A stretch of 64,000 nt of DNA from Nitrospira japonica (GTDB taxonomy: Bacteria; Nitrospirota; Nitrospiria; Nitrospirales; Nitrospiraceae), in the NCBI RefSeq assembly GCF_900169565.1, contig NZ_LT828648.1, forward strand, positions 1,986,876-2,050,875. The letters run 5' to 3'. Positions 1 to 64,000 of the stretch are shown here, in pieces (position 1 is the stretch's first letter; each line of letters begins with the position of its first letter). The position numbers were made by a program, and so were the translations under genes. A model generated the notes under the pieces. It saw only the letters and a list, made by a program, of their open reading frames with translations, was not told the origin of the DNA and searched no databases.

Positions 1-1
1 G

Positions 2-1264
2 CCGGCACCGTCCCGCCCATTCGGCCGTTTCCTGCTGACAGGCGGTACAGACATACGGGACGACGACGCGTTTCTTGAACTGCAGGGCTTTCTTCAATTC
101 CACGACCGCCTGCTCCATATGCTGCTTGCGTAAGAAGAGGTTGGCCATGATCTTGTGATAGTCAACCAGTTGATCCTGAGGCCCCTCGACCGTCGACAGA
201 ATGTCGAATGCCTCGTCGACCATTTCGAGGCGGTAGTACAACTTGCCCAGGTAGAACTGCAGCACCGGATCGTTGGGGTTCTGCTGGAGCGCCTCCTGAT
301 ACGTCCGGATAATTTCACTCGGCTCACCCTGATCGAGAAACAGTTCCTCCAGGCGGTGCAGGATGATGACATTGTGGGTCTTCGCATAGACTTTCTTCAG
401 GATCTCCACGGCTTGTTTGGTCTTGCCTTCCTGGATCAAGATTTCCCCGATGCCGATGTAGGCGGGCAAAAAGGTTCGGTCTTTCTTGATCGCCCCGCGG
501 AAATACCGCCGTGCCTTGTCCGGGTGCCCGCGCTCCAGCAGTTGGCGGCCGACTTCATACATGCATCCGGTCAGTAGCAAATTCTCCGCGCGTCGCTCGG
601 ATTCCGGCAGGCTGGCTTTCAACAGGCGATGCTGAATTTCGAGTGCTTCGCTCCACTTCTCGAGACGAATCGACAAATCCCGTTTGCGGATCAGGGCCGT
701 CAGGTTGTCCGGCTCGATGCGCAGGATCTTCTGCAGGGTCTGAAGCGAATCCTCGTATCGCTTGGCGGCCTCCAAATCCTTGGACAACTCGAGAAGAATC
801 TCAATGTTGCGGTCGTCGATGCGGTTGGCATACTGGTGCAGCCGGATCGCCTCGGAGAAATTGTTTTCCGAGCGATAGATGTTTCCCAGCCAGAGCAGCG
901 AGTCCACCCGGTTGGGATCGATCGCCAGGGCCTTCTCGAACAATCCGATGGCTTCGCTGATGCGCTTCGACATGAACGCGTGCGTGCCCTCGCGATGCAG
1001 CGCGTCGAGTTTCTCTTTCCGACGCTGTAACCGCGTGCTTCTCCAGGTTCCAATGGCATGGGCGGTTTGCCTCATGCCGACCGCCAAGGCCACCAGCACG
1101 GCCCCGACCGCCATGGAAAAGACCACCAGCGTGACCGGACTCAATTCGAACTGAGTGGACGGACCGGTATGAACGGTCAGCGTGCCTGGATTCAACTCAC
1201 GGAAATAGCTATAGACGAAAATGCCGGCGCTGATGAGAAAGATGCTGGTGAGCAGCCTGAGCAT
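2..1264 (-). CDS. lapB: LapA/LapB-like membrane TPR protein (3' end cut by window edge)
   Basis: The first 421 codons of a gene run off the left edge. Residues 1-25 and about 40-66 are two hydrophobic segments flanking a short periplasmic loop, like the LapA (DUF1049) hairpin. A basic stretch follows (TRLQRRKEKLDALHREG) and then about nine TPR-type helical pairs with typical A..YEKAL..DP spacing. The last residues, YVCTACQQETAEWAGRC, match the C-terminal rubredoxin-type metal knuckle of LapB/YciM. In E. coli, LapB controls lipopolysaccharide synthesis by regulating FtsH/LpxC turnover; that role here is inferred. The ATG lies 3 nt after the rsfS stop, so this is probably the last or nearly last gene of the rplU operon. 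The two-TM N-terminus looks like LapA and LapB joined in one protein. Confidence 0.82.
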   Translation of the reverse strand, partial: MLRLLTSIFLISAGIFVYSYFRELNPGTLTVHTGPSTQFELSPVTLVVFSMAVGAVLVALAVGMRQTAHAIGTWRSTRLQRRKEKLDALHREGTHAFMSKRISEAIGLFEKALAIDPNRVDSLLWLGNIYRSENNFSEAIRLHQYANRIDDRNIEILLELSKDLEAAKRYEDSLQTLQKILRIEPDNLTALIRKRDLSIRLEKWSEALEIQHRLLKASLPESERRAENLLLTGCMYEVGRQLLERGHPDKARRYFRGAIKKDRTFLPAYIGIGEILIQEGKTKQAVEILKKVYAKTHNVIILHRLEELFLDQGEPSEIIRTYQEALQQNPNDPVLQFYLGKLYYRLEMVDEAFDILSTVEGPQDQLVDYHKIMANLFLRKQHMEQAVVELKKALQFKKRVVVPYVCTACQQETAEWAGRCR

Positions 1265-1267
1265 GAT

Positions 1268-1684
1268 CTAGGCTCGTCTGGAATTGGCCACCCGCTTGCT
1301 GCGCGCCGGCTTTGCCGCGGCTGGAACGGGCTGTTCTTCCTTTACCGGGATGCGCTTGGCGTCGGCCCAAAGACGCTCCAGCCCATAGTTTTGGCGGGAG
1401 TCATGCCGAAAGATGTGAACGACGACGTCCCCATAATCCATCAGCACCCATTGTGATGAGGCCTTGCCTTCGATACTGAGGGGATTGGAGCCGGTCTGGG
1501 AGAGTACGCCGTCGACATGATCGGCGATCGCTCTGGTTTGTCGATCGGAATCCGCCGATGCCAAGACCAAATAGTCTGCGACTGAGGTCAGGGTCGCAAC
1601 GTGCAGGACAACGACATCCGTGGCCTTCTTGTCGTACATGGCCTTCGCAATGGCAATGGCCGTGGCCTTCGATGTTCGTGCGAT
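1268..1684 (-). CDS. rsfS: ribosome silencing factor RsfS (probable ATC start)
   Basis: This is an RsfS/Iojap-family protein of about 138 residues. It matches the family in the N-terminal helix (KATAIAIAKAMYDKKATDVV), VADYLVLASADSDRQTRAIA, WVLMDYGDVVVHIFRHDSRQ and YGLERLWADAK. RsfS binds ribosomal protein L14 and blocks subunit joining when nutrients are low. The gene follows nadD directly, a common arrangement. The open frame runs up to 1900, but it has no ATG or GTG between there and the conserved core. TAAGAGG, overlapping the nadD stop, sits six bases before an in-frame ATC at 1684-1682, which I take as the likely start. The alternative is TTG at 1732, which lacks a Shine-Dalgarno sequence. 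A basic Ala/Lys/Arg-rich tail extends past the usual end. Confidence 0.88.
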   Translation of the reverse strand: MARTSKATAIAIAKAMYDKKATDVVVLHVATLTSVADYLVLASADSDRQTRAIADHVDGVLSQTGSNPLSIEGKASSQWVLMDYGDVVVHIFRHDSRQNYGLERLWADAKRIPVKEEQPVPAAAKPARSKRVANSRRA

Positions 1685-1694
1685 CGGATTCCTC

Positions 1695-2405
1695 TTATTC
1701 GTATAAGTGATGCTGAAGTATATAGGATTCAACGGTGGGCGGCAACAGATTTGCCACCGGGAGTCCGGTCCGCACCCTTCCACGAATATCCGATGCAGAA
1801 ATATCACTGGGGGTGAGGCGTAGGCAGATGAGCCGTCGGTTTCCGATGGGGATGTCCACCTGTGAGATCGTGCCTGCGTCCAGGGCCGCGAGCGAGTCAC
1901 CGGGAAACGTCTGAAACCAGCTCAACCGGGTCAGATGCTGAAACGACGTCCCGGGCCGATTCATCACGACGAAGGAGCAGAGCTCCAACAGCGCGTCCGG
2001 TTCCCGCCAGGTAGGAAATTCGAGGAACGCATCGAGTCCGATCAGGAAAAACAGCTCTGTCTGTGAGCCGTATTCTTGACGGAGGAGTCGAACGGTGTCG
2101 ATCGTATAGGATTTCCCCGGACGGCGAAGCTCGACGTCGGAGATCGCAAGGCCGGCTTCCGAGGCGATGGCCAAACGGACCATTGCGTAGCGATCATCGG
2201 CCGATGCCAGGTCCTGCCGGGATTTATGGGGCGGGTCTCCGGTCGGAATGAAGAGGATGCGGTCCAAATCCAGCGCGCGCCGAATTTGCCGCGCCATGGT
2301 CAGGTGTCCGCAGTGAACGGGATTGAACGTTCCTCCCAGGAGCCCCAGGCGTAATGATCGGAGAGAAGAGGTGTCTGGCGGGGATAGGCATTCCTGGGAA
2401 CCCAT
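1695..2405 (-). CDS. nadD: nicotinate-nucleotide adenylyltransferase NadD
   Basis: The product is 236 residues. It adenylates nicotinate mononucleotide to deamido-NAD in the NAD synthesis pathway. The nucleotidyltransferase motif GGTFNPVHCGHL is at about residues 24-35, the ISDVELRRPGKSYTIDT segment is in the middle, and TPSDISASDIRGRV matches the C-terminal (I/V)SST.IR motif, though with ISAS in place of ISST. The N-terminus has about 20 residues more than many homologues. The ATG is 11 nt after the proB stop with TAGGAA upstream, so translation in the operon is probably continuous. The order proB-nadD-rsfS supports the call. Confidence 0.95.
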   Translation of the reverse strand: MGSQECLSPPDTSSLRSLRLGLLGGTFNPVHCGHLTMARQIRRALDLDRILFIPTGDPPHKSRQDLASADDRYAMVRLAIASEAGLAISDVELRRPGKSYTIDTVRLLRQEYGSQTELFFLIGLDAFLEFPTWREPDALLELCSFVVMNRPGTSFQHLTRLSWFQTFPGDSLAALDAGTISQVDIPIGNRRLICLRLTPSDISASDIRGRVRTGLPVANLLPPTVESYILQHHLYE

Positions 2406-2415
2406 GGGCGAGTTC

Positions 2416-3537
2416 CTAAAGCAGGACGAGATTGTCCCGGTGGATAATCTCGTCGTATTCCTGCGGACCGAGACGCTGTTGAACGTCGACGGTCTTCAAG
2501 CCTTTCATGCGGGCGATCACATCTGAGGAAAAATTGACCAGGCCCTTGGCGAATTCCTTCCCGTCTTGATTGAGACAGCTGACGGGGTCGCCTGCTTCGA
2601 ACGTCCCCTTGACGTCGATGATTCCGGAAGCCAGGAGGCTCTTTCCCCGTTCCGCGAGCGCCACGACGGCCCCGGCGTCAAGGAGGAGCTGCCCTTGGGG
2701 ACGAAGGGTAAAGGCGATCCAGAGTTTGCGGCTCGTCATTCGACGCCCTTTGGGCAGGAACAAACTGCCGCCGTCGCCGCCCGCGAGGACGGTGGGCAGC
2801 AGGCCGGCTTGCTGTCCGTTGAGAATGAGCGTGGCTACGCCGTATTCGCCAACTTTTTTTGCCGCACGGACCTTCGTGGCCATGCCACCCGTCCCTTCGA
2901 ACGTGGTGGACACGCCGGCTCGCTGCTCGATCTCTTCCGTGATCTCGGAAACCAGCGGGATCAGCGTTGCAGAAGGATTTTTCCTCGGATCCTGGGTAAA
3001 GAGTCCGTCGATGTCCGACAGGATGACCAGCAGATCCGCGTCCACGAGGTGCGCCACGTCCGCTGCCAGCGAATCGTTGTCGCCGACTCGAATTTCGTCC
3101 ACCGCGACCGTATCGTTCTCGTTGATGACGGGGACCACTCCGAAACCGATCAGGGCCGCCAGGGTATGGCGGGCGTTCAGGAAACGCCGTCGATCGGCGA
3201 GGTCCTGATGCGTCAGGAGAATCTGGGCGACCTTGACGCCGAGCCGCTCGAAAGATTTCTCATAGGCCCACATCAGCCGGCTCTGCCCGACGGCGGCAGC
3301 GGCCTGTTTGACCGGCAGGCTTTTCGGGTATTCCTTCAGCCCCAGTTTCTTGATGCCGGAGACGATGGCGCCCGAGGAAACGAGCAGAACCTCTCGCCCG
3401 TCAGTGCGCAACATCGAGATCTCGTCGGCCAGCCGGTCGATGCGATCGGGACGGAGCCCCGCGTCTTTTGACGAGACGAGACTGCTGCCGATCTTCACCA
3501 CGATCCGCTTGGCAGATGTCAGGATTTCGTCGCGCAT
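2416..3537 (-). CDS. proB: glutamate 5-kinase ProB with PUA domain
   Basis: The product is about 373 residues and catalyses the first step of proline synthesis, ATP-dependent phosphorylation of glutamate. The amino-acid kinase domain starts at ILTSAKRIVVKIGSSLVS. It has VSSGAIVSGI, PVINENDTVAVDEIRVGDND, DADLLVILSDIDGLFTQDP and GTGGMATKVRAAKK. The last 90 residues or so are a PUA domain (LLDAGAVVALAERGKSLL...). An upstream extension to 3627 is open, but it lies over the end of obgE and lacks homology. I chose the ATG at 3537, which overlaps the obgE stop by 19 nt and suggests coupled translation. Confidence 0.95.
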   Translation of the reverse strand: MRDEILTSAKRIVVKIGSSLVSSKDAGLRPDRIDRLADEISMLRTDGREVLLVSSGAIVSGIKKLGLKEYPKSLPVKQAAAAVGQSRLMWAYEKSFERLGVKVAQILLTHQDLADRRRFLNARHTLAALIGFGVVPVINENDTVAVDEIRVGDNDSLAADVAHLVDADLLVILSDIDGLFTQDPRKNPSATLIPLVSEITEEIEQRAGVSTTFEGTGGMATKVRAAKKVGEYGVATLILNGQQAGLLPTVLAGGDGGSLFLPKGRRMTSRKLWIAFTLRPQGQLLLDAGAVVALAERGKSLLASGIIDVKGTFEAGDPVSCLNQDGKEFAKGLVNFSSDVIARMKGLKTVDVQQRLGPQEYDEIIHRDNLVLL

Positions 3538-4544
3538 CCGGCGGTCCGAAGGTGATCGACCTGCTGTCCGACGAAGGAGACGAGTTCCGTCAATCCCTCC
3601 CTCGTGGCGGCAGAAATGGGGAGACACGGATACTTTCGGCGTTTGCAGTACATTTGTAAGGTCTTCAATTTGGCCCGATCGCCGGCGGCATCGAGTTTCG
3701 TAGGGACGATGGCGAACGGGCGCGCCGACAGGGACGCGTCGTAGGAACTCAGCTCCTTGCGCATGATTTCAAAGCTCGTCACGGGCTCGTCTGCCGACCA
3801 TTCCGATACGTCGACAAGATGCAGCAGGAATGACGTCCGTTCGATGTGGCGCAAGAATTGGAACCCGAGTCCCTTGCCTTCGTGGGCGCCCGCGATCAGA
3901 CCGGGAATGTCCGCGACGACGAAACTGCGATCGGATCCCCAGCGGACGACCCCCAGGTTCGGAACCAATGTCGTGAAGGGATAGTCCGCGATCTTGGGAC
4001 GCGCTGCCGAAATGGCGGCGATGAGCGTGGACTTTCCGGCATTCGGATATCCGACCAGTCCGACGTCTGCCAGCAGTTTTAACTTCAGCCTGAGTTCGCG
4101 TTCTTCCCCGTCGGTGCCCGGTTCAAAGCGCGTGGGCACTCGATTGGTCGAGGTGGCGAAATGACTGTTGCCGCGGCCGCCCTTGCCCCCGCGCGCAACG
4201 GTGACCGTCTCTCCATCGGCGGCCAGGTCGGCAAGCATGTCGCCGCTAAGCTCGTCGTAGACGACTGTTCCCACGGGAACGGTCACCACCACGTCACGCC
4301 CGGTCCGACCGGTGCAATTGGACCCGCTGCCCGGGCGGCCGTCCTCGGCCTCGTAGTGGCGTTGATAGCGGAGATCCAGCAGTGTCGTCAGGCGCTGTGA
4401 CGTCGTGAAGATGACGTGCCCTCCATTCCCTCCGTCTCCCCCATCCGGTCCGCCGCGGGGCACGAACATTTCGCGCCGGAAGCTGCAGACCCCGTTGCCG
4501 CCTCGCCCGGCTTTGACCACGATACTGACTTCGTCGACAAACAT
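3519..4544 (-). CDS. obgE: Obg family ribosome-assembly GTPase
   Basis: The product is 341 residues. The Gly-rich Obg fold (about 1-158) begins MFVDEVSIVVKAGRGGNGVC and includes PRGGPDGGDGGNGGHV. The GTPase domain follows: G1 GYPNAGKSTLI, G2/switch I ADYPFTTLVPNLG, G3 DIPGLIAGAHEGKGLG, G4 PTKLD and G5 near ISAATREGL. Obg acts in late 50S subunit assembly and in stress responses. The C-terminus is short and lacks the OCT extension seen in Bacillus Obg. The gene sits in the conserved rplU-rpmA-obg order. Confidence 0.96.
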   Translation of the reverse strand: MFVDEVSIVVKAGRGGNGVCSFRREMFVPRGGPDGGDGGNGGHVIFTTSQRLTTLLDLRYQRHYEAEDGRPGSGSNCTGRTGRDVVVTVPVGTVVYDELSGDMLADLAADGETVTVARGGKGGRGNSHFATSTNRVPTRFEPGTDGEERELRLKLKLLADVGLVGYPNAGKSTLIAAISAARPKIADYPFTTLVPNLGVVRWGSDRSFVVADIPGLIAGAHEGKGLGFQFLRHIERTSFLLHLVDVSEWSADEPVTSFEIMRKELSSYDASLSARPFAIVPTKLDAAGDRAKLKTLQMYCKRRKYPCLPISAATREGLTELVSFVGQQVDHLRTAGCATKS

Positions 4545-4595
4545 GTGAGCGTATCCGTAGGAATCTGTCCGGTCAGCCGTGCGGGAGCAATCATG

Positions 4596-4612
4596 CGGGG
4601 CACGAAGCCCCG
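4596..4612 (-). other. small hairpin between rpmA and obgE
   Basis: In the 119-nt rpmA-obgE gap, CGGGGC and GCCCCG form a 6-bp stem with a 5-nt loop on the transcribed minus strand. No U-run follows it, so it is more likely an RNA processing or stability element than a terminator, if it is functional at all. Confidence 0.3.
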
Positions 4613-4663
4613 TCGATGTTGTCGAACGAGCGAGACGGTAGCGATGAAAAGGAGGGACGCCGG

Positions 4664-4927
4664 CTATGACGTCGTTGGCGTGGGGTAGACACTGACCTTC
4701 TGCCGCGCGCGGCCGCCCTCGAATTTGACGGTGCCCGTGATGCGTGCGAAAAGGGTGTGGTCCTTGCCGAGGCCCACATTGAAGCCGGGGAAAAACTTGG
4801 TGCCGCGCTGACGCACAATAATGGCGCCAGCTTTTACCGTCTCGCCACCGTACGCCTTCACGCCCAAATACTGCGGATTACTGTCCCGCCCGTTTCTTGA
4901 TGATCCGCCGCCTTTATTTGTTGCCAT
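4664..4927 (-). CDS. rpmA: 50S ribosomal protein L27
   Basis: The product is 87 residues. The N-terminus [20 protein letters not shown] is the mature-type L27 start: no cleavable Firmicutes-style extension is present. The family signature [19 protein letters not shown] follows, then [11 protein letters not shown]27 reaches the peptidyl transferase centre through its N-terminal tail. The gene begins 19 nt after the rplU stop and is co-transcribed with it. Confidence 0.97.
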
Positions 4928-4946
4928 GGAACGTCATCCTTTACGA

Positions 4947-5261
4947 TTAGGCCGTGTGGATACCGGTGATCCGAAGCTTGGTAAAGCCCTGCCGGTGGCC
5001 TTTGGTGCGACGGTAGTTCTTGCGCCGTTGCTTCTTGAACACGATCATGGATCGAGTCCGGCCCTGATTGACGATTTCCGCGGTGACCTTGGCTCCTGCG
5101 ACCAGGGGTTGGCCGATGACCACACCCTTGTCCCCATGAACCAGTCGAACGTGGTCGAGTTCCACGGTGCCGCCCACGTCTCCGGGAAGACTTTCGACTT
5201 GGACGAGACTGCCGTGCTCTACTCGGTACTGCTTGCCGCCTGTTTCTACAATAGCGTACAT
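4947..5261 (-). CDS. rplU: 50S ribosomal protein L21
   Basis: The product is 104 residues, beginning [17 protein letters not shown] and ending with the L21 signature region [19 protein letters not shown] chose the ATG at 5261 because GGAGGG lies just upstream and homologues start MYA(I/V)(I/V)ETGGKQY; the longer open frame to 5300 uses a weaker start. This is the first gene of the minus-strand operon that runs down to the lapB-like gene. Confidence 0.97.
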
Positions 5262-5290
5262 GAACCCTACCCTCCGTGACAAAACACGGC

Positions 5291-5320
5291 TATGTATCAC
5301 AGGGCCGAGAAAAGTGTCAA
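5291..5320 (-). promoter_or_regulatory. sigma-70-type promoter of the rplU operon
   Basis: On the minus strand TTGACA (5320-5315) is followed after 18 bases by TACATA (5296-5291), which gives a short leader before the rplU ATG at 5261. The -35 is a perfect consensus and the -10 is imperfect. This is the only good candidate upstream of the operon. Confidence 0.6.
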
Positions 5321-5436
5321 GGTCATGTCCATGGCCACCTCGACCGCTTGCGGGGTTGGGACGGCTCCTTCCCCCTTTCGAGGGCTTTCAATGCCGGTCC
5401 GGCGACGGATAAGATCCATCCGTACGGAGGATTCCC

Positions 5437-5814
5437 ATGGCCATCAACTCCCAGGCGAAAAACTCAAGCCGATTGATCCCAACGAAATTTGTCCTCAGAA
5501 CCTACCGCCGGATTCCGACTTGGTGTGCCTCTTATTATCTGAGCGGATCCGCCATCGGGAAGGGCATCGTCACGAACCTCTCGCGTTGCGGCATGAGGAT
5601 GCTGGGGGACCATGCGCCCAAAACGGGGACGGACCTCTGTGTCCGACTTCATCTTGATGACGATCAGCCGCCCATCGAGATCGCCCGCGCCACCGTGCGG
5701 TGGGTGGGCCAAGGCGAATTCGGGCTGCAAATCGACGATCTGACCGCCGCGGTAGCCGGGCGCATTGCAGAGATGCTGAACCGACAGGCCCGCACCGGCC
5801 GCAATGGCTGGTAA
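5437..5814 (+). CDS. PilZ-like domain protein
   Basis: The product is 125 residues, soluble, with no signal peptide or membrane segment. RTYRRIPTWCASYYL followed by GKGIVTNLSRCGMRML resembles the PilZ pattern (RRxxR-like start, then (D/N)xSxxG). Later ARATVRWVGQGEFGLQI fits the last strands of a PilZ barrel. PilZ domains bind cyclic di-GMP; here the arginine motif is imperfect (YRRIPTW), so nucleotide binding is uncertain. CGGAGG lies six bases before the ATG. It stands alone between two divergent or co-directional units. Confidence 0.7.
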   Translation: MAINSQAKNSSRLIPTKFVLRTYRRIPTWCASYYLSGSAIGKGIVTNLSRCGMRMLGDHAPKTGTDLCVRLHLDDDQPPIEIARATVRWVGQGEFGLQIDDLTAAVAGRIAEMLNRQARTGRNGW

Positions 5815-5884
5815 TCGCATCGGCGGCCATCGCCTGCGGATTCTTGACGCTTCTTCCGACCCGCTGCTATAGTCCGTTTCCATC

Positions 5885-6796
5885 ATGGAACCTCAAGGCA
5901 AGATCTGGATGGATGGAGCGTTTGTCGATTGGGCTGACGCCAACGTCCATGTGCTCACGCACTCGCTCCATTACGGTTTGGCGGCATTTGAAGGACTGCG
6001 CTGCTATCGAGGCAAGTCCGGTTCCGCTATTTTTCGGCTGCACGAGCACGTCGATCGGCTCTTCGAGTCGGCGCACATCGCCATGATGACGATTCCCTAT
6101 GACAAGAAGCAGGTAGCCGAGGCTATTGTCGAAACCGTTCGAATCAACAAGTTGGACGCCTGTTACATCCGTCCGCTGGTGTACATCGGATACGGCGCGA
6201 TGGGGGTCTATCCGGGCGACAATCCGATCAAATTGGCCGTGGCGGCGTGGAAGTGGGGAGCATATCTGGGTGACGACGCGTTGGCTAACGGCATGCGAGC
6301 CCGGGTGTCGTCATTCACCCGGCACCACGTCAATGTGTCGATGACGCGCGGCAAGATTTCAGGCTATTACGTCAATTCGATCCTCGCGAAGCGGGAGGCC
6401 AAGGCTGACGGCTATGATGAGGCCATCATGCTGGATCCCGAGGGCTATGTGTCCGAAGGCACCGGCGAGAATATTTTCATCGTGCGTAAAGGGCGGATCA
6501 AGACCACCCCCTTGACCTCCATCCTGGAGGGGATCACTCGGAATTCCGTCATCGAGTTGGCGAGAGAACAGGGTATCGTCGTGCAGGAGGATCGATTCAC
6601 CCGCGACGAGATGTATATCGCTGATGAAGTATTCGTGACGGGAACGGCCGCCGAACTGACTCCCGTGCGGGAGATCGACAATCGCCGAATCGGAAACGGG
6701 AAACCCGGCCCGATCACGGCCGCTCTGCAAAAAGCCTTCTTTTCCGTCGTGCGCGGCGAGGATGCGGCACACGCATCCTGGTTGACGCGCATTTGA
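5885..6796 (+). CDS. ilvE: branched-chain amino acid aminotransferase IlvE
   Basis: The product is 303 residues, a fold-type IV PLP enzyme. It transaminates 2-oxo acids to Val, Leu and Ile. The start KIWMDGAFVDWADANVHVLTHSLHYGLAAFEGLRCY is typical of IlvE. The PLP lysine lies in SGYYVNSILAKREAKADGYDEAIMLD and the phosphate-binding region in TPLTSILEGITRNSVIELA. The C-terminal VFVTGTAAELTPVREID motif is also present. It reads as a single-gene unit. Confidence 0.96.
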   Translation: MEPQGKIWMDGAFVDWADANVHVLTHSLHYGLAAFEGLRCYRGKSGSAIFRLHEHVDRLFESAHIAMMTIPYDKKQVAEAIVETVRINKLDACYIRPLVYIGYGAMGVYPGDNPIKLAVAAWKWGAYLGDDALANGMRARVSSFTRHHVNVSMTRGKISGYYVNSILAKREAKADGYDEAIMLDPEGYVSEGTGENIFIVRKGRIKTTPLTSILEGITRNSVIELAREQGIVVQEDRFTRDEMYIADEVFVTGTAAELTPVREIDNRRIGNGKPGPITAALQKAFFSVVRGEDAAHASWLTRI

Positions 6797-6844
6797 CTCT
6801 GACTCTTTCCGATTCAGTGATGCCGTGAAGCCGACCGCCGAAGG

Positions 6845-6863
6845 GACGGGTGTATAGCCCGTC
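6845..6863. terminator. weak bidirectional hairpin between ilvE and secG
   Basis: GACGGG and CCCGTC form a 6-bp stem with a 7-nt loop between the convergent ends of ilvE and secG. It is poor in U on both strands, so termination here is only suggested by position. Confidence 0.35.
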
Positions 6864-6897
6864 TTCAGGCCGTGACGAACCGGGTTCGATGCGCCGA

Positions 6898-7248
6898 TCA
6901 GTGGCCGGATGACGAAGAGGAACTGTCCGAGTGGGAATCTCCGGCAGGTTTATCGGCCGGAGCCGGAGAAGCCGGTGGAGCGTCCTTTTTCTTCAGATCA
7001 ATCACCGTGGAGGAAAACGTCTGATTCTTGGCCAGAATGGCAAGACTCAGGGACGTGATCATGAAGACGGCCGCCACCACCACCGTGAATTTGCTCAAGA
7101 AGTTGGCCGGGCCGCGACTGCCGAATACCGTCTGACTCGAGCCCCCGAAGGCCGCACCGATTTCCGCTCCCTTGCCGGATTGGAGCAAAATGGCTCCGAT
7201 CATCAGGAAACAGGCAAGGACATGAATGATGATGGTCAACGTGTGCAT
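6898..7248 (-). CDS. secG: preprotein translocase subunit SecG
   Basis: The product is about 116 residues. Two membrane segments (LTIIIHVLACFLMIGAILLQ and FTVVVAAVFMITSLSLAIL) flank the conserved cytoplasmic loop QSGKGAEIGAAFGGSSQTVF..RG. SecG assists SecYE-mediated export. The C-terminus is a Pro/Ala/Ser-rich tail ending in repeated serines, longer than in E. coli. I used the ATG at 7248, which has CGGAGG at good spacing; the open frame upstream overlaps tpiA. It is the last gene of the gap-pgk-tpiA-secG operon, a common tpi-secG pairing. Confidence 0.94.
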   Translation of the reverse strand: MHTLTIIIHVLACFLMIGAILLQSGKGAEIGAAFGGSSQTVFGSRGPANFLSKFTVVVAAVFMITSLSLAILAKNQTFSSTVIDLKKKDAPPASPAPADKPAGDSHSDSSSSSSGH

Positions 7249-7261
7249 GAGCCTCCGGAAT

Positions 7262-8035
7262 CTAGCTGTGAGGGTTGCGGTTCGCTGCGGCGATGATCTT
7301 AGCAAACGAATCCGGATTGAGACAAGCCCCGCCGACGAGTGCGCCGTCGATGTCAGGGGACTCGAGGAATGAGGCGGCGTTCTGAGCCGTGACGCTACCG
7401 CCGTAGAGGATCCTCATCGTCGCCGCCGCGGCGTCCTTCCAACGATTGGCTACGAAGGCTCGGATCGACCGGTGCACGTCGCCGGCTTGGACGGTTGTGG
7501 CGGCTCGTCCGGTTCCAATGGCCCATACCGGTTCATAGGCGATCGTGACCGTCTTCAAATTTGCATCCGTAAGCTGATCCAGGCCGGCCGAGAGCTGCTC
7601 GTCAATGATCCGCTCCGTTTGTCCCGTCTCGCGCTCCGTCAGGGATTCGCCGACGCAAAGAATCGGTCGAAGGCCGCATGCCAGCGCCGCGCGGACTTTT
7701 TTTTGGACGTCCTCATTCCGTTCCCAGAACAGCGTGCGCCGCTCGGAGTGTCCCACGATTACGTAGCGGCATCCCAGGTCGAGCAACATGGAGCCCGAGA
7801 TTTCGCCGGTGAATGCCCCCTGCTGTTCCCAGTGGAGATTCTGCGCGCCGAGCATGATCCGGGACGTCGCGCCCAGCGACGACCGGACCGATTCCAACGC
7901 CGTGAACGGCGGGGCGAGCACGACTTCCACGTCGGTTGAGGGTTCGACCAATTGCTGAAAGTCACGAACAAAGGCACGGCCTTCCGAAGCCGTCTTGTTC
8001 ATCTTCCAATTGCCGACGATCAGCGGTGTTCGCAC
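7262..8035 (-). CDS. tpiA: triosephosphate isomerase
   Basis: The product is 257 residues. It starts at GTG (RTPLIVGNWKMNK) with AGGA upstream. The catalytic lysine is in NWKMNK, the electrophilic histidine in VIVGHSERR and the catalytic glutamate in IAYEPVWAIGTG. The phosphate-binding ILYGGSVTAQN and GALVGGACL are intact. It interconverts dihydroxyacetone phosphate and glyceraldehyde 3-phosphate, next to pgk and gap in the same operon. Confidence 0.97.
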   Translation of the reverse strand: MRTPLIVGNWKMNKTASEGRAFVRDFQQLVEPSTDVEVVLAPPFTALESVRSSLGATSRIMLGAQNLHWEQQGAFTGEISGSMLLDLGCRYVIVGHSERRTLFWERNEDVQKKVRAALACGLRPILCVGESLTERETGQTERIIDEQLSAGLDQLTDANLKTVTIAYEPVWAIGTGRAATTVQAGDVHRSIRAFVANRWKDAAAATMRILYGGSVTAQNAASFLESPDIDGALVGGACLNPDSFAKIIAAANRNPHS

Positions 8036-8075
8036 GGGGTGTCCTGAGTTTGGACGGTTCGAGCGGAACGGCCGG

Positions 8076-9275
8076 TTAATCTTTCCGTTCGGGAAGGGCG
8101 GTCAGGCCGGGAAGCTGTTTGCCTTCCAGCAATTCGAGCGCGGCGCCGCCACCTGTGGAAATAAAGGAGATATTTTCCGATTCGCCCGCGCGGTGTATGG
8201 CCATGGCCGTCTCGCCTCCGCCTACGATTGTCAGCGCATAGGCGTCGGCAACGGCATGAGCGACCGAGAGGGTACCCCTGGCATAGGCATCGATCTCGAA
8301 TACGCCCATCGGTCCGTTCCAAAGGATGGTCTTGGCGTTTTGAACCGCCTCCCGGAACAGTTTGACCGACGCGGGACCGATGTCGAGGGCATACCACCCC
8401 TTGGGGATTTCCTGGACCGGTACGATCTTCGTTTCGGCGCCGGGCTCGCGGCTGGCCGCCACGACGCAATCCACCGGCAGGTAGAACTTGACGCCGCGCG
8501 AGAAGGCATGATCTTCGATGCCTTTGGCGAAGTCCAGCATGTCGTTTTCGACCAATGAGTTTCCGATCTCCAGCCCTTTGGCCTTGAGGAACGTGAAGGC
8601 CATACCGCCGCCGATGATGACCTTGTCCACGCGCTTCCCGAGATTTTCGATGACGCCGATTTTGCCAGACACTTTGGCGCCGCCGAGAATGGCGACAAAC
8701 GGACGGACGGGATTGGCCACGGCGCCTTCCAGGTACTCGATTTCCTTTTTCAGGAGGAAGCCGGCCGCAGAAGCGGGAATGAATTTCGTAATGCCGACCG
8801 TGGAGGCATGGGCCCGGTGGGCGGCGCCGAACGCGTCGTTGATATACACGTCGCCCAATGCCGCCAGCGCCTTGGAAAAACTTTCGTCGTTCTTTTCTTC
8901 GCCCTCATGAAAGCGGAGATTCTCCAAGAGCATGACGTCGCCGGGGCTCATTTTCGCGACGAGTCCCTCGACCGCGGGCCCGACGCAGTCCGGCGCAAAA
9001 ATAACGTTCTTTCCCAGAAGCCGGCCCAGGCGTTTGGCGATCGGCGCCAGGCTGTATTTGGGGTCGAACCGGCTTTTGGGACGACCCAGATGCGAACACA
9101 AAATGACTTTCCCGCCGTCGTCGACGACACGATTAATGGTGGGAAGCGTCGAACGGATACGGGTGTCGTCGGTGATCTGTAGCGAATCGTCGAGCGGAAC
9201 GTTGAAGTCCGCACGGATGATCACTCGCTTGCCGGCCAGCGTCAGGTCGTCAATCGTTTGCTTGTGCAGGTTCAT
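8076..9275 (-). CDS. pgk: phosphoglycerate kinase
   Basis: The product is about 399 residues. N-domain substrate motifs are RVIIRADFNVPLD and LCSHLGRPKSRFDP. MLLENLRFHEGEEKND is in the hinge region and the nucleotide site includes ILGGAKVSGKIGVIENL and the C-terminal FISTGGGAALELLEGKQLPG. I chose the ATG at 9275 (MNLHKQTIDDL) because homology begins there; the upstream ATG at 9305 would add ten residues without support. Confidence 0.97.
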   Translation of the reverse strand: MNLHKQTIDDLTLAGKRVIIRADFNVPLDDSLQITDDTRIRSTLPTINRVVDDGGKVILCSHLGRPKSRFDPKYSLAPIAKRLGRLLGKNVIFAPDCVGPAVEGLVAKMSPGDVMLLENLRFHEGEEKNDESFSKALAALGDVYINDAFGAAHRAHASTVGITKFIPASAAGFLLKKEIEYLEGAVANPVRPFVAILGGAKVSGKIGVIENLGKRVDKVIIGGGMAFTFLKAKGLEIGNSLVENDMLDFAKGIEDHAFSRGVKFYLPVDCVVAASREPGAETKIVPVQEIPKGWYALDIGPASVKLFREAVQNAKTILWNGPMGVFEIDAYARGTLSVAHAVADAYALTIVGGGETAMAIHRAGESENISFISTGGGAALELLEGKQLPGLTALPERKD

Positions 9276-9344
9276 GGACGGTTCGCCACGGTGATCTGCA
9301 ACCATACGGGAGAACAGGGACCGAACGGAATCAACCTACGGACA

Positions 9345-10446
<1,102 letters not shown>

Positions 10447-10577
10447 GTTATACCAAAGGGGCAAACCCGCGTCGATACGGTCGTTTCGGAGGAAAAACCG
10501 GGGGAATTTACGTGTATATCAGAGCCGGTTCCCGGCATGACTTGCGCCCGTATCCTGGCCGTAGGTAGAGTTCGCCC

Positions 10578-13016
10578 GTGACGAACATGCCGGGGCGATC
10601 CAATTTTTCCGAGCTTACGACTCGAGCGCTCGAATGGAGGGTTCTCCTGGAGGCCCTCGCCGCGCATGCCCGTTCCGCAATGGGGATCGCCCGGTGTCGC
10701 GCTCTCGTATTGACGACGGATATCCACGCGGCCCGGAGGCGGCAACAGGAAACGTGGGAGATGGCGAGGCTGCAGGACAGTCTCGATCCCATGCCCGCGC
10801 TCTCTTTCCCCGACGTCCGTGAGCCACTGTCCCGCGCAAGCAAAGGCGCGGCGTTGGACACGCATGAACTGCGCGATCATGCGGTGGTTCTCTCACTATG
10901 GTCCGAGGTGCTCCGGTATGTGCGGCGACATGGAGTGGAGGCGCCCGCATTGGCCTCCGCCGCCGCGGCGCTGGAGAGCTTTCCAGAATTGACAAGCATC
11001 ATTGCCGCTTTGGAGGAAGCGATTCATATCGACGGCTCGATGAAGGAGTCCGCGTCACCCGGCCTGCTTCGGCTGACGCATCAGGCCAACGATCTGAAAC
11101 AGCGGATCCGGCATCGGCTCGACGACCTCCTTCATTCTCGATCCTATGAGGAAATCCTGCAGGAGCCGTATTTCGATCAACGCGAGGGACGCTATGTGTT
11201 GCCGGTCAAAGCCGGTCTGCAGGGGCGCGTTTCGGGAATCGTGCATGATGTCTCGTCCAGCGGGGCAACGGTATTTTTCGAGCCGCGCGAGTTGGTGGAA
11301 TTGAACAATGCCATCAAGCTTGCCGAACTCGAAATCGATCGGGAGGCGAGAAGGATCCTCAGGGAACTGTCCGGTCTGATTGCTGCGCAAGCGGAACGAA
11401 TCGGAGCCGGCCTCGAGGTGCTGGCCGAATTGGATGAGATCGCCGCACGCGCGTTATTCGGCCGCCGCTTGGGGGCCCAGCCCGTCTCATTGAATTCCAA
11501 TGGGTTGATTCGACTCAAAGGGGCCAAGCATCCGTTGCTGGTTCTGTCGAGGGATCAGGTGATCGCCAACGACATTGTGTTGGACGACACGGTCAACGTG
11601 CTGATCATTTCGGGTCCGAACACGGGCGGGAAAACGGTCACGCTCAAGATTCTCGGTCTATTTGCCTTGATGGTCCAGGCGGGATTGCTGCTCCCTTGCG
11701 AGGCGGAGTCCGACATGGCGGTCTTTTCAGCCGTCTACGCGGACATCGGGGATGCGCAGGACTTGGCACGCGATCTATCGAGCTTTTCCGCCCACATGAC
11801 GCAAATGATCGATTTGTTGCGGGAGGCGGAACGGGACGGTGACTCAGGATCCGGGCGGCGTACCGGGTCGGCGCTGGTGTTGTTCGATGAACCGGTCACT
11901 TCGACGGATCCGGCCGAAGGGGCTGCCTTGGCAGAGGCGCTCCTGTGTCGCCTTGCGGCACTGGGGATGAAAGTTGTGGCTACGACGCATTATCGGTCTC
12001 TGAAGACTTTGGCACAGACCAGGGCGGGATTTACCAATGCCAGTGTGGGGTTCGACTTGGCCACGCTCTCGCCGACCTATCAGCTGTTCCTCGGCGTTCC
12101 TGGCGGATCCTCGGCCCTCGAGATCGCCGGCCGATTGGGTATGGACCAAGCCGTGCTGGACGAGGCCAGGCAAAAGTTGGGACTGGAAGACCGGGCGCTC
12201 GAACGGCTGTTGAGCGATCTGCACGGCAAGCAGCGACAATTGGCGGATGATCTCGCTCGAGCCGCCGAGTTACGGGCTCAAGCGGAGGAGGCCGCCCGGT
12301 TGGCCAAAGGAGAGCTGGCCCGATTGGAATCCGCCGAGCGGGAGGCGAAGAAGAGCATCAGGAAAAAGCTGCAAGACCAGTTCAGCCGCGCGAGAGCCGA
12401 GGTACAGGCGACGGTCGACGAGGCGAAACGAGAGCAGAAGTTTACAACGGCGCAAGCGGCAAAACGACGGCTTGCCGAACTGGAGGAACAGTCGCGGGAC
12501 GCTCTGGAGCCCGAGCGGGTTCGAGTCCCGGTCGAACGGCTGAAGGTGGGTGATCTGGTCGAGATCGGAGGACTCAACACGATCGGCACGCTGCTCGAAG
12601 TTCCGCTCGGCAAAAAGCGCGTGCGCGTGAAGGTCGGAGAGGGGGAGGTGTCCGCTCTGTGTTCCGGGTTGTTCGGGATCGCGCAGGAGGCCGGAGATCC
12701 AAAGGACGGATCACCTGCTCGATCGGCTTCGCCGAGGGTCTCGACGCAGCCGCGTGCCTATCATGCGGCTGAACAGAGCGTCGTCGACGTGCGGGGCAAA
12801 ACGGCGGATGAGGCGCTGGAGGAAGTCGTGGCGGTCTTGGATCGAGCGGCGTTGGCGGGTGCACCTCTCGTCCGTGTGATTCACGGGCACGGGACCGGCC
12901 GTCTCAAGGCGGCGGTGAGAGACTATCTCGGCCGATCGCCCTACGTCCAAGACTTCCGATCCGGGGATCCAGCAGAAGGAGGAGACGGCGTCACGGTGGC
13001 ACGACTGCGAGAATGA
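10578..13016 (+). CDS. mutS2: MutS2 family endonuclease / ribosome rescue ATPase
   Basis: The product is 812 residues, the normal MutS2 length. The MutS core has Walker A ISGPNTGGKTVTLK (about residue 350) and Walker B ALVLFDEPVTSTDPAEGAAL, with VVATTHYRSLK after it. A long coiled coil rich in Ala, Arg and Glu covers about 540-660. The C-terminal Smr domain contains VDVRGKTADEALEEV and VIHGHGTGRLKAAVRDYL, including the HGHGTG nuclease motif. MutS2 acts on recombination intermediates in Helicobacter and on collided ribosomes in Bacillus. It is divergent from gap. The start is GTG at 10578 or ATG at 10587. Confidence 0.95.
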   Translation: MTNMPGRSNFSELTTRALEWRVLLEALAAHARSAMGIARCRALVLTTDIHAARRRQQETWEMARLQDSLDPMPALSFPDVREPLSRASKGAALDTHELRDHAVVLSLWSEVLRYVRRHGVEAPALASAAAALESFPELTSIIAALEEAIHIDGSMKESASPGLLRLTHQANDLKQRIRHRLDDLLHSRSYEEILQEPYFDQREGRYVLPVKAGLQGRVSGIVHDVSSSGATVFFEPRELVELNNAIKLAELEIDREARRILRELSGLIAAQAERIGAGLEVLAELDEIAARALFGRRLGAQPVSLNSNGLIRLKGAKHPLLVLSRDQVIANDIVLDDTVNVLIISGPNTGGKTVTLKILGLFALMVQAGLLLPCEAESDMAVFSAVYADIGDAQDLARDLSSFSAHMTQMIDLLREAERDGDSGSGRRTGSALVLFDEPVTSTDPAEGAALAEALLCRLAALGMKVVATTHYRSLKTLAQTRAGFTNASVGFDLATLSPTYQLFLGVPGGSSALEIAGRLGMDQAVLDEARQKLGLEDRALERLLSDLHGKQRQLADDLARAAELRAQAEEAARLAKGELARLESAEREAKKSIRKKLQDQFSRARAEVQATVDEAKREQKFTTAQAAKRRLAELEEQSRDALEPERVRVPVERLKVGDLVEIGGLNTIGTLLEVPLGKKRVRVKVGEGEVSALCSGLFGIAQEAGDPKDGSPARSASPRVSTQPRAYHAAEQSVVDVRGKTADEALEEVVAVLDRAALAGAPLVRVIHGHGTGRLKAAVRDYLGRSPYVQDFRSGDPAEGGDGVTVARLRE

Positions 13017-13057
13017 TCGGGGAGGAGGATGTTTACCGGCTACTATTGGCGACGCGG

Positions 13058-14428
13058 TCAACAAAGACGATACTTGGCCATGCGATAACGCAGGGTATTT
13101 CTTGTCAGCTTGAGAAGGCGGCTGGCTTCGGAAATGTTCCCTCCCGCCTCGTGCAGCGCCTCCATCAGCATTTTCTTTTCCATGTCCTGCAGGGAAAGAC
13201 CGAACGCGAGCAACGAAGGTCTGGCGTGACCGTCCGGAAGATCTGCCTTGGCGGGGGGCGTCGGGGCGCCGGAGTTCGAAAAAGATGCCGGCAGATGTTC
13301 GGGCAGGATCGTCGGACTCTTGCACGTGATCGTCAGTCCTTCCACGACGTTGTGCAGTTCCCGAACGTTGCCGGGCCAATCGTGCCGGCGCAGCCACTCG
13401 ATGGCTGCGGGACTGAAATCCGGAACGCGGCGACCGCGGTCGCGACGAATCGTGTCCAGGAAGTGTCGCACCAGCGGTTCGATGTCGTCGGGCCGTTCCC
13501 GCAAGGGCGGAATCCTCAACTGATACACGTTTAACCGGTAATACAGATCCAGACGAAACTTTCCCGCTTTGATGTGTGCGGGAAGGTCCTCGTTGGTCGC
13601 GGCGACGACTCGAATGTCGACCGGAATGTCGCGCGTATCACCTAGCGGGCTGATCACGTGGTCCTCGAGAACCCGCAGGAGCTTGGCTTGAGCCATGGGG
13701 CTGACTTCGCCGATTTCATCCAGAAACACCGTCCCTCCCTCGGCGGCTTGAAACCGTCCGAGCTTGGGTTGTTTGGCATCGGTGAAGGCTCCCCGCTGGT
13801 ATCCGAACAGTTCCGATTCCATAAGGTGCTCGGGGATTCCCGCGCAATTCAATGCGACGAACGGTCCCTTGGCTCGCGGGCTCGCGGCGTGGATGGCATG
13901 AGCGAACAGTTCCTTGCCTGTTCCGCTTTCGCCGGTGATCAAAACGGTCGCGTCGGTCGCGGCGACTTCCGCTGCCAGATGCTTGACCAGGCGCATCTGT
14001 GAAGACACGCTGATGATCCGATCGAAACCCGACGAGCCAGCCGCGGACGCTTGGTCGGCACCGGCCGCGATCTGCATTCGAAGAAGGGTTGTCCGGACAT
14101 CGGATGTCGTCAACGGGTTGACCAGATAGTCGGCCGCTCCCGATCGCAAGGCGTCCACCGCGGCCCGTGCCGAATCCTCGACGCCCACGACCACGACCGG
14201 AATGGAGGGGGCGAGGCTTCGAAACTGCGGAAGGATAGAGTTCAAAGGCCGGCTCTGTCGGTGCTCGTCGAAGATGACGCAGTCGAAATCAGTCCGTTCC
14301 CCGAGTACGCGAAGGCCTTCCTCTGGCGTGGGAGCGAACTGCAGGATCAGAGGCAGGTCCGAAACGGACTTCTCGAGGGTTGTCTTCGTCGAAGGATCGC
14401 TCGAAATGACGAGAAGCAAAGGAGGCAT
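13058..14428 (-). CDS. sigma-54-dependent transcriptional activator with degenerate receiver
   Basis: The product is 456 residues. The N-terminal 120 residues have a CheY-like pattern, but the acidic pair is replaced (VISSDPS), the switch Thr/Ser position reads VVVGVED, and the lysine position is Asn (YLVNPLT). Asp54 (VIFDEH) remains. The AAA+ domain has Walker A GESGTGKE and Walker B GGTVFLDEIGE. The sigma-54 contact loop reads GAFTDA instead of GAFTGA. The C-terminus is a Fis-type helix-turn-helix (NISEASRLLKLTRNTLRYRM). No sensor kinase is adjacent. It is probably controlled by something other than classical phosphotransfer. Confidence 0.93.
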   Translation of the reverse strand: MPPLLLVISSDPSTKTTLEKSVSDLPLILQFAPTPEEGLRVLGERTDFDCVIFDEHRQSRPLNSILPQFRSLAPSIPVVVVGVEDSARAAVDALRSGAADYLVNPLTTSDVRTTLLRMQIAAGADQASAAGSSGFDRIISVSSQMRLVKHLAAEVAATDATVLITGESGTGKELFAHAIHAASPRAKGPFVALNCAGIPEHLMESELFGYQRGAFTDAKQPKLGRFQAAEGGTVFLDEIGEVSPMAQAKLLRVLEDHVISPLGDTRDIPVDIRVVAATNEDLPAHIKAGKFRLDLYYRLNVYQLRIPPLRERPDDIEPLVRHFLDTIRRDRGRRVPDFSPAAIEWLRRHDWPGNVRELHNVVEGLTITCKSPTILPEHLPASFSNSGAPTPPAKADLPDGHARPSLLAFGLSLQDMEKKMLMEALHEAGGNISEASRLLKLTRNTLRYRMAKYRLC

Positions 14429-14482
14429 GAAGCACCGCTGTTGTGTTCGACAGCCGTTGCGCCGCCTTTCTTCAGCCTACTC

Positions 14483-15463
14483 CTATTCGGCGGGGGATAA
14501 AAGGGGGGAGTTCTTCGTATGGCGGGTCTCGTTGTGTTGCGCGATGGTCACGTTACGCAGCAATCCGTCCCTCTTCGTCCGGCGGATCGGGCTGTCACGA
14601 AACCGTTCCGTGAAGGTCTCATCGGTCAGTTCGGCCAATTCCGACAGGCGAGGCGCCAGAGAAAGGGGTGCGGGTGAAAATGCCGTAACCGCTTTCTCTT
14701 CCGCTTGCAGATTGTACGGACAGACATCGAGGCAGTCATCGCACCCGAAAATATGGTTCCCCATTTGTTGCCGGATCTCGTGTTCGATCATGTCTGCGGC
14801 TCCCCGGAATTCGATGGTGAGGTAAGAAATGCAGCGCCGCGCATCGACGACATACGGCTCGACGATCGCCCCGGTCGGACAGGCCTGGATGCAGAGACGA
14901 CAGTTGCCACAGAGGTCGGTAGCGGGTTCGTCGGGCGTGAGTTCCAGCGTGGTCAGTACTTCCCCGAGCAGCAGCCAGGAGCCGTATTGTGCCGACACCA
15001 GATTGGAGTGTTTGCCGATCCATCCCAAGCCGGCCTGCTGAGCCCAGGCCTTTTCCATGACCGGGCCGGTATCGACGTACGTGCGGGTCGCGGCCGTGGG
15101 CGCCAAGGCTTTGATCCGGTTCTCCAGCAGGGTCAGGCGGTCTCCGAGCGTGCGATGATAATCTCGTCCCCATGCGTAGCGGGCGATGCGCCCGAACCCT
15201 GGTCCTTCGGTCGCCCGATGTCCCGTGTCGTAATTCAGACCCACGGACACGATGGAGCGGCAGTTGGGCAAGACCACGGTGGGGTCGGCCCGGCGAGATG
15301 GATCCCGCGCCAGCCAGGCCATTGTCCCGTGATAGCGGCGAGCCAGCCACTCCTCCAGCCGATCGAGCAGGGTTGTCGAATGGGATTGAGCGACCGAAGA
15401 GATTCCGACCGCGTCAAAGCCCAGAGCGATCGCTTCCTGCCGGATCACCGCCGAGAGCGACAT
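14483..15463 (-). CDS. queG: tRNA epoxyqueuosine(34) reductase QueG
   Basis: The product is 326 residues. It is a cobalamin-dependent iron-sulfur enzyme catalysing the last step of queuosine synthesis. The N-terminal DUF1730 domain includes RYAWGRDYHRTLGDRL, YVDTGPVMEKAWAQQAGLGWIGKH and LLGEVLTTLEL. Two ferredoxin-type clusters follow: CGNCRLCIQACPTGAI and, after RRCISYLTIEFRG, FGCDDCLDVCPYN. It lacks the C-terminal HEAT-repeat extension of longer forms. The ATG lies 2 nt after the upstream small secreted protein's stop. Confidence 0.95.
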   Translation of the reverse strand: MSLSAVIRQEAIALGFDAVGISSVAQSHSTTLLDRLEEWLARRYHGTMAWLARDPSRRADPTVVLPNCRSIVSVGLNYDTGHRATEGPGFGRIARYAWGRDYHRTLGDRLTLLENRIKALAPTAATRTYVDTGPVMEKAWAQQAGLGWIGKHSNLVSAQYGSWLLLGEVLTTLELTPDEPATDLCGNCRLCIQACPTGAIVEPYVVDARRCISYLTIEFRGAADMIEHEIRQQMGNHIFGCDDCLDVCPYNLQAEEKAVTAFSPAPLSLAPRLSELAELTDETFTERFRDSPIRRTKRDGLLRNVTIAQHNETRHTKNSPLLSPAE

Positions 15464-15465
15464 GG

Positions 15466-15831
15466 TTAACGTGGTGTGCAGTCAAATCGAACGATGAATT
15501 GGACGGAACAATGTTCGGTGCCGCAGCGTCCGCAGGTGCCGGTGATCTTGGTTTTCCAGTCGGTCTGTTTCTCCTGGAACTGACACGTCATTTTCCCACC
15601 CTTGGAAATCGTCGTCCAGGGCTTGGTCGTCCCGGGGATCCGGGCGACGAGGCAGCCGGCCGGTATCGGAACTTGGCAATGTTGGGAAGCTTCTCCCTTG
15701 GCCATCCCGAAGCTGCAGGACTGCTCTGTTGTGGCGGTAAAATCCGAGGGACTTTGAGCCGCGGCAGGGGGAGCGGGCCAAGCCCACAGCAGAATCAGTG
15801 CGTAACTCAACAACCGGTAAGAGGAGTGCAT
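15466..15831 (-). CDS. small cysteine-rich secreted protein
   Basis: I do not recognise a family. It is 121 residues with a signal peptide (MHSSYRLLSYALILLWAWPAPPAAAQ) starting at ATG 15831. The mature part has eight cysteines, including CGRCGTEHC near the end, which suggests disulfides or metal binding in the periplasm. Longer open frame upstream to 15939 adds no plausible signal. It is tightly linked to queG (2-nt spacing), which is probably an operon accident, as no shared role is evident. Confidence 0.7.
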   Translation of the reverse strand: MHSSYRLLSYALILLWAWPAPPAAAQSPSDFTATTEQSCSFGMAKGEASQHCQVPIPAGCLVARIPGTTKPWTTISKGGKMTCQFQEKQTDWKTKITGTCGRCGTEHCSVQFIVRFDCTPR

Positions 15832-16081
15832 CCCGGCGAATGGTAGCACAGCCTCCGAGCTTGCGGCTACGGACGACTCTGCGTAGAATCTCGCCCGGGC
15901 ACCCGTTGAATCCCAACGGTGCGCCGCATGGATCCGCACTCAGGCGCATCTCCGTGCCGCCATTCGCCGTCGGAAACACATTCCAGGGCGGCGGGTGCGA
16001 GTGCTGGTCACCGCGTCCGTTCGAGTGAAGGATCGGACGCGTCACCTATGCGGGACGACAGACAACCTTGAGGGAGGAACC

Positions 16082-17194
16082 ATGCTGGCTACGCGGATTC
16101 GTCAGAAGGAAGGCATGTTTTACTTCATCGGGTACAACGCGGCCGATCTGCTTGCGAAGGTGCAGTTCACCAGCCGTTATTATTTCGAAGGCGAGGAACT
16201 CTCGGAGGCAAGACTTTCCGAACACGACGACGTGGCGCAATTCATTGCCGGGATCGAGCGGAGCGAAAAAGGCTTCCAACGCTTGTTGAATCGACAGAAG
16301 ATCAAACAGATCGTGAATTTTTATGAAACGGTGGTGGCGCAGCCGATGATTCCGGGAACGGTCCTGCTCTTCACCGATGAAACGCTCCGGTTTCAGCGGG
16401 CCGGCGAACATGAATCCATCGGCCATCTGAGCGAGCCGAGGGGGAAGTATCTGATCATTGACGGACAGCATCGGCTTGCCGGGCTTCACTTTTTCCAGCA
16501 ACGCCATCCGGATCAGATCGACAAGGTGGAGGTTCCCTGTGTGCTCTTCGACGGCAGAACCGCGGAATTCGCCACCGAGATGTTCGTCATCATCAACAGC
16601 ACGCACACGCGGATCAACCGATCTCACCTCGTGGATCTCTATGAGAAGGTGTCATGGGAAAGTCCCGAAAAAAAATTCTCCGCCAAGGTCGTCAATTTGC
16701 TCTACGGGGAATCGGACTCTCCGCTGCAGTACAAGATCAACCGATTGGGCGGGCGGAGCAAACAGGAAAAGTGGATCCTGCAGTCGGAAATTTTCAATGA
16801 ATTGCTCAAAGTGGTGACGGCCCACAAGCGATGGATCGAATCCCATTTAGGAATGAAGCCCGAGCGCTGTTATGCGTTGGTGCGGGACTATCTCAAGGGC
16901 GTCAAAGACGTCATGCAGGACGTGTGGGGACAGAACGAGCGGTACATGTTTACCCGCGACGTCACGCTGAAGGCGCTCATCCGGGTGCTCGACGACATCG
17001 TCGTCGACCGGAAGCTGATCAATGACTGGGAGTCAGAGCGGTCGGCCAAGCCGTTCGCCGATCTCGTCAGGCCGTGGGCGGCGCTGGGAAAAGAATTCCG
17101 GGCCGAGGGATTTTATGAGCGGTTTCCGGCAAAGGGCCAACTGGAGCGCGTGCGAAAGATTCACCAACGGCTTCTGGATGCGATCATCGGGTAG
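16082..17194 (+). CDS. stand-alone DGQHR-domain protein (DndB-like fold)
   Basis: The product is 370 residues. Its central signature LIIDGQHRLAGLHFF (about residue 125) defines the DGQHR domain shared with DndB, DbpB and related ParB-like proteins. A second conserved stretch, EMFVIINSTHTRINRSHLVDLY, follows as in the family. GAGGGAGGA precedes the ATG at 16082; the frame is open to 15995 but without homology. DndB represses DNA phosphorothioation genes, but no dndCDE, restriction or recombination gene is near. The function here is unknown; DNA binding or nucleotide hydrolysis is an inference from the fold. The stop overlaps the next gene by 17 nt. Confidence 0.82.
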   Translation: MLATRIRQKEGMFYFIGYNAADLLAKVQFTSRYYFEGEELSEARLSEHDDVAQFIAGIERSEKGFQRLLNRQKIKQIVNFYETVVAQPMIPGTVLLFTDETLRFQRAGEHESIGHLSEPRGKYLIIDGQHRLAGLHFFQQRHPDQIDKVEVPCVLFDGRTAEFATEMFVIINSTHTRINRSHLVDLYEKVSWESPEKKFSAKVVNLLYGESDSPLQYKINRLGGRSKQEKWILQSEIFNELLKVVTAHKRWIESHLGMKPERCYALVRDYLKGVKDVMQDVWGQNERYMFTRDVTLKALIRVLDDIVVDRKLINDWESERSAKPFADLVRPWAALGKEFRAEGFYERFPAKGQLERVRKIHQRLLDAIIG

Positions 17195-17774
17195 TCGTCG
17201 CCTCGCGCTGGTTTCGACCCTTCTGGCGTCGACGTGCGCGATTGTCGGGGGCGAGATGGCCGTTCCGTCTGCCGCCGCCTCGACGGATTCCGACGAGCTA
17301 CAAGTCAGAACTGAACCGGGTGGCGGCGTCCGGGCGACGGCGAAAGTCGTCTTCGACGCCAAACCAGGCGTCGTGTTCGCCGTGCTGACGGATTATGCGC
17401 ACTGGCCGGAGTTGTTCGAGGTGCGCATGACACTCGCCGATCTCAAGGTTCAAGACGGAATTGCCCGGATCGATTTGCGCATCGAGCACGCCCTGCTGCC
17501 CGGAGAGCGCCGCCTGGTGACGGATTCACGAGCGGCCACGGATCGCAGTATTGTGACCGACCTCGTGGAGGGGGATTTCAAACGGTATCATCGCGTATGG
17601 ACTTTGCACGCCGCGGACGGCGGTGTCCGCACGCTCGCCGAATTTGAGCTCCTTGTCGCAATCGACTCAATGGTGCCGGACTGGCTGGTGGCCATCGCCA
17701 TGCGACGAGAGTTGGAGTCGCACTTTCGAATCGTCAAGAAGAAGGTGTTGGAGCCTGTCGGAGCGGAAAAGTGA
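17178..17774 (+). CDS. secreted SRPBCC (START-like) protein
   Basis: The product is 198 residues with a signal peptide (MRSSGSRRLALVSTLLASTC..AAAS). The mature part begins with RATAKVVFDAKPGVVFAVLTDYAHWPELFEV, typical of the polyketide cyclase/SRPBCC hydrophobic-pocket fold. It likely binds a lipid or other hydrophobic ligand in the periplasm. The start overlaps the end of the DGQHR gene by 17 nt, so the two are probably cotranscribed. The 3' end overlaps the convergent thiI gene by 41 nt. Confidence 0.8.
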   Translation: MRSSGSRRLALVSTLLASTCAIVGGEMAVPSAAASTDSDELQVRTEPGGGVRATAKVVFDAKPGVVFAVLTDYAHWPELFEVRMTLADLKVQDGIARIDLRIEHALLPGERRLVTDSRAATDRSIVTDLVEGDFKRYHRVWTLHAADGGVRTLAEFELLVAIDSMVPDWLVAIAMRRELESHFRIVKKKVLEPVGAEK

Positions 17775-18951
17775 ATTCCGACGGTTCCGCGGCGTCCACG
17801 CCTTGTTTGACGAGTCCGCCGGTATCGAAACTTCGTTCGATTCTTCGGATATCGTCGATCCTGGTTCGTGTGCTGGGATGCGGCGGAGTAAAGAGAGAAC
17901 AACAGTCCTCATCCGGCTCGATCGAGGTCGTGAACGTGCCGATGTGCTCCGCCTGGCGTGTAATCTCCGTTTTGTCCATTCCGATCAGCGGGCGCAAGAT
18001 CGGAACTTCCGCCGCCTCCTCGATGACCGTCAGATTTTCCGGCGTTTGAGAAGCGACCTGTCCCAGGCTGTCTCCGGTCACGAGTCCCCAGCACTTCTCC
18101 CGTTGAGCCAGTTCGCCGGCGATTCGGACCATGAGACGGCGATAGAGAACCACCCGATAGGGCGCGGGCGCTTGAGCCACGATTTCGCGTTGGATCGTGC
18201 CGAATGGGACGACGTACAGTTTCGAGCGGTATTGATAGGCGGTCAGTATCTGGACCAACTCTCGGACCTTTTCTTCTGAAGCACGGCTCACCAGCGGGCG
18301 GCCGGAGAAATGGACGAACACGGCGTTGCAGCCACGTTTCATCATGCGGTAGGCCGCGACAGGGGAGTCGATGCCGCCGGAGATGAGGCACGCCACGGTA
18401 CCGCTGACGCCCACGGGCATGCCTCCGGGACCTTCGATCTTGTCCAAAGAGAAGTAGGCCTCCTTGGTCAACAGATGGATATAGACCGTCAAGTCGGGAT
18501 TCTTGAGCCGGACCTTCTTGCCGGTGACCTGGTGGACGTGGGCTCCGACCGCTCGTTCCACATCCATGGACGTCAGAACCAAACGCTTGTCGGCGCGTCT
18601 CGCCGTCACCCGAAAACTTTCGAACGGATCATTATGATGGAGGAGCGCTTTGCCGATTCTACCGGCCAGGCCATCCAGATTCGGGTTTGCCAGATTCAAC
18701 TCCACCGCCTCCGCCAGCGAAAAATTGGCGATGCCGAAGACGCGTCGCAGGCGATCGGCCACCTGTAGATGGTTTGCGTCAGTTGGAAGGACGATACGGA
18801 TCCGGCTGCGAAGACTTTCGACGCGTGTGATGCGAAGGTCGCGAAGCGAGGAGCGGATGTTCTGAATCAACCGCCGTTCGAAGAAGTCGCGATTGCGGCC
18901 CTTCAGCGCCAGTTCGTGGTAGTGGATGATGACATGTTTCATGGGAGGCAT
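17734..18951 (-). CDS. thiI: tRNA 4-thiouridine synthase ThiI (no rhodanese domain)
   Basis: The product is about 405 residues. The N-terminal ferredoxin-like and THUMP domains start MKHVIIHYHELALKGRNRDFFE. The PP-loop ATPase domain has CLISGGIDSPVAAYRMMKRG. ThiI makes s4U8 in tRNA and can act in thiazole synthesis. It ends near residue 405 with no C-terminal rhodanese domain, so sulfur must come by a rhodanese-independent route, as in Bacillus-type ThiI. DCCSLFTPPHPSTRT near the end is conserved in this short form. Start is ATG at 18951 or 18942. Confidence 0.93.
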   Translation of the reverse strand: MPPMKHVIIHYHELALKGRNRDFFERRLIQNIRSSLRDLRITRVESLRSRIRIVLPTDANHLQVADRLRRVFGIANFSLAEAVELNLANPNLDGLAGRIGKALLHHNDPFESFRVTARRADKRLVLTSMDVERAVGAHVHQVTGKKVRLKNPDLTVYIHLLTKEAYFSLDKIEGPGGMPVGVSGTVACLISGGIDSPVAAYRMMKRGCNAVFVHFSGRPLVSRASEEKVRELVQILTAYQYRSKLYVVPFGTIQREIVAQAPAPYRVVLYRRLMVRIAGELAQREKCWGLVTGDSLGQVASQTPENLTVIEEAAEVPILRPLIGMDKTEITRQAEHIGTFTTSIEPDEDCCSLFTPPHPSTRTRIDDIRRIERSFDTGGLVKQGVDAAEPSEFTFPLRQAPTPSS

Positions 18952-19009
18952 CGTCCGTGAGCGGTTCGATAGGCTTGCCGCGTGTCCGTCTGCGGCGCGG
19001 GCGGCCGCG

Positions 19010-19930
19010 TCACGTACCCAGTGTTTCCAGGTGGCGTTCGGCGTCGATGGCGGCCATACACCCGGAACCGGCGGCCGTCACGGCCTGCCGGTAAACCGAA
19101 TCCTGCACGTCACCGGCGGCGAAGATGCCGGGGACGCTTGTGGCCGTGCCTTTCGAGGTGATGAGATACCCTTTCGGATCCATATCCAGTTGCCCGGAGA
19201 ACAGCGACGTGTTGGGCCGGTGGCCGATGGCGACAAATACACCCGCGCAGGGAATTTCAGCCGAATGACCCGTGACGACGTTCTTGAGTTTGACGCCCGT
19301 CACGACCTCTGTGCCGAGGATATCCTCGACGACGGTATTCCAGATGAAGGTGATCTTGTCGTTCTTGATGGCGCGGTCTTGCATGATCTTGGATGCGCGC
19401 AGTTTGTCCCGACGGTGGACGACGGAGACCTTGGAGGCAAATTTGGTCAGGAAGAGGGCTTCTTCAAGGGCGCTGTCTCCTCCTCCGACGACCATGAGTT
19501 CCTTGCCCCGAAAGAAAAACCCATCGCAGGTGGCACAGGTGGATACGCCGTGGCCGATGAGACGGGATTCGTTCTTGATGCCCAGCTGGATAGGCGCGGC
19601 GCCGGTTGCAATGATTACTGTTCTGGCACGGAGCGACCGCTCTCCGTCCATCGTGACGGAGAATGGTCTGGTCGTGAAATCGACTGCCGTCACGTCGCCG
19701 GTCTGAAATACGGTGCCGAAGCGTTCGGCCTGCACCCGCATGTCCTTCATCAGCTCCGGCCCCATGATGCCTCGAGGAAATCCCGGGTAGTTTTCCACGT
19801 CGGTCGTCGTCGTGAGCTGGCCGCCTGACTGCCATCCTTCGATCAGCACGGGAGTCAGGTTGGCTCGTGCGGCATAGATCGCGGCGGTGAGTCCCGCGGG
19901 ACCCGATCCGATAATGATGAGATCATGCAT
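19010..19930 (-). CDS. trxB: thioredoxin-disulfide reductase
   Basis: The product is 306 residues. The FAD-binding site is [21 protein letters not shown], the redox pair is in [15 protein letters not shown], and the NADPH site is [15 protein letters not shown]. The C-terminal FAD contact is [24 protein letters not shown]. It reduces thioredoxin with NADPH in the cytoplasm. No thioredoxin gene is adjacent. Confidence 0.96.
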
Positions 19931-19988
19931 GGAGAGTCACTGTAACACAGGCAGACGGAGCGATGACAGAATGCAGGGGCCGGAGCGT

Positions 19989-20591
19989 TTACGCCAGTCC
20001 CAGAAGCTGGCGGTATAGCTTGCGGACTTGGGCCCGAAGGGCCGGTAGAGGCGCTGCCCCGTTGAGCACGGCGTCCGCCCGCGCCACTTTCCGGTCCATG
20101 GAAAACTGACTGTCGATCCGCCGGAGCGATTCGCTTCGCGGCAAGCCGTCCCGCGTCTTGAGGCGCGCGATTTGAGTCGAGCGCGGAGCCGTGACCACCA
20201 CGATCCGGTCGACTCGTCTATCGACGCCCGCCTCGAAGAGCAGCGGGACTTCGTAGACAACGACGGCGTGACGATTGTGCTTGGCCGCTTGTCGGGTCAT
20301 GCTGGCCTGCAACCGGGCCACGCGGGGATGGACGATGCGCTCGAGCTTCCGGCGTTTCCTTGGATTGCGAAATACGATGTCGCCGAGGCCCTTCCGATCA
20401 ATGGTATGGTCGGACTTCAAAATCGACCGGCCGAACTCTGCGACGATCTCACGCCAGGCTGATGCTCGCGGCCGTACCACCTCGCGCGCCAGGACATCGG
20501 CGCTGATTACGACGGCTCCGCATTGCTCGAACATCCGCGCCACGGTTGATTTTCCGGTTGCGACTCCCCCGGTCAGACCCACGAGAATCAT
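19989..20591 (-). CDS. coaE: dephospho-CoA kinase
   Basis: The product is 200 residues. Walker A is GLTGGVATGKSTVARMF at the start, followed by VISADVLAREVV with the conserved Asp. YEVPLLFEAGVDRRVDRIVVV and ARLKTRDGLPRSESLRRI (lid Arg) are typical. It carries out the last step of coenzyme A synthesis. It lies 58 nt upstream of trxB in the same direction. Confidence 0.95.
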   Translation of the reverse strand: MILVGLTGGVATGKSTVARMFEQCGAVVISADVLAREVVRPRASAWREIVAEFGRSILKSDHTIDRKGLGDIVFRNPRKRRKLERIVHPRVARLQASMTRQAAKHNRHAVVVYEVPLLFEAGVDRRVDRIVVVTAPRSTQIARLKTRDGLPRSESLRRIDSQFSMDRKVARADAVLNGAAPLPALRAQVRKLYRQLLGLA

Positions 20592-20676
20592 TGGGTGGAG
20601 GATAGCATGCGGCTGAAGACCCCAACAACACGCGCTGATTGACTTCTCGATGGGCGCGCCTGTAAGACCTTACCCG

Positions 20677-21696
20677 ATGCGTATCATTGCCTTCATGATC
20701 GTATTTCTTGCCGTTGCCGGTGTCAGCTCCGCCGAGCGTTCCCCGGATACCGGTCAAGGGATCAGAACCATCGTCGTCGCACTGGATGGTTCCGGTGATT
20801 TCACCTCCATACAAGAGGCCGTCGATAGCGCCAAAAAGGGAGACACCGTCTTCTTGAAACCGGGGGCATACCGCCAGGACGTCACGGTTCACAGCAAGGA
20901 GCGGGTAAAATTGGTCGGTGCGGGAAGGGACCAGGTCGTCCTGCTTGGCCGCGAAGATATCGTCGGTGTGCTCCACGTGGGAAAGTGGCCCTACGGAGCC
21001 ACCGACGTGGAAATCAGCGACATGACGATCAACGAACACGGCGGTCACGCCGTGGGCCTGTTCAATGGGCGGGGCGTCACACTCAAACGTCTGACGGTGA
21101 ATGGGATGTTGTTCAGCCAGCAGGTTCAGGACGCGCGAATCGAGGATTGTACGATCGGGGGAAGTGAGACCACGGGCGTTCAGTTTGCCGATACCCAGGC
21201 TGTGCTGGTCGCGAATTTCATCCATGACAACGATCACGGAGTCAATGTCGCCGGTAAGTCGGACGTTCGCATCGAGCGAAACGTCATTACGCGGAGTCTC
21301 TTTGAGGCCGTGGTCGTGAACGATAAGGCGAAGGCCGTGGTCATCAGCAACACGCTCGTGAAGAATGGGGGCGGGGCGGCATTTCTTGGTCAATCTCAGA
21401 GTGAGGCGACCGGAAACGTGGTCGGATTGAACCGCATCGGCTTCCTGATCGCGCCGTCGAGCCGGGTGCATGCGTCGTACAATTCGTTGTATAACGCCGA
21501 ACACGACTATATGCAGGCCGGCAATCCCAATCATCCGGCTCCCGAATTGAAAGCACAGTCCGACATTATGGGTGATCCGTACTTTGTTGATCCTGGACGC
21601 GACGATTTTCGCTTAAGAGGCGACACTCCCCTTCTCAGAGTCGGTACCTTTCCCTTCCTCGGCGCGCTTCCTCCGGCCTCCAAATCTTCTCAATAA
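20677..21696 (+). CDS. secreted right-handed parallel beta-helix protein
   Basis: The product is about 339 residues with a signal peptide (MRIIAFMIVFLAVAGVSSA). The mature part starts like pectin-lyase-fold proteins (VALDGSGDFTSIQEAVDSAKKGDTVFLKPGAYRQD) and continues with repeats of the NxIxxN/GV type (VLVANFIHDNDHGVNVAGKSD, VRIERNVITRS). It is likely periplasmic or outer-membrane associated with carbohydrate binding or modification, but no specific substrate can be named. An alternative ATG lies at 20650. It is divergent from coaE. Confidence 0.82.
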   Translation: MRIIAFMIVFLAVAGVSSAERSPDTGQGIRTIVVALDGSGDFTSIQEAVDSAKKGDTVFLKPGAYRQDVTVHSKERVKLVGAGRDQVVLLGREDIVGVLHVGKWPYGATDVEISDMTINEHGGHAVGLFNGRGVTLKRLTVNGMLFSQQVQDARIEDCTIGGSETTGVQFADTQAVLVANFIHDNDHGVNVAGKSDVRIERNVITRSLFEAVVVNDKAKAVVISNTLVKNGGGAAFLGQSQSEATGNVVGLNRIGFLIAPSSRVHASYNSLYNAEHDYMQAGNPNHPAPELKAQSDIMGDPYFVDPGRDDFRLRGDTPLLRVGTFPFLGALPPASKSSQ

Positions 21697-21867
21697 CCAC
21701 CGGAAACGATTGGGTTATCAAACGGTTGTCGGTCGACTGTCGGAGCTGCCCTGCTCATGTGCTATGCTAAGAGTACATTGAGAGCGCCGAGAATTCTTTC
21801 TGGCGCGCGAATTGCTGTAGCAGTAGTGACGTGACGTAAGGAGCATCTCAGGACATCGGAGGACAGG

Positions 21868-22053
21868 TTGGCAAGTTACCGACAAGAACTTGAGCAACGA
21901 TCCGGGGACGGAATTCCTTCCCTCGATGACATCGAACCCGGTAAGATCGTTGGAGCCGTCATTCCTATGTCGGAGCGTGCGCAAACGCAAATGCGTGACA
22001 GTATCGAGGTGATCGACTATCTGCTGAATCAGGAACGAGTCGTCTGGAGCTAG
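21868..22053 (+). CDS. small hypothetical protein (TTG start)
   Basis: I do not recognise a family. The product is 61 residues, acidic and soluble, with no membrane segment: an N-terminal SYRQELEQRSG stretch, IPSLDDIEPGKIVGAVIPM, and a C-terminal helix (MRDSIEVIDYLLNQERVVW). A good CGGAGG sits six bases before TTG 21868, which makes translation believable. Confidence 0.55.
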   Translation: MASYRQELEQRSGDGIPSLDDIEPGKIVGAVIPMSERAQTQMRDSIEVIDYLLNQERVVWS

Positions 22054-22173
22054 GCTTTTCTTCCCCTTCCAATCCGTTTACCCGCAGAAGTCCCCTTGAC
22101 ATGCTGGTCTTGGCTTCGTAGGCTGCCGAAGTGTCGGCCATTGTCTGATTATTTATTGCCAGAGGAGCTACCC

Positions 22174-22722
22174 ATGGTATCCAGTGGACAGTCGATAGGT
22201 GTTCGGGGTTCACGGAATGCGGCGTTCGTGGTGTTGATGTGTAGTGTGGGTTTCTTGGGAGTTGGTCATGCAGCCGAGGAGTTGCCCAAAGAGTCGGTGT
22301 TACCGTTGGCGATGGCCAACAAGGCCGTACAGGCGGCGGTGGAAGCCTGCAAGAAGGACGGTTACAAGGTCAGTGTTTCGGTGGTGGATCGTGCCGGAGA
22401 ACTTCGAGCCATGGGACGCGCAGACGGCGCCGGCCCACATACTATAGACAGCAGCAGGAAGAAGGCCTACACGGCTGCGAGTGTGCGTCGTCCCACGAGC
22501 GAGCTGGCCGACTTGATCGGAAAGGTTCCGACCTTGCAGTCGCTGCGCGATATGAACGAACACGTGCTGATCTTGGGAGGCGGACTGCCGGTCGAGATCG
22601 GCGGTGAGGTCGTGGGCGGTATCGGTGTGGGAGGCGCCCCCGGTGCGCATCTCGATGACGCGTGCGCACAGGCGGGCTTGGACGCCATTGGCGCATCCCC
22701 GAAAATTCCAGCGTCAAAGTGA
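22174..22722 (+). CDS. periplasmic GlcG/HbpS-family protein
   Basis: The product is 182 residues. The signal peptide covers about residues 1-33 (FVVLMCSVGFLGVGHAAE). The rest is a GlcG/HbpS (DUF336) domain: MANKAVQAAVEACKKDGYKV, SVVDRAGELRAMGRADGA, IDSSRKKAYTAASVRRPT, and LGGGLPVEIGGEVVGGIGVGGA. HbpS-type proteins bind heme; other members act near glycolate use. Binding here is not shown by the sequence. GAGGAG precedes ATG 22174. The stop overlaps the next start as GTGA. Confidence 0.85.
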   Translation: MVSSGQSIGVRGSRNAAFVVLMCSVGFLGVGHAAEELPKESVLPLAMANKAVQAAVEACKKDGYKVSVSVVDRAGELRAMGRADGAGPHTIDSSRKKAYTAASVRRPTSELADLIGKVPTLQSLRDMNEHVLILGGGLPVEIGGEVVGGIGVGGAPGAHLDDACAQAGLDAIGASPKIPASK

Positions 22723-23174
22723 GGTGTCGGGCCCGCGCGGCCGTCATCCTGTTGGCTTGGAGCCATCTCGTGGCCTGCAACAGCGATATTCCCGAGGTTG
22801 CCGTGGCTGAGGTGCCGTCGCTCGGCTTCATGCTTACGGTGACGCGGACAGCGACACATCCATTCCTCGCTCGGTACAACCTCAGCATGAAAGCCACGGC
22901 AGCCGATGGGTGTTCCGCGACCAGCGAGTTGTTTCCGGATACCGGAGGCGTCAGTCGGCGCAATGTGTATGCGGGGGGTACCGGGCGGCTGTATGTGATA
23001 GGTCAGTATGACGTTCGGGTGTTCGACAAGGATCGTTGTTCGGTCGAACTGCGAGAGTTTCGTTCGCTGGAAGATCGACTGGATTACCTGGGTACATTCG
23101 ATCTCGATCGCGAACGCCGGTGGAAGTTTGTGCCGGCGACCGCCCGTCCGGAGCAGCCGTTTGAAAAGTTATAG
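22719..23174 (+). CDS. small lipoprotein coupled to the GlcG-like gene
   Basis: The family is unknown. Translation from GTG 22719, which overlaps the previous stop by 4 nt (GTGA), gives 151 residues with a lipoprotein signal RAAVILLAWSHLVAC (lipobox LVAC). The mature part has two more cysteines and beta-rich segments (GRLYVIGQYDVRVFDKDRC). It is likely outer-membrane anchored and made together with the GlcG-like protein. Confidence 0.65.
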   Translation: MRCRARAAVILLAWSHLVACNSDIPEVAVAEVPSLGFMLTVTRTATHPFLARYNLSMKATAADGCSATSELFPDTGGVSRRNVYAGGTGRLYVIGQYDVRVFDKDRCSVELREFRSLEDRLDYLGTFDLDRERRWKFVPATARPEQPFEKL

Positions 23175-23216
23175 CCGGGATCGGTCCGAACCCGATCATA
23201 TCCTCGTGAGGCTAGT

Positions 23217-23405
23217 CTGAACCAACCGATCGTAGGTTATCACCAGGATGAACACGGGGACTGGGTGGCAGACCTTGCATGCGGGCATGGGCAACATGTA
23301 CGGCATCAACCCCCGATGACGAGTCGCCCCTGGGTCTTGACGCCGGAGGGTCGAGCACAGCATCTGGGTGAAATTCTATTCTGCAAGAAATGCGAAACAG
23401 GCTGA
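23217..23405 (+). CDS. DUF3565-like small protein (probable CTG start)
   Basis: A 62-residue reading frame matches the DUF3565 pattern from its first codon: NQPIVGYHQDEHGDWVADL, then ACGHGQHVRHQPPMTSRPWV, then LTPEGRAQHLGEILFCKKC. The conserved CGHGQHVRH and C-terminal CxxC suggest metal binding. The frame has no ATG, GTG or TTG between the upstream stop at 23172 and the conserved N-terminus. CTG at 23217 is preceded by GTGAGG at about six bases. This gene fills most of the gap between the lipoprotein and the HAMP protein. Confidence 0.78.
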   Translation: MNQPIVGYHQDEHGDWVADLACGHGQHVRHQPPMTSRPWVLTPEGRAQHLGEILFCKKCETG

Positions 23406-23513
23406 GCTGATATGCCTGAATTTGTTTGGCGTGGGATGATTCGATGCTATTCTTCCTCTGGAGAAGCGGTCGGAACATGAAAACGAGGCGTCCGTCCGCT
23501 CCAAGGAGGGAAG

Positions 23514-24143
23514 ATGACCACACTGACCGTGGCGGAGTCGCAGCCAGCCGGTAATCCTTCCAAACAGATTCCGCACGGAATGCAGCAGGGCTATGTTTTG
23601 TGGATCGGTGTGTTGCTCTTCCTCTACTCCGCCTTGTTTTTCACTCTTGCGTTTTTCGGTCCGCACCTGCAACCCCTCGTGACATTGTATACGGGCGGCT
23701 CTTTGGCGGACCGTCAGGAAGCGGCACTGCAGCTCCTGTCGCTCAGTGAAACGGTATGGGTGGCGGTTCCTGTCCTGTTCCTGGGGGCGGCGATCTTCAG
23801 CCTGGTACTGACCAAGCGGGTGGCCGGTCCGCTCCAGGTCCTGGAGCAGAGCATCGTCCGGTGGGCGGAGGGGGATCTGGCGACCCGCCTGAGGTTTCGA
23901 CAGGTCGATCGACTCGATGCACTCGAGAAGTCGATCAACGAGGGGATACAGGCGATCGAAACCTCCTTGATGACCTTTGCGAGAGAGCAGGCACGGGCAG
24001 AAAAAGCCTTGGGCCAGGTTCGCTCGGCACTTGAAACCCATCCCGGTTCGCCGCAGAAGGCCCTGCAAGGACTCGATGAGGCGGGGGACGCCTTTGCCAA
24101 GATGCGCGAGGCACTCCGAAAGTTTCGCTTCACCCGCCGGTAG
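23514..24143 (+). CDS. membrane protein with HAMP-like linker, no output domain
   Basis: The product is 209 residues. Two membrane segments (GYVLWIGVLLFLYSALFFTL and VWVAVPVLFLGAAIFSLVL) flank a small periplasmic loop of about 50 residues. TKRVAGPLQVLEQSIVRWAEGDLATRLRFR is HAMP-like (conserved Pro after GP, then GD), followed by a coiled coil of about 100 residues. No kinase, cyclase or MCP output is present. AAGGAGGGAAG precedes the ATG. The prepilin gene starts 16 nt after its stop, so the two are probably cotranscribed. Confidence 0.72.
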   Translation: MTTLTVAESQPAGNPSKQIPHGMQQGYVLWIGVLLFLYSALFFTLAFFGPHLQPLVTLYTGGSLADRQEAALQLLSLSETVWVAVPVLFLGAAIFSLVLTKRVAGPLQVLEQSIVRWAEGDLATRLRFRQVDRLDALEKSINEGIQAIETSLMTFAREQARAEKALGQVRSALETHPGSPQKALQGLDEAGDAFAKMREALRKFRFTRR

Positions 24144-24159
24144 GAACGGTTTGCACTCC

Positions 24160-24594
24160 ATGGATATCGAGAGGCGATCATTCACGGCCAGCGGAGGATT
24201 TACGCTGACGGAGTTAATGACGGTGCTGGCCATCGTGTCGCTGTTGATCGCGATAGGTGTGACGTCCTATTCCCGGTTCATCGCCAAAGCCAAGTCGGTG
24301 GAGGCGGAAATCGCGCTTTCGGAAATCCATCGTCTCGAACAGATCCACTATGCCTCGACCGGAACGTACACGGCCGATGTCGACGAATTGGGATTCAAGC
24401 CGTTTCAGCCTCTCAAGTACTATTCTTTGTCCGTCCAAGTCGCCGGTGAATCGGGGAATGGAGCCTTCCGTGCCTTGGCCGTGCCCTTGTCCGGTTCCGG
24501 AGGACAGACCTTTTCGGTCGTTCAGTATGCACCGGACAAGATTTCATCGGGCGGCGGGGCCCCTCCGTCCGGCCAAAGCAGTAATACCGATTGA
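24160..24594 (+). CDS. type IV pilin-like prepilin
   Basis: The product is 144 residues. The leader MDIERRSFTASGG ends at a prepilin cleavage site before FTLTELMTVLAIVSLLIAIG, including the conserved Glu at position 5 of the mature protein. The helix continues VTSYSRFIAKAKSVEAEIALSEI, then IHYASTGTYTADVDELGF, as in pilins and pseudopilins. The C-terminus is Gly/Ser-rich. No pilus assembly genes are in the window, so it probably uses a machine encoded elsewhere. Confidence 0.85.
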   Translation: MDIERRSFTASGGFTLTELMTVLAIVSLLIAIGVTSYSRFIAKAKSVEAEIALSEIHRLEQIHYASTGTYTADVDELGFKPFQPLKYYSLSVQVAGESGNGAFRALAVPLSGSGGQTFSVVQYAPDKISSGGGAPPSGQSSNTD

Positions 24595-24651
24595 GAAAAC
24601 CGTCGCAAATCCAAAGGCGTCTGTCGCGCCTGAACCGGCGAACAAGTAAGT

Positions 24652-25788
24652 CTACCCGCGTTCGATGACGGCCGCAGTTGAACTAGGCGGCACCGAGAGG
24701 TCCAGGCCAGGGCCGAGCCACGGGGCGAGCCGGGCGTCCTCGTAGCGATATCCACCCGTGACGGGGTCGTTTGCCAGAAGCAGCGGCGTATCGAGATCAA
24801 GCACCTCGAATCCCTTGATTCCCAGCACGAGACCGAAGGAACAGCCCATCGCGACTCTCGTTTCCAGCATTCCTCCCGCCATCAGCCGCAGTCCGGAAGA
24901 AAGAGTGTAGGCCGCGATTTCTTGAGCCTCGACGAGGCCTGTTTTCATGATCTTGATATTAATGAAGTCCGCGGCGTGATTCAATACGACACGATGCGCA
25001 TCGGCGAGAGACCGGACCGATTCATCCGCCGCAACGGGGATGCCGGTATCGCGTCGAATGGCCGCGAGTCCCTCGAGATCGTTGCGCGGGAGCGGTTGCT
25101 CCAGCAAGGTCAGTGCGCCTCCGAATCGTTGCACTCCTTTGACGAAAGCCGAACACTCGTGGCGTGAGAATCCCTGGTTGCCGTCGCCGATGAACGCGAT
25201 TCCACCCAATATCCGGTGGAGTGCCTCCACGCGCCTGATGTCTTCCTCCACGTCCTTGCCGACCTTCATTTTGAAGAGGCGGAACCCTCTGCCGTACCAA
25301 TAGCGTCCGAGGTCGATGGTTTTCGCCAAGTCGCAGATCGGTATGGTGATATCGCTTTCTCGCATTCGAACGTCGGCGCCTCCCCAGAGTTTCCACATGG
25401 GGATCTCCAGGGATCGACAGTAGGCATCGACCATGGCGGTTTCCAAGCCGCACCGTGCGGCCGGTTGATAAGGCTGATCGTCCTTGAGGATGCCCGCAAG
25501 GTGGACGAATCGGTCGACTCGTTTCGTGATGACGTGCTCGGCGAGTCGTCGCAACGCGCTCAGACACGAATCGCGAGTCTCTCCCCCGACTTCGGGAAAG
25601 GGGGCTGCTTCTCCATAACCCTGTAGGCCGTTCGACAGGGTGACCCGCACGAAGATATTTTCCGCCGTGAGCCGGACTCCCGTCGCGACGACGAAGGGAT
25701 CCGTCATCGGCACATCGATCGGCCAGAATTCCACCCTGTGAATTGCGATGCTTTCGGTCGGCATGTGGTATACGTGCGTAGGCGTCAT
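24652..25788 (-). CDS. mandelate racemase/muconate lactonising-type enzyme, dipeptide-epimerase-like
   Basis: The product is about 378 residues of the enolase superfamily. The N-terminal capping domain begins IAIHRVEFWPIDVPMTDPF and contains VTLSNGLQGYGEAAPFPEV. The barrel carries the KxK motif in FRLFKMKVGKD, metal ligands in FIGDGNQGF, TLLEQPL and VAADESVRS, and the second-side Lys in FINIKIMKTG. This layout is typical of L-Ala-D/L-Glu and other dipeptide epimerases; the true substrate is unknown. I used ATG 25788; ATG 25764 is possible. The open frame runs far upstream over ydbH but without homology. Confidence 0.88.
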   Translation of the reverse strand: MTPTHVYHMPTESIAIHRVEFWPIDVPMTDPFVVATGVRLTAENIFVRVTLSNGLQGYGEAAPFPEVGGETRDSCLSALRRLAEHVITKRVDRFVHLAGILKDDQPYQPAARCGLETAMVDAYCRSLEIPMWKLWGGADVRMRESDITIPICDLAKTIDLGRYWYGRGFRLFKMKVGKDVEEDIRRVEALHRILGGIAFIGDGNQGFSRHECSAFVKGVQRFGGALTLLEQPLPRNDLEGLAAIRRDTGIPVAADESVRSLADAHRVVLNHAADFINIKIMKTGLVEAQEIAAYTLSSGLRLMAGGMLETRVAMGCSFGLVLGIKGFEVLDLDTPLLLANDPVTGGYRYEDARLAPWLGPGLDLSVPPSSTAAVIERG

Positions 25789-25905
25789 GTTACCGGGATG
25801 CACCGAGGAAGTCAGCCGGTTGTGCGGCGACTCGGGAGCCACGGACTTGACTTCCATCCTTCCCTGGTCGAGAACACACGTCGATCGTGAGCAGATGAGC
25901 ATGGT

Positions 25906-28692
25906 ATGAGGAAGGGACTGACGGCTGTAACGATAGGAATAGCCCTCTTCGGGCTGGCGGCGGCGGCGTGGCTGCTCGTGCCGCCGTCCGTGTCCCACCT
26001 GCTCGAACGGTGGCTGCATCACGCCGGATTTGAAGAAGCGACAGTCCGGATCGCATTGCCGGAATGGGGGCTCATCTCGATCCCCGATGTGCGGCTGAAG
26101 CAACTGCTTCGGGATGAGGCACTGATCATCGAGTCGAAGGAAACGATAATCAGATACAGCCTTTCCGGCCTGCTGGCGGGACGGTTCGATGAAGTGACGC
26201 TGCCGGACGTGCGCATGGAATTGACGGCTGTCCCGTCTTCGGCTTCCCCTGTGCCTGATGGGGATGATCGTCGCGCGCAGGAACAGTTTCTTGCACTGTT
26301 CAACGTGGTCACGGTCAGCGATCTGGTCAGGGGCATTCCGATTCTTCCCTGGAGCCATCTGCAGCTCGGACGATTGGAAATCACCCGCCAGCAGGCGACG
26401 GGGCCATTCAGGCAGTTAAAGGTAGCCGGGTCGGTCCGTCAACGGGGAGAAGGATTGCTCGCGACCATCACGGCGCAGGGAAACGATACGCAAGCCTATG
26501 AGCTTCGCGTGTCCGATCTCACTACGGGCATCATGTCCGTTCAATTTGCGGCAATCGGCGCGTCTTCCGTGCCGATCATCAGTTGGCGATCGGAGACAAT
26601 AGTCGGCGAAGCCCATGCGCAGCTCCGCGGAATCATCGATGTGAATGTGCAGGCCTTGGCACCGTTTCTTGCGCTGGTATTACCTGCCGGATCCGAATGG
26701 CGTGAGACGACGGGACGAATCCAGGCTAATTGGGTCGGAACCGCCTCTACGGCTGCGGCGCTGGCGTCCGTCTGGCACGATTCCGGCACGCAGGTGAACG
26801 GGACTATGCAGATGGTCGTGAAGCTTCCAGCCCTTTCAGGGGTGGCCCGAAAACTGACAGCGGGCGTGACCGGGACGTTTTCCGGAAATCCCGGGCAATT
26901 GCGCTGGACGATTCAGCCGGGCACGATCGCAACGGCCGACATTGACTCACGAAAGGTGGCCTGGCTTGCCGCATATCGCAAGTTTTTGCCCGCCGGTGCC
27001 CAAACATTCCGGATCGAGAGTAAGAGAGGAGTGAGCGGCGAACTTCGGGCCGCCGGCTCGCCTCCAAGCCTTCGGGTGCAAGGTCCATTGACGCTGTCGA
27101 TGGATTCCGCGCAGGACGCTTCACATGCGGAAATGTCGATCGCCCTCCTCACGTTCCGTGGCAGCCAACTCGAATCGGCGGAAGGCACCTTCGATGTCGC
27201 CGGAGATCTTCCTCGATCGCTCAGCGAAGGGTTGTCCGCTCAAAAAATCACGGGGAATGTGGACGGGCGCTTTTCCGTGCGCAATGCCGAAATCCACGGC
27301 TCTTTCCTGCCGTCATCCTCCGTGACGGCCGTTAAGTTTCGTCGGGGAGCGGTCAGCCTGGATCGCGGTTCGATGACGCTGACCGATACCCCTATGTTCC
27401 GATTTGTCCCCGCGACAGGAGAATGGACCATCTCTCCGGCAACCTTGACGATGCGTCTCCCTGTGCTTCACCGGACCGATGGGGAGGTGACGCTTCAGCA
27501 CGTCATGCTCAGACTGGAGGAGGCAGGCGGAGCATACTTGACCAAGTGGAAGGGAAGGGGAACGGCGGTCGTGCAAGGGGTCACCATAGCGCGGCAGGGT
27601 GCTCGAAGCATTCCGGCCGATCTTACCGTTCGGGTAATGGCAGACGAAGTTGCGGTCAAGGCCGACATCCGGGTCGATACCCCGGACCATGTCGCCACGG
27701 CGGATGCAGAGGCCGAGTATATCCTTGCGACACACAAGGGACAGGCGCGAGGCAAGATCGGTCCGATCGTTTTCGATCGGGACAAAGTGAGGCTCCGGAG
27801 ACTATGGAGTGGTTGGCCTTATCCGGTCGATGTAGAGGGAGGCAAGGCGACGGCGACTGCGGAATTGACATGGGATGGGGGTCCGTCAGATCCCGTCGCC
27901 ATCAAGTCCGGTACGGCGGTGATCGAGCTGGAGAACCTTCGCGGACACTATCGTGAGTTCGCGTTCGCCGGGCTACGCACGACCCTGGATTTTGTTGCAG
28001 TGCCACCCGTTAAAGTGGTGACATCGCAGCCCGCGAAAGTTGAAATCGCCTCGCTCAACCGCGGGGTGGAAGCTACGAACATGTCCTTCACTGTTCACGG
28101 TGAATCGAATCTCCAGGAGAAGTCTCTTGTCGTTGAAGTCCGTGATGCGCGGTGGGAGATCTTGGGGGGGACCATGACGAGTCAGGGCGTCCGTGCGGAT
28201 CTGTCCCGTCCTCCCTATGCGGTCACCGTGCTGGCGCGAGCCGTAGATCTGGCGAAGGTTCTGACCCTGGAACAACAAAAAGGGCTGGAAGGGACCGGCC
28301 TGCTGGACGGAACTATTCCAGTGAGCGTGGCGCCCAGCGGTATCACCGTCAAGGACGGTCTGTTCGAATCCCGGCCGCCCGGCGGCATCATCCGGTATCA
28401 TGCCTCCTCCGAAACCAGCACGGCGCTGACGGACGCCAATGCCAGCATGAAATTGGTTCTCCAGGCACTCAACAACTTCCACTACAATGTGCTACAAGTT
28501 GATTCCCAATATGGAGAAGACGGGATCCTGCACCTCAAGGCACGGCTCGAAGGACGAAATCCCGATATGAGACAGTCGCCGCCGATTCACTTCAATTTGA
28601 CGGTGCAGGAAAGCGTGCCGGCACTATTAAAAAGCCTCAGGCTCGTCCAGGATATCGAGACTTCGGTCGAAAATCGGCTTGTCCGGCCATAG
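25906..28692 (+). CDS. ydbH: YdbH-type AsmA-like intermembrane protein
   Basis: The product is 928 residues. A single N-terminal membrane anchor (LTAVTIGIALFGLAAAAWLL) is followed by a very long beta-rich region, and the C-terminal part (about 640-920) matches the YdbH domain, e.g. GLEGTGLLDGTIPVSVAPSG and RPPGGIIRYHA. In E. coli YdbH, with YnbE, forms a bridge that moves phospholipid across the periplasm, redundantly with TamB and YhdP. The downstream ynbE and ydbL homologues repeat the E. coli order and make the call firm. It is divergent from the epimerase-like gene. Confidence 0.9.
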   Translation: MRKGLTAVTIGIALFGLAAAAWLLVPPSVSHLLERWLHHAGFEEATVRIALPEWGLISIPDVRLKQLLRDEALIIESKETIIRYSLSGLLAGRFDEVTLPDVRMELTAVPSSASPVPDGDDRRAQEQFLALFNVVTVSDLVRGIPILPWSHLQLGRLEITRQQATGPFRQLKVAGSVRQRGEGLLATITAQGNDTQAYELRVSDLTTGIMSVQFAAIGASSVPIISWRSETIVGEAHAQLRGIIDVNVQALAPFLALVLPAGSEWRETTGRIQANWVGTASTAAALASVWHDSGTQVNGTMQMVVKLPALSGVARKLTAGVTGTFSGNPGQLRWTIQPGTIATADIDSRKVAWLAAYRKFLPAGAQTFRIESKRGVSGELRAAGSPPSLRVQGPLTLSMDSAQDASHAEMSIALLTFRGSQLESAEGTFDVAGDLPRSLSEGLSAQKITGNVDGRFSVRNAEIHGSFLPSSSVTAVKFRRGAVSLDRGSMTLTDTPMFRFVPATGEWTISPATLTMRLPVLHRTDGEVTLQHVMLRLEEAGGAYLTKWKGRGTAVVQGVTIARQGARSIPADLTVRVMADEVAVKADIRVDTPDHVATADAEAEYILATHKGQARGKIGPIVFDRDKVRLRRLWSGWPYPVDVEGGKATATAELTWDGGPSDPVAIKSGTAVIELENLRGHYREFAFAGLRTTLDFVAVPPVKVVTSQPAKVEIASLNRGVEATNMSFTVHGESNLQEKSLVVEVRDARWEILGGTMTSQGVRADLSRPPYAVTVLARAVDLAKVLTLEQQKGLEGTGLLDGTIPVSVAPSGITVKDGLFESRPPGGIIRYHASSETSTALTDANASMKLVLQALNNFHYNVLQVDSQYGEDGILHLKARLEGRNPDMRQSPPIHFNLTVQESVPALLKSLRLVQDIETSVENRLVRP

Positions 28693-28701
28693 GGTAGGGA
28701 T

Positions 28702-28917
28702 ATGACGACGAATTCCCGTACACGACATTCAGCCGCTGTTCGCTGGGCCCTCATCGGCATGATGGTCTGCGCATCCGGCTGTACTCCCAGAGTCGAGGTG
28801 GCGGCTCCTGAAAAGCCGATTACGATCAATTTGAACGTCAAGATCGATCATGAGATCCGTGTAAAGGTGGACAAAGAGTTGGATCGTGTGTTGTCGAGCG
28901 ACAGCGGGCTTTTTTGA
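28702..28917 (+). CDS. ynbE: YnbE-family outer-membrane lipoprotein
   Basis: The product is 71 residues. Its lipoprotein signal ALIGMMVCASGC ends in a lipobox (ASGC), and the short mature part PITINLNVKIDHEIRVKVDKEL matches YnbE. In E. coli YnbE oligomerises and contacts the C-terminus of YdbH to complete the intermembrane bridge. It starts 9 nt after the ydbH stop, with TAGGG as a ribosome site. Confidence 0.9.
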   Translation: MTTNSRTRHSAAVRWALIGMMVCASGCTPRVEVAAPEKPITINLNVKIDHEIRVKVDKELDRVLSSDSGLF

Positions 28918-28939
28918 AGATTGAAGTGCGGGGGATTCG

Positions 28940-29269
28940 ATGCGAAAGATCGGGATAATTGTCGTCGTCGCGTTATGCGGGCTTTGGCCCGTCTCGACGG
29001 TATTGGCTACATCGCTGGAAGAAGCCAAGGCCAAGGGATTGGTTGGAGAGAAAGCCAACGGCTATCTGGGAGTCGTCACTCCCTCAGGGCAGGACGTGCA
29101 GGTCCTCGTCAATGACGTGAACAAGAAGCGGCGTCAGGCCTATGACGAGATTGCCAAGAGGAACAAGACGCCATTGGATGCGGTGGAGGCGTTGGCGGGA
29201 GAAAAGGCGATTCAGAATACCCACCCGGGCAACTATGTGGAAGGTCCCGGCGGATGGGTGAAAAAATAG
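28940..29269 (+). CDS. ydbL: YdbL (DUF1318) periplasmic protein
   Basis: The product is 109 residues with a signal peptide (MRKIGIIVVVALCGLWPVSTVLA). The mature domain matches DUF1318/YdbL: LEEAKAKGLVGEKANGYLGVV, VNKKRRQAYDEIAKRNKTPL, and VEALAGEKAIQNTHPGNYV. YdbL is proposed to modulate the YdbH-YnbE bridge. The start is 22 nt after the ynbE stop; the three genes form an operon. Confidence 0.92.
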   Translation: MRKIGIIVVVALCGLWPVSTVLATSLEEAKAKGLVGEKANGYLGVVTPSGQDVQVLVNDVNKKRRQAYDEIAKRNKTPLDAVEALAGEKAIQNTHPGNYVEGPGGWVKK

Positions 29270-29304
29270 CTCCGGCTATCGCATCGCTCCAAGCATGTGT
29301 GACT

Positions 29305-29949
29305 TCAAGCGTACCGATCATTGAGCCAGGGCAACGCAGTGTTGGAATAGCCCCGGACCTCCCAGAATCCCTTCTCGTCCTTGTCCAAAAACGTAATCTC
29401 TTTGACCCACTTCGCCCCTTTCCAGGCATATCGTTTCGGGACGATGACCCGTACGGGGCCGCCATGCTCACGAGTCAATGGAGCGCCATTCCACTTGGAG
29501 GCCAGAAGCACGTCATCATCGTTACAGGCTTCCAAGGGAAGATTGGTGGTGTAGTCGTCGTAAGATTTGAATAGGACGAATTTAGCCAGCGATAACGGCG
29601 CGACCACGGACAGGATGTGTTTGAAACTGACTCCTTCCCACTCGTTGTCGTAACGGCTCCAGCTGGTCACGCAATGGAAATCGGAGACATCCCTGAACCG
29701 AGGTTGTGCCTGGAACTGTTCCCATGTCCAGATGACAGGGGTGGTCACAAATCCTCCCAGCGACAACGTCCATTCACTGTGAGGGATATCCGGTTTGAAA
29801 CCGAGATCAAGAACCGGGAAGGTTTCAACCAGGTGCTGCCCGGGAGGAAGCCGGTCGTTGCCCTCATGAAAGACCTCCCGTTCCTCTCCGCCACGGCGGG
29901 CTTTCGCCCACTGCTCTTTCTTTTGCGTCAATCGATTCGTGTCGTCCAT
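29305..29949 (-). CDS. sulfite-oxidase-type molybdopterin oxidoreductase, no signal peptide
   Basis: The product is about 214 residues. It is a compact SUOX-fold molybdenum domain: WTLSLGGFVTTPVIWTWEQF, then DFHCVTSWSRYDNEWEGVSF with the probable Mo-binding Cys, then EHGGPVRVIVPKRYAWKGAKWV. There is no twin-arginine or Sec signal and no heme domain, so it is probably cytoplasmic, like the YuiH/plant-SO-like group. The substrate cannot be assigned. Start ATG 29949 has GGAGG upstream; TTG 29955 is open but poorly spaced. Confidence 0.88.
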   Translation of the reverse strand: MDDTNRLTQKKEQWAKARRGGEEREVFHEGNDRLPPGQHLVETFPVLDLGFKPDIPHSEWTLSLGGFVTTPVIWTWEQFQAQPRFRDVSDFHCVTSWSRYDNEWEGVSFKHILSVVAPLSLAKFVLFKSYDDYTTNLPLEACNDDDVLLASKWNGAPLTREHGGPVRVIVPKRYAWKGAKWVKEITFLDKDEKGFWEVRGYSNTALPWLNDRYA

Positions 29950-30107
29950 ATTCAAGCCTCCGCCTGCATAGGGTAAGGGAATCGGCCAGGTGCTGACAAG
30001 TCTGTCGGAAAGGATGACCGTAGACGCCCGATATCCTAACCATTGATGATGTAAGGAGATTATGTCGGCCTGCTACACTTGAAAGGATTCTTACCCTACG
30101 AGGCTTC

Positions 30108-30659
30108 ATGTTCCGGCGCCTTCAACAATCGGTTGGTGCATGTGTATGTGTCATGATGCTCACCGGCGTGCTCGTCGGCTCAATCAGGGCGGGAATGAAG
30201 GAGATGACGGAACAGGTCTCCCCTGCGGTGGTGGGAGCCGGGAAAAAATCCATGGAGAAACCGTCAACAAAGCAGGGTGCATTCTCAAGGGACCCATCAA
30301 AGCGCCTATCCGTTGGCGATAGGAAAGCCCAGGCAACTCAGCGGCACAAGCACGCCATAGGAAGTTCCTCGTCGCGTCGCAGCAAGACGCTGCCTCGTGC
30401 CGAGGTGACCAGGACATCGAAAGCCACACTCATGAGTCAACCGTCCCAGCGGGATTTGGCGGGTTATGGCCTGCTGGAGACTCTCCAGCGATATGACCCT
30501 CGTTTGAATCACCGTACCGCAGGAATGCCGATTGCCCAGACGCCGGATATCACGCGCGACCACTTTTTCGAACTAGACCGCAATCGGGATGGTCATGTCG
30601 ATCCAGTCGAACGAGCATTCGGCCGATTGGACATGGAACGTGATTTCCAGCCTCGTTAG
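30108..30659 (+). CDS. secreted basic protein with one EF-hand-like loop
   Basis: The family is unknown. It has 183 residues, a signal peptide (about 1-28), a long basic Ser/Lys/Arg-rich middle, and near the C-terminus DRNRDGHVDPVERAF, which fits a calcium-binding EF-hand loop (D-x-N-x-D-G-x-V-D-x-x-E). A single loop suggests pairing or a dockerin-like use. It stands alone, divergent from the molybdoprotein gene. Confidence 0.6.
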   Translation: MFRRLQQSVGACVCVMMLTGVLVGSIRAGMKEMTEQVSPAVVGAGKKSMEKPSTKQGAFSRDPSKRLSVGDRKAQATQRHKHAIGSSSSRRSKTLPRAEVTRTSKATLMSQPSQRDLAGYGLLETLQRYDPRLNHRTAGMPIAQTPDITRDHFFELDRNRDGHVDPVERAFGRLDMERDFQPR

Positions 30660-30815
30660 GTCCTAGGCCTAAACCGGACCACACCGTTTATTCGTTCCCA
30701 GTCGAGTGACCGCTCTGTGCCGTTCTCAGTCGTGGTCCATCGTGAATCCCCTGCTAATCCGTATCGTATGACAACGATGCGATGGCCGCATCGAAAAGAA
30801 CGAGAAAAAATGAAG

Positions 30816-30841
30816 AGGCCGATCCCAGATGGGATCGGCCT
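30816..30841 (-). terminator. intrinsic terminator after the small secreted protein gene
   Basis: AGGCCGATCCC and GGGATCGGCCT form a perfect 11-bp stem with a 4-nt loop. On the minus strand it is followed by TCTTCATTTTTTCTCG, a U-rich run, and it lies 42 nt after the gene ending at 30884. Confidence 0.8.
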
Positions 30842-30883
30842 CCTTTCCTGGCGTGCGGGTGAGTGGATAAATTCTGCAGGGAG

Positions 30884-31276
30884 CTATTGAATCGAATTGG
30901 CGAAGTTACCTCGTGTGATCTCGGCGCGGACCGTGTCTCCCACCTTCTTTTGCTTGATCTGTTTTGTCCCCTGTCCGACATAGAGTTTGACCTGGTTGCC
31001 TTCATAATCTTCAACGGTATAGGCGTTGCCTTCGATGTGCTGCACGGTTCCCCCGATCGTCTTCCAGGCAGGGCCCGGCTTTTCATCATGCCGCCCGGCC
31101 TTTGGGGCATCCTGTGTTTGCGGGACTGCTCCCATCGAGGAGGCCGCTGCCGCGGCCGAGGAGTAAGATTGCGACTTCTTGGAATTCTTGGCAGAGACCG
31201 TTCCTGCGGCAAGGAAGGTCACGGCCACCGTGGCTGTCAATATCGAAAACAGGATCGTCTTCTTTGTCTTGATCAT
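30884..31276 (-). CDS. small secreted protein of unknown function
   Basis: The product is 130 residues with a signal peptide (MIKTKKTILFSILTATVAVTFLAAGTVSA). The mature part has a low-complexity Ser/Ala stretch and a C-terminal barrel-like segment: GGTVQHIEGNAYTVEDYEGN, then VKLYVGQGTKQIKQKKVGD, then VRAEIT. This resembles small OB-like secreted domains. AAGGAGG at ideal spacing supports ATG 31276. It is monocistronic, with a strong terminator behind it. Confidence 0.68.
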   Translation of the reverse strand: MIKTKKTILFSILTATVAVTFLAAGTVSAKNSKKSQSYSSAAAAASSMGAVPQTQDAPKAGRHDEKPGPAWKTIGGTVQHIEGNAYTVEDYEGNQVKLYVGQGTKQIKQKKVGDTVRAEITRGNFANSIQ

Positions 31277-31614
31277 GGAAGCCTCCTTAAGGCAATGATT
31301 ATTCAGCACAAAGGTACGGGTTCAGCAAAGCACGTGCCCGGGCTCACACTCAGTCGTCCGCATTGGAAATACAAAGACTTTTGCCGGCGGATCGGTGCCG
31401 GCTTCTCGAGTTGAGTGGTGTCTCAGAGAAAAAACGGCATGAAACTGTGCAAATATGACCGGTTTGACCCAGAGGGCATGGGACCCCCGCGTCGGCAGAG
31501 CATGTAAACGAGTCACGGCCGGTTCGGCCACGAATCCAAGAGCTATGTGGGAACTTGTATGTAAGCCTTCGGTTGTGATCGGATCTTTCCAATCTTTGAG
31601 GAGGAGGTCGAGTT
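31277..31614. other. 338-nt divergent intergenic region
   Basis: This gap between two divergent secreted-protein genes should hold both promoters. I see no open frame with homology and no strong -35/-10 pair. A GCCGGC inverted pair with an 8-nt loop lies around 31383-31402, but its significance is unclear. Confidence 0.4.
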
Positions 31615-32157
31615 ATGCGTGGTGCGACGTGGTTGTTTATGGGCGTGAGTCTGTTGGGATCCGGTCCCGTGGCCGCGCAGCTTCTACCCCCTGTCTCGGA
31701 CGATGTGAAGATTCAAGTGACCCAGCAGGAGATCGATGAAGATGCGGCGGGGAGGAATCCGGCAAATCATGCCGAAGCCATGGCCCGGCAATTCCATGTG
31801 GAGAAGGACGTCGTCGAGCAGTTGCGTCAAGCCAAGGTCGGATGGGGAGAAATCGGTATTCGACTCGCCTTCGCGCAGGAAGTGGCCAAACAGGATGCCA
31901 AACAGTTCCCCTCGGTTGAGGCCGCACTTTCAAAAGTGAATGATCGACGGAGCAACAGGGCCAACTGGGGGGCCATGGCGAACGAGTTCGGTATCGATCT
32001 CGTACAGGTCGTGGTTGGGGCGCAGCAAGGTCGACAGCAGATGCGGGCGGATGCCAAGAAAGAGGCGACGGCCGGGGTGGTCAAGCCTGGTGGGCAGCAG
32101 CCGGATTTGACCGACAAACGGGACGGCACGCCAAAGCGGGGAGCCGCCACCAAGTAG
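31615..32157 (+). CDS. secreted hypothetical protein
   Basis: I do not recognise a family. It has 180 residues and a signal peptide (MRGATWLFMGVSLLGSGPVAAQ). The mature part is helical and charged, with MARQFHVEKDVVEQLRQAKVG, GEIGIRLAFAQEVAKQ and NDRRSNRANWGAMANEFGID; the tail is Lys/Gly-rich. GGAGGAGG lies upstream of the ATG. The next gene starts 1 nt after its stop, so they are probably translated from one message. Confidence 0.6.
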   Translation: MRGATWLFMGVSLLGSGPVAAQLLPPVSDDVKIQVTQQEIDEDAAGRNPANHAEAMARQFHVEKDVVEQLRQAKVGWGEIGIRLAFAQEVAKQDAKQFPSVEAALSKVNDRRSNRANWGAMANEFGIDLVQVVVGAQQGRQQMRADAKKEATAGVVKPGGQQPDLTDKRDGTPKRGAATK

Positions 32158-32158
32158 C

Positions 32159-33544
32159 ATGAACTCTATTCGGAAGGCCAGTGTGATGCGCCGTCATCCG
32201 GCCCGCCGACAACCGAATCCGGCATATCCTGCCAGTCTTCTCATGAAGCTCTCGCGCGGGCATCGTACCTTGCTGCGCGGTCTCGGGCGGATGGCGGACA
32301 AACAGGGTGTGGCGTTGTATCTGGTGGGGGGAGTGGTTCGAGACCTGCTGTTGAATCGCAATAATTTGGATCTCGATCTGGCCGTCGAAGGCGACGGCAT
32401 CGCCTTCGCCCGCCGTATGTGCCGGCGATATCGTACCGCCGCGACAGTCTTTGACAAATTCGCGACCGCCCGCCTGCGGATGCCGAGCGGATTGAAGTTG
32501 GACGTCGCCTCCACCCGCCGTGAATCCTACGTTCACGCAGCCGCGCTGCCGGCGGTTGAGCCGGCATCCTTGCAGGAAGACTTGTACCGCCGAGATTTTA
32601 CGATCAACGCGATGGCGATCAAGTTGAATGCTCTGACGTTCGGTCGATTGGAGGATCCATTCGAAGGCGTTCGGGATCTCAGCGCCAAGAGAATCCGGAT
32701 TCTTCACGAGGGAAGTTTCCAGGATGATCCGACCCGTATTTTCCGTGCCATCCGATTTGCGGAACGATTCGGCTTCACCATCGAGTCCAAGACCGGCCGT
32801 CTCCTCGCCGAGGCGGCTTCAACGGATTTCGTGGCGCGTCTATCCGGCCCTCGCCTTCGAAACGAAATCTTTCTCCTGCTGGGTGAGCATCGACCGAGCC
32901 GATCGATGGAACAGTTGGACCGGCTGAAACTTCTTCGATTCCTTCATCCTACGCTTCGATATGGAAAGGCGGTCAGGCGGGTGATGGATTCTCTCTCCGC
33001 GGCACTGGCGTGGTGGGAGGGTCAAACAGGGAAGCGACCCGCGGACATACCGATGCTTCGCCTGATGGCGCTCCTTTCTCAGTCCGGTCCGTCCGTGATC
33101 CGGGCGGTTGCGCAGCGTCTGCAACTCTCTTCGGCCCAGGCGGTTGCTTTGTCGTACGCAGAGGATCGAACGGCTCGTCTCTTGGTAGAGCTGTCTCGTG
33201 AACGGATTCTGCCCTCTGAGGTATACCGCAGCTTGGCCCCGGTGCCGGACGAGGCGTTCGTGCTAGTGGCTGCCAAGGCCCGGGTATTGAGACGCAGTAA
33301 AGCGGCGGACCGGGTAAAACGACGTCTCAATCGCTATCTCCGAAGAGATCGTCATCTCCGAATCACCGTTGATGGGCATGACCTCGCAACGCTCGGCCTC
33401 AAACCTGGTCCTCAATTTAAGATCATCCTGGATCGTCTGTTGGAGGCCCGGATCGACGGGAAGGTACGGAGCGCAGCCGAAGAGCGGAAGTTGGCCTCCC
33501 GTATGGTGCTGGAGGCCGGCAAGCGCCGTCAGTCGCCGTTATAG
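32159..33544 (+). CDS. cca: CCA tRNA nucleotidyltransferase / poly(A) polymerase family
   Basis: The product is 461 residues, a class II nucleotidyltransferase. The head domain has LYLVGGVVRDLLLNRNNLDLDLAVEGDG with the two metal Asp residues, then RRDFTINAMAIKLN, and DDPTRIFRAIRFAERFGF. It adds or repairs the 3' CCA of tRNA, or adds tails; the split-type A-adding or CC-adding roles found in some bacteria cannot be told apart here. The long N-terminal basic extension (about 25 residues) is unusual. The 3' end overlaps the convergent lipoprotein gene by 6 nt. Confidence 0.88.
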   Translation: MNSIRKASVMRRHPARRQPNPAYPASLLMKLSRGHRTLLRGLGRMADKQGVALYLVGGVVRDLLLNRNNLDLDLAVEGDGIAFARRMCRRYRTAATVFDKFATARLRMPSGLKLDVASTRRESYVHAAALPAVEPASLQEDLYRRDFTINAMAIKLNALTFGRLEDPFEGVRDLSAKRIRILHEGSFQDDPTRIFRAIRFAERFGFTIESKTGRLLAEAASTDFVARLSGPRLRNEIFLLLGEHRPSRSMEQLDRLKLLRFLHPTLRYGKAVRRVMDSLSAALAWWEGQTGKRPADIPMLRLMALLSQSGPSVIRAVAQRLQLSSAQAVALSYAEDRTARLLVELSRERILPSEVYRSLAPVPDEAFVLVAAKARVLRRSKAADRVKRRLNRYLRRDRHLRITVDGHDLATLGLKPGPQFKIILDRLLEARIDGKVRSAAEERKLASRMVLEAGKRRQSPL

Positions 33545-34144
33545 CGTCAGCAGCCGTTTGTCGCTTTCCATCTTGCTGAACACGTCGCGAAGCGCAGCAT
33601 GAAGAGCCCGCTCCATCGCTCCCTTGTCTTTCTCATCCCCGGGCATCTTTCCGAATCCGGAGTACTTCATCAAGGACCGGCCCGTTCGAGGATCGCTGAG
33701 TGTGGCATCCATCACAGCGAGATAAATCTGACTGAAGCCGGAACCCACGCTGGGGTCCACATACATGTTGATGCGGAGGGTGAGGTCCAAGTCCGCCGTC
33801 CCTTCCTGCACGACACTGCGGAAGGTTTTTCTCGTCGTCAGATACTTGACGGTCGCACGTTCCCAGTCGGTCGGGTCATTCGTGGACAACAACGGGGGGA
33901 TTGTGCGGCTCACGCGGCTCTGCAGTTGTGGGTCCGCACCCATGCTCGCTCCCGGTTCGACCTCAAAGGTTCCGACTTCGCTGACCTTTACTTTGGCCGA
34001 ATAGGGGAGAGTGGAACTTGCGGGAACGACAGGTGTGGGATCGAACGGCTGATGATGACACCCTGACGCGAGTGTGAACGTGAGCAGGGAGAGACTCAGT
34101 GCCTTCCAAATATGAGAGACAGGAACCTTTAAGCTGGACGTCAT
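33539..34144 (-). CDS. outer-membrane lipoprotein of unknown function
   Basis: The product is 201 residues with a lipoprotein signal LSLLTFTLASGC. The mature part resembles secreted DUF4410-like or DUF799-like lipoproteins in its layout (residues about 95-200, DLTLRINMYVDPSVGSGFSQ, YLAVMDATLSDPRTGRSLMK), but I cannot assign the family with confidence. I chose ATG 34144 so that the signal starts properly. Confidence 0.65.
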   Translation of the reverse strand: MTSSLKVPVSHIWKALSLSLLTFTLASGCHHQPFDPTPVVPASSTLPYSAKVKVSEVGTFEVEPGASMGADPQLQSRVSRTIPPLLSTNDPTDWERATVKYLTTRKTFRSVVQEGTADLDLTLRINMYVDPSVGSGFSQIYLAVMDATLSDPRTGRSLMKYSGFGKMPGDEKDKGAMERALHAALRDVFSKMESDKRLLTL

Positions 34145-34451
34145 CGGCCGCCCCCTCTTTGGTGTCCCCAATGCTCAGTCGAGCGCTGCATAATAGGAGT
34201 TTAACTTACACCCCGATGCGGTTCGCTGCAACGGGCACTGCAGCGGTCGGACTCCGAGTCCCGCATACGTCTCTAGATTGGGCGATTAGGATCTATCCAC
34301 GTGTTTCTGACGCCGCATGGGATGATCTTAGCCCATGCGGCGTGAACGTACTGTTTCGTGGACATCTTGGAGTATGGGTTCCCCGCGACTCGTTCGCCTC
34401 GGCGCAATACCTGGCGCCGCATTCGACGTGCGGGAGTGAATGGACCGGAGT
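34145..34451. other. 307-nt intergenic region with a perfect hairpin
   Basis: The gap lies between the lipoprotein start and the end of the next minus-strand gene. CGCCGCATGGG (34311-34321) and CCCATGCGGCG (34332-34342) form an 11-bp stem with a 10-nt loop. It could terminate the minus-strand transcript ending at 34452, but it has no U-run. Otherwise I see nothing. Confidence 0.45.
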
Positions 34452-35132
34452 TCAGTTCATCGGAATAATGCTCGTCGAGACTTCATTCGGCAGCAGAACG
34501 GTGACCATCGTTCCGTCATCGCCGTTCGCCTGAAGCAGTGCGAACAGCGGAACCGGCTGTGGCACGGTATTGGGAGGAATCGTCAAGAGTGCGGGAAAAT
34601 CGATCAAAGGAGAAATGGTCGCGTGAGTGGCCAGGCGCAGCCGCAATGCCATGAGCACGTCCCGCAACCGTGCCGCCTGCTCCTCCTGGGGCATGGCCTC
34701 GTTGGGCGCGATGCCGGTGTTCCACAGCGTGCGTGTCAAATTGACCGAAAAGGAAAATCCCAACTGTTTGGCCGCAGGGGTCACGTCGATGAGCGCGCCC
34801 GTTTCCAACGCCTGTGCAAAAGGAATCCCTCCAGGCAAGACGGAAGCTTCGAGTTTGGGGGACGATTCATGGTGTTGGGACGGATCCGGCTCGGAAGATT
34901 CAGATCCGGCATCCGGTGCATGGTGCAGGGCGCCGGAATCCGTCGCCGAAACGGGATCATGTATAAGGTCGTCCGTTGTATCGGCCGTCGGGGGCAATGC
35001 CTTTACAAGCCCGTCATAAACGGCGCGCGCCTTGGCCGACCATTTGGGATTGAACGGACGACGGGCAAATGCCGCCTCCGCCGCCTTCTTTTCATCGTGT
35101 GTCAGGAGTTCGCCGATAGCTGGTGTGTCCAT
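34452..35132 (-). CDS. hypothetical protein with a DUF6573-like C-terminal part
   Basis: The product is 226 residues, soluble and acidic. The N-terminal third is helical and includes PFNPKWSAKARAVYDGLVK; a Pro/Ser/Glu-rich linker follows. The C-terminal 120 residues (LIDVTPAAKQLGFSFSVNLT.. ARLRDVLMALRLRLATH.. TMVTVLLPNE) look like DUF6573, a family often carried on plasmids and other mobile elements; this match is from memory. No mobile gene is nearby. Confidence 0.55.
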   Translation of the reverse strand: MDTPAIGELLTHDEKKAAEAAFARRPFNPKWSAKARAVYDGLVKALPPTADTTDDLIHDPVSATDSGALHHAPDAGSESSEPDPSQHHESSPKLEASVLPGGIPFAQALETGALIDVTPAAKQLGFSFSVNLTRTLWNTGIAPNEAMPQEEQAARLRDVLMALRLRLATHATISPLIDFPALLTIPPNTVPQPVPLFALLQANGDDGTMVTVLLPNEVSTSIIPMN

Positions 35133-35289
35133 GTCCTAAAGAATTAAGCACGCTGCGCGAGAAGTCAAGTGACAGAAACCGAGCAATTCCGGCGTGGCGA
35201 TCCGAGTTCTATGAGATTTCAGTCGGTCCCGGTGACGGATCCCTTCGCTACGGGTGCGGCGCTACGTGTTCGATCGAGGGGTCCAGATA

Positions 35290-35338
35290 TATAGTCGGAC
35301 TGCTGGAAGAGATTTTCCCCATCCTGCTATAGTCGGAC
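35290..35338 (+). repeat. TATAGTCGGAC direct repeat upstream of the J-domain gene
   Basis: The 11-mer TATAGTCGGAC occurs at 35290-35300 and again at 35328-35338, the latter ending 3 nt before the ATG of the J-domain gene. Such paired sites can be operators, but chance is not excluded. Confidence 0.35.
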
Positions 35339-35341
35339 ACG

Positions 35342-35977
35342 ATGCGTATCGACTACTACAGAGTCCTGGGCGTCAGCCGCGAGGCATCGGATGAGGCCAT
35401 CAAGAAGGCCTATCGGAAACTCGTGTTCGAGCACCATCCGGACCGGAATCCCAACAGCCGCACCGCCGAGGCCAGGATCCGGGAGATCAATGCCGCCTAC
35501 GAAATAGTCGGCGACCCTGAAAAACGGCGGAGCTATGACCGGCTGCATTGGGGCGATGAAACCAGGGACGACGTCGTCGACACGGCCGTCATTCTGGACG
35601 AGATGGAAAAGAAGCTCTTCGACGAGGGTCGGAAGGAGCTCTTCGCGGTCCTCATGAAAAACGTCCGCCGAATCAAGGATGAGCTCGCCGTCATCCGCGA
35701 GCGAACGGTTGCGGATCAGGGATATGATTCATTCAAGGAAACGATTATCCATGCCCGCGCGGCGGAAACTCTGGAAGAGTTCATCACCGACGAAATGGCC
35801 GGCCGTGCGGATCGCCTGGTCGAGGTGGCCGCGCAGATGATGGTCTCGCAAGGGGTGGTCGGGAAAAACGACGAGCCGGGCATGCGCGCACTCCGCAAAG
35901 GGTTGGGCGCGATGATTCGCAAAGGGCGCATTCACGGCTTTGCCGCCGCGCTGGAATTATTCTATGAACGCCGGTGA
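35342..35977 (+). CDS. J-domain (DnaJ-like) protein
   Basis: The product is 211 residues. Residues 1-65 are a complete J domain: [22 protein letters not shown], then HHPDRNPN (HPD motif), then [18 protein letters not shown]. The remaining 140 residues are helical and have no G/F region, zinc fingers or substrate-binding domain, so it is a type III J protein that would deliver a specific client to DnaK. The client is unknown. Confidence 0.88.
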
Positions 35978-36027
35978 GCCGCTTGCGTGGGTCATATGCA
36001 GTCGGTCGGGTGTTCGCGTTGCGGAGA

Positions 36028-37242
36028 TCAGGCCTGAGCCAATGGACCGGAAACGAATCGCCCAGCCTTCATCACGCCGACGATCCGGTCCGGTTCGCAC
36101 AGCACCCCGATCCGTTTGAGCGGGTTGCCGTCCACCAACAGAAGATCAGCCTGCCGTTTCGGTTGAATCGTTCCGAGGGTGTTCTGTAGCCCCACGAGTT
36201 CGGCGGCCTCCGCGGTCGCCGAGAGGATCGCGTTCATGGCGGTCATACCCAATGCCACCATGCGTTCCAATTCCTGGGCGTTTTCTCCATGAAAATTGAA
36301 CGGCGTGCCGGCATCCGTCCCCATGGCGATGCGGACACCGCTCCGGTAGGCCTGCGCGAAGCTCCGCTGGTGCCGCTTGGTCATCCCTCTGGCCTTCTCC
36401 AGCACGCTATCCGGAATTCCGCAACCACGGCGGCATGCGGCGGTTGTTGCCAGCGCAGACAGGGTCGGGACGGCGAAGACGCCGTGTTCCCGCATGAGTC
36501 CGACCGTTTCGTCGTCGAGCAGCGTGGCATGCTCGATCGAATGGACGCCGGCCCTGATGGCGTTCTTCATGCCGGACGCGCCGTGGGCATGGGCCGCCAC
36601 TTTCTTTCCGGCTTCCCCCGCCACCGCGACGGCAGCCGCCAGTTCTCGGACGGTCATTTGCGCGACATCAGGCGACGTGCCGGGGGTCAGGACGCCGCCG
36701 GATGCAATGACTTTGATGACTCCGGCTCCTGCGGCCAGCTGTTCCCTGGCGACGGTTCGTACTTGGGCTTCTCCCTCGACCTCTCTGCCGATGAAGCGGG
36801 CGTGACCTCCGATCATGCAGATCGCGAGTCCGGATCCCACGATTCGAGGGCCCGGGAGAATTCCTGCGTCAATGGCCCGTTGCAAGGCAAAAATCGAGTG
36901 GTCCCGGGATCCCACGTCGCGGACGGTCGTGATGCCTGCGTCGATCGTCTGCCGGGCGCGGTGCGCCGCCTTGAGCAACGTGAGCGACGGACTTTCCTGC
37001 TCGACTGCCGCCACGACGTCTGCCTCGCTGCCGAGACACAAATGGACGTGACAGTCGATCATCCCCGGCAGCAGCGTCAATCCGCGCCCGTCGACGATGC
37101 GGGCCCCACGAGGAACGGACAGGTCCCGCTGGCCGCCAACGGCCGCGATCCGGTCGCCGCGAACGATCACGGTTGCATTCTCCCACACGCGTCCGGTTCC
37201 ATCGATGACTCGGGCGGAGCGGATAGCCAGGACCCGGGTCAT
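36028..37242 (-). CDS. metal-dependent amidohydrolase (imidazolonepropionase-like)
   Basis: The product is about 404 residues. The composite beta part begins RVLAIRSARVIDGTGRVWEN; the barrel opens with GMIDCHVHLCLG (HxH) and contains VIKVIASGGVLTP, VAAHAHGASGMKNAIRAGV and IEHATLLDD, then AMGTDAGTPFNFHGENAQE with the final Asp. These fit Xaa-Pro/prolidase-like and other subgroup-III amidohydrolases. The ATG overlaps the stop of the upstream cytochrome gene (ATGA), which argues for coupled expression. Confidence 0.88.
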   Translation of the reverse strand: MTRVLAIRSARVIDGTGRVWENATVIVRGDRIAAVGGQRDLSVPRGARIVDGRGLTLLPGMIDCHVHLCLGSEADVVAAVEQESPSLTLLKAAHRARQTIDAGITTVRDVGSRDHSIFALQRAIDAGILPGPRIVGSGLAICMIGGHARFIGREVEGEAQVRTVAREQLAAGAGVIKVIASGGVLTPGTSPDVAQMTVRELAAAVAVAGEAGKKVAAHAHGASGMKNAIRAGVHSIEHATLLDDETVGLMREHGVFAVPTLSALATTAACRRGCGIPDSVLEKARGMTKRHQRSFAQAYRSGVRIAMGTDAGTPFNFHGENAQELERMVALGMTAMNAILSATAEAAELVGLQNTLGTIQPKRQADLLLVDGNPLKRIGVLCEPDRIVGVMKAGRFVSGPLAQA

Positions 37243-37844
37243 GGTGCGTCGATCGGCAGGGTGATGATGATGCCGCCCATGACGTCGCCCACCTTGAAGT
37301 CGCGTCGCGGGCTGTTGGGATGTTGGTTGTGGCACGTGACGCAAGATTGATTGACGGCATAATCCGGGTAGATGGATTGGTAAAACCTGCCGCCCTCCAG
37401 TTTGACGAATCCCTGGAACGGTTTCTCGGGGTCTTTCGCCACCGCGTCGAGCCCCCGCCGTTCGAAGTCGGTGTTGGCCCCGTTCCAGGCATAGATCGGT
37501 GTCAGGCTGGCGAGCCGGAACGAGAATTTGAGGTCCTTTTGTGCCACCAGCCGGCCGGTCTCGAGCAAAAACTGTGCGGGCAGCGGGACGCCTCGCTCAT
37601 CCTTCCAGTGCTCGATCGCTTCTGCGATGCCGGCGGCATGCAACTTGTTGACGACATTTTCCGTATAGTTCTTCCGGTTGGCTTCGATCAGCGCGTGAAT
37701 GTACGAAGAGGCCTTGTCCGGGGGGACCAGATCGGATTTCATGTGGTTTGCCAGCGTCAGAGCGAAAATCCAGTAGGCGGTCACGGCAACGAACGCGAAG
37801 GCTCCGCCGCCGAGTACCCACAACAAGGGTTTGTTGTCCGACAT
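37239..37844 (-). CDS. membrane-anchored Tll0287-like (DUF3365) c-type cytochrome
   Basis: The product is 201 residues. An N-terminal membrane anchor (LLWVLGGGAFAFVAVTAYWIF) leads into a domain of the Tll0287-like type with one heme site CVTCHNQHPNSPRRDFK near the C-terminus. Such domains occur alone or as redox or gas sensors. Without a kinase or cyclase it may be an electron carrier. It lies between the aminotransferase and the amidohydrolase, and overlaps the latter by 4 nt. Confidence 0.85.
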   Translation of the reverse strand: MSDNKPLLWVLGGGAFAFVAVTAYWIFALTLANHMKSDLVPPDKASSYIHALIEANRKNYTENVVNKLHAAGIAEAIEHWKDERGVPLPAQFLLETGRLVAQKDLKFSFRLASLTPIYAWNGANTDFERRGLDAVAKDPEKPFQGFVKLEGGRFYQSIYPDYAVNQSCVTCHNQHPNSPRRDFKVGDVMGGIIITLPIDAP

Positions 37845-37862
37845 GGATAGTGAACCTCCAGG

Positions 37863-39050
37863 CTAAGGATTCGCGCGGCTGTAGATCCGGGACGCTGCCC
37901 CGACCGCCAGGCCGGGTGTCGTCAACCAGCCGCCTTCAATAAACAATTCTTCCAGGGCATTCAACAGCCGCAGGACGTGCGCTTCAGTCGAAGACTCTCC
38001 CATCAGTCCGATGCGCCACACCTTGCCCTTGAGCGGCCCGAGCCCTCCGCCGATCTCGATGCCGTAACGGTTCAACAGTCGGGCTCGGACCTCGGCTTCC
38101 GGGATGACATCCGGAACGGTGACGCAGTTCAGCATGGGAAGCCGTTGCCCCGGTTGAGCCAGGGGGGGCAAGCCCAGTTCGAGGAGCCCGGTCAGCAACG
38201 CATTGCTGTTCAAATGATGCCGGGCAAAGCGGGCGGGAAGTCCCTCTTCCTCGACGAGGCGCAGGGCTTCTCGCAATGCGTACAGCATGGAGATCGGCGC
38301 GGTGTGATGGTAAGTTCTGGTTCCTTCGGTCCAGTACTCTGCCACGAGCTTCATGTCGAGATACCAACTTTGGCAACGGGTGCGGCGGCGCGTGACGGCG
38401 GCCAGCGCGCGTTCGCTGATGGTGAACGGGGCCAAGCCCGGAGGGCAGCTCAGGCATTTCTGCGTGGCGCTGTAGCAGATGTCGATCCCTGCGGCATCGA
38501 CGTCCACCGGAATCCCGCCCAAGGACGTCACGGCGTCCACGATCAGCAAGGCGTCGTGCTGCTTGGCCAATTGTGCGATCGCTTCGAGGGGCTGCCAGCA
38601 TCCCGTCGAGGTCTCTGCCTGTACCATGGCGATGGCCTTGACCGGTCCGGAACGCCGAAGTACCTGTTCCACGGCCTGCGGGTCGATGGCGCTGCCCCAC
38701 GGGGCTTCGAGACGGATCGCCTTCCCTCCACAACGCTCCGTCACCTCGACGAGTCTCGTGCCGAAGATGCCGTTGACTCCGACCAGGACCGTCTCGCCCG
38801 GCTCCACGGCATTGACGATCGCCGCTTCCATGCCGGCAGACCCGGTTCCCGATATGGCGATCGTAAAGCGGTTGCCGGTCTGGAATGTATTGCGCAGCAA
38901 TGACTGAACGTCGTTCATCATGGCCAGGAACGCCGGATCGAGGTGCCCGATGACAGGGGCGGACATGGCGCGCAGAACACGGGGATGGACCTGGCTCGGT
39001 CCCGGACCGAGCAGCAGCCGCCTGGGAGGTATGAACTCACGAGTGACCAT
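37863..39050 (-). CDS. class V aminotransferase (alanine/serine-glyoxylate type)
   Basis: The product is about 395 residues. Homology starts RRLLLGPGPSQVHPRVLRAMS, and the PLP site contains SGTGSAGMEAAIVNAVEPG, VDAVTSLGGIPVDVDAAGID and the Schiff-base lysine in SATQKCLSCPPGL. MGESSTEAHVLRLLNAL matches the end of the family. These enzymes use serine, alanine or phosphonates with glyoxylate or pyruvate. ATG 39050 is the start; the frame is open to 39179 without homology. It heads the three-gene minus-strand unit with the cytochrome and amidohydrolase. Confidence 0.9.
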   Translation of the reverse strand: MVTREFIPPRRLLLGPGPSQVHPRVLRAMSAPVIGHLDPAFLAMMNDVQSLLRNTFQTGNRFTIAISGTGSAGMEAAIVNAVEPGETVLVGVNGIFGTRLVEVTERCGGKAIRLEAPWGSAIDPQAVEQVLRRSGPVKAIAMVQAETSTGCWQPLEAIAQLAKQHDALLIVDAVTSLGGIPVDVDAAGIDICYSATQKCLSCPPGLAPFTISERALAAVTRRRTRCQSWYLDMKLVAEYWTEGTRTYHHTAPISMLYALREALRLVEEEGLPARFARHHLNSNALLTGLLELGLPPLAQPGQRLPMLNCVTVPDVIPEAEVRARLLNRYGIEIGGGLGPLKGKVWRIGLMGESSTEAHVLRLLNALEELFIEGGWLTTPGLAVGAASRIYSRANP

Positions 39051-39196
39051 CCGATTACCCCTACCTCGATTGGCGAGCGGCAGTATAGCGAAGTTCCGAA
39101 GTCTGAGGCCATGGGAAACATGCTGACCCGGACGCGCCTCATAACTATTCCGAGGGGTTTCGAGGTGAAAAATTGCCATGTTATAGTCACATCGCG

Positions 39197-40714
39197 ATGG
39201 ACGCTCAGTCGAATACCATTATTCCGGATTCTGTTCCGCCCCCGCAGCCCGACACCTCGTCCTGGTGGCGCGCCACGGACGTTCCTCCTCCCGTAGGAGA
39301 GTATTCCCATCGATTCTCTCCCGTGATCAGTGTCCTGGCGGCTGTGTTCCTGGTCCTGGCCTTGACGTCCGTGGTGTGGCTCTCACTTTCAATTCCCAAA
39401 CTCGATCGGATGGATGCACCGGAAGCCGCACTTGCCCGCATGGTGAGTCGGACGATGGACGCGCAGGAGGGGCTCCGCCGGGCACCGGAATGGAAGCAGC
39501 TCGTGCTGGCCTGGATCACGGGAGATAGCGAATCCGAGAGGCTGCAGGCCATCACGTGGTATCGCGAACTGGCGCAGGTATCTGAAGATCCGGTCGTGCC
39601 GCTCCAACTGGCCGTCTTACAGGCCGAGTCGGCGCAGGTATCCCAAGCGCTCCTCTCGGCGCACGAATGGGATCGTCTGGACGAACCATTTCCACAGGCG
39701 GCTCGATTGATCCGCGCCGCTTATGCCGAGGGGACGACCCCCGATCGGGAGTCGCTCGATCGGTTTCAGGCCGAGGCGGCCGAGTTGCTTCCTGCCGGCT
39801 GGTTTTATGATCGTCTGGCTGAACGACTGGCCATGAAGGCCGGTAATCAGGAACTCGCCTCCTCGATTCAAGCCTCGAGCACCGCCCGCGCCGACCGCAT
39901 GTTCAATCTTTCCTGGAAACTGACGTTCGTCGAGCTGCTAGCCATGCTCTTCGGCACGGTTGTCCTGATCCGGGTCTGGCTGACCCGCAAGAGGGACACG
40001 GATCCGATTCGGCTCCATTCGATCGGCGTTCCTCCGCCATGGCCCGGGGGAGTCGGAGCCGCGGTCCTCCTGCGCGGCGGAGCTCTCGGAGCCTTGTTCA
40101 CGGCGATGTTTCTCTTCTATATGCCGCCCGAGAATGCCTCCCTCCGGGCGTTGGCCATTCCGATGTCGAACGTGCCCCTCCTGCTTCTGGCCTACTACCA
40201 TTTGTTCCGTCCATCCGGACTGAGTTTCGATGAGGGCTTTGGTCTCGACGTACCGTGGAACCGGCTCGGTCGCCTTGCCGCCGCGGTGGTTGCCGTGGTG
40301 GCCGCGGGACTCTGGGGCGAATGGGCGATGGATCGTCTGGCGGAGCACTGGCAATGGACGAGCCATTGGACCGAGTGGTTCGACGCGGAGCTGGTGTGGG
40401 GTTCGCCGCCCCAGACCTTCGTCAGCTTGATCGAATATGTCGTCTTTGCCCCGATCTTCGAGGAGCTGGCGTTCCGCGGTCTGCTGTTTGCCATTCTGCG
40501 CCGGAAGTTCCGCTTTCTTCCCGCCGCGCTCATCAGCGCGGGGATTTTCGGTATCGCGCACGGATACGGGGTGCTGGGTCTCGTCAGCGTCTGCTGGAGC
40601 GGCGTGCTCTGGGCCTGGATCTACGAAAGAACCGGAAGCCTATTGCCTGGGATTCTGGCCCATGCCATCAACAATCTGCTCGTGTGCCTGGCGGTCATGG
40701 CCCTGCTTCGATAG
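39197..40714 (+). CDS. CPBP (CAAX-type) intramembrane protease
   Basis: The product is 505 residues. The N-terminal half has one membrane segment after a Pro-rich start, then a long soluble helical region (residues about 60-230), and then about seven membrane helices. The CPBP motifs are FEELAFRGLLFAILRR, ISAGIFGIAHGYG, and LLPGILAHAINNLL. These glutamic intramembrane proteases include bacteriocin-immunity and prenyl-protein processing types. The large soluble region is not typical of the family. Confidence 0.87.
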   Translation: MDAQSNTIIPDSVPPPQPDTSSWWRATDVPPPVGEYSHRFSPVISVLAAVFLVLALTSVVWLSLSIPKLDRMDAPEAALARMVSRTMDAQEGLRRAPEWKQLVLAWITGDSESERLQAITWYRELAQVSEDPVVPLQLAVLQAESAQVSQALLSAHEWDRLDEPFPQAARLIRAAYAEGTTPDRESLDRFQAEAAELLPAGWFYDRLAERLAMKAGNQELASSIQASSTARADRMFNLSWKLTFVELLAMLFGTVVLIRVWLTRKRDTDPIRLHSIGVPPPWPGGVGAAVLLRGGALGALFTAMFLFYMPPENASLRALAIPMSNVPLLLLAYYHLFRPSGLSFDEGFGLDVPWNRLGRLAAAVVAVVAAGLWGEWAMDRLAEHWQWTSHWTEWFDAELVWGSPPQTFVSLIEYVVFAPIFEELAFRGLLFAILRRKFRFLPAALISAGIFGIAHGYGVLGLVSVCWSGVLWAWIYERTGSLLPGILAHAINNLLVCLAVMALLR

Positions 40715-40778
40715 AACGAACAATCTTCCGATGCGTCTTCGTTTCCACGATCCGCGGGAAGAAAGCGCGTCAGTAGTC

Positions 40779-41564
40779 TCACGACAATACACCCAACGCT
40801 TCATACAGATCGGGATGGCGAAGCGGTGCATGCAATGTCTCGCGAAGCTTCCTGGCGTCGATCCGTTTGCCCGGCTCCCGCGCCGTGGTTTCGGCTGGTG
40901 AGGAGACGCCCCAGCGCTCACGAGCCACGAGACAGATTTGTTCCCATGTCCGAGGCGTGCCGTCGCTGACGTTGTATATCTCCCCCCTTGTACCCTTCTC
41001 CAGCGCCAGCAGGCAGATATCCGCCAGGTCCTCCACGTGAATCAGATTCACGAACCGCCGCGACGGGCCGACCCTGCCGGATCTAATCCAGTTGAGGGGA
41101 TTGCGATCCTCTCCATAGATGCCGGCGACACGCAAGATGACGGCCCCCAGTTCATTGCGGAGGTATTCCTCCCCTTGGACGCGCGGTTGACTCAGATCGA
41201 TCGGCGCGGTTTCATCGAGCCAGGGCGGCGGATAGAGGCGTGTGTCGTCGGTGTCGTAGGCCGACGTGCTGCCGAGCACCACCATACGGCCTGTTCCGGT
41301 CTTCAGGACTTCCGCACAGGCGCGGACGAGATCGACCGGGGCGGCCGGGAAGCACCAGACGATGTCGGCTTGGGCCGGGATCGTGGCCCAGGTTTCCGGT
41401 CGATGCAGATCGAAATTCAGGCGTTGCGATGGGGGCAGCATCGCCAGGTGCCGGTCCGGATCGCGGCTCGTGGCAAAAAATGGTCTGGACGTCTGGGTCA
41501 ATCTTGCGATGAGCCTGCGGCCGGTATATCCCGCTCCCAAAACGACGACGGTACCTCGAGTCAT
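40779..41564 (-). CDS. NAD-dependent epimerase/dehydratase family protein
   Basis: The product is 261 residues. Rossmann start VVVLGAGYTGRRLIARL; STSAYDTDD in the active-site Ser/Thr region; GEEYLRNELGAVILRVAGIYG includes the YxxxK-like region (here YLRNE), and FVNLIHVEDLADICLLALE is the typical downstream helix. It resembles the extended SDR subfamily of YeeZ type, with an unusual catalytic tetrad. Substrate unknown. Confidence 0.8.
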   Translation of the reverse strand: MTRGTVVVLGAGYTGRRLIARLTQTSRPFFATSRDPDRHLAMLPPSQRLNFDLHRPETWATIPAQADIVWCFPAAPVDLVRACAEVLKTGTGRMVVLGSTSAYDTDDTRLYPPPWLDETAPIDLSQPRVQGEEYLRNELGAVILRVAGIYGEDRNPLNWIRSGRVGPSRRFVNLIHVEDLADICLLALEKGTRGEIYNVSDGTPRTWEQICLVARERWGVSSPAETTAREPGKRIDARKLRETLHAPLRHPDLYEALGVLS

Positions 41565-41689
41565 GCGAACGAGCCCTTCCTTGAACGTTCCCTGCAAGAG
41601 ACGGTTTGCTGCTTCTTCGTGCAATCCGGAAAGCCAAGAGTATAATGCGCCCATGCCATCAGTGCATGTCCGGCTGCCACTCCAATAGC

Positions 41690-43357
41690 ATGATCCTGCG
41701 ACCCGTCAATGCCTTGCGGTCTATCGCACAGCTTTCGACGCTGTGTCTGCTGGTATTGCTGCTCCCGGGTTGCCCTGGCGACGACGGAGGTTCAGGCGGC
41801 TCGGGTTCCTCGGGCTCCTTCACTATCACGACGACCACGGCGCCATTCGGCATCATTGGAAACCCCTATTCCGTCACGCTCGCCACGACCGGCGGAACGG
41901 CGCCGTTCACCTGGTCGCTTTTCGGCGGAGCGCTTCCGGCCGGATTGACCTTGAGCAATACGGCGACCGGCGCCATCACCGGCACTCCCACTGCCGCCGG
42001 CAATTCCACCGCGACATTTACGGTACGGGACAGCAACGGTAACACCGCCACCGGGCCTGTATCGTTTGCCGTGCACCCAAGGACGGATCGAGTATCGGTC
42101 GATAATAATGGAAACGCCGGAAACGGCCAGAGCTCGGCTCCTTCCCTGAGCGGGAATGGGAACGCGGTGGCGTTCGTGTCCGCCTCGACGAATTTCATTT
42201 CCGGAGTCAATGGAACTCAGGTGTACTTGCATAATCGGCAGAACAATCAGATCGAACTCATCTCGCTCGACAACAGCGGAACCGTCACCCAAGGCAACGG
42301 AGCCAGCACCGCTCCCGCCACCAGCACGGACGGCCGGTTCGTGGCCTTTGTCTCCTCATCGACGAACCTTCTGGCGCCGGCCTCTGCCGTCACCGGCCAG
42401 CAGATCTACGTCCGGGATCGGCAGACGGGACTCACGAGCCTCGTATCGGTGGATAACAGTGCGACGCCGAATCCAGGCAACGGAGCCAGCAGCGCTCCCG
42501 CCATCAGCACAGACGGCCGGTTCGTGGCCTTCGTGTCGCAAGCGACGAATCTCTTGGCTCCGGGAACACCGGCCGTCCCGGCCGGGCAGCAGATCTATGT
42601 CCGGGACCGGCAACTCAACCAGACGAGCCTGGTATCGGTGGACAACAACGTGACGCCCAATCCGGGCAATGGTCCGAGCAGTGCTCCGTCGATCAGTGGA
42701 GCCGGCCTCGTTGTCGCCTTTGTCTCCCAAGCGACGAATCTCTTGGCTCCGGGAACGCCGAGCGTCCCGGCCGGCCAGCAGATCTATATCCGGGACCGGC
42801 AACTCAACCAGACGAGCCTGGTGTCGGTGGACAACAACGTGACGCCGAATCCGGGCAATGGAGCCAGCGGCACCCCGTCGATCAGCGGCGATGGCCTGAT
42901 CGTCGCATTTGATTCGCTCGCGACCAATCTGCTGCAGCCGGGCACTCCGTCGGTCACAGGCCAACAGGTGTACGTGCGCGATCGGAACTCGAGTCTGACG
43001 AGCCTGGTTTCGGCAGACAACAACGCGGCGGCGAATCCGGGCAATGCCCTCAGCCGGACTCCATCCATCAGTTCGGGCGGCCGGTTCGTCGCATTCGTAT
43101 CGACCGGCACGAACCTGCTCGCGCCGGGCGTTCCCGCGCTGACCGGGCAACAGATTTATGTCCGTGATCGGCAAGTGAATCAGACAAGTCTGGCCTCGCA
43201 GGACAATAGCAACTCGAACGATCCGGGCAACGCTCCCAGCGACAATCCTTCGATGAACAGCACCGGCGGATTTGTCGCCTTTTCTTCTCAGGCTTCCGAT
43301 CTGGCCACGACCCCGCCGGTGGCACTGACCGACATTTACGTCCGCGCCCTTCCCTAG
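41690..43357 (+). CDS. lipoprotein with Ig-like domain and seven WD40-like (PD40) repeats
   Basis: The product is about 555 residues. A lipoprotein signal ends LVLLLPGC, followed by a Gly/Ser linker. Residues about 43-128 are a putative Ig domain of the He_PIG type (YSVTLATTGGTAPFTWSLFG, LPAGLTLSNTATGAITGTPT). The rest is seven repeats of 60-63 residues sharing VSVDN..PNPGNG.SS.PSIS..GRFVAFVS..TNLLAPGTP..GQQIYVRDRQ, like TolB-type beta-propeller blades. It is probably displayed on the cell surface or in the periplasm. The start ATG 41690 is chosen for the lipoprotein signal; ATG 41645 is also open. Confidence 0.8.
   Translation: MILRPVNALRSIAQLSTLCLLVLLLPGCPGDDGGSGGSGSSGSFTITTTTAPFGIIGNPYSVTLATTGGTAPFTWSLFGGALPAGLTLSNTATGAITGTPTAAGNSTATFTVRDSNGNTATGPVSFAVHPRTDRVSVDNNGNAGNGQSSAPSLSGNGNAVAFVSASTNFISGVNGTQVYLHNRQNNQIELISLDNSGTVTQGNGASTAPATSTDGRFVAFVSSSTNLLAPASAVTGQQIYVRDRQTGLTSLVSVDNSATPNPGNGASSAPAISTDGRFVAFVSQATNLLAPGTPAVPAGQQIYVRDRQLNQTSLVSVDNNVTPNPGNGPSSAPSISGAGLVVAFVSQATNLLAPGTPSVPAGQQIYIRDRQLNQTSLVSVDNNVTPNPGNGASGTPSISGDGLIVAFDSLATNLLQPGTPSVTGQQVYVRDRNSSLTSLVSADNNAAANPGNALSRTPSISSGGRFVAFVSTGTNLLAPGVPALTGQQIYVRDRQVNQTSLASQDNSNSNDPGNAPSDNPSMNSTGGFVAFSSQASDLATTPPVALTDIYVRALP
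42086..43354 (+). repeat. seven tandem repeats of about 180-189 bp
   Basis: The repeats are coding. The two central copies are almost identical at DNA level over more than 60 bases: 42601-42672 against 42790-42861, a step of 189 bp. The outer copies are more diverged, as if recent duplication took place in the middle. Confidence 0.8.
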
Positions 43358-43399
43358 CCGCTAGAGCTCGCTTCTTTGGCATGGTAGCATCAACAGGCC

Positions 43400-46300
43400 A
43401 TGCCGCTGTCCCGCTTCCATCCCCTCATCGCCCGCTGGTTTGCCGCGTCGGTCGGCGTGCCGACCGATGTCCAGACAGAAGCATGGCCCGCCATTCAGTC
43501 GGGACACCACGCGTTGATCGCTGCGCCGACCGGTTCCGGTAAGACGTTTGCGGCCTTTCTTTCCTGCATCGACCGGCTGTTCACGCAGGCTCTCGCCCGC
43601 GAGCTCGAAGACCGGACCGAGGTCCTCTACATATCCCCGTTGAAGGCATTGAGCAACGACGTGCAGAAGAATCTCCAGCGGCCTCTGGCGGAAATCGGCC
43701 AGGCCGCGCTGGAAGCAGGGATCCTGCTTCCGGAATTGCGCGTGCTGGTGCGGACCGGCGACACGCCGATGGCCGACCGGCAGCAAATGCTCAAGCAGCC
43801 CCCGCACATCCTGGTCACGACGCCCGAATCGCTGTTTATTCTATTGACCGCGGAAAAGAGCCGCCGGTTGTTGCACACCGTTCGAACCGTCATCGTGGAT
43901 GAAATCCATGCCGTGGCGCCCAACAAGCGGGGCGCGCACCTGGCGTTGTCGTTGGAGCGGCTGGAAGCCTTGACGGCGCGATCTCCGCAGCGCATCGGGT
44001 TGTCCGCGACCCAGCGGCCGATCGAAACGGTCGCCCGGTTTCTCGTCGGAGATCGCCCCCTGCCCACCGTGATCGACGTCGGCCACCGGCGCACGATGGA
44101 CATCGCCGTGGAAGTGCCGAAGGACGAATTGAGCGGCGTGGCGACGAATGCGCTGTGGTCGGACATCTATGACCGGCTGGCGACCCTTGTGCGGGAGCAC
44201 CGGTCAACGCTCGTCTTCGTCAATACGAGACGACTGGCAGAACGGGTTTCGCATCACCTGGAGGAGCGGCTGCAAGATCTGGGGCCGGACGCCGTTGCGG
44301 CGCATCACGGCAGCCTGTCGCGGCAGATTCGCTTGTCGGCGGAAGAGCGGCTGAAGTCTGGCAAGACTCGCGTGGTGGTGGCGACCGCCTCCCTGGAACT
44401 GGGCATCGACGTCGGGACCGTCGATCTGGTGTGCCAAATCGGCTCCCCGCGCGCGATCGCGACGGGTCTGCAGCGCATCGGCCGTGCCGGTCACTGGATC
44501 AAGGCTGTTCCAAAGGGGCGGCTGTTCGCGACCACACGCGACGATCTTCTCGAGTGTGCTGCGGTCATCAGGGCCGTCAAGGGCGGGGCGCTGGACCGGA
44601 TCGTGGTGCCGGAGGCCCCGGTCGACATCCTGGCCCAGCAGCTTGTCGCCGCGGCGGCAACCCAAACCTGGACCGAGGACGAGTTGCTGGCGCTGGTCCG
44701 CCGGGCCGATCCGTATAGCGCCTTGGAACGCCGGACGTTCGATGCGGTGGTGCGCATGCTGGCCGACGGCATCGCGACCCATCGAGGCAGGGGACAGGCC
44801 TATCTCTATCACGACCGGGTCAACCATCGGATCAAGGGAAGGCGCGGGGCGCGTCTTGCCGCCATCACGTCGGGCGGAGCGATACCCGATACGGCCAACT
44901 ATGCGGTGGTCGCCGAACCGAACGGAACGGTCGTCGGCTCGGTCGACGAGGATTTCGCGGTCGAAAGTCTGGCGGGCGACATCATGTTGCTCGGCAACAC
45001 GTCCTGGCGGATCAAGGGTGTGGAGATGGGCAAGGTCCGCGTGGAGGACGCGCAGGGCGCGCCGCCGAATATTCCATTCTGGAGGGGGGAAGCACCCTCC
45101 AGAACGGCGGAGCTGTCGGCGGAGGTGGCGTCGGTTCGATTTGAGATCGATCGGCTCAATCGTTCGGATGGACCGCACGGAGGTTCCCGGTCTGTTCTGC
45201 AATGGCTGAACCGGGAGTGCGGCCTCGATCAACGGGGGGCCCAGCAGGCAGTCGACTACGTCGCGGCCGGGCGGGCGAGTCTCGGCTTGGTTCCGACTCA
45301 GGATACGATTATTGCCGAGCGGTTCTTCGACGAGAGCGGCGGCATGCAGTTGGTTCTCCATGCGCCGTTCGGGGGACGTATCAACCGCGCCTGGGGGCTC
45401 GCGCTCCGCAAACGGTTCTGCGTCACGTTCGACTTCGAATTGCAGGCGGCGGCCACCGACAACGGTCTCGTGATTTCACTCGGTGAAAAACACAGTTTTC
45501 CGTTGGGGTCGGTATTCGGATTCCTCCATTCCAACACGGTCCGGGATGTGCTCATCCAGGCGGTTTTGGCTGCGCCCATGTTCGCCACGCGCTGGAGGTG
45601 GAACGTGTCCCGCTCTCTGGCGCTGCTGCGGTTCATGAAGGGCAAAAAGGTGCCGCCCCAGATCCAACGGATGAAGGCCGAGGACCTCCTGGGCGCGGTG
45701 TTTCCCGACGCTCTCGCCTGTCAAGACAACATGGTCGGAGAACGAACGAGGCAGATTCCCGATCATCCGATGGTGCAGGAGACGTTGCGGGACTGCCTGA
45801 GCGAAGCCATGGATCTCGACGGACTGATTGAAGTGTTGCGCCGGATCGAAGCCGGCCGGATCGTCTGCGTGGCGGTCGAGACGCCGTCGCCCTCGCCGTT
45901 CTCTCACGAGATTCTGAATGCGAATCCCTACGCCTTTCTGGACGATGCTCCATTGGAAGAACGGAGAGCCAGGGCCGTGGAATTACGCCGAACCCTTCCG
46001 GTCGATCTGGCCTCGGACGTCGGGGCGCTCGACCAATCTGCGATCGAAGAGGTGGCGCGGGAAGCCTGGCCGATCGTGCGGGATGCCGACGAACTGCACG
46101 ACGCGCTGCTGACGCTGGTATGGATCCCGGGACCGGAAGCTTCGCGCTGGGGTTCGTTTTTTCCGGTCCTGGCGACGGACGGCAGGGCCGTGGAGCTGTC
46201 TATGAGCGGCGACTGTCAATTGCACGAAGGGATCAAGACCTGCGGATGGGTTGCAACCGAGCATCGTGAGTCCGTCGAGAACATGTTCACGGCGGGAGAC

Positions 46301-47740
46301 GATGAAAGTCTGGATGCGGTGGTACAGGGATGGATGGAGTCCATCGGTCCTACGACGACCGGTGAACTCGCGAGTCGGTTGCTGCTTCCACACGATCGGG
46401 TGGAGGCGGCGATGCTGAGGCTCGAAGCTCAGGGCCAAGTCATCCGCGGACGGTTCAGGTCTCTCCCTTCAAGTGAAGATGTGCAATTCAACGGTCAAGG
46501 ATCGGGCGCCGTTCCGGGGCCCGAGTGGTGCCATCGACGTCTGCTGGCCCGTATCCATCGGCTCACGGTGGGTAGGCTCCGGAAGGAGGTGCAGCCAGTT
46601 ACGGCGTCGGAGTTCATGCGGTTCCTGTTGCAATGGCAGCACGTCGCCGGAGGCGCCCGCCGTCATGGGGAAGCCGGGCTGCTGGAGACTGTCAGGCAGC
46701 TGGCTGGTTTTGAAGCGGCGGCTTCATCGTGGGAGACGCATCTGTTGCGTGTGCGCATGGCCAAGTATGAGCCGGAGCTGTTGGACCGGCTTTGCCTGAG
46801 CGGCGCAGTGAGTTGGGGGAGGCTGTCTCTCCATCCTCGCCTTGCGCCGAAGGTCGGCGCGACAGCGGAGCAAGAGCCTGTCCGACGGATCGTACCGACC
46901 AAACTGGCCACGATCGGTGTGTTCCCGCGGGACGATGCCGAATGGCTGTTGGAGGTTCCGGAGGAAGGACCCGCAAGACCGGATGCCTTGACGGGACTGA
47001 GCGCCGTGGCTCAAGACCTCCGCAGGCTGCTTGGCGATCGAGGCGCCTGCTTCTTTGCCGATCTCGTCCGCATGAGCCGTCATCTGCCGGCGGAAGTCGA
47101 GGAGGGGCTCTGGGAGCTCGCGGCGGCTGGAGTCGTCACGGCCGACGGATTCTACAATTTGCGCGCATTGATGGATCCGCGCCGGCGCCGCGCGGAAGGG
47201 CGCGAGCGAAGCCGCAGACCCAGGCATGCGCCCGGGCGTTGGTCGCTCTTGCGTCATGCGCCGATGCCACCTCCGGATCCATCACCGTCTTCCGACCGTC
47301 AGAAGGGCAGAAACGAGGCGACCGCGCGGCAGCTCCTTCGCCGGTACGGCATCGTGTTTCGGGATCTCCTGATGCGGGAGTCCCTGGTCACCGCCTGGCG
47401 GGATCTTCTCGTGGTGTACCGGCGCATGGAACTGAAGGGTGAAGTTCGTGGCGGGCGGTTTGTCGAAGGCTTTACCGGTGAGCAGTTCGCATTACCGGAG
47501 GCCGTGGAGGCACTGCGGGCCGGGAGAACAGCCGGAAGCCAGACGGCTTCGGCCGAGATTCGACTCTCGGCCTGCGATCCCCTCAACCTTGCGGGCGTGA
47601 TTTTGCCCGGACCACGGGTACCGGCCGTTCCCACGAATTTTCTCATTCTCAGAGAGGGGACGGTCGTCCGGACGATCCTCGGGCGCGAGCGGGTCGTAGA
47701 ATGGGGCCCTGACCTCAAGGAAGCAGGTCATAGGGCGTAA
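43400..47740 (+). CDS. lhr: large ATP-dependent helicase Lhr
   Basis: The product is 1446 residues, close to the full-length Lhr of E. coli. The helicase core has Walker A APTGSGKTFAAFL, motif Ia SPLKALSNDV, motif II VDEIHAVAPNKRG, motif III SATQRPIET, and motif VI near LQRIGRAGHW. After the core come the Lhr-specific winged-helix and beta-barrel domains and a C-terminal extension of about 500 residues (e.g. LASRLLLPHDRVEAAMLRLE). Lhr unwinds DNA and DNA:RNA hybrids and is linked to repair. A Lhr-associated MBL exonuclease or nuclease gene is not next to it. Confidence 0.95.
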   Translation: MPLSRFHPLIARWFAASVGVPTDVQTEAWPAIQSGHHALIAAPTGSGKTFAAFLSCIDRLFTQALARELEDRTEVLYISPLKALSNDVQKNLQRPLAEIGQAALEAGILLPELRVLVRTGDTPMADRQQMLKQPPHILVTTPESLFILLTAEKSRRLLHTVRTVIVDEIHAVAPNKRGAHLALSLERLEALTARSPQRIGLSATQRPIETVARFLVGDRPLPTVIDVGHRRTMDIAVEVPKDELSGVATNALWSDIYDRLATLVREHRSTLVFVNTRRLAERVSHHLEERLQDLGPDAVAAHHGSLSRQIRLSAEERLKSGKTRVVVATASLELGIDVGTVDLVCQIGSPRAIATGLQRIGRAGHWIKAVPKGRLFATTRDDLLECAAVIRAVKGGALDRIVVPEAPVDILAQQLVAAAATQTWTEDELLALVRRADPYSALERRTFDAVVRMLADGIATHRGRGQAYLYHDRVNHRIKGRRGARLAAITSGGAIPDTANYAVVAEPNGTVVGSVDEDFAVESLAGDIMLLGNTSWRIKGVEMGKVRVEDAQGAPPNIPFWRGEAPSRTAELSAEVASVRFEIDRLNRSDGPHGGSRSVLQWLNRECGLDQRGAQQAVDYVAAGRASLGLVPTQDTIIAERFFDESGGMQLVLHAPFGGRINRAWGLALRKRFCVTFDFELQAAATDNGLVISLGEKHSFPLGSVFGFLHSNTVRDVLIQAVLAAPMFATRWRWNVSRSLALLRFMKGKKVPPQIQRMKAEDLLGAVFPDALACQDNMVGERTRQIPDHPMVQETLRDCLSEAMDLDGLIEVLRRIEAGRIVCVAVETPSPSPFSHEILNANPYAFLDDAPLEERRARAVELRRTLPVDLASDVGALDQSAIEEVAREAWPIVRDADELHDALLTLVWIPGPEASRWGSFFPVLATDGRAVELSMSGDCQLHEGIKTCGWVATEHRESVENMFTAGDDESLDAVVQGWMESIGPTTTGELASRLLLPHDRVEAAMLRLEAQGQVIRGRFRSLPSSEDVQFNGQGSGAVPGPEWCHRRLLARIHRLTVGRLRKEVQPVTASEFMRFLLQWQHVAGGARRHGEAGLLETVRQLAGFEAAASSWETHLLRVRMAKYEPELLDRLCLSGAVSWGRLSLHPRLAPKVGATAEQEPVRRIVPTKLATIGVFPRDDAEWLLEVPEEGPARPDALTGLSAVAQDLRRLLGDRGACFFADLVRMSRHLPAEVEEGLWELAAAGVVTADGFYNLRALMDPRRRRAEGRERSRRPRHAPGRWSLLRHAPMPPPDPSPSSDRQKGRNEATARQLLRRYGIVFRDLLMRESLVTAWRDLLVVYRRMELKGEVRGGRFVEGFTGEQFALPEAVEALRAGRTAGSQTASAEIRLSACDPLNLAGVILPGPRVPAVPTNFLILREGTVVRTILGRERVVEWGPDLKEAGHRA

Positions 47741-47785
47741 GGCAGGTGAAGACAGCGTGTCCGGAGGATCGATCCGCGAAGGTCT

Positions 47786-48628
47786 TCATGCGGGAATGGC
47801 GAGGAGGGGGGATCGCGCGGCCCGTAAGACGCGCTCGGTAGTGCTGCCTCTCAGCATGTCGATCACGCTATGGTGTCCTGCCGTCGTCATCACGATCAAG
47901 TCCACGTCGAAATCCTGCCCGGCAGCCACGATCCAATCCACGGCATGACCCTTGGCAATCAGCCGTTCCCATCTCCAGCCCGGTTGAGCCGGCTTGTTGA
48001 TTTTAGGAAAGGTCGTTTCGTCTCCCAGGTAGACCAGCTCGAACAGGACCTTTTCCGCGCCGAGCGCTCCGGCCAATTCGACCGCCGCGTCGATCGCCGG
48101 TTGAGGATCGGGATGGCGGGCGACGGGAACGAGAATCCGCTCCAGCTTGACGGCACCGGTCTGGGCCGAGACAAACCCTTCTATTCCAGCCGGAACGAAC
48201 AAGGTCTTGACGTGAGCGCCGCGCGCGACCGGTTCGGCCACTGCCTCATGGGTCAGACGGGCCAGCCCTTCCCGCTGGTGGGTCGACATCACCAGCAGAT
48301 CGGCGGGCTGGAGGGTCAGTTGTCGGAGAATGGCCGCAGCCGCATGGTCGGCCAAGGCCCGCACCTTGCTGATATGCATGCCCAGTCTGGTGACATCCTC
48401 TTTGGCGCTTCCCTCCGGCAACAGGCCCCATTTCTGCAGCATCGGCCGGACGCGGGGAAAATCGTCGAAGTCCTCGGGGCCGACATGCATGATCGTCAGA
48501 TTGGCCTGCGCCAGACAGGTCAGTTTCAATGCGTGGGCAAACGCAGCCTGCTCCCTGGCGGCGCGATCCGTCGGATGGAAGATTTGGCGAAAAGAGAGGC
48601 CCGATTGGGGTGATTCGTTCGACATCAT
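47786..48628 (-). CDS. tandem universal stress protein
   Basis: The product is about 280 residues with two UspA-like domains. The first starts RQIFHPTDRAAREQAAFAHALKL and ends ADLLVMSTHQREGLARLTHEAVAEPVA; the second starts LERILVPVARHPDPQPAIDAAVELA and ends LIVMTTAGHHSVIDMLRGSTTERVLR. The second copy has an ATP-type G-(2x)-G-(9x)-G(S/T)-like loop that is partly kept (HHSVIDMLRGSTTERV). It is likely a cytoplasmic stress-response protein. It is convergent with lhr. Confidence 0.87.
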   Translation of the reverse strand: MMSNESPQSGLSFRQIFHPTDRAAREQAAFAHALKLTCLAQANLTIMHVGPEDFDDFPRVRPMLQKWGLLPEGSAKEDVTRLGMHISKVRALADHAAAAILRQLTLQPADLLVMSTHQREGLARLTHEAVAEPVARGAHVKTLFVPAGIEGFVSAQTGAVKLERILVPVARHPDPQPAIDAAVELAGALGAEKVLFELVYLGDETTFPKINKPAQPGWRWERLIAKGHAVDWIVAAGQDFDVDLIVMTTAGHHSVIDMLRGSTTERVLRAARSPLLAIPA

Positions 48629-48695
48629 GCGACTATAGCATGAGGATTTTCGATGCCGGAAAGCTTTCTGAGAAATCAACGCGCCGTCCGAAGGC

Positions 48696-48724
48696 GGGCC
48701 CGGAGGCCGACGGCCTCCGGGCCC
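48696..48724 (-). terminator. very GC-rich hairpin after the DUF2330 gene
   Basis: GGGCCCGGAGGCC and GGCCTCCGGGCCC form a perfect 13-bp stem with a 3-nt loop, 7 nt past the stop of the gene ending at 48731. No U-run follows, so it may work as a Rho-independent pause or as a 3' end protector. Confidence 0.6.
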
Positions 48725-48730
48725 CGGTGG

Positions 48731-50071
48731 TCAGTCGTTCCACAACCACCGATACCAGGCGTCTTTGTCGGGTATGGCGGCGGCGGTGAGGTTCATGGCT
48801 TTCCGGATCTCGGCGATGTTCCAGCCGGTCAGCGTCGCGAGCGTCTCGGCCTGCCGTTCGTGTCGTTCGGGCAGTTGCCGCCGGTAGGCGATTGCGGCCT
48901 GACAGTCGTCCGTCCCGGTCCAGGGATGCCTGAGAATGTACCGGGCCTGGAAATTCGACCGGTCCGACGTTTCCTGAAAGAGCAGGTCCTCAGGAAAGTG
49001 AGCGGCGTCATAGCGGACGTGCAAGCGTGTCAGAAAGACGCTGCGCGCTTGAGGTGCTTTGGATGCCTGCCCGGAGGATTCCTGCCAGAAGACGCCGAGG
49101 CTTCGCAGTTCCTCTTCCGAGAGGGGATCGGCGGCACAGGGATCACACCAGGTCATGTCCCAGGCATATTCTACAAAGACGCCTCGCTCGTCCTCGCGTT
49201 TGACCTGTTGCGTAAACAGATCGCGATAAAAATCGCCGAACCGATCCCTGACGTACAACGGAAGTTCCTGAGCCGCGGGCAAGCGCACCGTCCGATAGTT
49301 CGTCGTTTCCACGCGGCCCTGTTTCGTCAAAAAATAGACGAACAGTTCCTGGGAACTCTCGGCGTTCACCGTTCCGAGGCGGATCGGCAGCATGAACTTC
49401 GGGGACGCGAACGCGATCTGCAGCGGCCGCAGATGCGTCAAGCCCAGTTTGGCCTGCTCGCCCAGATTGACTTTGGCGACGAAGAATTTCATATCCTGCT
49501 TCAGATAACTGTGCAGGACGGCCGAAGCACCTGTGGGAATGCGATAGCCGTTCTCCGTGAGCCAGGTCTCAAGGCCTGCACTCTCCTTGGCCGATAGAAG
49601 CAGGATGTCGTATTCGCCGACCTGATACTGAGCCTCGACCGTCACGCCCAGCGCCCGCTCACGCTCGCGGTTCGGTGCCGCAGCAGGGGCCTGGCTTTTC
49701 ATGGCGTCCATTCTGCGCTCCAGGAGTTCGTATCGTACGCAGGGGTTCTCGTCGAAGTATTCGACCAGTCTCGGCGCCGAATAGTCGGCCAGGTGTTTCA
49801 GGACTGCGGGCTGACCGATGTGGATCTGGTCCTTCTGCAGCACGGCCGGCATGGGGACGACCAGCGCGAACTCCTTGACGTCGCCTTTGAAATCGTTCGC
49901 CATCGTGAGGACGGTCTTGTCGGCATGACGGGCAACGACTACTTCTGAGGCCTTGTTGAAGAGCTTGGTGTCGGCCTTGCCGACATAGAAGCCGCAGAAG
50001 GCGGAAGCGGTGCCGTTCGATGCGAGTAAGCCGGTGATGAGTGCGAGCGCGAGCATGAGAGGCCGGGCCAT
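48731..50071 (-). CDS. internal start: secreted DUF2330 protein
   Basis: At 50071 an in-frame ATG opens a 446-residue protein with a perfect signal peptide (MARPLMLALALITGLLASNG..ASA), then CGFYVGKADTKLFNKASEVV and EFALVVPMPAVLQKDQIHIG typical of DUF2330. AAAGGAGATTTGT precedes the ATG, a textbook ribosome site. It is most likely translated from here regardless of the upstream frame. DUF2330 has no known reaction; it is periplasmic, with a cluster of cysteines (WCDPCAADPL). Confidence 0.75.
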   Translation of the reverse strand: MARPLMLALALITGLLASNGTASAFCGFYVGKADTKLFNKASEVVVARHADKTVLTMANDFKGDVKEFALVVPMPAVLQKDQIHIGQPAVLKHLADYSAPRLVEYFDENPCVRYELLERRMDAMKSQAPAAAPNRERERALGVTVEAQYQVGEYDILLLSAKESAGLETWLTENGYRIPTGASAVLHSYLKQDMKFFVAKVNLGEQAKLGLTHLRPLQIAFASPKFMLPIRLGTVNAESSQELFVYFLTKQGRVETTNYRTVRLPAAQELPLYVRDRFGDFYRDLFTQQVKREDERGVFVEYAWDMTWCDPCAADPLSEEELRSLGVFWQESSGQASKAPQARSVFLTRLHVRYDAAHFPEDLLFQETSDRSNFQARYILRHPWTGTDDCQAAIAYRRQLPERHERQAETLATLTGWNIAEIRKAMNLTAAAIPDKDAWYRWLWND

Positions 50072-50941
50072 ACAAATCTCCTTTGGTGAAGGTGAAAGGA
50101 ATACGGTGTTCGGAGAGGCGAGGGTTCCGGTCGATGGTGTGGACCAGTCATACCGCGAGCCTGGACACAGCCGATCAATGAGAGGCACGAGCGGGGAGCA
50201 GGCAAGCAGTCCCCAGAGTATCCCGTGCGGCCGATGGAGGGCATACTGCGTGGCAAAGGCGCAGAGGGCGACCAGCGCCGTGAAGAGTAGCCTTCCGGCA
50301 CGGGAATCCGGCGTCGTTTTCGGGTCGGTGATCATGAAGAAGGAAAAGATCAACAACGTGCCGCTTTCGATCTGATGCAGCGGAATCGTCAGCGGATCGC
50401 CGAGCCAGAGCGCGCGAAGGATCAGAAGTCCGACGTAGAACCCCAGAAACGACAGCGTCACGTCCGCGCGGGCGGCCCGCGTCACCACGAAGCTGCCAAA
50501 GCCGACGACCAACAGCCCGAACCAGGCGACCTGGCCCCATTGGCCGGGAGAGATCCAGCCGAGTCCCGTAATCATCATGACGGTCAGACCGAGATTGGTC
50601 GGGTTGAACAGGTGTTTGCCGTTCAGCCGGATGAGAAACTTGCTGCCGATGGCGAGGGCAGAAGCCAGCGCGGCGGTCAGAGGGTCGTTCGCGCGGAGAA
50701 AGATGCAAAGGCCCACGGCCGATACGATCGCACTCAGCGGATCGTATGACGGCAGCCGATGCCATCGCGTACCGGCATATTGGGCCAGCAAGGCGGCTCC
50801 GAACGTGGCGGCGATCTGGCTCACCGGGACGTCGAAACGCAGCCACAGCAGGCCGTACGACAGCAGCGTCCCCAGGCTGATGATCTGATACAGGCGGGGA
50901 TCGAGCGGTGAAAACCTGGACAGGACGTCGTGAACGCTCAT
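48731..50941 (-). CDS. RnfD/NqrB-like membrane module in frame with a DUF2330 protein
   Basis: One open frame of 736 residues from ATG 50941 has no stop between two modules. The first (about 1-265) is a multi-pass membrane domain of the NQR2/RnfD/RnfE type, with DPLTAALASALAIGSKFLIR, GKHLFNPTNLGLTVMMITGL and FSFFMITDPKTTPDSRAGRL. The second (about 291-736) is a secreted DUF2330 protein with its own signal peptide. An ideal ribosome site and ATG for the second module lie inside (see the separate entry). Either this is one long fusion protein or two genes whose boundary stop was lost. No other Rnf subunit is nearby. Confidence 0.7.
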   Translation of the reverse strand: MSVHDVLSRFSPLDPRLYQIISLGTLLSYGLLWLRFDVPVSQIAATFGAALLAQYAGTRWHRLPSYDPLSAIVSAVGLCIFLRANDPLTAALASALAIGSKFLIRLNGKHLFNPTNLGLTVMMITGLGWISPGQWGQVAWFGLLVVGFGSFVVTRAARADVTLSFLGFYVGLLILRALWLGDPLTIPLHQIESGTLLIFSFFMITDPKTTPDSRAGRLLFTALVALCAFATQYALHRPHGILWGLLACSPLVPLIDRLCPGSRYDWSTPSTGTLASPNTVFLSPSPKEICMARPLMLALALITGLLASNGTASAFCGFYVGKADTKLFNKASEVVVARHADKTVLTMANDFKGDVKEFALVVPMPAVLQKDQIHIGQPAVLKHLADYSAPRLVEYFDENPCVRYELLERRMDAMKSQAPAAAPNRERERALGVTVEAQYQVGEYDILLLSAKESAGLETWLTENGYRIPTGASAVLHSYLKQDMKFFVAKVNLGEQAKLGLTHLRPLQIAFASPKFMLPIRLGTVNAESSQELFVYFLTKQGRVETTNYRTVRLPAAQELPLYVRDRFGDFYRDLFTQQVKREDERGVFVEYAWDMTWCDPCAADPLSEEELRSLGVFWQESSGQASKAPQARSVFLTRLHVRYDAAHFPEDLLFQETSDRSNFQARYILRHPWTGTDDCQAAIAYRRQLPERHERQAETLATLTGWNIAEIRKAMNLTAAAIPDKDAWYRWLWND

Positions 50942-51265
50942 CCGGCACCTCGTCAATAGTGGTCCTATCCACGGTATGGCGCGTGAGGCGTCATCCTTTC
51001 ACCCGTCCGAGTCGTGCAATCTCATGAGGTTGCCAATGAACCGCTCAATGGGAGCCAGCCGGGGGAGCAGCCGGGAGGCGGGTCGATGCAGCTCGTGAAG
51101 GACACGATGATGTCCCTGAAGACGTCAGCATGGCTATCTTGAGGTGCTGTCCGGCGTTGACAACGAATTTGGCCTCGCGCAAGATCGCCTCGCGTGGCCG
51201 GGGGACAGTGCCGGCAGGATCTGCCCGCGCGCCGGTCACATCACCTCACGACAGGAGTGATTGAC
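50942..51265. other. 324-nt divergent intergenic region
   Basis: This separates the RnfD-like/DUF2330 gene and the NTF2-like gene, which point away from each other, so promoters for both should lie here. A TTGACA occurs at 51157-51162, in the direction of the NTF2-like gene. I see no coding frame with homology. Confidence 0.4.
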
Positions 51266-51736
51266 ATGGAAGCGCCCAGACCGCCGCTACCCCCGTTCGA
51301 TGAACACACTGCCGCCCAGAAGGTCCGTGCGGCGGAGGACGCTTGGAACACGCGCGATCCCCACCGCGTGTCCCTGGCCTATACTCCGGACAGCGTGTGG
51401 CGCAATCGCGCGGAGTTTTTCAGCGGGCGCGAGGCGATCGTGGAGTTTCTGACCAGAAAGTGGAATAAGGAGCTGGACTATCGGCTCATCAAGGAGCTCT
51501 GGGCGTTCCGCGACAACCGGATCGCGGTTCGATTCGCCTATGAATGGCATGATGATACCGGCCAGTGGTACCGGTCCTACGGAAACGAAAATTGGGAATT
51601 CGACGAGCAGGGGTTCATGCGCCGGCGGATCGCGAGCATCAACGATCTGCCCATCGGCGAGAAGGACCGAAAATACCACTGGACTCCGGGGCGGCGTCCG
51701 GACGGGCATCCAAGTCTGTCCGATCTCGGCCTGTGA
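51266..51736 (+). CDS. NTF2-like (DUF1348) protein
   Basis: The product is 156 residues. [54 protein letters not shown] and [24 protein letters not shown] match the DUF1348/SnoaL-like cone fold. It is a soluble small-molecule pocket protein with unknown ligand. AGGAG lies upstream of ATG 51266. It precedes the catalase gene by 92 nt and may share its stress regulation. Confidence 0.88.
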
Positions 51737-51828
51737 CTCCGGTCGTCCCGGTGCGCCGTCGTTCGGCGTAACGCTGATCGGGCACGTGTGATGGCGCGTT
51801 CATTCATCTATCGAGGAGGGCGAGCAGC

Positions 51829-53286
51829 ATGAGCGAAGAGAAGAAACTGACGACGAATGCGGGGTGCCCCGTGGCTCACAATCAACACGTCATGACCGCG
51901 GGGCCCAGAGGGCCTCAGCTGTTGCAGGACGTGTGGTTTCTGGAGAAACTGGCGCATTTCGACCGTGAAGTGATTCCCGAACGGCGCATGCATGCCAAGG
52001 GATCCGGCGCCTACGGCACGTTCACCGTCACCCACGACATCACCAAGTACACGCGGGCGAGCCTCTTCGGAAAGGTCGGCAAGAAAACCGAGTTGTTCGC
52101 CCGCTTCACGACCGTCGCCGGTGAACGCGGGGCCGCGGACGCGGAACGGGACATCCGCGGCTTCGCCGTCAAGTTCTACACCGACGAGGGCAACTGGGAC
52201 TTGGTCGGCAACAACACCCCGGTGTTTTTCCTGCGGGACCCGCTCAAGTTTCCGGACCTGAACCATGCGGTCAAGCGTGACCCCCGCACCAACATGCGGA
52301 GCGCGAAGAACAATTGGGACTTCTGGACCTCCCTGCCCGAGGCGCTGCATCAGGTCACCATCGTCATGAGTGAGCGCGGGATTCCCGCGAGTTACCGGCA
52401 CATGCACGGCTTCGGCTCGCACACCTTCAGCCTCATCAGCGCGGATCGCAGGCGATACTGGGTGAAATTCCATTTCAAGTGCCAGCAGGGAATCAAGAAT
52501 CTCACCGATGCCGAGGCCGAAGCGATCGTCGGCAAGGACCGGGAAAGTCACCAGCGCGATCTCTATGAAAGCATCGAAAAGGGCGACTTTCCGAAATGGA
52601 CCCTCAAGGTGCAGGTCATGCCGGAGGCCGACGCCTCGAAGGTCCCGTACCATCCGTTCGATCTGACCAAAGTCTGGCCGCACAAGGACTATCCGTTGAT
52701 CGACGTGGGCGTCATGGAATTGAACCGGAACCCCGAGAACTTTTTTGCCGAGGTGGAGCAGTCGGCTTTCAATCCGGCCAGCATCGTGCCTGGCATCGGA
52801 TTCTCCCCGGACAAGATGCTGCAGGGACGGTTGTTCTCCTACGGGGACGCGCAGCGCTACCGGCTTGGGGTGAACCATCATCTCATTCCGGTCAATGCGC
52901 CGCGCTGCCCCGCGCACAGCTATCATCGAGATGGGGCCATGCGCGTCGACGGCAACTTCGGCGGCACGCCGGGATATGAGCCGAACAGCGAGGGCCAGTG
53001 GCGCGAGCAGCCGGACTATGCGGAGCCGCCGCTCAGCCTCGAAGGCGCGGCAGACCATTGGAATCATCGGGACGACGCGGACTATTACTCGCAGCCGGGC
53101 GCGCTGTTCCGCTTGATGACGCAGGAGCAGCGGCAGACGCTTTTCGGCAATACCGCCCGCTCCGTCGGCGGCGCGCCGCGTGAGATTCAGATCCGGCATA
53201 TCAAGAATTGTCTGAAGGCCGATCGCGCCTATGGAAAAGGCGTGGCCGACGCGTTGGGCATCTCATTGGCCGACGTGTCGGGCTAG
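51829..53286 (+). CDS. katA: monofunctional small-subunit catalase
   Basis: The product is 485 residues, a clade-3-size heme catalase. The distal His is in [15 protein letters not shown], the distal Asn in [13 protein letters not shown], and the proximal Tyr in [21 protein letters not shown]-region residues such as [20 protein letters not shown] are also present. It removes hydrogen peroxide in the cytoplasm, without a signal peptide. GGAGG precedes the ATG. Confidence 0.97.
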
Positions 53287-53399
53287 ACGTCGTAGGGCCG
53301 GCCAGGGGATTTCCTAGGCCTCTAGCCGGCCTGCCAGACCTATACTGCGCTCGTCTGCACCTCCCCCTTCGGGCTGAATTGTTGCCGGAGGACGATCCC

Positions 53400-54065
53400 A
53401 TGAGCCAGACCAGCGCGACCGAAGACCGCTTCATTTCCCAATTGATCCACGATAAACCCCTGCTTCATCTCGTCAGTCAACGGGATGCGGAGGAATATGG
53501 ATTTCTCGGCCTCAGGGCCGGTCCAGTGAATTGGGCCGTTGATGCCGACGTGCTCCGCTATCTGTCAAAGATCGTAAAGCCGCATCATCGAAGTCTCGAA
53601 ACAGGGTGCGGGCATACGACCGTCGCATTTGCCGCGCTCGGAGCCCGCCATATCTGCGTGAATCCAAAACCGGACGAGTGCCGTCGTATTCAGGAATATC
53701 TGACATCCATTGGGGCTCCGACGGACCGGCTCAATTTCGTCGTGGATTCGTCGGATACCGGGTTGGCGTCCTTGGATCCTGACTTGAAAGTGGACGTGGG
53801 ATTCATCGACGGCTGCCACGGCTTTCCCTTCCCGGCGTTGGACTGGCATTACATCGATCAACATCTCGAGATTGGGGGGATCCTGGGGGTGGACGATACG
53901 AATATTTCGTCGGTCAAGGTGCTGACTCGCTTCCTCGAAACCAACGGCACCTATGCTTCGGAAGACGTGGTCGGCAAGACCAACACTGATGCGTCATTAT
54001 CAACCTCAGAGAATTATCGAGATCGGCTCAGGGTTTTCCTCGGCCGTGATGTTGGATACCAATGA
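53400..54065 (+). CDS. SAM-dependent methyltransferase-like protein, probably truncated at its C-terminus
   Basis: The product is 221 residues. SLETGCGHTTVAFAALGARHIC is a methyltransferase motif I, and VDVGFIDGCHGFPFPALDWHYIDQHLEIGGILGVDDT gives the later core strands. The end (ENYRDRLRVFLGRDVGYQ) stops without the last part expected of the family. GGAGG lies before ATG 53400. The stop codon TGA at 54063 is directly followed, in the same frame, by the next methyltransferase piece, so this may be part of a rearranged cluster. Methyl acceptor unknown. Confidence 0.68.
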   Translation: MSQTSATEDRFISQLIHDKPLLHLVSQRDAEEYGFLGLRAGPVNWAVDADVLRYLSKIVKPHHRSLETGCGHTTVAFAALGARHICVNPKPDECRRIQEYLTSIGAPTDRLNFVVDSSDTGLASLDPDLKVDVGFIDGCHGFPFPALDWHYIDQHLEIGGILGVDDTNISSVKVLTRFLETNGTYASEDVVGKTNTDASLSTSENYRDRLRVFLGRDVGYQ

Positions 54066-54068
54066 GAT

Positions 54069-54554
54069 TTGGGGCGGGAACCGGCTGGCGTTGACTTTGT
54101 GGATCCTTATCCTGAACGCCTTTTATCCTTGATGAACGAAGACGACAAGAGCCGGCACGAAATCATCATGAACTCGATTCAGAATGTGTCGCTCGAGCGG
54201 TTTGATGCACTCCAGGCTCACGATATGCTCTTTATCGATTCTTCCCACGTCGCAAAGGTCGGCAGTGACGTCGCCCATCTTCTTACAAACGTCCTGCCGA
54301 GGCTCCATAAAGGAGTTCTCGTGCATTTTCACGACATATTCTGGCCCTTTGAGTATCCCGAACAATGGATCCGAGAAGGGCGAGCATGGAACGAATGCTA
54401 CGTGCTCCGAGCCTTTCTCCAATTTAATAGAATGTTCAGAATACGGTTCTTCAATTCATATTTGGCGATTCACCACAGGGCGCGCCTCGAACAAATACTT
54501 CCGCTTGCCATGAAAAATACGGGCGGGAGCCTCTGGATCGAAAAAACCTCATAG
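54069..54554 (+). pseudogene. C-terminal fragment of a class I methyltransferase
   Basis: The 161-residue frame matches only the second half of a FkbM-cluster-style methyltransferase: VDFVDPYPERLLSLM, then DMLFIDSSHVAKVGSDVAHL, then LPRLHKGVLVHFHDIFWPFE, then GRAWNECYVLRAFLQFN. The SAM-binding first half (motif I) is missing. It starts at TTG without a clear ribosome site, in the same frame as the gene above and only 3 nt after its stop. The region is visibly richer in A+T than its neighbours. It looks like a remnant left by a deletion or recombination. Confidence 0.6.
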
Positions 54555-54577
54555 CGGAATCAGCAAAGAAACTCTGG

Positions 54578-55876
54578 TTAGCGTCCGCGAAGAACGCTGA
54601 CCGACACGCGGGCACTCTCGGCCGAGTTCTGATTGACAACGTAGGTGGCGTGCTCCCGTGAGTCGCTCGTTCCTTCTGAAGTGATGGATTCCTGCGTTTG
54701 ATTCGGAGCTGCTGCTTCCAACAGAGATGCCTCTTGTGCTCTGAGCGGTCCCAAGGGCGCTCGTGATACCAGAGCCGTCAGTCCAGCGGTTCGTGCCTCC
54801 GCCGACAACGGAATGAAGTGTCGGTGTCCCTCCATAATTGTGAAGGACATCTGACCAGTCAGCGTTTCGGGAAACAGCAGTTCGGGGTCGGAGGAAGGCT
54901 CGATCCTCCAAATCTGCACATAGGCATCTTGGTTGGTCTCCACGGTAAGGCTCACAAGTCCCGAGCTGTGTGAGGCCGTCGCGGCATCCACTTCGCGCTG
55001 CGACCCGTTTGTCTCCTGTAGAACGAAGCTGTAGCGCAGCCCCAGCGGCTTTGGAAGCGCAGACGCTCCGGCTGTCTTGTCCCTTGTGGTGAGGGGATCG
55101 ATATTCCGTTCCGGGCGGGCCGCTTGCGGCGTGAACGCTCCGGAGGTTCGCGCGTCTCGTTCTTGGTTTGAGGTGGTCGACAACTGGTCGGAACGACGTG
55201 ACCTGCCGGCATAAAACAGCGCGCGGGCGCTTGCCGACGGCACCGAGCTCATGGCGCCTGGCGCCGTAGCAGGCACGGCCGGAACCTGAGCAGGCGCAGG
55301 CGGTTCAACATCCCGTTTCTCGCGGGAAGATGGAACGGCGTTCTTTTTCTGTCGCTCGGCCTGGTGCTGTTCTCCCGACGGCATGGCCGGTGCCTGGGAA
55401 TGCCGTCGCGGCGGAGAGGGCGTTGCCGGTGCATCGGATGATTCGGCTTGCTTCGGTGGAGCGGCCGGTGTCGGTTGAATCATCGGGGAGGGCGGTGTGG
55501 CCATGGAAGGCGCGTCTTCCGTCACGGGCTGACGGCTCGCCGTCATGACGCTGTCCTGAGAGATTCTGATTCCGAGCACGAGGGCCAATACCGCAGCGCT
55601 CAGACCGCCGGCGATGCCGAGGGTTGCCGGTCTGACGGCCCAGTCGAACCAGGACAGGGTCGCGCCGGAAGCTGACGGCTTCGGCTGCCGGAGCGACTGG
55701 AGCACTCTGCGACGAACTTCCGGATCGGCCAGTAATTCTTTCAGCGCTTGTTCGTCCGCCAAAACATTGAAGAGCTGCTGGTCTGCGAGGGCCGCGGTAA
55801 AGAGTCGCGTCCGCTCCTCCTCCGTAAGGGTATCCGTCGCGAAGGCGCCCAGCAGCTTTTCCAGATCGGCATTCAT
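54578..55876 (-). CDS. probable membrane anti-sigma factor with DUF4384-like C-terminal domain
   Basis: The product is 432 residues. A short N-terminal cytoplasmic region (MNADLEKLLGAFATDTLTEE) resembles a zinc-less anti-sigma domain. One membrane segment follows (LGIAGGLSAAVLALVLGIRI), then a long Pro/Ala/Ser-rich periplasmic stalk (about 115-260). The C-terminal domain has LRYSFVLQETNGSQREVD and DAYVQIWRIEPSSDPELLFP, like DUF4384. It directly follows a sigma factor gene, so it is likely its regulator, sensing something at the surface. Confidence 0.72.
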   Translation of the reverse strand: MNADLEKLLGAFATDTLTEEERTRLFTAALADQQLFNVLADEQALKELLADPEVRRRVLQSLRQPKPSASGATLSWFDWAVRPATLGIAGGLSAAVLALVLGIRISQDSVMTASRQPVTEDAPSMATPPSPMIQPTPAAPPKQAESSDAPATPSPPRRHSQAPAMPSGEQHQAERQKKNAVPSSREKRDVEPPAPAQVPAVPATAPGAMSSVPSASARALFYAGRSRRSDQLSTTSNQERDARTSGAFTPQAARPERNIDPLTTRDKTAGASALPKPLGLRYSFVLQETNGSQREVDAATASHSSGLVSLTVETNQDAYVQIWRIEPSSDPELLFPETLTGQMSFTIMEGHRHFIPLSAEARTAGLTALVSRAPLGPLRAQEASLLEAAAPNQTQESITSEGTSDSREHATYVVNQNSAESARVSVSVLRGR

Positions 55877-55923
55877 GACGCAATACACTCAACATTCAAA
55901 ACGAAGAACTCCACCTTCATCAT

Positions 55924-56421
55924 TCATTCCCAATTTCCACCCATCAGTTGCAGCAGCTGCTTTCTGCACCGCAGATCCCAGGTATAGATGGTATTGATCG
56001 AGCGCTGACCCATCAGACGTTGGATATCCGGAAAAGATGCGCCCTCCAGTTTCAACCTGAACAGCTCGCGGCAGCGTTCGCCGAGCCGGTCGATGGCCCC
56101 CAGCAGCCGATCGACCCTTCGCCTGCGGTCCAAGAGGACGGCCGGATCATCGCCGGGATCCGCCAAGGGAAGATCGTCGATGGATGTTTGATTATACTCG
56201 CCGCGACGAAGCGCCTTGCGATGGAAATCCAACATCTTGAAGCGCAGGATCTGGAAGGCCAGGGGAACGAGCTCAGTCAGCTCGGTCACCCGGGCATACT
56301 TGTCGTGCAACACGACCAGAACGTCCTGGGCCAGATCTTCGGCGAGATCCTTCGAGGCACGCAATGTCGCGAAGGCCAGAATCCTTTCGCGGAGCGCCTC
56401 GAGCGCCTGATCACGATCCAT
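55924..56421 (-). CDS. ECF-type RNA polymerase sigma factor
   Basis: The product is 165 residues, of ECF length. Sigma region 2 includes DLAEDLAQDVLVVLHDKYAR; region 4 includes LGERCRELFRLKLEGASFPD and SINTIYTWDLRCRKQLLQL, a helix-turn-helix. No typical C-terminal extension is present. It is followed 47 nt later by the membrane anti-sigma candidate. Targets unknown. Confidence 0.85.
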   Translation of the reverse strand: MDRDQALEALRERILAFATLRASKDLAEDLAQDVLVVLHDKYARVTELTELVPLAFQILRFKMLDFHRKALRRGEYNQTSIDDLPLADPGDDPAVLLDRRRRVDRLLGAIDRLGERCRELFRLKLEGASFPDIQRLMGQRSINTIYTWDLRCRKQLLQLMGGNWE

Positions 56422-56502
56422 GGTCGAGCGAGCGGTTCACGTCATGCACGTGGGAACCGGCAAGTGCCGGCGGACGACGACATGTCATCATTCCACCGTC
56501 CA

Positions 56503-57495
56503 TCAGGCGGATGGCGTGGTCGGCTGCGATTCGGCCAAAAGATCGCCGAACGATCGTGACGAGACGCTCAGTGCACGGCAGACCGTGTATTGCCGGTCGA
56601 ACCGATTTTTCGTTCTCACGATGTCCAGAAGCCTCCCGAGTGAAACCCGTCCCCAGGCCGGCAGATGGAAGACCGACAACGGATAGTCGGTGCCGAACAA
56701 CAGATGGCTGTGAAGTTCCGGGTGCCGGCGCAGATGCAGGAGCATGCGGAACCGGTTCGGCAGCGTGAGTGCCGATGTATCGGCATAGAATTGGGGATAT
56801 CGTTTCGCGAAATCCTGAAGCACCGGCAAGAACTTTTCATACAGCATGAGGCCGTAGCTGCAGGCGTGGGCGGCGATGACCGTGGCGCCCTGATCCAACG
56901 CCAGTCTGAGGCGATCCGGATCTCCGAGCGATTGGTCCTTCCCGATCAGGCTGAATTCGTAACCCACGTGGCTGAGCAACGGAAGTTTCCGTTCCGCCAG
57001 CGCGCGATAGAACGGGATGTGGGCGGGGTCTGCCGGATCGAATTGCTGGGCGTTCGGCAGAACCTTGACGAGCACGGCGCCCGCGTCGGCGCAGCGATGG
57101 ATTTCATCCACTGCGTCGCGCCGCTGCGGATTGATCGAGACGCCGGCCAGGAATTCCCGCGGATGGCGGCGGGCGGTGGACAGGACATAGTCGTTGCCGA
57201 TCAGAAAATCGGTTCGCGGCAGATCCAGTCGCCCGCTCCCGTCGTAGACGCCGTCCATGCCAAGCAGGACCGCCCGGGCGACGTGACGCGAGGCGGTGAG
57301 CTCCGACAAAAGATCGTCCAGATACTTCCGGTTCGCCTCGCGCGGATCGTCCTTGGGAAGGGAGTGTTTCCACAGCAGAAACCGGAACAGCGGGCTCTTG
57401 AGCATGCCGGTGGAAATGTAGCAGCCGTTGTCGCCCTCCGGCAGCGCCGCCAAATGCACATGGCAATCGATAAGGGATTTGCCGGAAGGTTCCAT
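56503..57495 (-). CDS. amidohydrolase (PF04909-type, TIM barrel)
   Basis: The product is 330 residues. HxH is in SLIDCHVHLAALPEG; GVSINPQRRDAVDEIHRCADAGAVLVKVLP, PLLSHVGYE and LLFGTDYPLSVF are metal-site and active-site loops. These enzymes hydrolyse or decarboxylate cyclic or aromatic acids; the substrate is unknown. The ATG follows the aas-like stop by 1 nt, with GGAGG inside the end of that gene, so translation is coupled. Confidence 0.87.
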   Translation of the reverse strand: MEPSGKSLIDCHVHLAALPEGDNGCYISTGMLKSPLFRFLLWKHSLPKDDPREANRKYLDDLLSELTASRHVARAVLLGMDGVYDGSGRLDLPRTDFLIGNDYVLSTARRHPREFLAGVSINPQRRDAVDEIHRCADAGAVLVKVLPNAQQFDPADPAHIPFYRALAERKLPLLSHVGYEFSLIGKDQSLGDPDRLRLALDQGATVIAAHACSYGLMLYEKFLPVLQDFAKRYPQFYADTSALTLPNRFRMLLHLRRHPELHSHLLFGTDYPLSVFHLPAWGRVSLGRLLDIVRTKNRFDRQYTVCRALSVSSRSFGDLLAESQPTTPSA

Positions 57496-57496
57496 G

Positions 57497-60400
57497 TCAC
57501 CCTCCTCCGAGCCGCTCCATGGCCATGCGTTTGAGGCTGCGCAGGTCCATTTTCCCGGTTCCCAACACCGGCAGCGCGTCGACTTTGAGGCAGTTGCCGC
57601 GGGCCGGAATGAAGAGATTGGGCAACCCCTCGGCGGCCAGTTTGGCCAGAATCGACGGGATGTTTTCCTCGTCCACCGTATGCAGCACGACCAGTTGCTC
57701 GCCTTTTCGGCTGTCCGGGATGCCCGTGACGGCGAAACTCTGCGTATCCAGTCCTGCAGCCTGATGGAGCGCTTCCTCGACCTTGCCGTGAGGCACCATC
57801 TCGCCGCCGATTTTCGAGAAGCGGGACAGGCGGTCGGTGATGGTCAGGAATCCGTCGTCATCGAGCAGCGCGAGGTCGCCGGTAATGTACCAGCCGTCCC
57901 GCATGGATTGGGCGGTGAGATCATCCCGGCCCAGGTAGCCTTTCATCACGTTGGGTCCCTTCACGAGCAGCATGCCGGCCGTGCCGTCCGGCGACGGCGC
58001 GAAGGTGTCAGGATCGACGATCCGCACGGAGACGCCGGGCAGCGGTTGCCCCACAGTCCCGCGGCGGGATCCGGGTTGATAGTATCCGGCCGCCCGGTAG
58101 TCCGGGCAATTGACGGCGATGACGGGCGAGCATTCCGTGACGCCGTACCCTTCGATCGGGCCGATGCCGAACTTGTCCTCCACCGCCTGAGTCAGCCGCG
58201 CCGGCAGCTTCTCCGCTCCGGTCAGGATGACGCGCAGGGAGCTGAACTGCTCCGGCGTGCACCGTTTCATATAGAGCTGCAGGAAGGTCGGGGTGGTCAC
58301 CAGGAACGTGATCCGATATCGGCGGATCAATTCGCCGATCGCGGCGGCATCCAGCGGGGAAGGGTGAAAGACCAGGCCGGCGTTATTGAACATGACGAGC
58401 CAGAAGACCAGATAGCCGAACGAATGGAAGAAGGGCAGGATGCCGAGCACCCGCTCCTGTTCGAACAGATGAAGCACTTGGCTGGCGGCCTGGGCATTGG
58501 CGTCCACCGAGAAATGGGACAGCATGACGCCCTTCGGTTCACCCGTGCTGCCGCTGCTGAAAATGATCGTGGTCAGATCGTCCATCGACAACGGCGCTCC
58601 GGCACCACAAGCCCGTTCGATCAGGCGGGCCGGCGCCAGGGCCAGGATCGTGGCGACCGCTTTCTGCGCAGTCCTGATGCTCCCGCGCAGGTCCTCCAGC
58701 CAGATGACGTCCGGGCCGTCCGGCAGGGCGAGCTTCGCTTTCTCGACGAAGAGCTTGCTGCTGACGATGGTGCGGATGCCGGCCATCCGTACGGCTGCCT
58801 CCAGCCCGGTCTTGCCGACCGTATAGTTCAGATTGACGGTGGTCTTGCCGCACAGCGGCGCCGCGACGTTCACCAGTGCCGCCGCCACGGTCGGCGGCAG
58901 CAGCACGCCGACCCGCTCCTGCCCCTGCCATTCACGGCTGAGGCGTCTGGCCAGCACGATCGAACCGATCAGCGCCTGGAAGTAGGACACGTGCGGTCGT
59001 TGTTGGTCGGCCATCGCGAAGCGGAATGGATGGCGCCGCGCGGCCTTGATGAACTGCCGGTGGAGCGGGAGGCGGTCGCGCTTGCGCAGGTACCAGGCCT
59101 CTTCACCCAGGGCGCGAATGGCCTGGCGGATGCCGCGGATGTCGGTCTCCGGCGGCATCGGCCTGCCGAAAGAGACGGTGACGGGGTAAGGCAGTTGCTC
59201 CGGCCGCTTCCACAGAACCCGGCCATTGTTGAAACTGAAAATACTTCCCCAGACTCGGTCCAGATGCACCGGAATGATGGGAGCCGTGCGACCCTTCATG
59301 ATGCGCTCGAATCCGCGGCGGAACGGCAGCAGCGTGCCCGTTCGCGTGATCTGTCCTTCTGGAAACACGCAGACCAACTCCCCCCGCTCGATCGCCGTGC
59401 CGGCCTCGCGCAGCGCGCGCAGGACCACCCGCAATCCACCCTCCGACGAGATGGGGATCACGCCGAGGCGTTTCATGAAGGGCTTGAGGAGCGCCTGGTC
59501 CGCGTACCGCTGGTCCACCAGGAAACGGACGGGGCGATCGAGACTGGCGATCAGCAGAAAGCCGTCGACGAACGAGACGTGGTTGGGAACCAGCAATGCG
59601 CCGCCCGAGACCGGGATCTGCTCATGCCCGCGGATCCGGAGCCGATAGAGGGTATTGGTCGCGATCACGAGGATGACGCGCAGCAGCGCCTCGGGTAACA
59701 GGTACAGCGCCCATCCGGTTCCGACGACGGTCAGCGCCGCCGTGGCCAGGAAGATCCCGGTTGTGGATACGCCGCCGGCGGCGAGCGCGCCGGCGCCGAG
59801 GGATCCCAGAAGGATGCCGGTGAATACACAAGTGTTTTCGAACGCGATGACCGATCCACGACGGTCCGCCGGAGCCCGCCACTGAATCAGGGCGTTCAGC
59901 GGCACGAAGATCAGCGCGCTGGACGTCCCCAACACCACCATCATGGCCAGTGTGACTCCGAGACCCGGTGCGAACAGGCCGACGGCGCTGAGCATGACCG
60001 CCACGCCGAGCGCGCCCAGCGGGATCAGTCCGTACTCCACGCGGCCCTGCGAGAGACGGCCCGCCAACCGCGCTCCGATGCCGATGCCGATCGACAGCAT
60101 CATGAGGGGCAATCCGGACTGCCAATCGGAGACCCCCAGTACCGCTTTGGCATAGACGAGAATGTCCTGGGCGAACAGGCTGGCGATGGTCCAGAAGAAC
60201 ACGGCCCCCGTGACCGCCAGGCGCAGCATGCGGTCCTTGGAAAGCGCCGACCAGGCGCCGCCCAGCGTATCGGCGAGACCTCCGTGTGCGCGTGCCGGAG
60301 GGACACGGGGAATTGCCCAGGCCGCGGTGAAGCCGACGATCGACAGCCCGAACAAAGCCAGAGGTGCGAGCCATAGCGCATCCCCCGTGAGGGACATCAA

Positions 60401-60910
60401 GATGCCGGGGGCTGCGGTGCCGGTGAGGATCGCGAGGAACGTCCACATCTCCAGTCGCCCGTTCCCGGCCGCCAGCCGCTCGTGCGGCACCAACTCGGCG
60501 AGGATGCCGTACTTGGCCGGACTGAATAGTGCGCTGTGCACCCCCATACCTCCGAGCACAACCAGCGGCAGTATGCCACCGGCCGGATTGAGCCAGAGGG
60601 CCAGCGTGGCGGTCGCCATCAAGAGCATTTCCACACTCTTCATGACGATGATGACGGTACGCTTGCTGACCCGGTCTGCAAGAAGTCCGGCGACGAGGGA
60701 GACCAGGGCAAGGGGGAGCGTAAAGACGACGAATGCGAGCGTCGTTTGCGCCTGGGAAGCCGCTTCGAGTTCCGGGCCGGGCTCAAGAACCGCCGACAGT
60801 TGGCGAATGCTCAGCAGCGCGACCATCAACTTCCAGGCGTTGTCGTTGAATGCCCCGCAGAACTGGGCGATCAGGAGTCCGCGGAGGGAGTGGCGAGAGG
60901 GATCGGTCAT
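57497..60910 (-). CDS. aas: three-domain lysophospholipid transporter-acyltransferase (LplT-Aas type)
   Basis: The product is 1137 residues. Residues about 1-410 are a major-facilitator transporter of LplT type (FNDNAWKLMVALL, VHSALFSPAKYGILAELVPH). Residues about 425-620 are a PlsC acyltransferase with NHVSFVDG and FPEGQITRTG. Residues about 640-1137 are an AMP-forming acyl-ACP synthetase with TIIFSSGSTGEPKGVMLSH and YGVTECSPVIAVN. In E. coli LplT flips lysophospholipid inward and Aas reacylates it; here both are one polypeptide. It is followed by the amidohydrolase gene. Confidence 0.93.
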   Translation of the reverse strand: MTDPSRHSLRGLLIAQFCGAFNDNAWKLMVALLSIRQLSAVLEPGPELEAASQAQTTLAFVVFTLPLALVSLVAGLLADRVSKRTVIIVMKSVEMLLMATATLALWLNPAGGILPLVVLGGMGVHSALFSPAKYGILAELVPHERLAAGNGRLEMWTFLAILTGTAAPGILMSLTGDALWLAPLALFGLSIVGFTAAWAIPRVPPARAHGGLADTLGGAWSALSKDRMLRLAVTGAVFFWTIASLFAQDILVYAKAVLGVSDWQSGLPLMMLSIGIGIGARLAGRLSQGRVEYGLIPLGALGVAVMLSAVGLFAPGLGVTLAMMVVLGTSSALIFVPLNALIQWRAPADRRGSVIAFENTCVFTGILLGSLGAGALAAGGVSTTGIFLATAALTVVGTGWALYLLPEALLRVILVIATNTLYRLRIRGHEQIPVSGGALLVPNHVSFVDGFLLIASLDRPVRFLVDQRYADQALLKPFMKRLGVIPISSEGGLRVVLRALREAGTAIERGELVCVFPEGQITRTGTLLPFRRGFERIMKGRTAPIIPVHLDRVWGSIFSFNNGRVLWKRPEQLPYPVTVSFGRPMPPETDIRGIRQAIRALGEEAWYLRKRDRLPLHRQFIKAARRHPFRFAMADQQRPHVSYFQALIGSIVLARRLSREWQGQERVGVLLPPTVAAALVNVAAPLCGKTTVNLNYTVGKTGLEAAVRMAGIRTIVSSKLFVEKAKLALPDGPDVIWLEDLRGSIRTAQKAVATILALAPARLIERACGAGAPLSMDDLTTIIFSSGSTGEPKGVMLSHFSVDANAQAASQVLHLFEQERVLGILPFFHSFGYLVFWLVMFNNAGLVFHPSPLDAAAIGELIRRYRITFLVTTPTFLQLYMKRCTPEQFSSLRVILTGAEKLPARLTQAVEDKFGIGPIEGYGVTECSPVIAVNCPDYRAAGYYQPGSRRGTVGQPLPGVSVRIVDPDTFAPSPDGTAGMLLVKGPNVMKGYLGRDDLTAQSMRDGWYITGDLALLDDDGFLTITDRLSRFSKIGGEMVPHGKVEEALHQAAGLDTQSFAVTGIPDSRKGEQLVVLHTVDEENIPSILAKLAAEGLPNLFIPARGNCLKVDALPVLGTGKMDLRSLKRMAMERLGGG

Positions 60911-60959
60911 GAGGTTTGAAGTTTCGGTCTGCCTACTATGGAGGAAGACGCGGCAAAGA

Positions 60960-62789
60960 TCAAAGCCGGCGATCGGGTTCTTCCTGATGCACCGGCAATC
61001 CTTCCATCTCCATGATCTTCAGCGCGTTGGTCGTCGGGCAGGGCCCGGGGCGAAGTATGTAGTCGAACGACAGGGCGCCGCCTGTCACCGTCTCCTGAAA
61101 ATGGGCGTTGATCAGAGACGCAATGTCCTTCTCCAGATCCGTCAATTCCAGATCGTGCGTGCTCACAAGCCCGAAGCCGTTTCCGGTCGAGAGGGCCGTG
61201 ATATAGGCCCGGCTGCCGATCAGCCGTTCCCGGTTGTTCGTGCCCTTGAAGATTTCGTCGATGAGAAACAGGACCGGCGGCGCGGTGTCGTCCCGGATTG
61301 CGTCGAGGATGGTCTTGAGGCGTTTGACCTCGGCATAGAAAAAGGAGAGGCCTGCATCGAGGGAATCGTCCACCCGGATGCAGCAGGCGAGCCGGACCGG
61401 CGACCAGTCGAGACGCTCGGCGCAGACCGGAGCGCCTGCCTGTGCCAGACACAGGTTGATGCCGATGGTTCTCAGGAACGTGCTCTTGCCCGACATATTG
61501 GAGCCGGTAATCAGATGGATGGAGCCGAGGCCGGCCAACTCGAGATCGTTGGCGACGCGGTGTCCGGCCGGGATGAGCGGGTGAGCCAGGGAGGAGGCAC
61601 GGACGGCCGTGTCGGCGGTTCGCGACGGCCAGACATAAGTCGGATGCAGGAAGGCGAAGGTCGCCAATGCCGATGCGGCTTCGACCTCCGCCAGCCGATC
61701 GAGCCAGACGGGAAGCTGCCGCGCGATGTCCTCCTGTATGCCGCGCAATTGCCTGGTGAACCACAAATCCCACGGGCAGAATGCGTTCACGGCCAGGTGA
61801 ATCAACGGATGCGCTTTGACGCTGACGCCGTGAAGGGCTCTGGCGGCCCGCTTCACCGATGCCGATGGGCCGCGCCGGCCGTGCATGAGCGGCGCGCAGG
61901 CGTCGCCGAGTGCCGACCGGCGTCCGCGCGCGTGGCGTTCCAAATAGCCGAGCACCACTCCCAGACGCTCCATTTCGCCGTGCAGGCCGACGGCGTGTTC
62001 CAACAGTTCCTCTCCCTGATCCGTCATCAGATAGATCACGGCGTAGGCGCCGAACGTAAACATCCAATAACCAGGCAGCCAACCCAGCAATGCCCCGACA
62101 CCCAAGAACAGGGTCATGACGGCGAGCGTCGCCTGGATGGCCAGGATCAGCGAGAGCCTGGGAAATCCGACCGGGTGGGCGAGCACGGCGGCGAGGCGGC
62201 GGCCGTTGATCTCCTGCTCGCCTGTCAGGCGCGAGGCGAGCAGGAGACGGTCTCGAAAGAGCGATCTCGGGGTCAATTCTTGAACGAGGCGCCGGCGAGC
62301 CTCCCATTGCGCCTCGGACGGCGGCTGCGTCAACAGCCATGAGGTCAGACGATCGCGTCCGTGGTCCGAAACGGTGGTGTCGATCAGATGCAGCAGGGAA
62401 TGCGGGCCGGTCAAATCGAGATCATTGGCATAGGCATGTGACTCCGGACGGCTTCCCGGAGGCAATGGCACGGCGGACCAGTCCAGCCTGATCCGTGCCA
62501 AGTGGACCGACTTGAGCGTATGCCACAGGCGCAGTCTGTGAATCCGCTGCTCAAGCCTGCTATGATTGGAGGCCACCAGCACGAACAATGCGACGAACCC
62601 GCCCAAGGCCAGGTTGCCGGTCTGATACCAGGCGGTCTTATAGAGCGTGACCGTGCAGACCAGGCCGGTGAGGAAGATCGCCAGGCGCCACTTCGTGTAG
62701 GCTGAGCTGGCTCTTGCGCCCCGCGCAATCAGGCGATCAATCTGGCCCAGAAGCCGCTGCAGTTGGGCTGCGCGCGAGAATGCCGTCAT
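60960..62789 (-). CDS. membrane-embedded MutS-family ATPase
   Basis: The product is about 609 residues. The N-terminal part has two membrane segments (LAIFLTGLVCTVTLY, LALGGFVALFVLVAS), the middle has another hydrophobic hairpin (SLILAIQATLAVMTLFLGVG, GYWMFTFGAYAVIYLM), and helical lever-like regions lie between. The C-terminal 200 residues are a MutS ATPase: HLITGSNMSGKSTFLRTIGI (Walker A), CCIRVDDSLDAGLSFFYAEV, FLIDEIFKGTNNRERL (Walker B) and VSTHDLELTDLE. It lacks the MutS mismatch-recognition domain and is not MutS1 or MutS2. The start ATG 62789 is divergent from prmA, with starts only about 30 bp apart. Confidence 0.85.
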   Translation of the reverse strand: MTAFSRAAQLQRLLGQIDRLIARGARASSAYTKWRLAIFLTGLVCTVTLYKTAWYQTGNLALGGFVALFVLVASNHSRLEQRIHRLRLWHTLKSVHLARIRLDWSAVPLPPGSRPESHAYANDLDLTGPHSLLHLIDTTVSDHGRDRLTSWLLTQPPSEAQWEARRRLVQELTPRSLFRDRLLLASRLTGEQEINGRRLAAVLAHPVGFPRLSLILAIQATLAVMTLFLGVGALLGWLPGYWMFTFGAYAVIYLMTDQGEELLEHAVGLHGEMERLGVVLGYLERHARGRRSALGDACAPLMHGRRGPSASVKRAARALHGVSVKAHPLIHLAVNAFCPWDLWFTRQLRGIQEDIARQLPVWLDRLAEVEAASALATFAFLHPTYVWPSRTADTAVRASSLAHPLIPAGHRVANDLELAGLGSIHLITGSNMSGKSTFLRTIGINLCLAQAGAPVCAERLDWSPVRLACCIRVDDSLDAGLSFFYAEVKRLKTILDAIRDDTAPPVLFLIDEIFKGTNNRERLIGSRAYITALSTGNGFGLVSTHDLELTDLEKDIASLINAHFQETVTGGALSFDYILRPGPCPTTNALKIMEMEGLPVHQEEPDRRL

Positions 62790-62818
62790 AGGTGATGGGA
62801 CCTTACTGGAAGCCCGAC

Positions 62819-63691
62819 ATGCCGTCAACGCCTTCCGACTGGATAGACGTACGAATCCTCTCCTGTCCCGCCGCCAGTGAATTTTTGGGACTGCTCGACG
62901 ATCCGGACGTCGGCGGCGTGTGGGAAGACGGCGAGTCGCTGCATCTTTACTGGCCGACTCTTCGATGGTCTTCCGAGCGGTTGGATCGGGTGAGGCTCAC
63001 GCTGCGCCGGCTGCGCGGAGAAGAGCAACTGCTTCCGGAGATTCGGATCGATTCGCTGCCCCATCAGGATTGGAACCGCCAATGGGCCGAATCGGTCAAG
63101 CCGCTTAGGATCGGCCGGCGTATCGTCATTCGGCCGAGTTGGGAAGCGGCGGAGGTCCAGGCCGATCACGTTGAAATCGTGCTCGATCCCAAACAAGCCT
63201 TCGGGACCGGTCATCATGCCACGACCAGGATGTTGCTGGAATGGCTCGAAACGCTGGCTCTGGATGGAGCGACCGTGCTCGACGTGGGGACCGGCAGCGG
63301 AATTCTGGCCATGGTCGCGCTACGGCTCGGCGCCGTGCGGGCGGTTGGGTTCGACGACGATCCTGTCGCCGTCGAATGCGCACAGGACTATGCGCGCGAT
63401 AACCGGTTCGGTGAGGAGCTCACGCTGGGTTGCGGAACTCTGGCGCGGGGAGAACGGTTCGACCTCGTCCTTGCAAATCTGGACGCCGCCACCTTGACGA
63501 GCTTGACTGACGAATTGGCGGTGGCAACCGGACGCAGGTTGCTCGTCTCGGGCCTGTTGGTCGATCAACGCGGGGAGATTGCCGAGGGGTTTGCGCGCGC
63601 CGGATTGTACCAGGGCGGGGTGCGCGAGCTTGATGGTTGGACGGCCGTGGAATTTCTTCGTGCCGACGCCTGCGACGGACCGGAATCATGA
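62819..63691 (+). CDS. prmA: ribosomal protein L11 methyltransferase-like PrmA
   Basis: The product is about 290 residues. N-terminal L11-binding part, then SAM-binding DPKQAFGTGHHATTRMLLEW, VLDVGTGSGILAMVALRLGA and VLANLDAATLTSLTDEL, where the NxDP motif of the family reads ANLD. The DPxxAFGTG signature is strong for PrmA. Start ATG 62819 or 62795; both have weak ribosome sites. The stop overlaps the MOSC start (ATGA). Confidence 0.92.
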   Translation: MPSTPSDWIDVRILSCPAASEFLGLLDDPDVGGVWEDGESLHLYWPTLRWSSERLDRVRLTLRRLRGEEQLLPEIRIDSLPHQDWNRQWAESVKPLRIGRRIVIRPSWEAAEVQADHVEIVLDPKQAFGTGHHATTRMLLEWLETLALDGATVLDVGTGSGILAMVALRLGAVRAVGFDDDPVAVECAQDYARDNRFGEELTLGCGTLARGERFDLVLANLDAATLTSLTDELAVATGRRLLVSGLLVDQRGEIAEGFARAGLYQGGVRELDGWTAVEFLRADACDGPES

Positions 63692-64000
63692 ACGGATCGA
63701 GCAGCCCGTCTTATCCACATGTGCATCAGATCAACGTCTCCGACGGAGGGATTCCCAAACATCCCCTGCTTGAAGCTTTCGTGGGGAAGGACGGCCTGGC
63801 GGGTGATGCGCAGCGTAATCGAAAGCTTCACGGCGGACCCGAGCGGGCGGTCTGTTTGTATTCGCTCGATCTGATCGAACGACTCCAGGATGAAGGCCAT
63901 CCTATCGATCCCGGTTCTTCGGGTGAAAATCTGACGTTGGCCGGACTTGAATGGTCCGGCTTGGGACCGGGAGCCAAGCTCAGGATCGGACCGGAGGTCG
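63688..64000 (+). CDS. MOSC-domain protein (C-terminus cut by window edge)
   Basis: About 104 codons are visible. HQINVSDGGIPKHPLLEAFVGKDGLAGDAQ, then RKLHGGPERAVCLYSLDLIE, then GSSGENLTLAGLEW match the MOSC domain of molybdenum-cofactor sulfurases, YiiM-like. The catalytic Cys expected further on would be out of the window. It overlaps prmA by 4 nt. It may be linked with molybdenum-cofactor enzymes such as the SUOX-type protein at 29.3-29.9 kb, but this is inference. Confidence 0.87.
   Translation, partial: MNGSSSPSYPHVHQINVSDGGIPKHPLLEAFVGKDGLAGDAQRNRKLHGGPERAVCLYSLDLIERLQDEGHPIDPGSSGENLTLAGLEWSGLGPGAKLRIGPEV

Follow-up and report, generated by a model that had tools for sequence, protein, structure and literature searches.

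In Nitrospira japonica, an RnfD-like membrane protein and a secreted protein of the DUF2330 family are encoded by one uninterrupted open reading frame, and this fusion is real and recurrent among the relatives of the species. In two sets of close relatives a single-base difference distinguishes fused from separate loci, and the ribosome-binding site of the downstream gene is conserved at the nucleotide level in both states. Since the fused gene retains this site together with the ATG and the signal peptide that follow it, its mRNA most likely yields two products. We therefore consider it reasonably probable that the locus makes a fusion precursor, probably cut, as well as a free DUF2330 protein, and that relatives with two genes reach the same proteins by coupled translation. 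In other words, a coupled gene pair has repeatedly been fused, and the internal start appears, from the pattern of substitutions, to be under selection.

The fused frame and its parts

The window, i.e., the whole stretch of 64,000 nucleotides that was analysed, belongs to a genome assembled as a single contig of 4,084,817 bases. An earlier note on this DNA had claimed that the two modules lie in one stop-free frame with a ribosome site and a signal peptide of the second module inside it, and both claims are borne out. The frame (48731..50941, minus strand) runs from the ATG at 50941 to the stop at 48731-48733 and encodes 736 residues, in which Pfam recognizes NQR2_RnfD_RnfE (PF03116) at residues 128-260 (54.1 bits, cut-off 27.7) and DUF2330 (PF10092) at residues 312-655 (267.1 bits, cut-off 24.7). 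The RnfD-like module, hereafter A (residues 1-265, 50147..50941, minus strand), has ten predicted membrane helices and is devoid of the covalent-FMN linker. It is followed by a hypervariable tail rich in Pro, Ser, and Thr (residues 266-290, 50072..50146, minus strand) that is predicted to be disordered (pLDDT <50 at residues 272-294). The tail contains the internal ribosome-binding site AAGGAGA (50077..50083, minus strand), which spans codons K287-E288 and the first base of I289 and reads AAGGAGG in most relatives. Residue 291 is the internal ATG (50071-50069, minus strand; one base off the 50072 given in the earlier note), the putative start codon of the free DUF2330 protein, and opens a signal peptide (residues 291-314, 50000..50071, minus strand) with a likely signal peptidase I site, identified by eye, between ASA and FCG. 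The mature DUF2330 protein, hereafter B (residues 315-736, 48734..49999, minus strand), is probably secreted into the periplasm and contains five cysteines, two of them in a WCDPC motif, that are invariant among 34 aligned proteins. A single junction of this kind, some 75 nt long and in frame, would count for little on its own, its chance occurrence being by our estimate a one-in-three chance of phase multiplied by the chance of meeting no stop.

Recurrence of the fusion and one-base switches

Relatives were gathered by searching with the fused protein, one genome per species, and taking the best 80 of 137 related places, a query and a selection that favour intact pairs. The best 80 of 137 come from Nitrospira, Acidobacteria, Rokubacteria, Deltaproteobacteria, Methylococcaceae, Thiotrichaceae, and alphaproteobacteria, among others. 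Together with loci from other searches they make up a set of 101, from which merging of duplicates and the exclusions given below led to 81 unique loci, and removal of one with a short A (L086) left 80 rows; a partial hit (L058), a broken frame (L061), a reversed order (L092), and a run of N (L096) were excluded from the trees. The 80 loci comprise 20 fused and 60 separate pairs, and their tree requires 10 changes of state, at least 7 of them forced by starred branches. A Nitrospira-centred tree of 68 distinct rows, for which 29 further loci had been reduced by 14 (13 of them duplicates, the other L127 with its broken A), contains 26 fused rows, 13 of which form one clade. It requires 12 changes between fused and separate states (bootstrap range 11-12), at least 8 of them forced by well-supported branches; support is weak at many nodes within Nitrospira, the long branches L123 and L033 join each other, and parsimony counts the changes only and does not give their direction. 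The 58 Nitrospira-family rows alone comprise 23 fused ones and require 10 changes. A search with DUF2330 only, over an even draw of 198 Nitrospirota genomes, found a match in 34 genomes (31 above the cut-off); both modules were present in 29 of the 30 loci returned, four weaker DUF2330 matches being left out, and 13 of these 29 loci are fused. These three counts (80 loci, 68 rows, and 29 even-draw loci) have members in common. One row labelled Nitrosospira (Nitrosomonadaceae; L053) is placed deep within Nitrospira and probably represents a mislabelled bin. At two further loci (L061 and L127) the RnfD-like frame seems to be broken, yet DUF2330 still has its ribosome site and start.

Comparison of the boundary among these relatives, which the earlier note had called for, is informative about how the two states are related. 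The stop of A overlaps the start of B in 34 of the 35 separate Nitrospira-family rows, including L007, the sister of the window (32 with a 4-nt overlap of the ATGA type, two with TGATG, and one with neither); the pair in the window has no such overlap since it is fused. Outside Nitrospira, the spacing between A and B ranges from gaps to long overlaps. The tail of separate-gene relatives terminates in a different frame from that of the fused rows, and the ribosome site is read as Gln-Arg-Arg by most separate A frames and as Lys-Glu-Val by most fused rows. Fused L130 differs from its sister L046 and from L129 by one additional A in the stretch of adenines within the ribosome site, and fused L052 differs from L056, L057, and L126 by one additional G ahead of the ATG; in both cases this is the sole internal indel of the junction alignment. 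The proposal that a boundary stop had been lost is supported in part, insofar as A and B overlap in separate Nitrospira relatives and one extra base can fuse them.

At the ATG of B, the frame of A is in the fused phase in 23, in the overlap phase in 34, and in the third phase in only 1 of the 58 Nitrospira-family rows. The third phase would put the stop of A 11-563 nt inside B, and the lone row in this phase has the stop of A before B. Its rarity suggests, weakly since the rows are related, that coupled layouts are preferred. The 23 fused Nitrospira-family tails have ten distinct lengths, every one a multiple of three, and those of the 13-row clade are 93, 96, 126, and 129. Between pairs with equal tail length, pN/pS is 0.83 in the tail, 0.26 in the last 200 codons of A, and 0.08 in the first 90 codons of B, as would be expected of a nearly neutral tail between two constrained proteins. 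Three loci closely related to the window (L007, L036, and L054) keep the ATGA overlap and have, in comparison with the usual start, 23-93 extra in-frame codons between the start and the signal peptide of DUF2330; portions of this insert are similar in L007 and L036.

The internal start, the signal peptide, and the likely products

At each of positions -12 to -6 from the internal ATG, the consensus base is found in at least 16 of 17 fused and at least 24 of 27 separate rows, despite the different reading frames. In 39 columns of the fused Nitrospira ORFs a Lys or Glu is shared by 16 or all of the 17 sequences, and only two of these columns are without synonymous change, both of them ribosome-site codons (AAG in 16 of 16, one Thr row aside, and GAG in 17 of 17), these 17 ORFs being related and not independent points. 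For comparison, 8 of 153 columns are codon-invariant when all two-fold residues are taken. L052 was excluded from this codon test and from the fused ribosome-site profile, its fusion reading the site in the other frame. Because the ribosome-site codons show no synonymous change and the same DNA is kept in two frames, initiation at the internal ATG is the best explanation, and the internal start is probably kept by selection in fused ORFs. The idea, already put forward in the earlier note, of a fusion and a free DUF2330 protein produced side by side gains partial support from a ribosome site conserved as DNA within fused genes; the two products themselves are what we infer from it.

A signal peptide in the middle of a protein had been regarded as an anomaly. 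Its position is confirmed, and the difficulty is eased when topology is considered. In a solved Rnf complex, both termini of RnfD are cytoplasmic (PMC9588780). For the entire ORF, AlphaFold2 gave a model (mean pLDDT 82.9, pTM 0.62) with ten helices in A by our own reading, helix VIII being broken, followed by a linker of pLDDT <50 and by the signal peptide, modelled as a helix of low confidence. If both termini of A are inside, our own count gives 16 Lys and Arg residues for its inner face and 4 for its outer face. The RnfD-like part should consequently end in the cytoplasm, and the internal signal peptide would then have its normal orientation. The signal peptides of the 26 fused and 42 separate rows are alike in mean hydrophobicity (2.47 versus 2.48) and in their -3/-1 residues; this conservation is uninformative on the cutting of the fusion since the free form requires the same features.

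In the usual separate Nitrospira layout, the two genes overlap by ATGA, with a strong ribosome site for B within the end of A. As roughly the last 25 or more codons of A are nearly unconstrained, small indels in the tail, or between the ribosome site and the ATG, would repeatedly have shifted A into or out of the frame of B. Once fused, the gene would give rise to an A-B precursor, whose internal signal peptide would adopt an N-in/C-out orientation and probably be cleaved by signal peptidase I, and to a free pre-B initiated at the internal ATG. Both routes would end in the same two proteins that separate-gene relatives obtain by coupled translation. It is tempting to go further and to hypothesize that a dual-output layout is itself under selection, one-base slips alternating overlap and fusion and the internal start setting the ratio of tethered to free DUF2330; the third phase would be shunned since only coupled phases tie the amounts of the partners, and the pair would be a new transmembrane system of two proteins, derived from RnfD and with an outer partner resembling P35. 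This extension is possible but tentative, and we lean against it as a whole.

The least credible explanation of the fused frame is that a sequencing or assembly error erased a stop or a frame offset. One changed base would be enough in principle; nevertheless, the state recurs in 26 of 68 rows, including the complete chromosome of Nitrospira moscoviensis (L023), and has a clustered distribution over the tree, none of 500 shuffles needing so few changes, and we thus strongly disfavour an error and give it next to no weight. Two possibilities that the earlier note had left standing, a stop hidden by such an error and relatives that are always separate with a stop, fall away on the same grounds. 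A further reading, which we deem unlikely, holds that the fusion works as a single protein of eleven helices, with DUF2330 tethered outside, the signal peptide staying uncut to serve as an anchor, and the internal start surviving as a relic out of use. The predicted topology permits tethering, and the 13-row clade has maintained the fusion through four tail lengths that are all multiples of three; however, an idle relic would hardly keep ribosome-site codons without synonymous change when 37 other Lys/Glu columns do change, all 26 fused rows keep Ala/Val at -3 and Ala/Ser at -1, and fused and separate states interchange frequently. That same interchange, together with the nearly neutral tail and the strength of the internal ribosome site, would be in line with an inconsequential accident, in which A can do without its tail, the cell tolerates in-frame read-through, and almost the whole supply of functional B is initiated internally. 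The occurrence of the third phase in only 1 of 58 Nitrospira-family rows speaks against it, weakly as the rows are related, and we rate an accident as slightly less likely again than the tethered protein. A precursor that is probably cut, plus free DUF2330, is the reading that we retain.

The two proteins and their place among known systems

The fold of A is that of RnfD/NqrB, with ten helices in two moieties: Foldseek matched its AlphaFold2 model to 15 RnfD/NqrB chains (E 3e-9 to 5.8e-5), the best PDB match being 8rbq_D (TMt 0.70). By sequence A scores far below the cut-off of the NCBI rnfD model TIGR01946 (43.8 versus 207.05 bits). The covalent-FMN threonine of Clostridium tetanomorphum RnfD sits in its five-helix linker (PMC9588780). 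This linker was not found in A, either in the model or in the profile alignment to 8ahx_D, which omits residues 136-210 of that chain; the linker between helices V and VI of A is about 12 residues long. The complete genome yielded no second PF03116 protein and no match to PF02508, the family of RnfA/RnfE, which is matched in 4 of 14 control genomes. The candidate role of A as a subunit of an Rnf or Nqr complex was ruled out on these three counts. One ApbE gene is found elsewhere in the genome, which removes any argument against Rnf/Nqr from a lack of ApbE. An analogy with the enediyne protein UnbU was set aside as our literature search gave no supporting paper. Asn113 and Asp206 are invariant across 31 aligned A proteins and, by our own mapping, seem to correspond to the Asn and Asp described as flanking riboflavin in C. 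tetanomorphum RnfD (PMC9588780). What the pair does biochemically we can only infer; more speculatively, A may bind a non-covalent flavin, or move an ion or electrons, with B as its partner on the outer side.

The DUF2330 module had no sequence relative of solved structure at E <=10, and a literature search by the name DUF2330 found no paper. A thioredoxin-like role for WCDPC was considered and is unsupported, the motif lying in a loop in both models. VIA-align paired the DUF2330 model with baculovirus P35 (Z 10.5, rmsd 4.7, 222 aligned residues, 9% identity; next family Z 6.5), the model having more than 400 residues, a size at which the program warns that single-domain matches may be weak or missed. 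The top three rows of a BFVD search are of P35/P49 type (E 2.9e-5 to 0.024), and Foldseek gave E 2.6e-4 but TM-scores of only 0.24-0.37; given these low scores, the resemblance to P35/P49 is a lead. DUF2330 might be a bacterial counterpart of this apoptosis-suppressor fold. The N-terminal domains of M1 aminopeptidases reach Z of about 6, a range that VIA-align calls common.

The earlier note had remarked on the pairing of an Rnf/Nqr-type subunit with DUF2330 in the absence of other subunits. The pairing is confirmed and is no local peculiarity, being the rule among the relatives seen: both modules occur in 94 of 101 loci (the best 80 of 137 plus loci from other searches), once with DUF2330 upstream of the RnfD-like gene (L092), the remaining seven having B alone (six loci) or neither module (L021). 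A DUF2330 homologue lacks a recognizable RnfD-like neighbour in the stretch examined of L068, L074, and L087 (Parabeggiatoa, Acaryochloris), as it does in L062 and L131, both close to contig edges. An all-against-all comparison of neighbouring ORFs of at least 90 aa (many frames are spurious, and a shorter partner could be missed) gave 212 clusters, of which 5 are common to Nitrospira and other loci, all with members that overlap A or B; a conserved operon partner was ruled out on this basis. The other clusters are confined to Nitrospira or to non-Nitrospira loci (in the latter case 8 loci at most, for instance a single-strand binding protein-like cluster recognized by eye). As no neighbour cluster other than those overlapping A or B bridges Nitrospira and the others, A and B look like a conserved module that stands on its own.

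Set against RnfD/NqrB (PF03116), A shares the ten-helix fold and apparently, by our mapping, the Asn/Asp pair, and differs in being without the FMN-threonine linker and the RnfA/RnfE partners. The nearest described systems are two-subunit Nqr/Rnf-like complexes (mSystems 2024, PMC11334425). Their NqrB/RnfD-like membrane part is devoid of the FMN-threonine, they carry an NAD-binding domain at the C-terminus, and their extracytosolic partner is of the NqrC/RnfG type. The likeness lies in the two subunits, the membrane part and the outer location of its partner; the partner seen here is DUF2330 instead, and the NAD-binding domain PF00175 was not found in the fused protein, where Pfam gives PF10092 and PF03116 only. 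The pair ties an unstudied secreted family to a membrane partner that is derived from RnfD and no longer has the linker for covalent flavin.

At the level of gene layout, the relatives form a natural series of genomes in which one pair is coupled by overlap or by fusion around a fixed ribosome site, so that fusion and reinitiation can be tested base by base. Overlapping pairs (ATGA or TGATG) with translational coupling are a known layout (PMC10666635). Separate Nitrospira relatives have the same overlaps and a ribosome site within the upstream gene; what differs is that the present pair has gone back and forth many times between such an overlap and complete fusion in frame. Bradyrhizobium fbcH encodes a fusion of cytochromes b and c1 that is cut at an internal signal peptide. 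There too, a polytopic membrane protein with its C-terminus inside continues in frame into the signal peptide of a partner that is exported; the proteins are different, and fbcH is not known to switch frequently or to retain an internal ribosome site. An internal in-frame start in SpaO reportedly gives two isoforms, long and short, from one ORF; our locus resembles it in its long and short products, with the difference that the short one would be exported by a signal peptide of its own.
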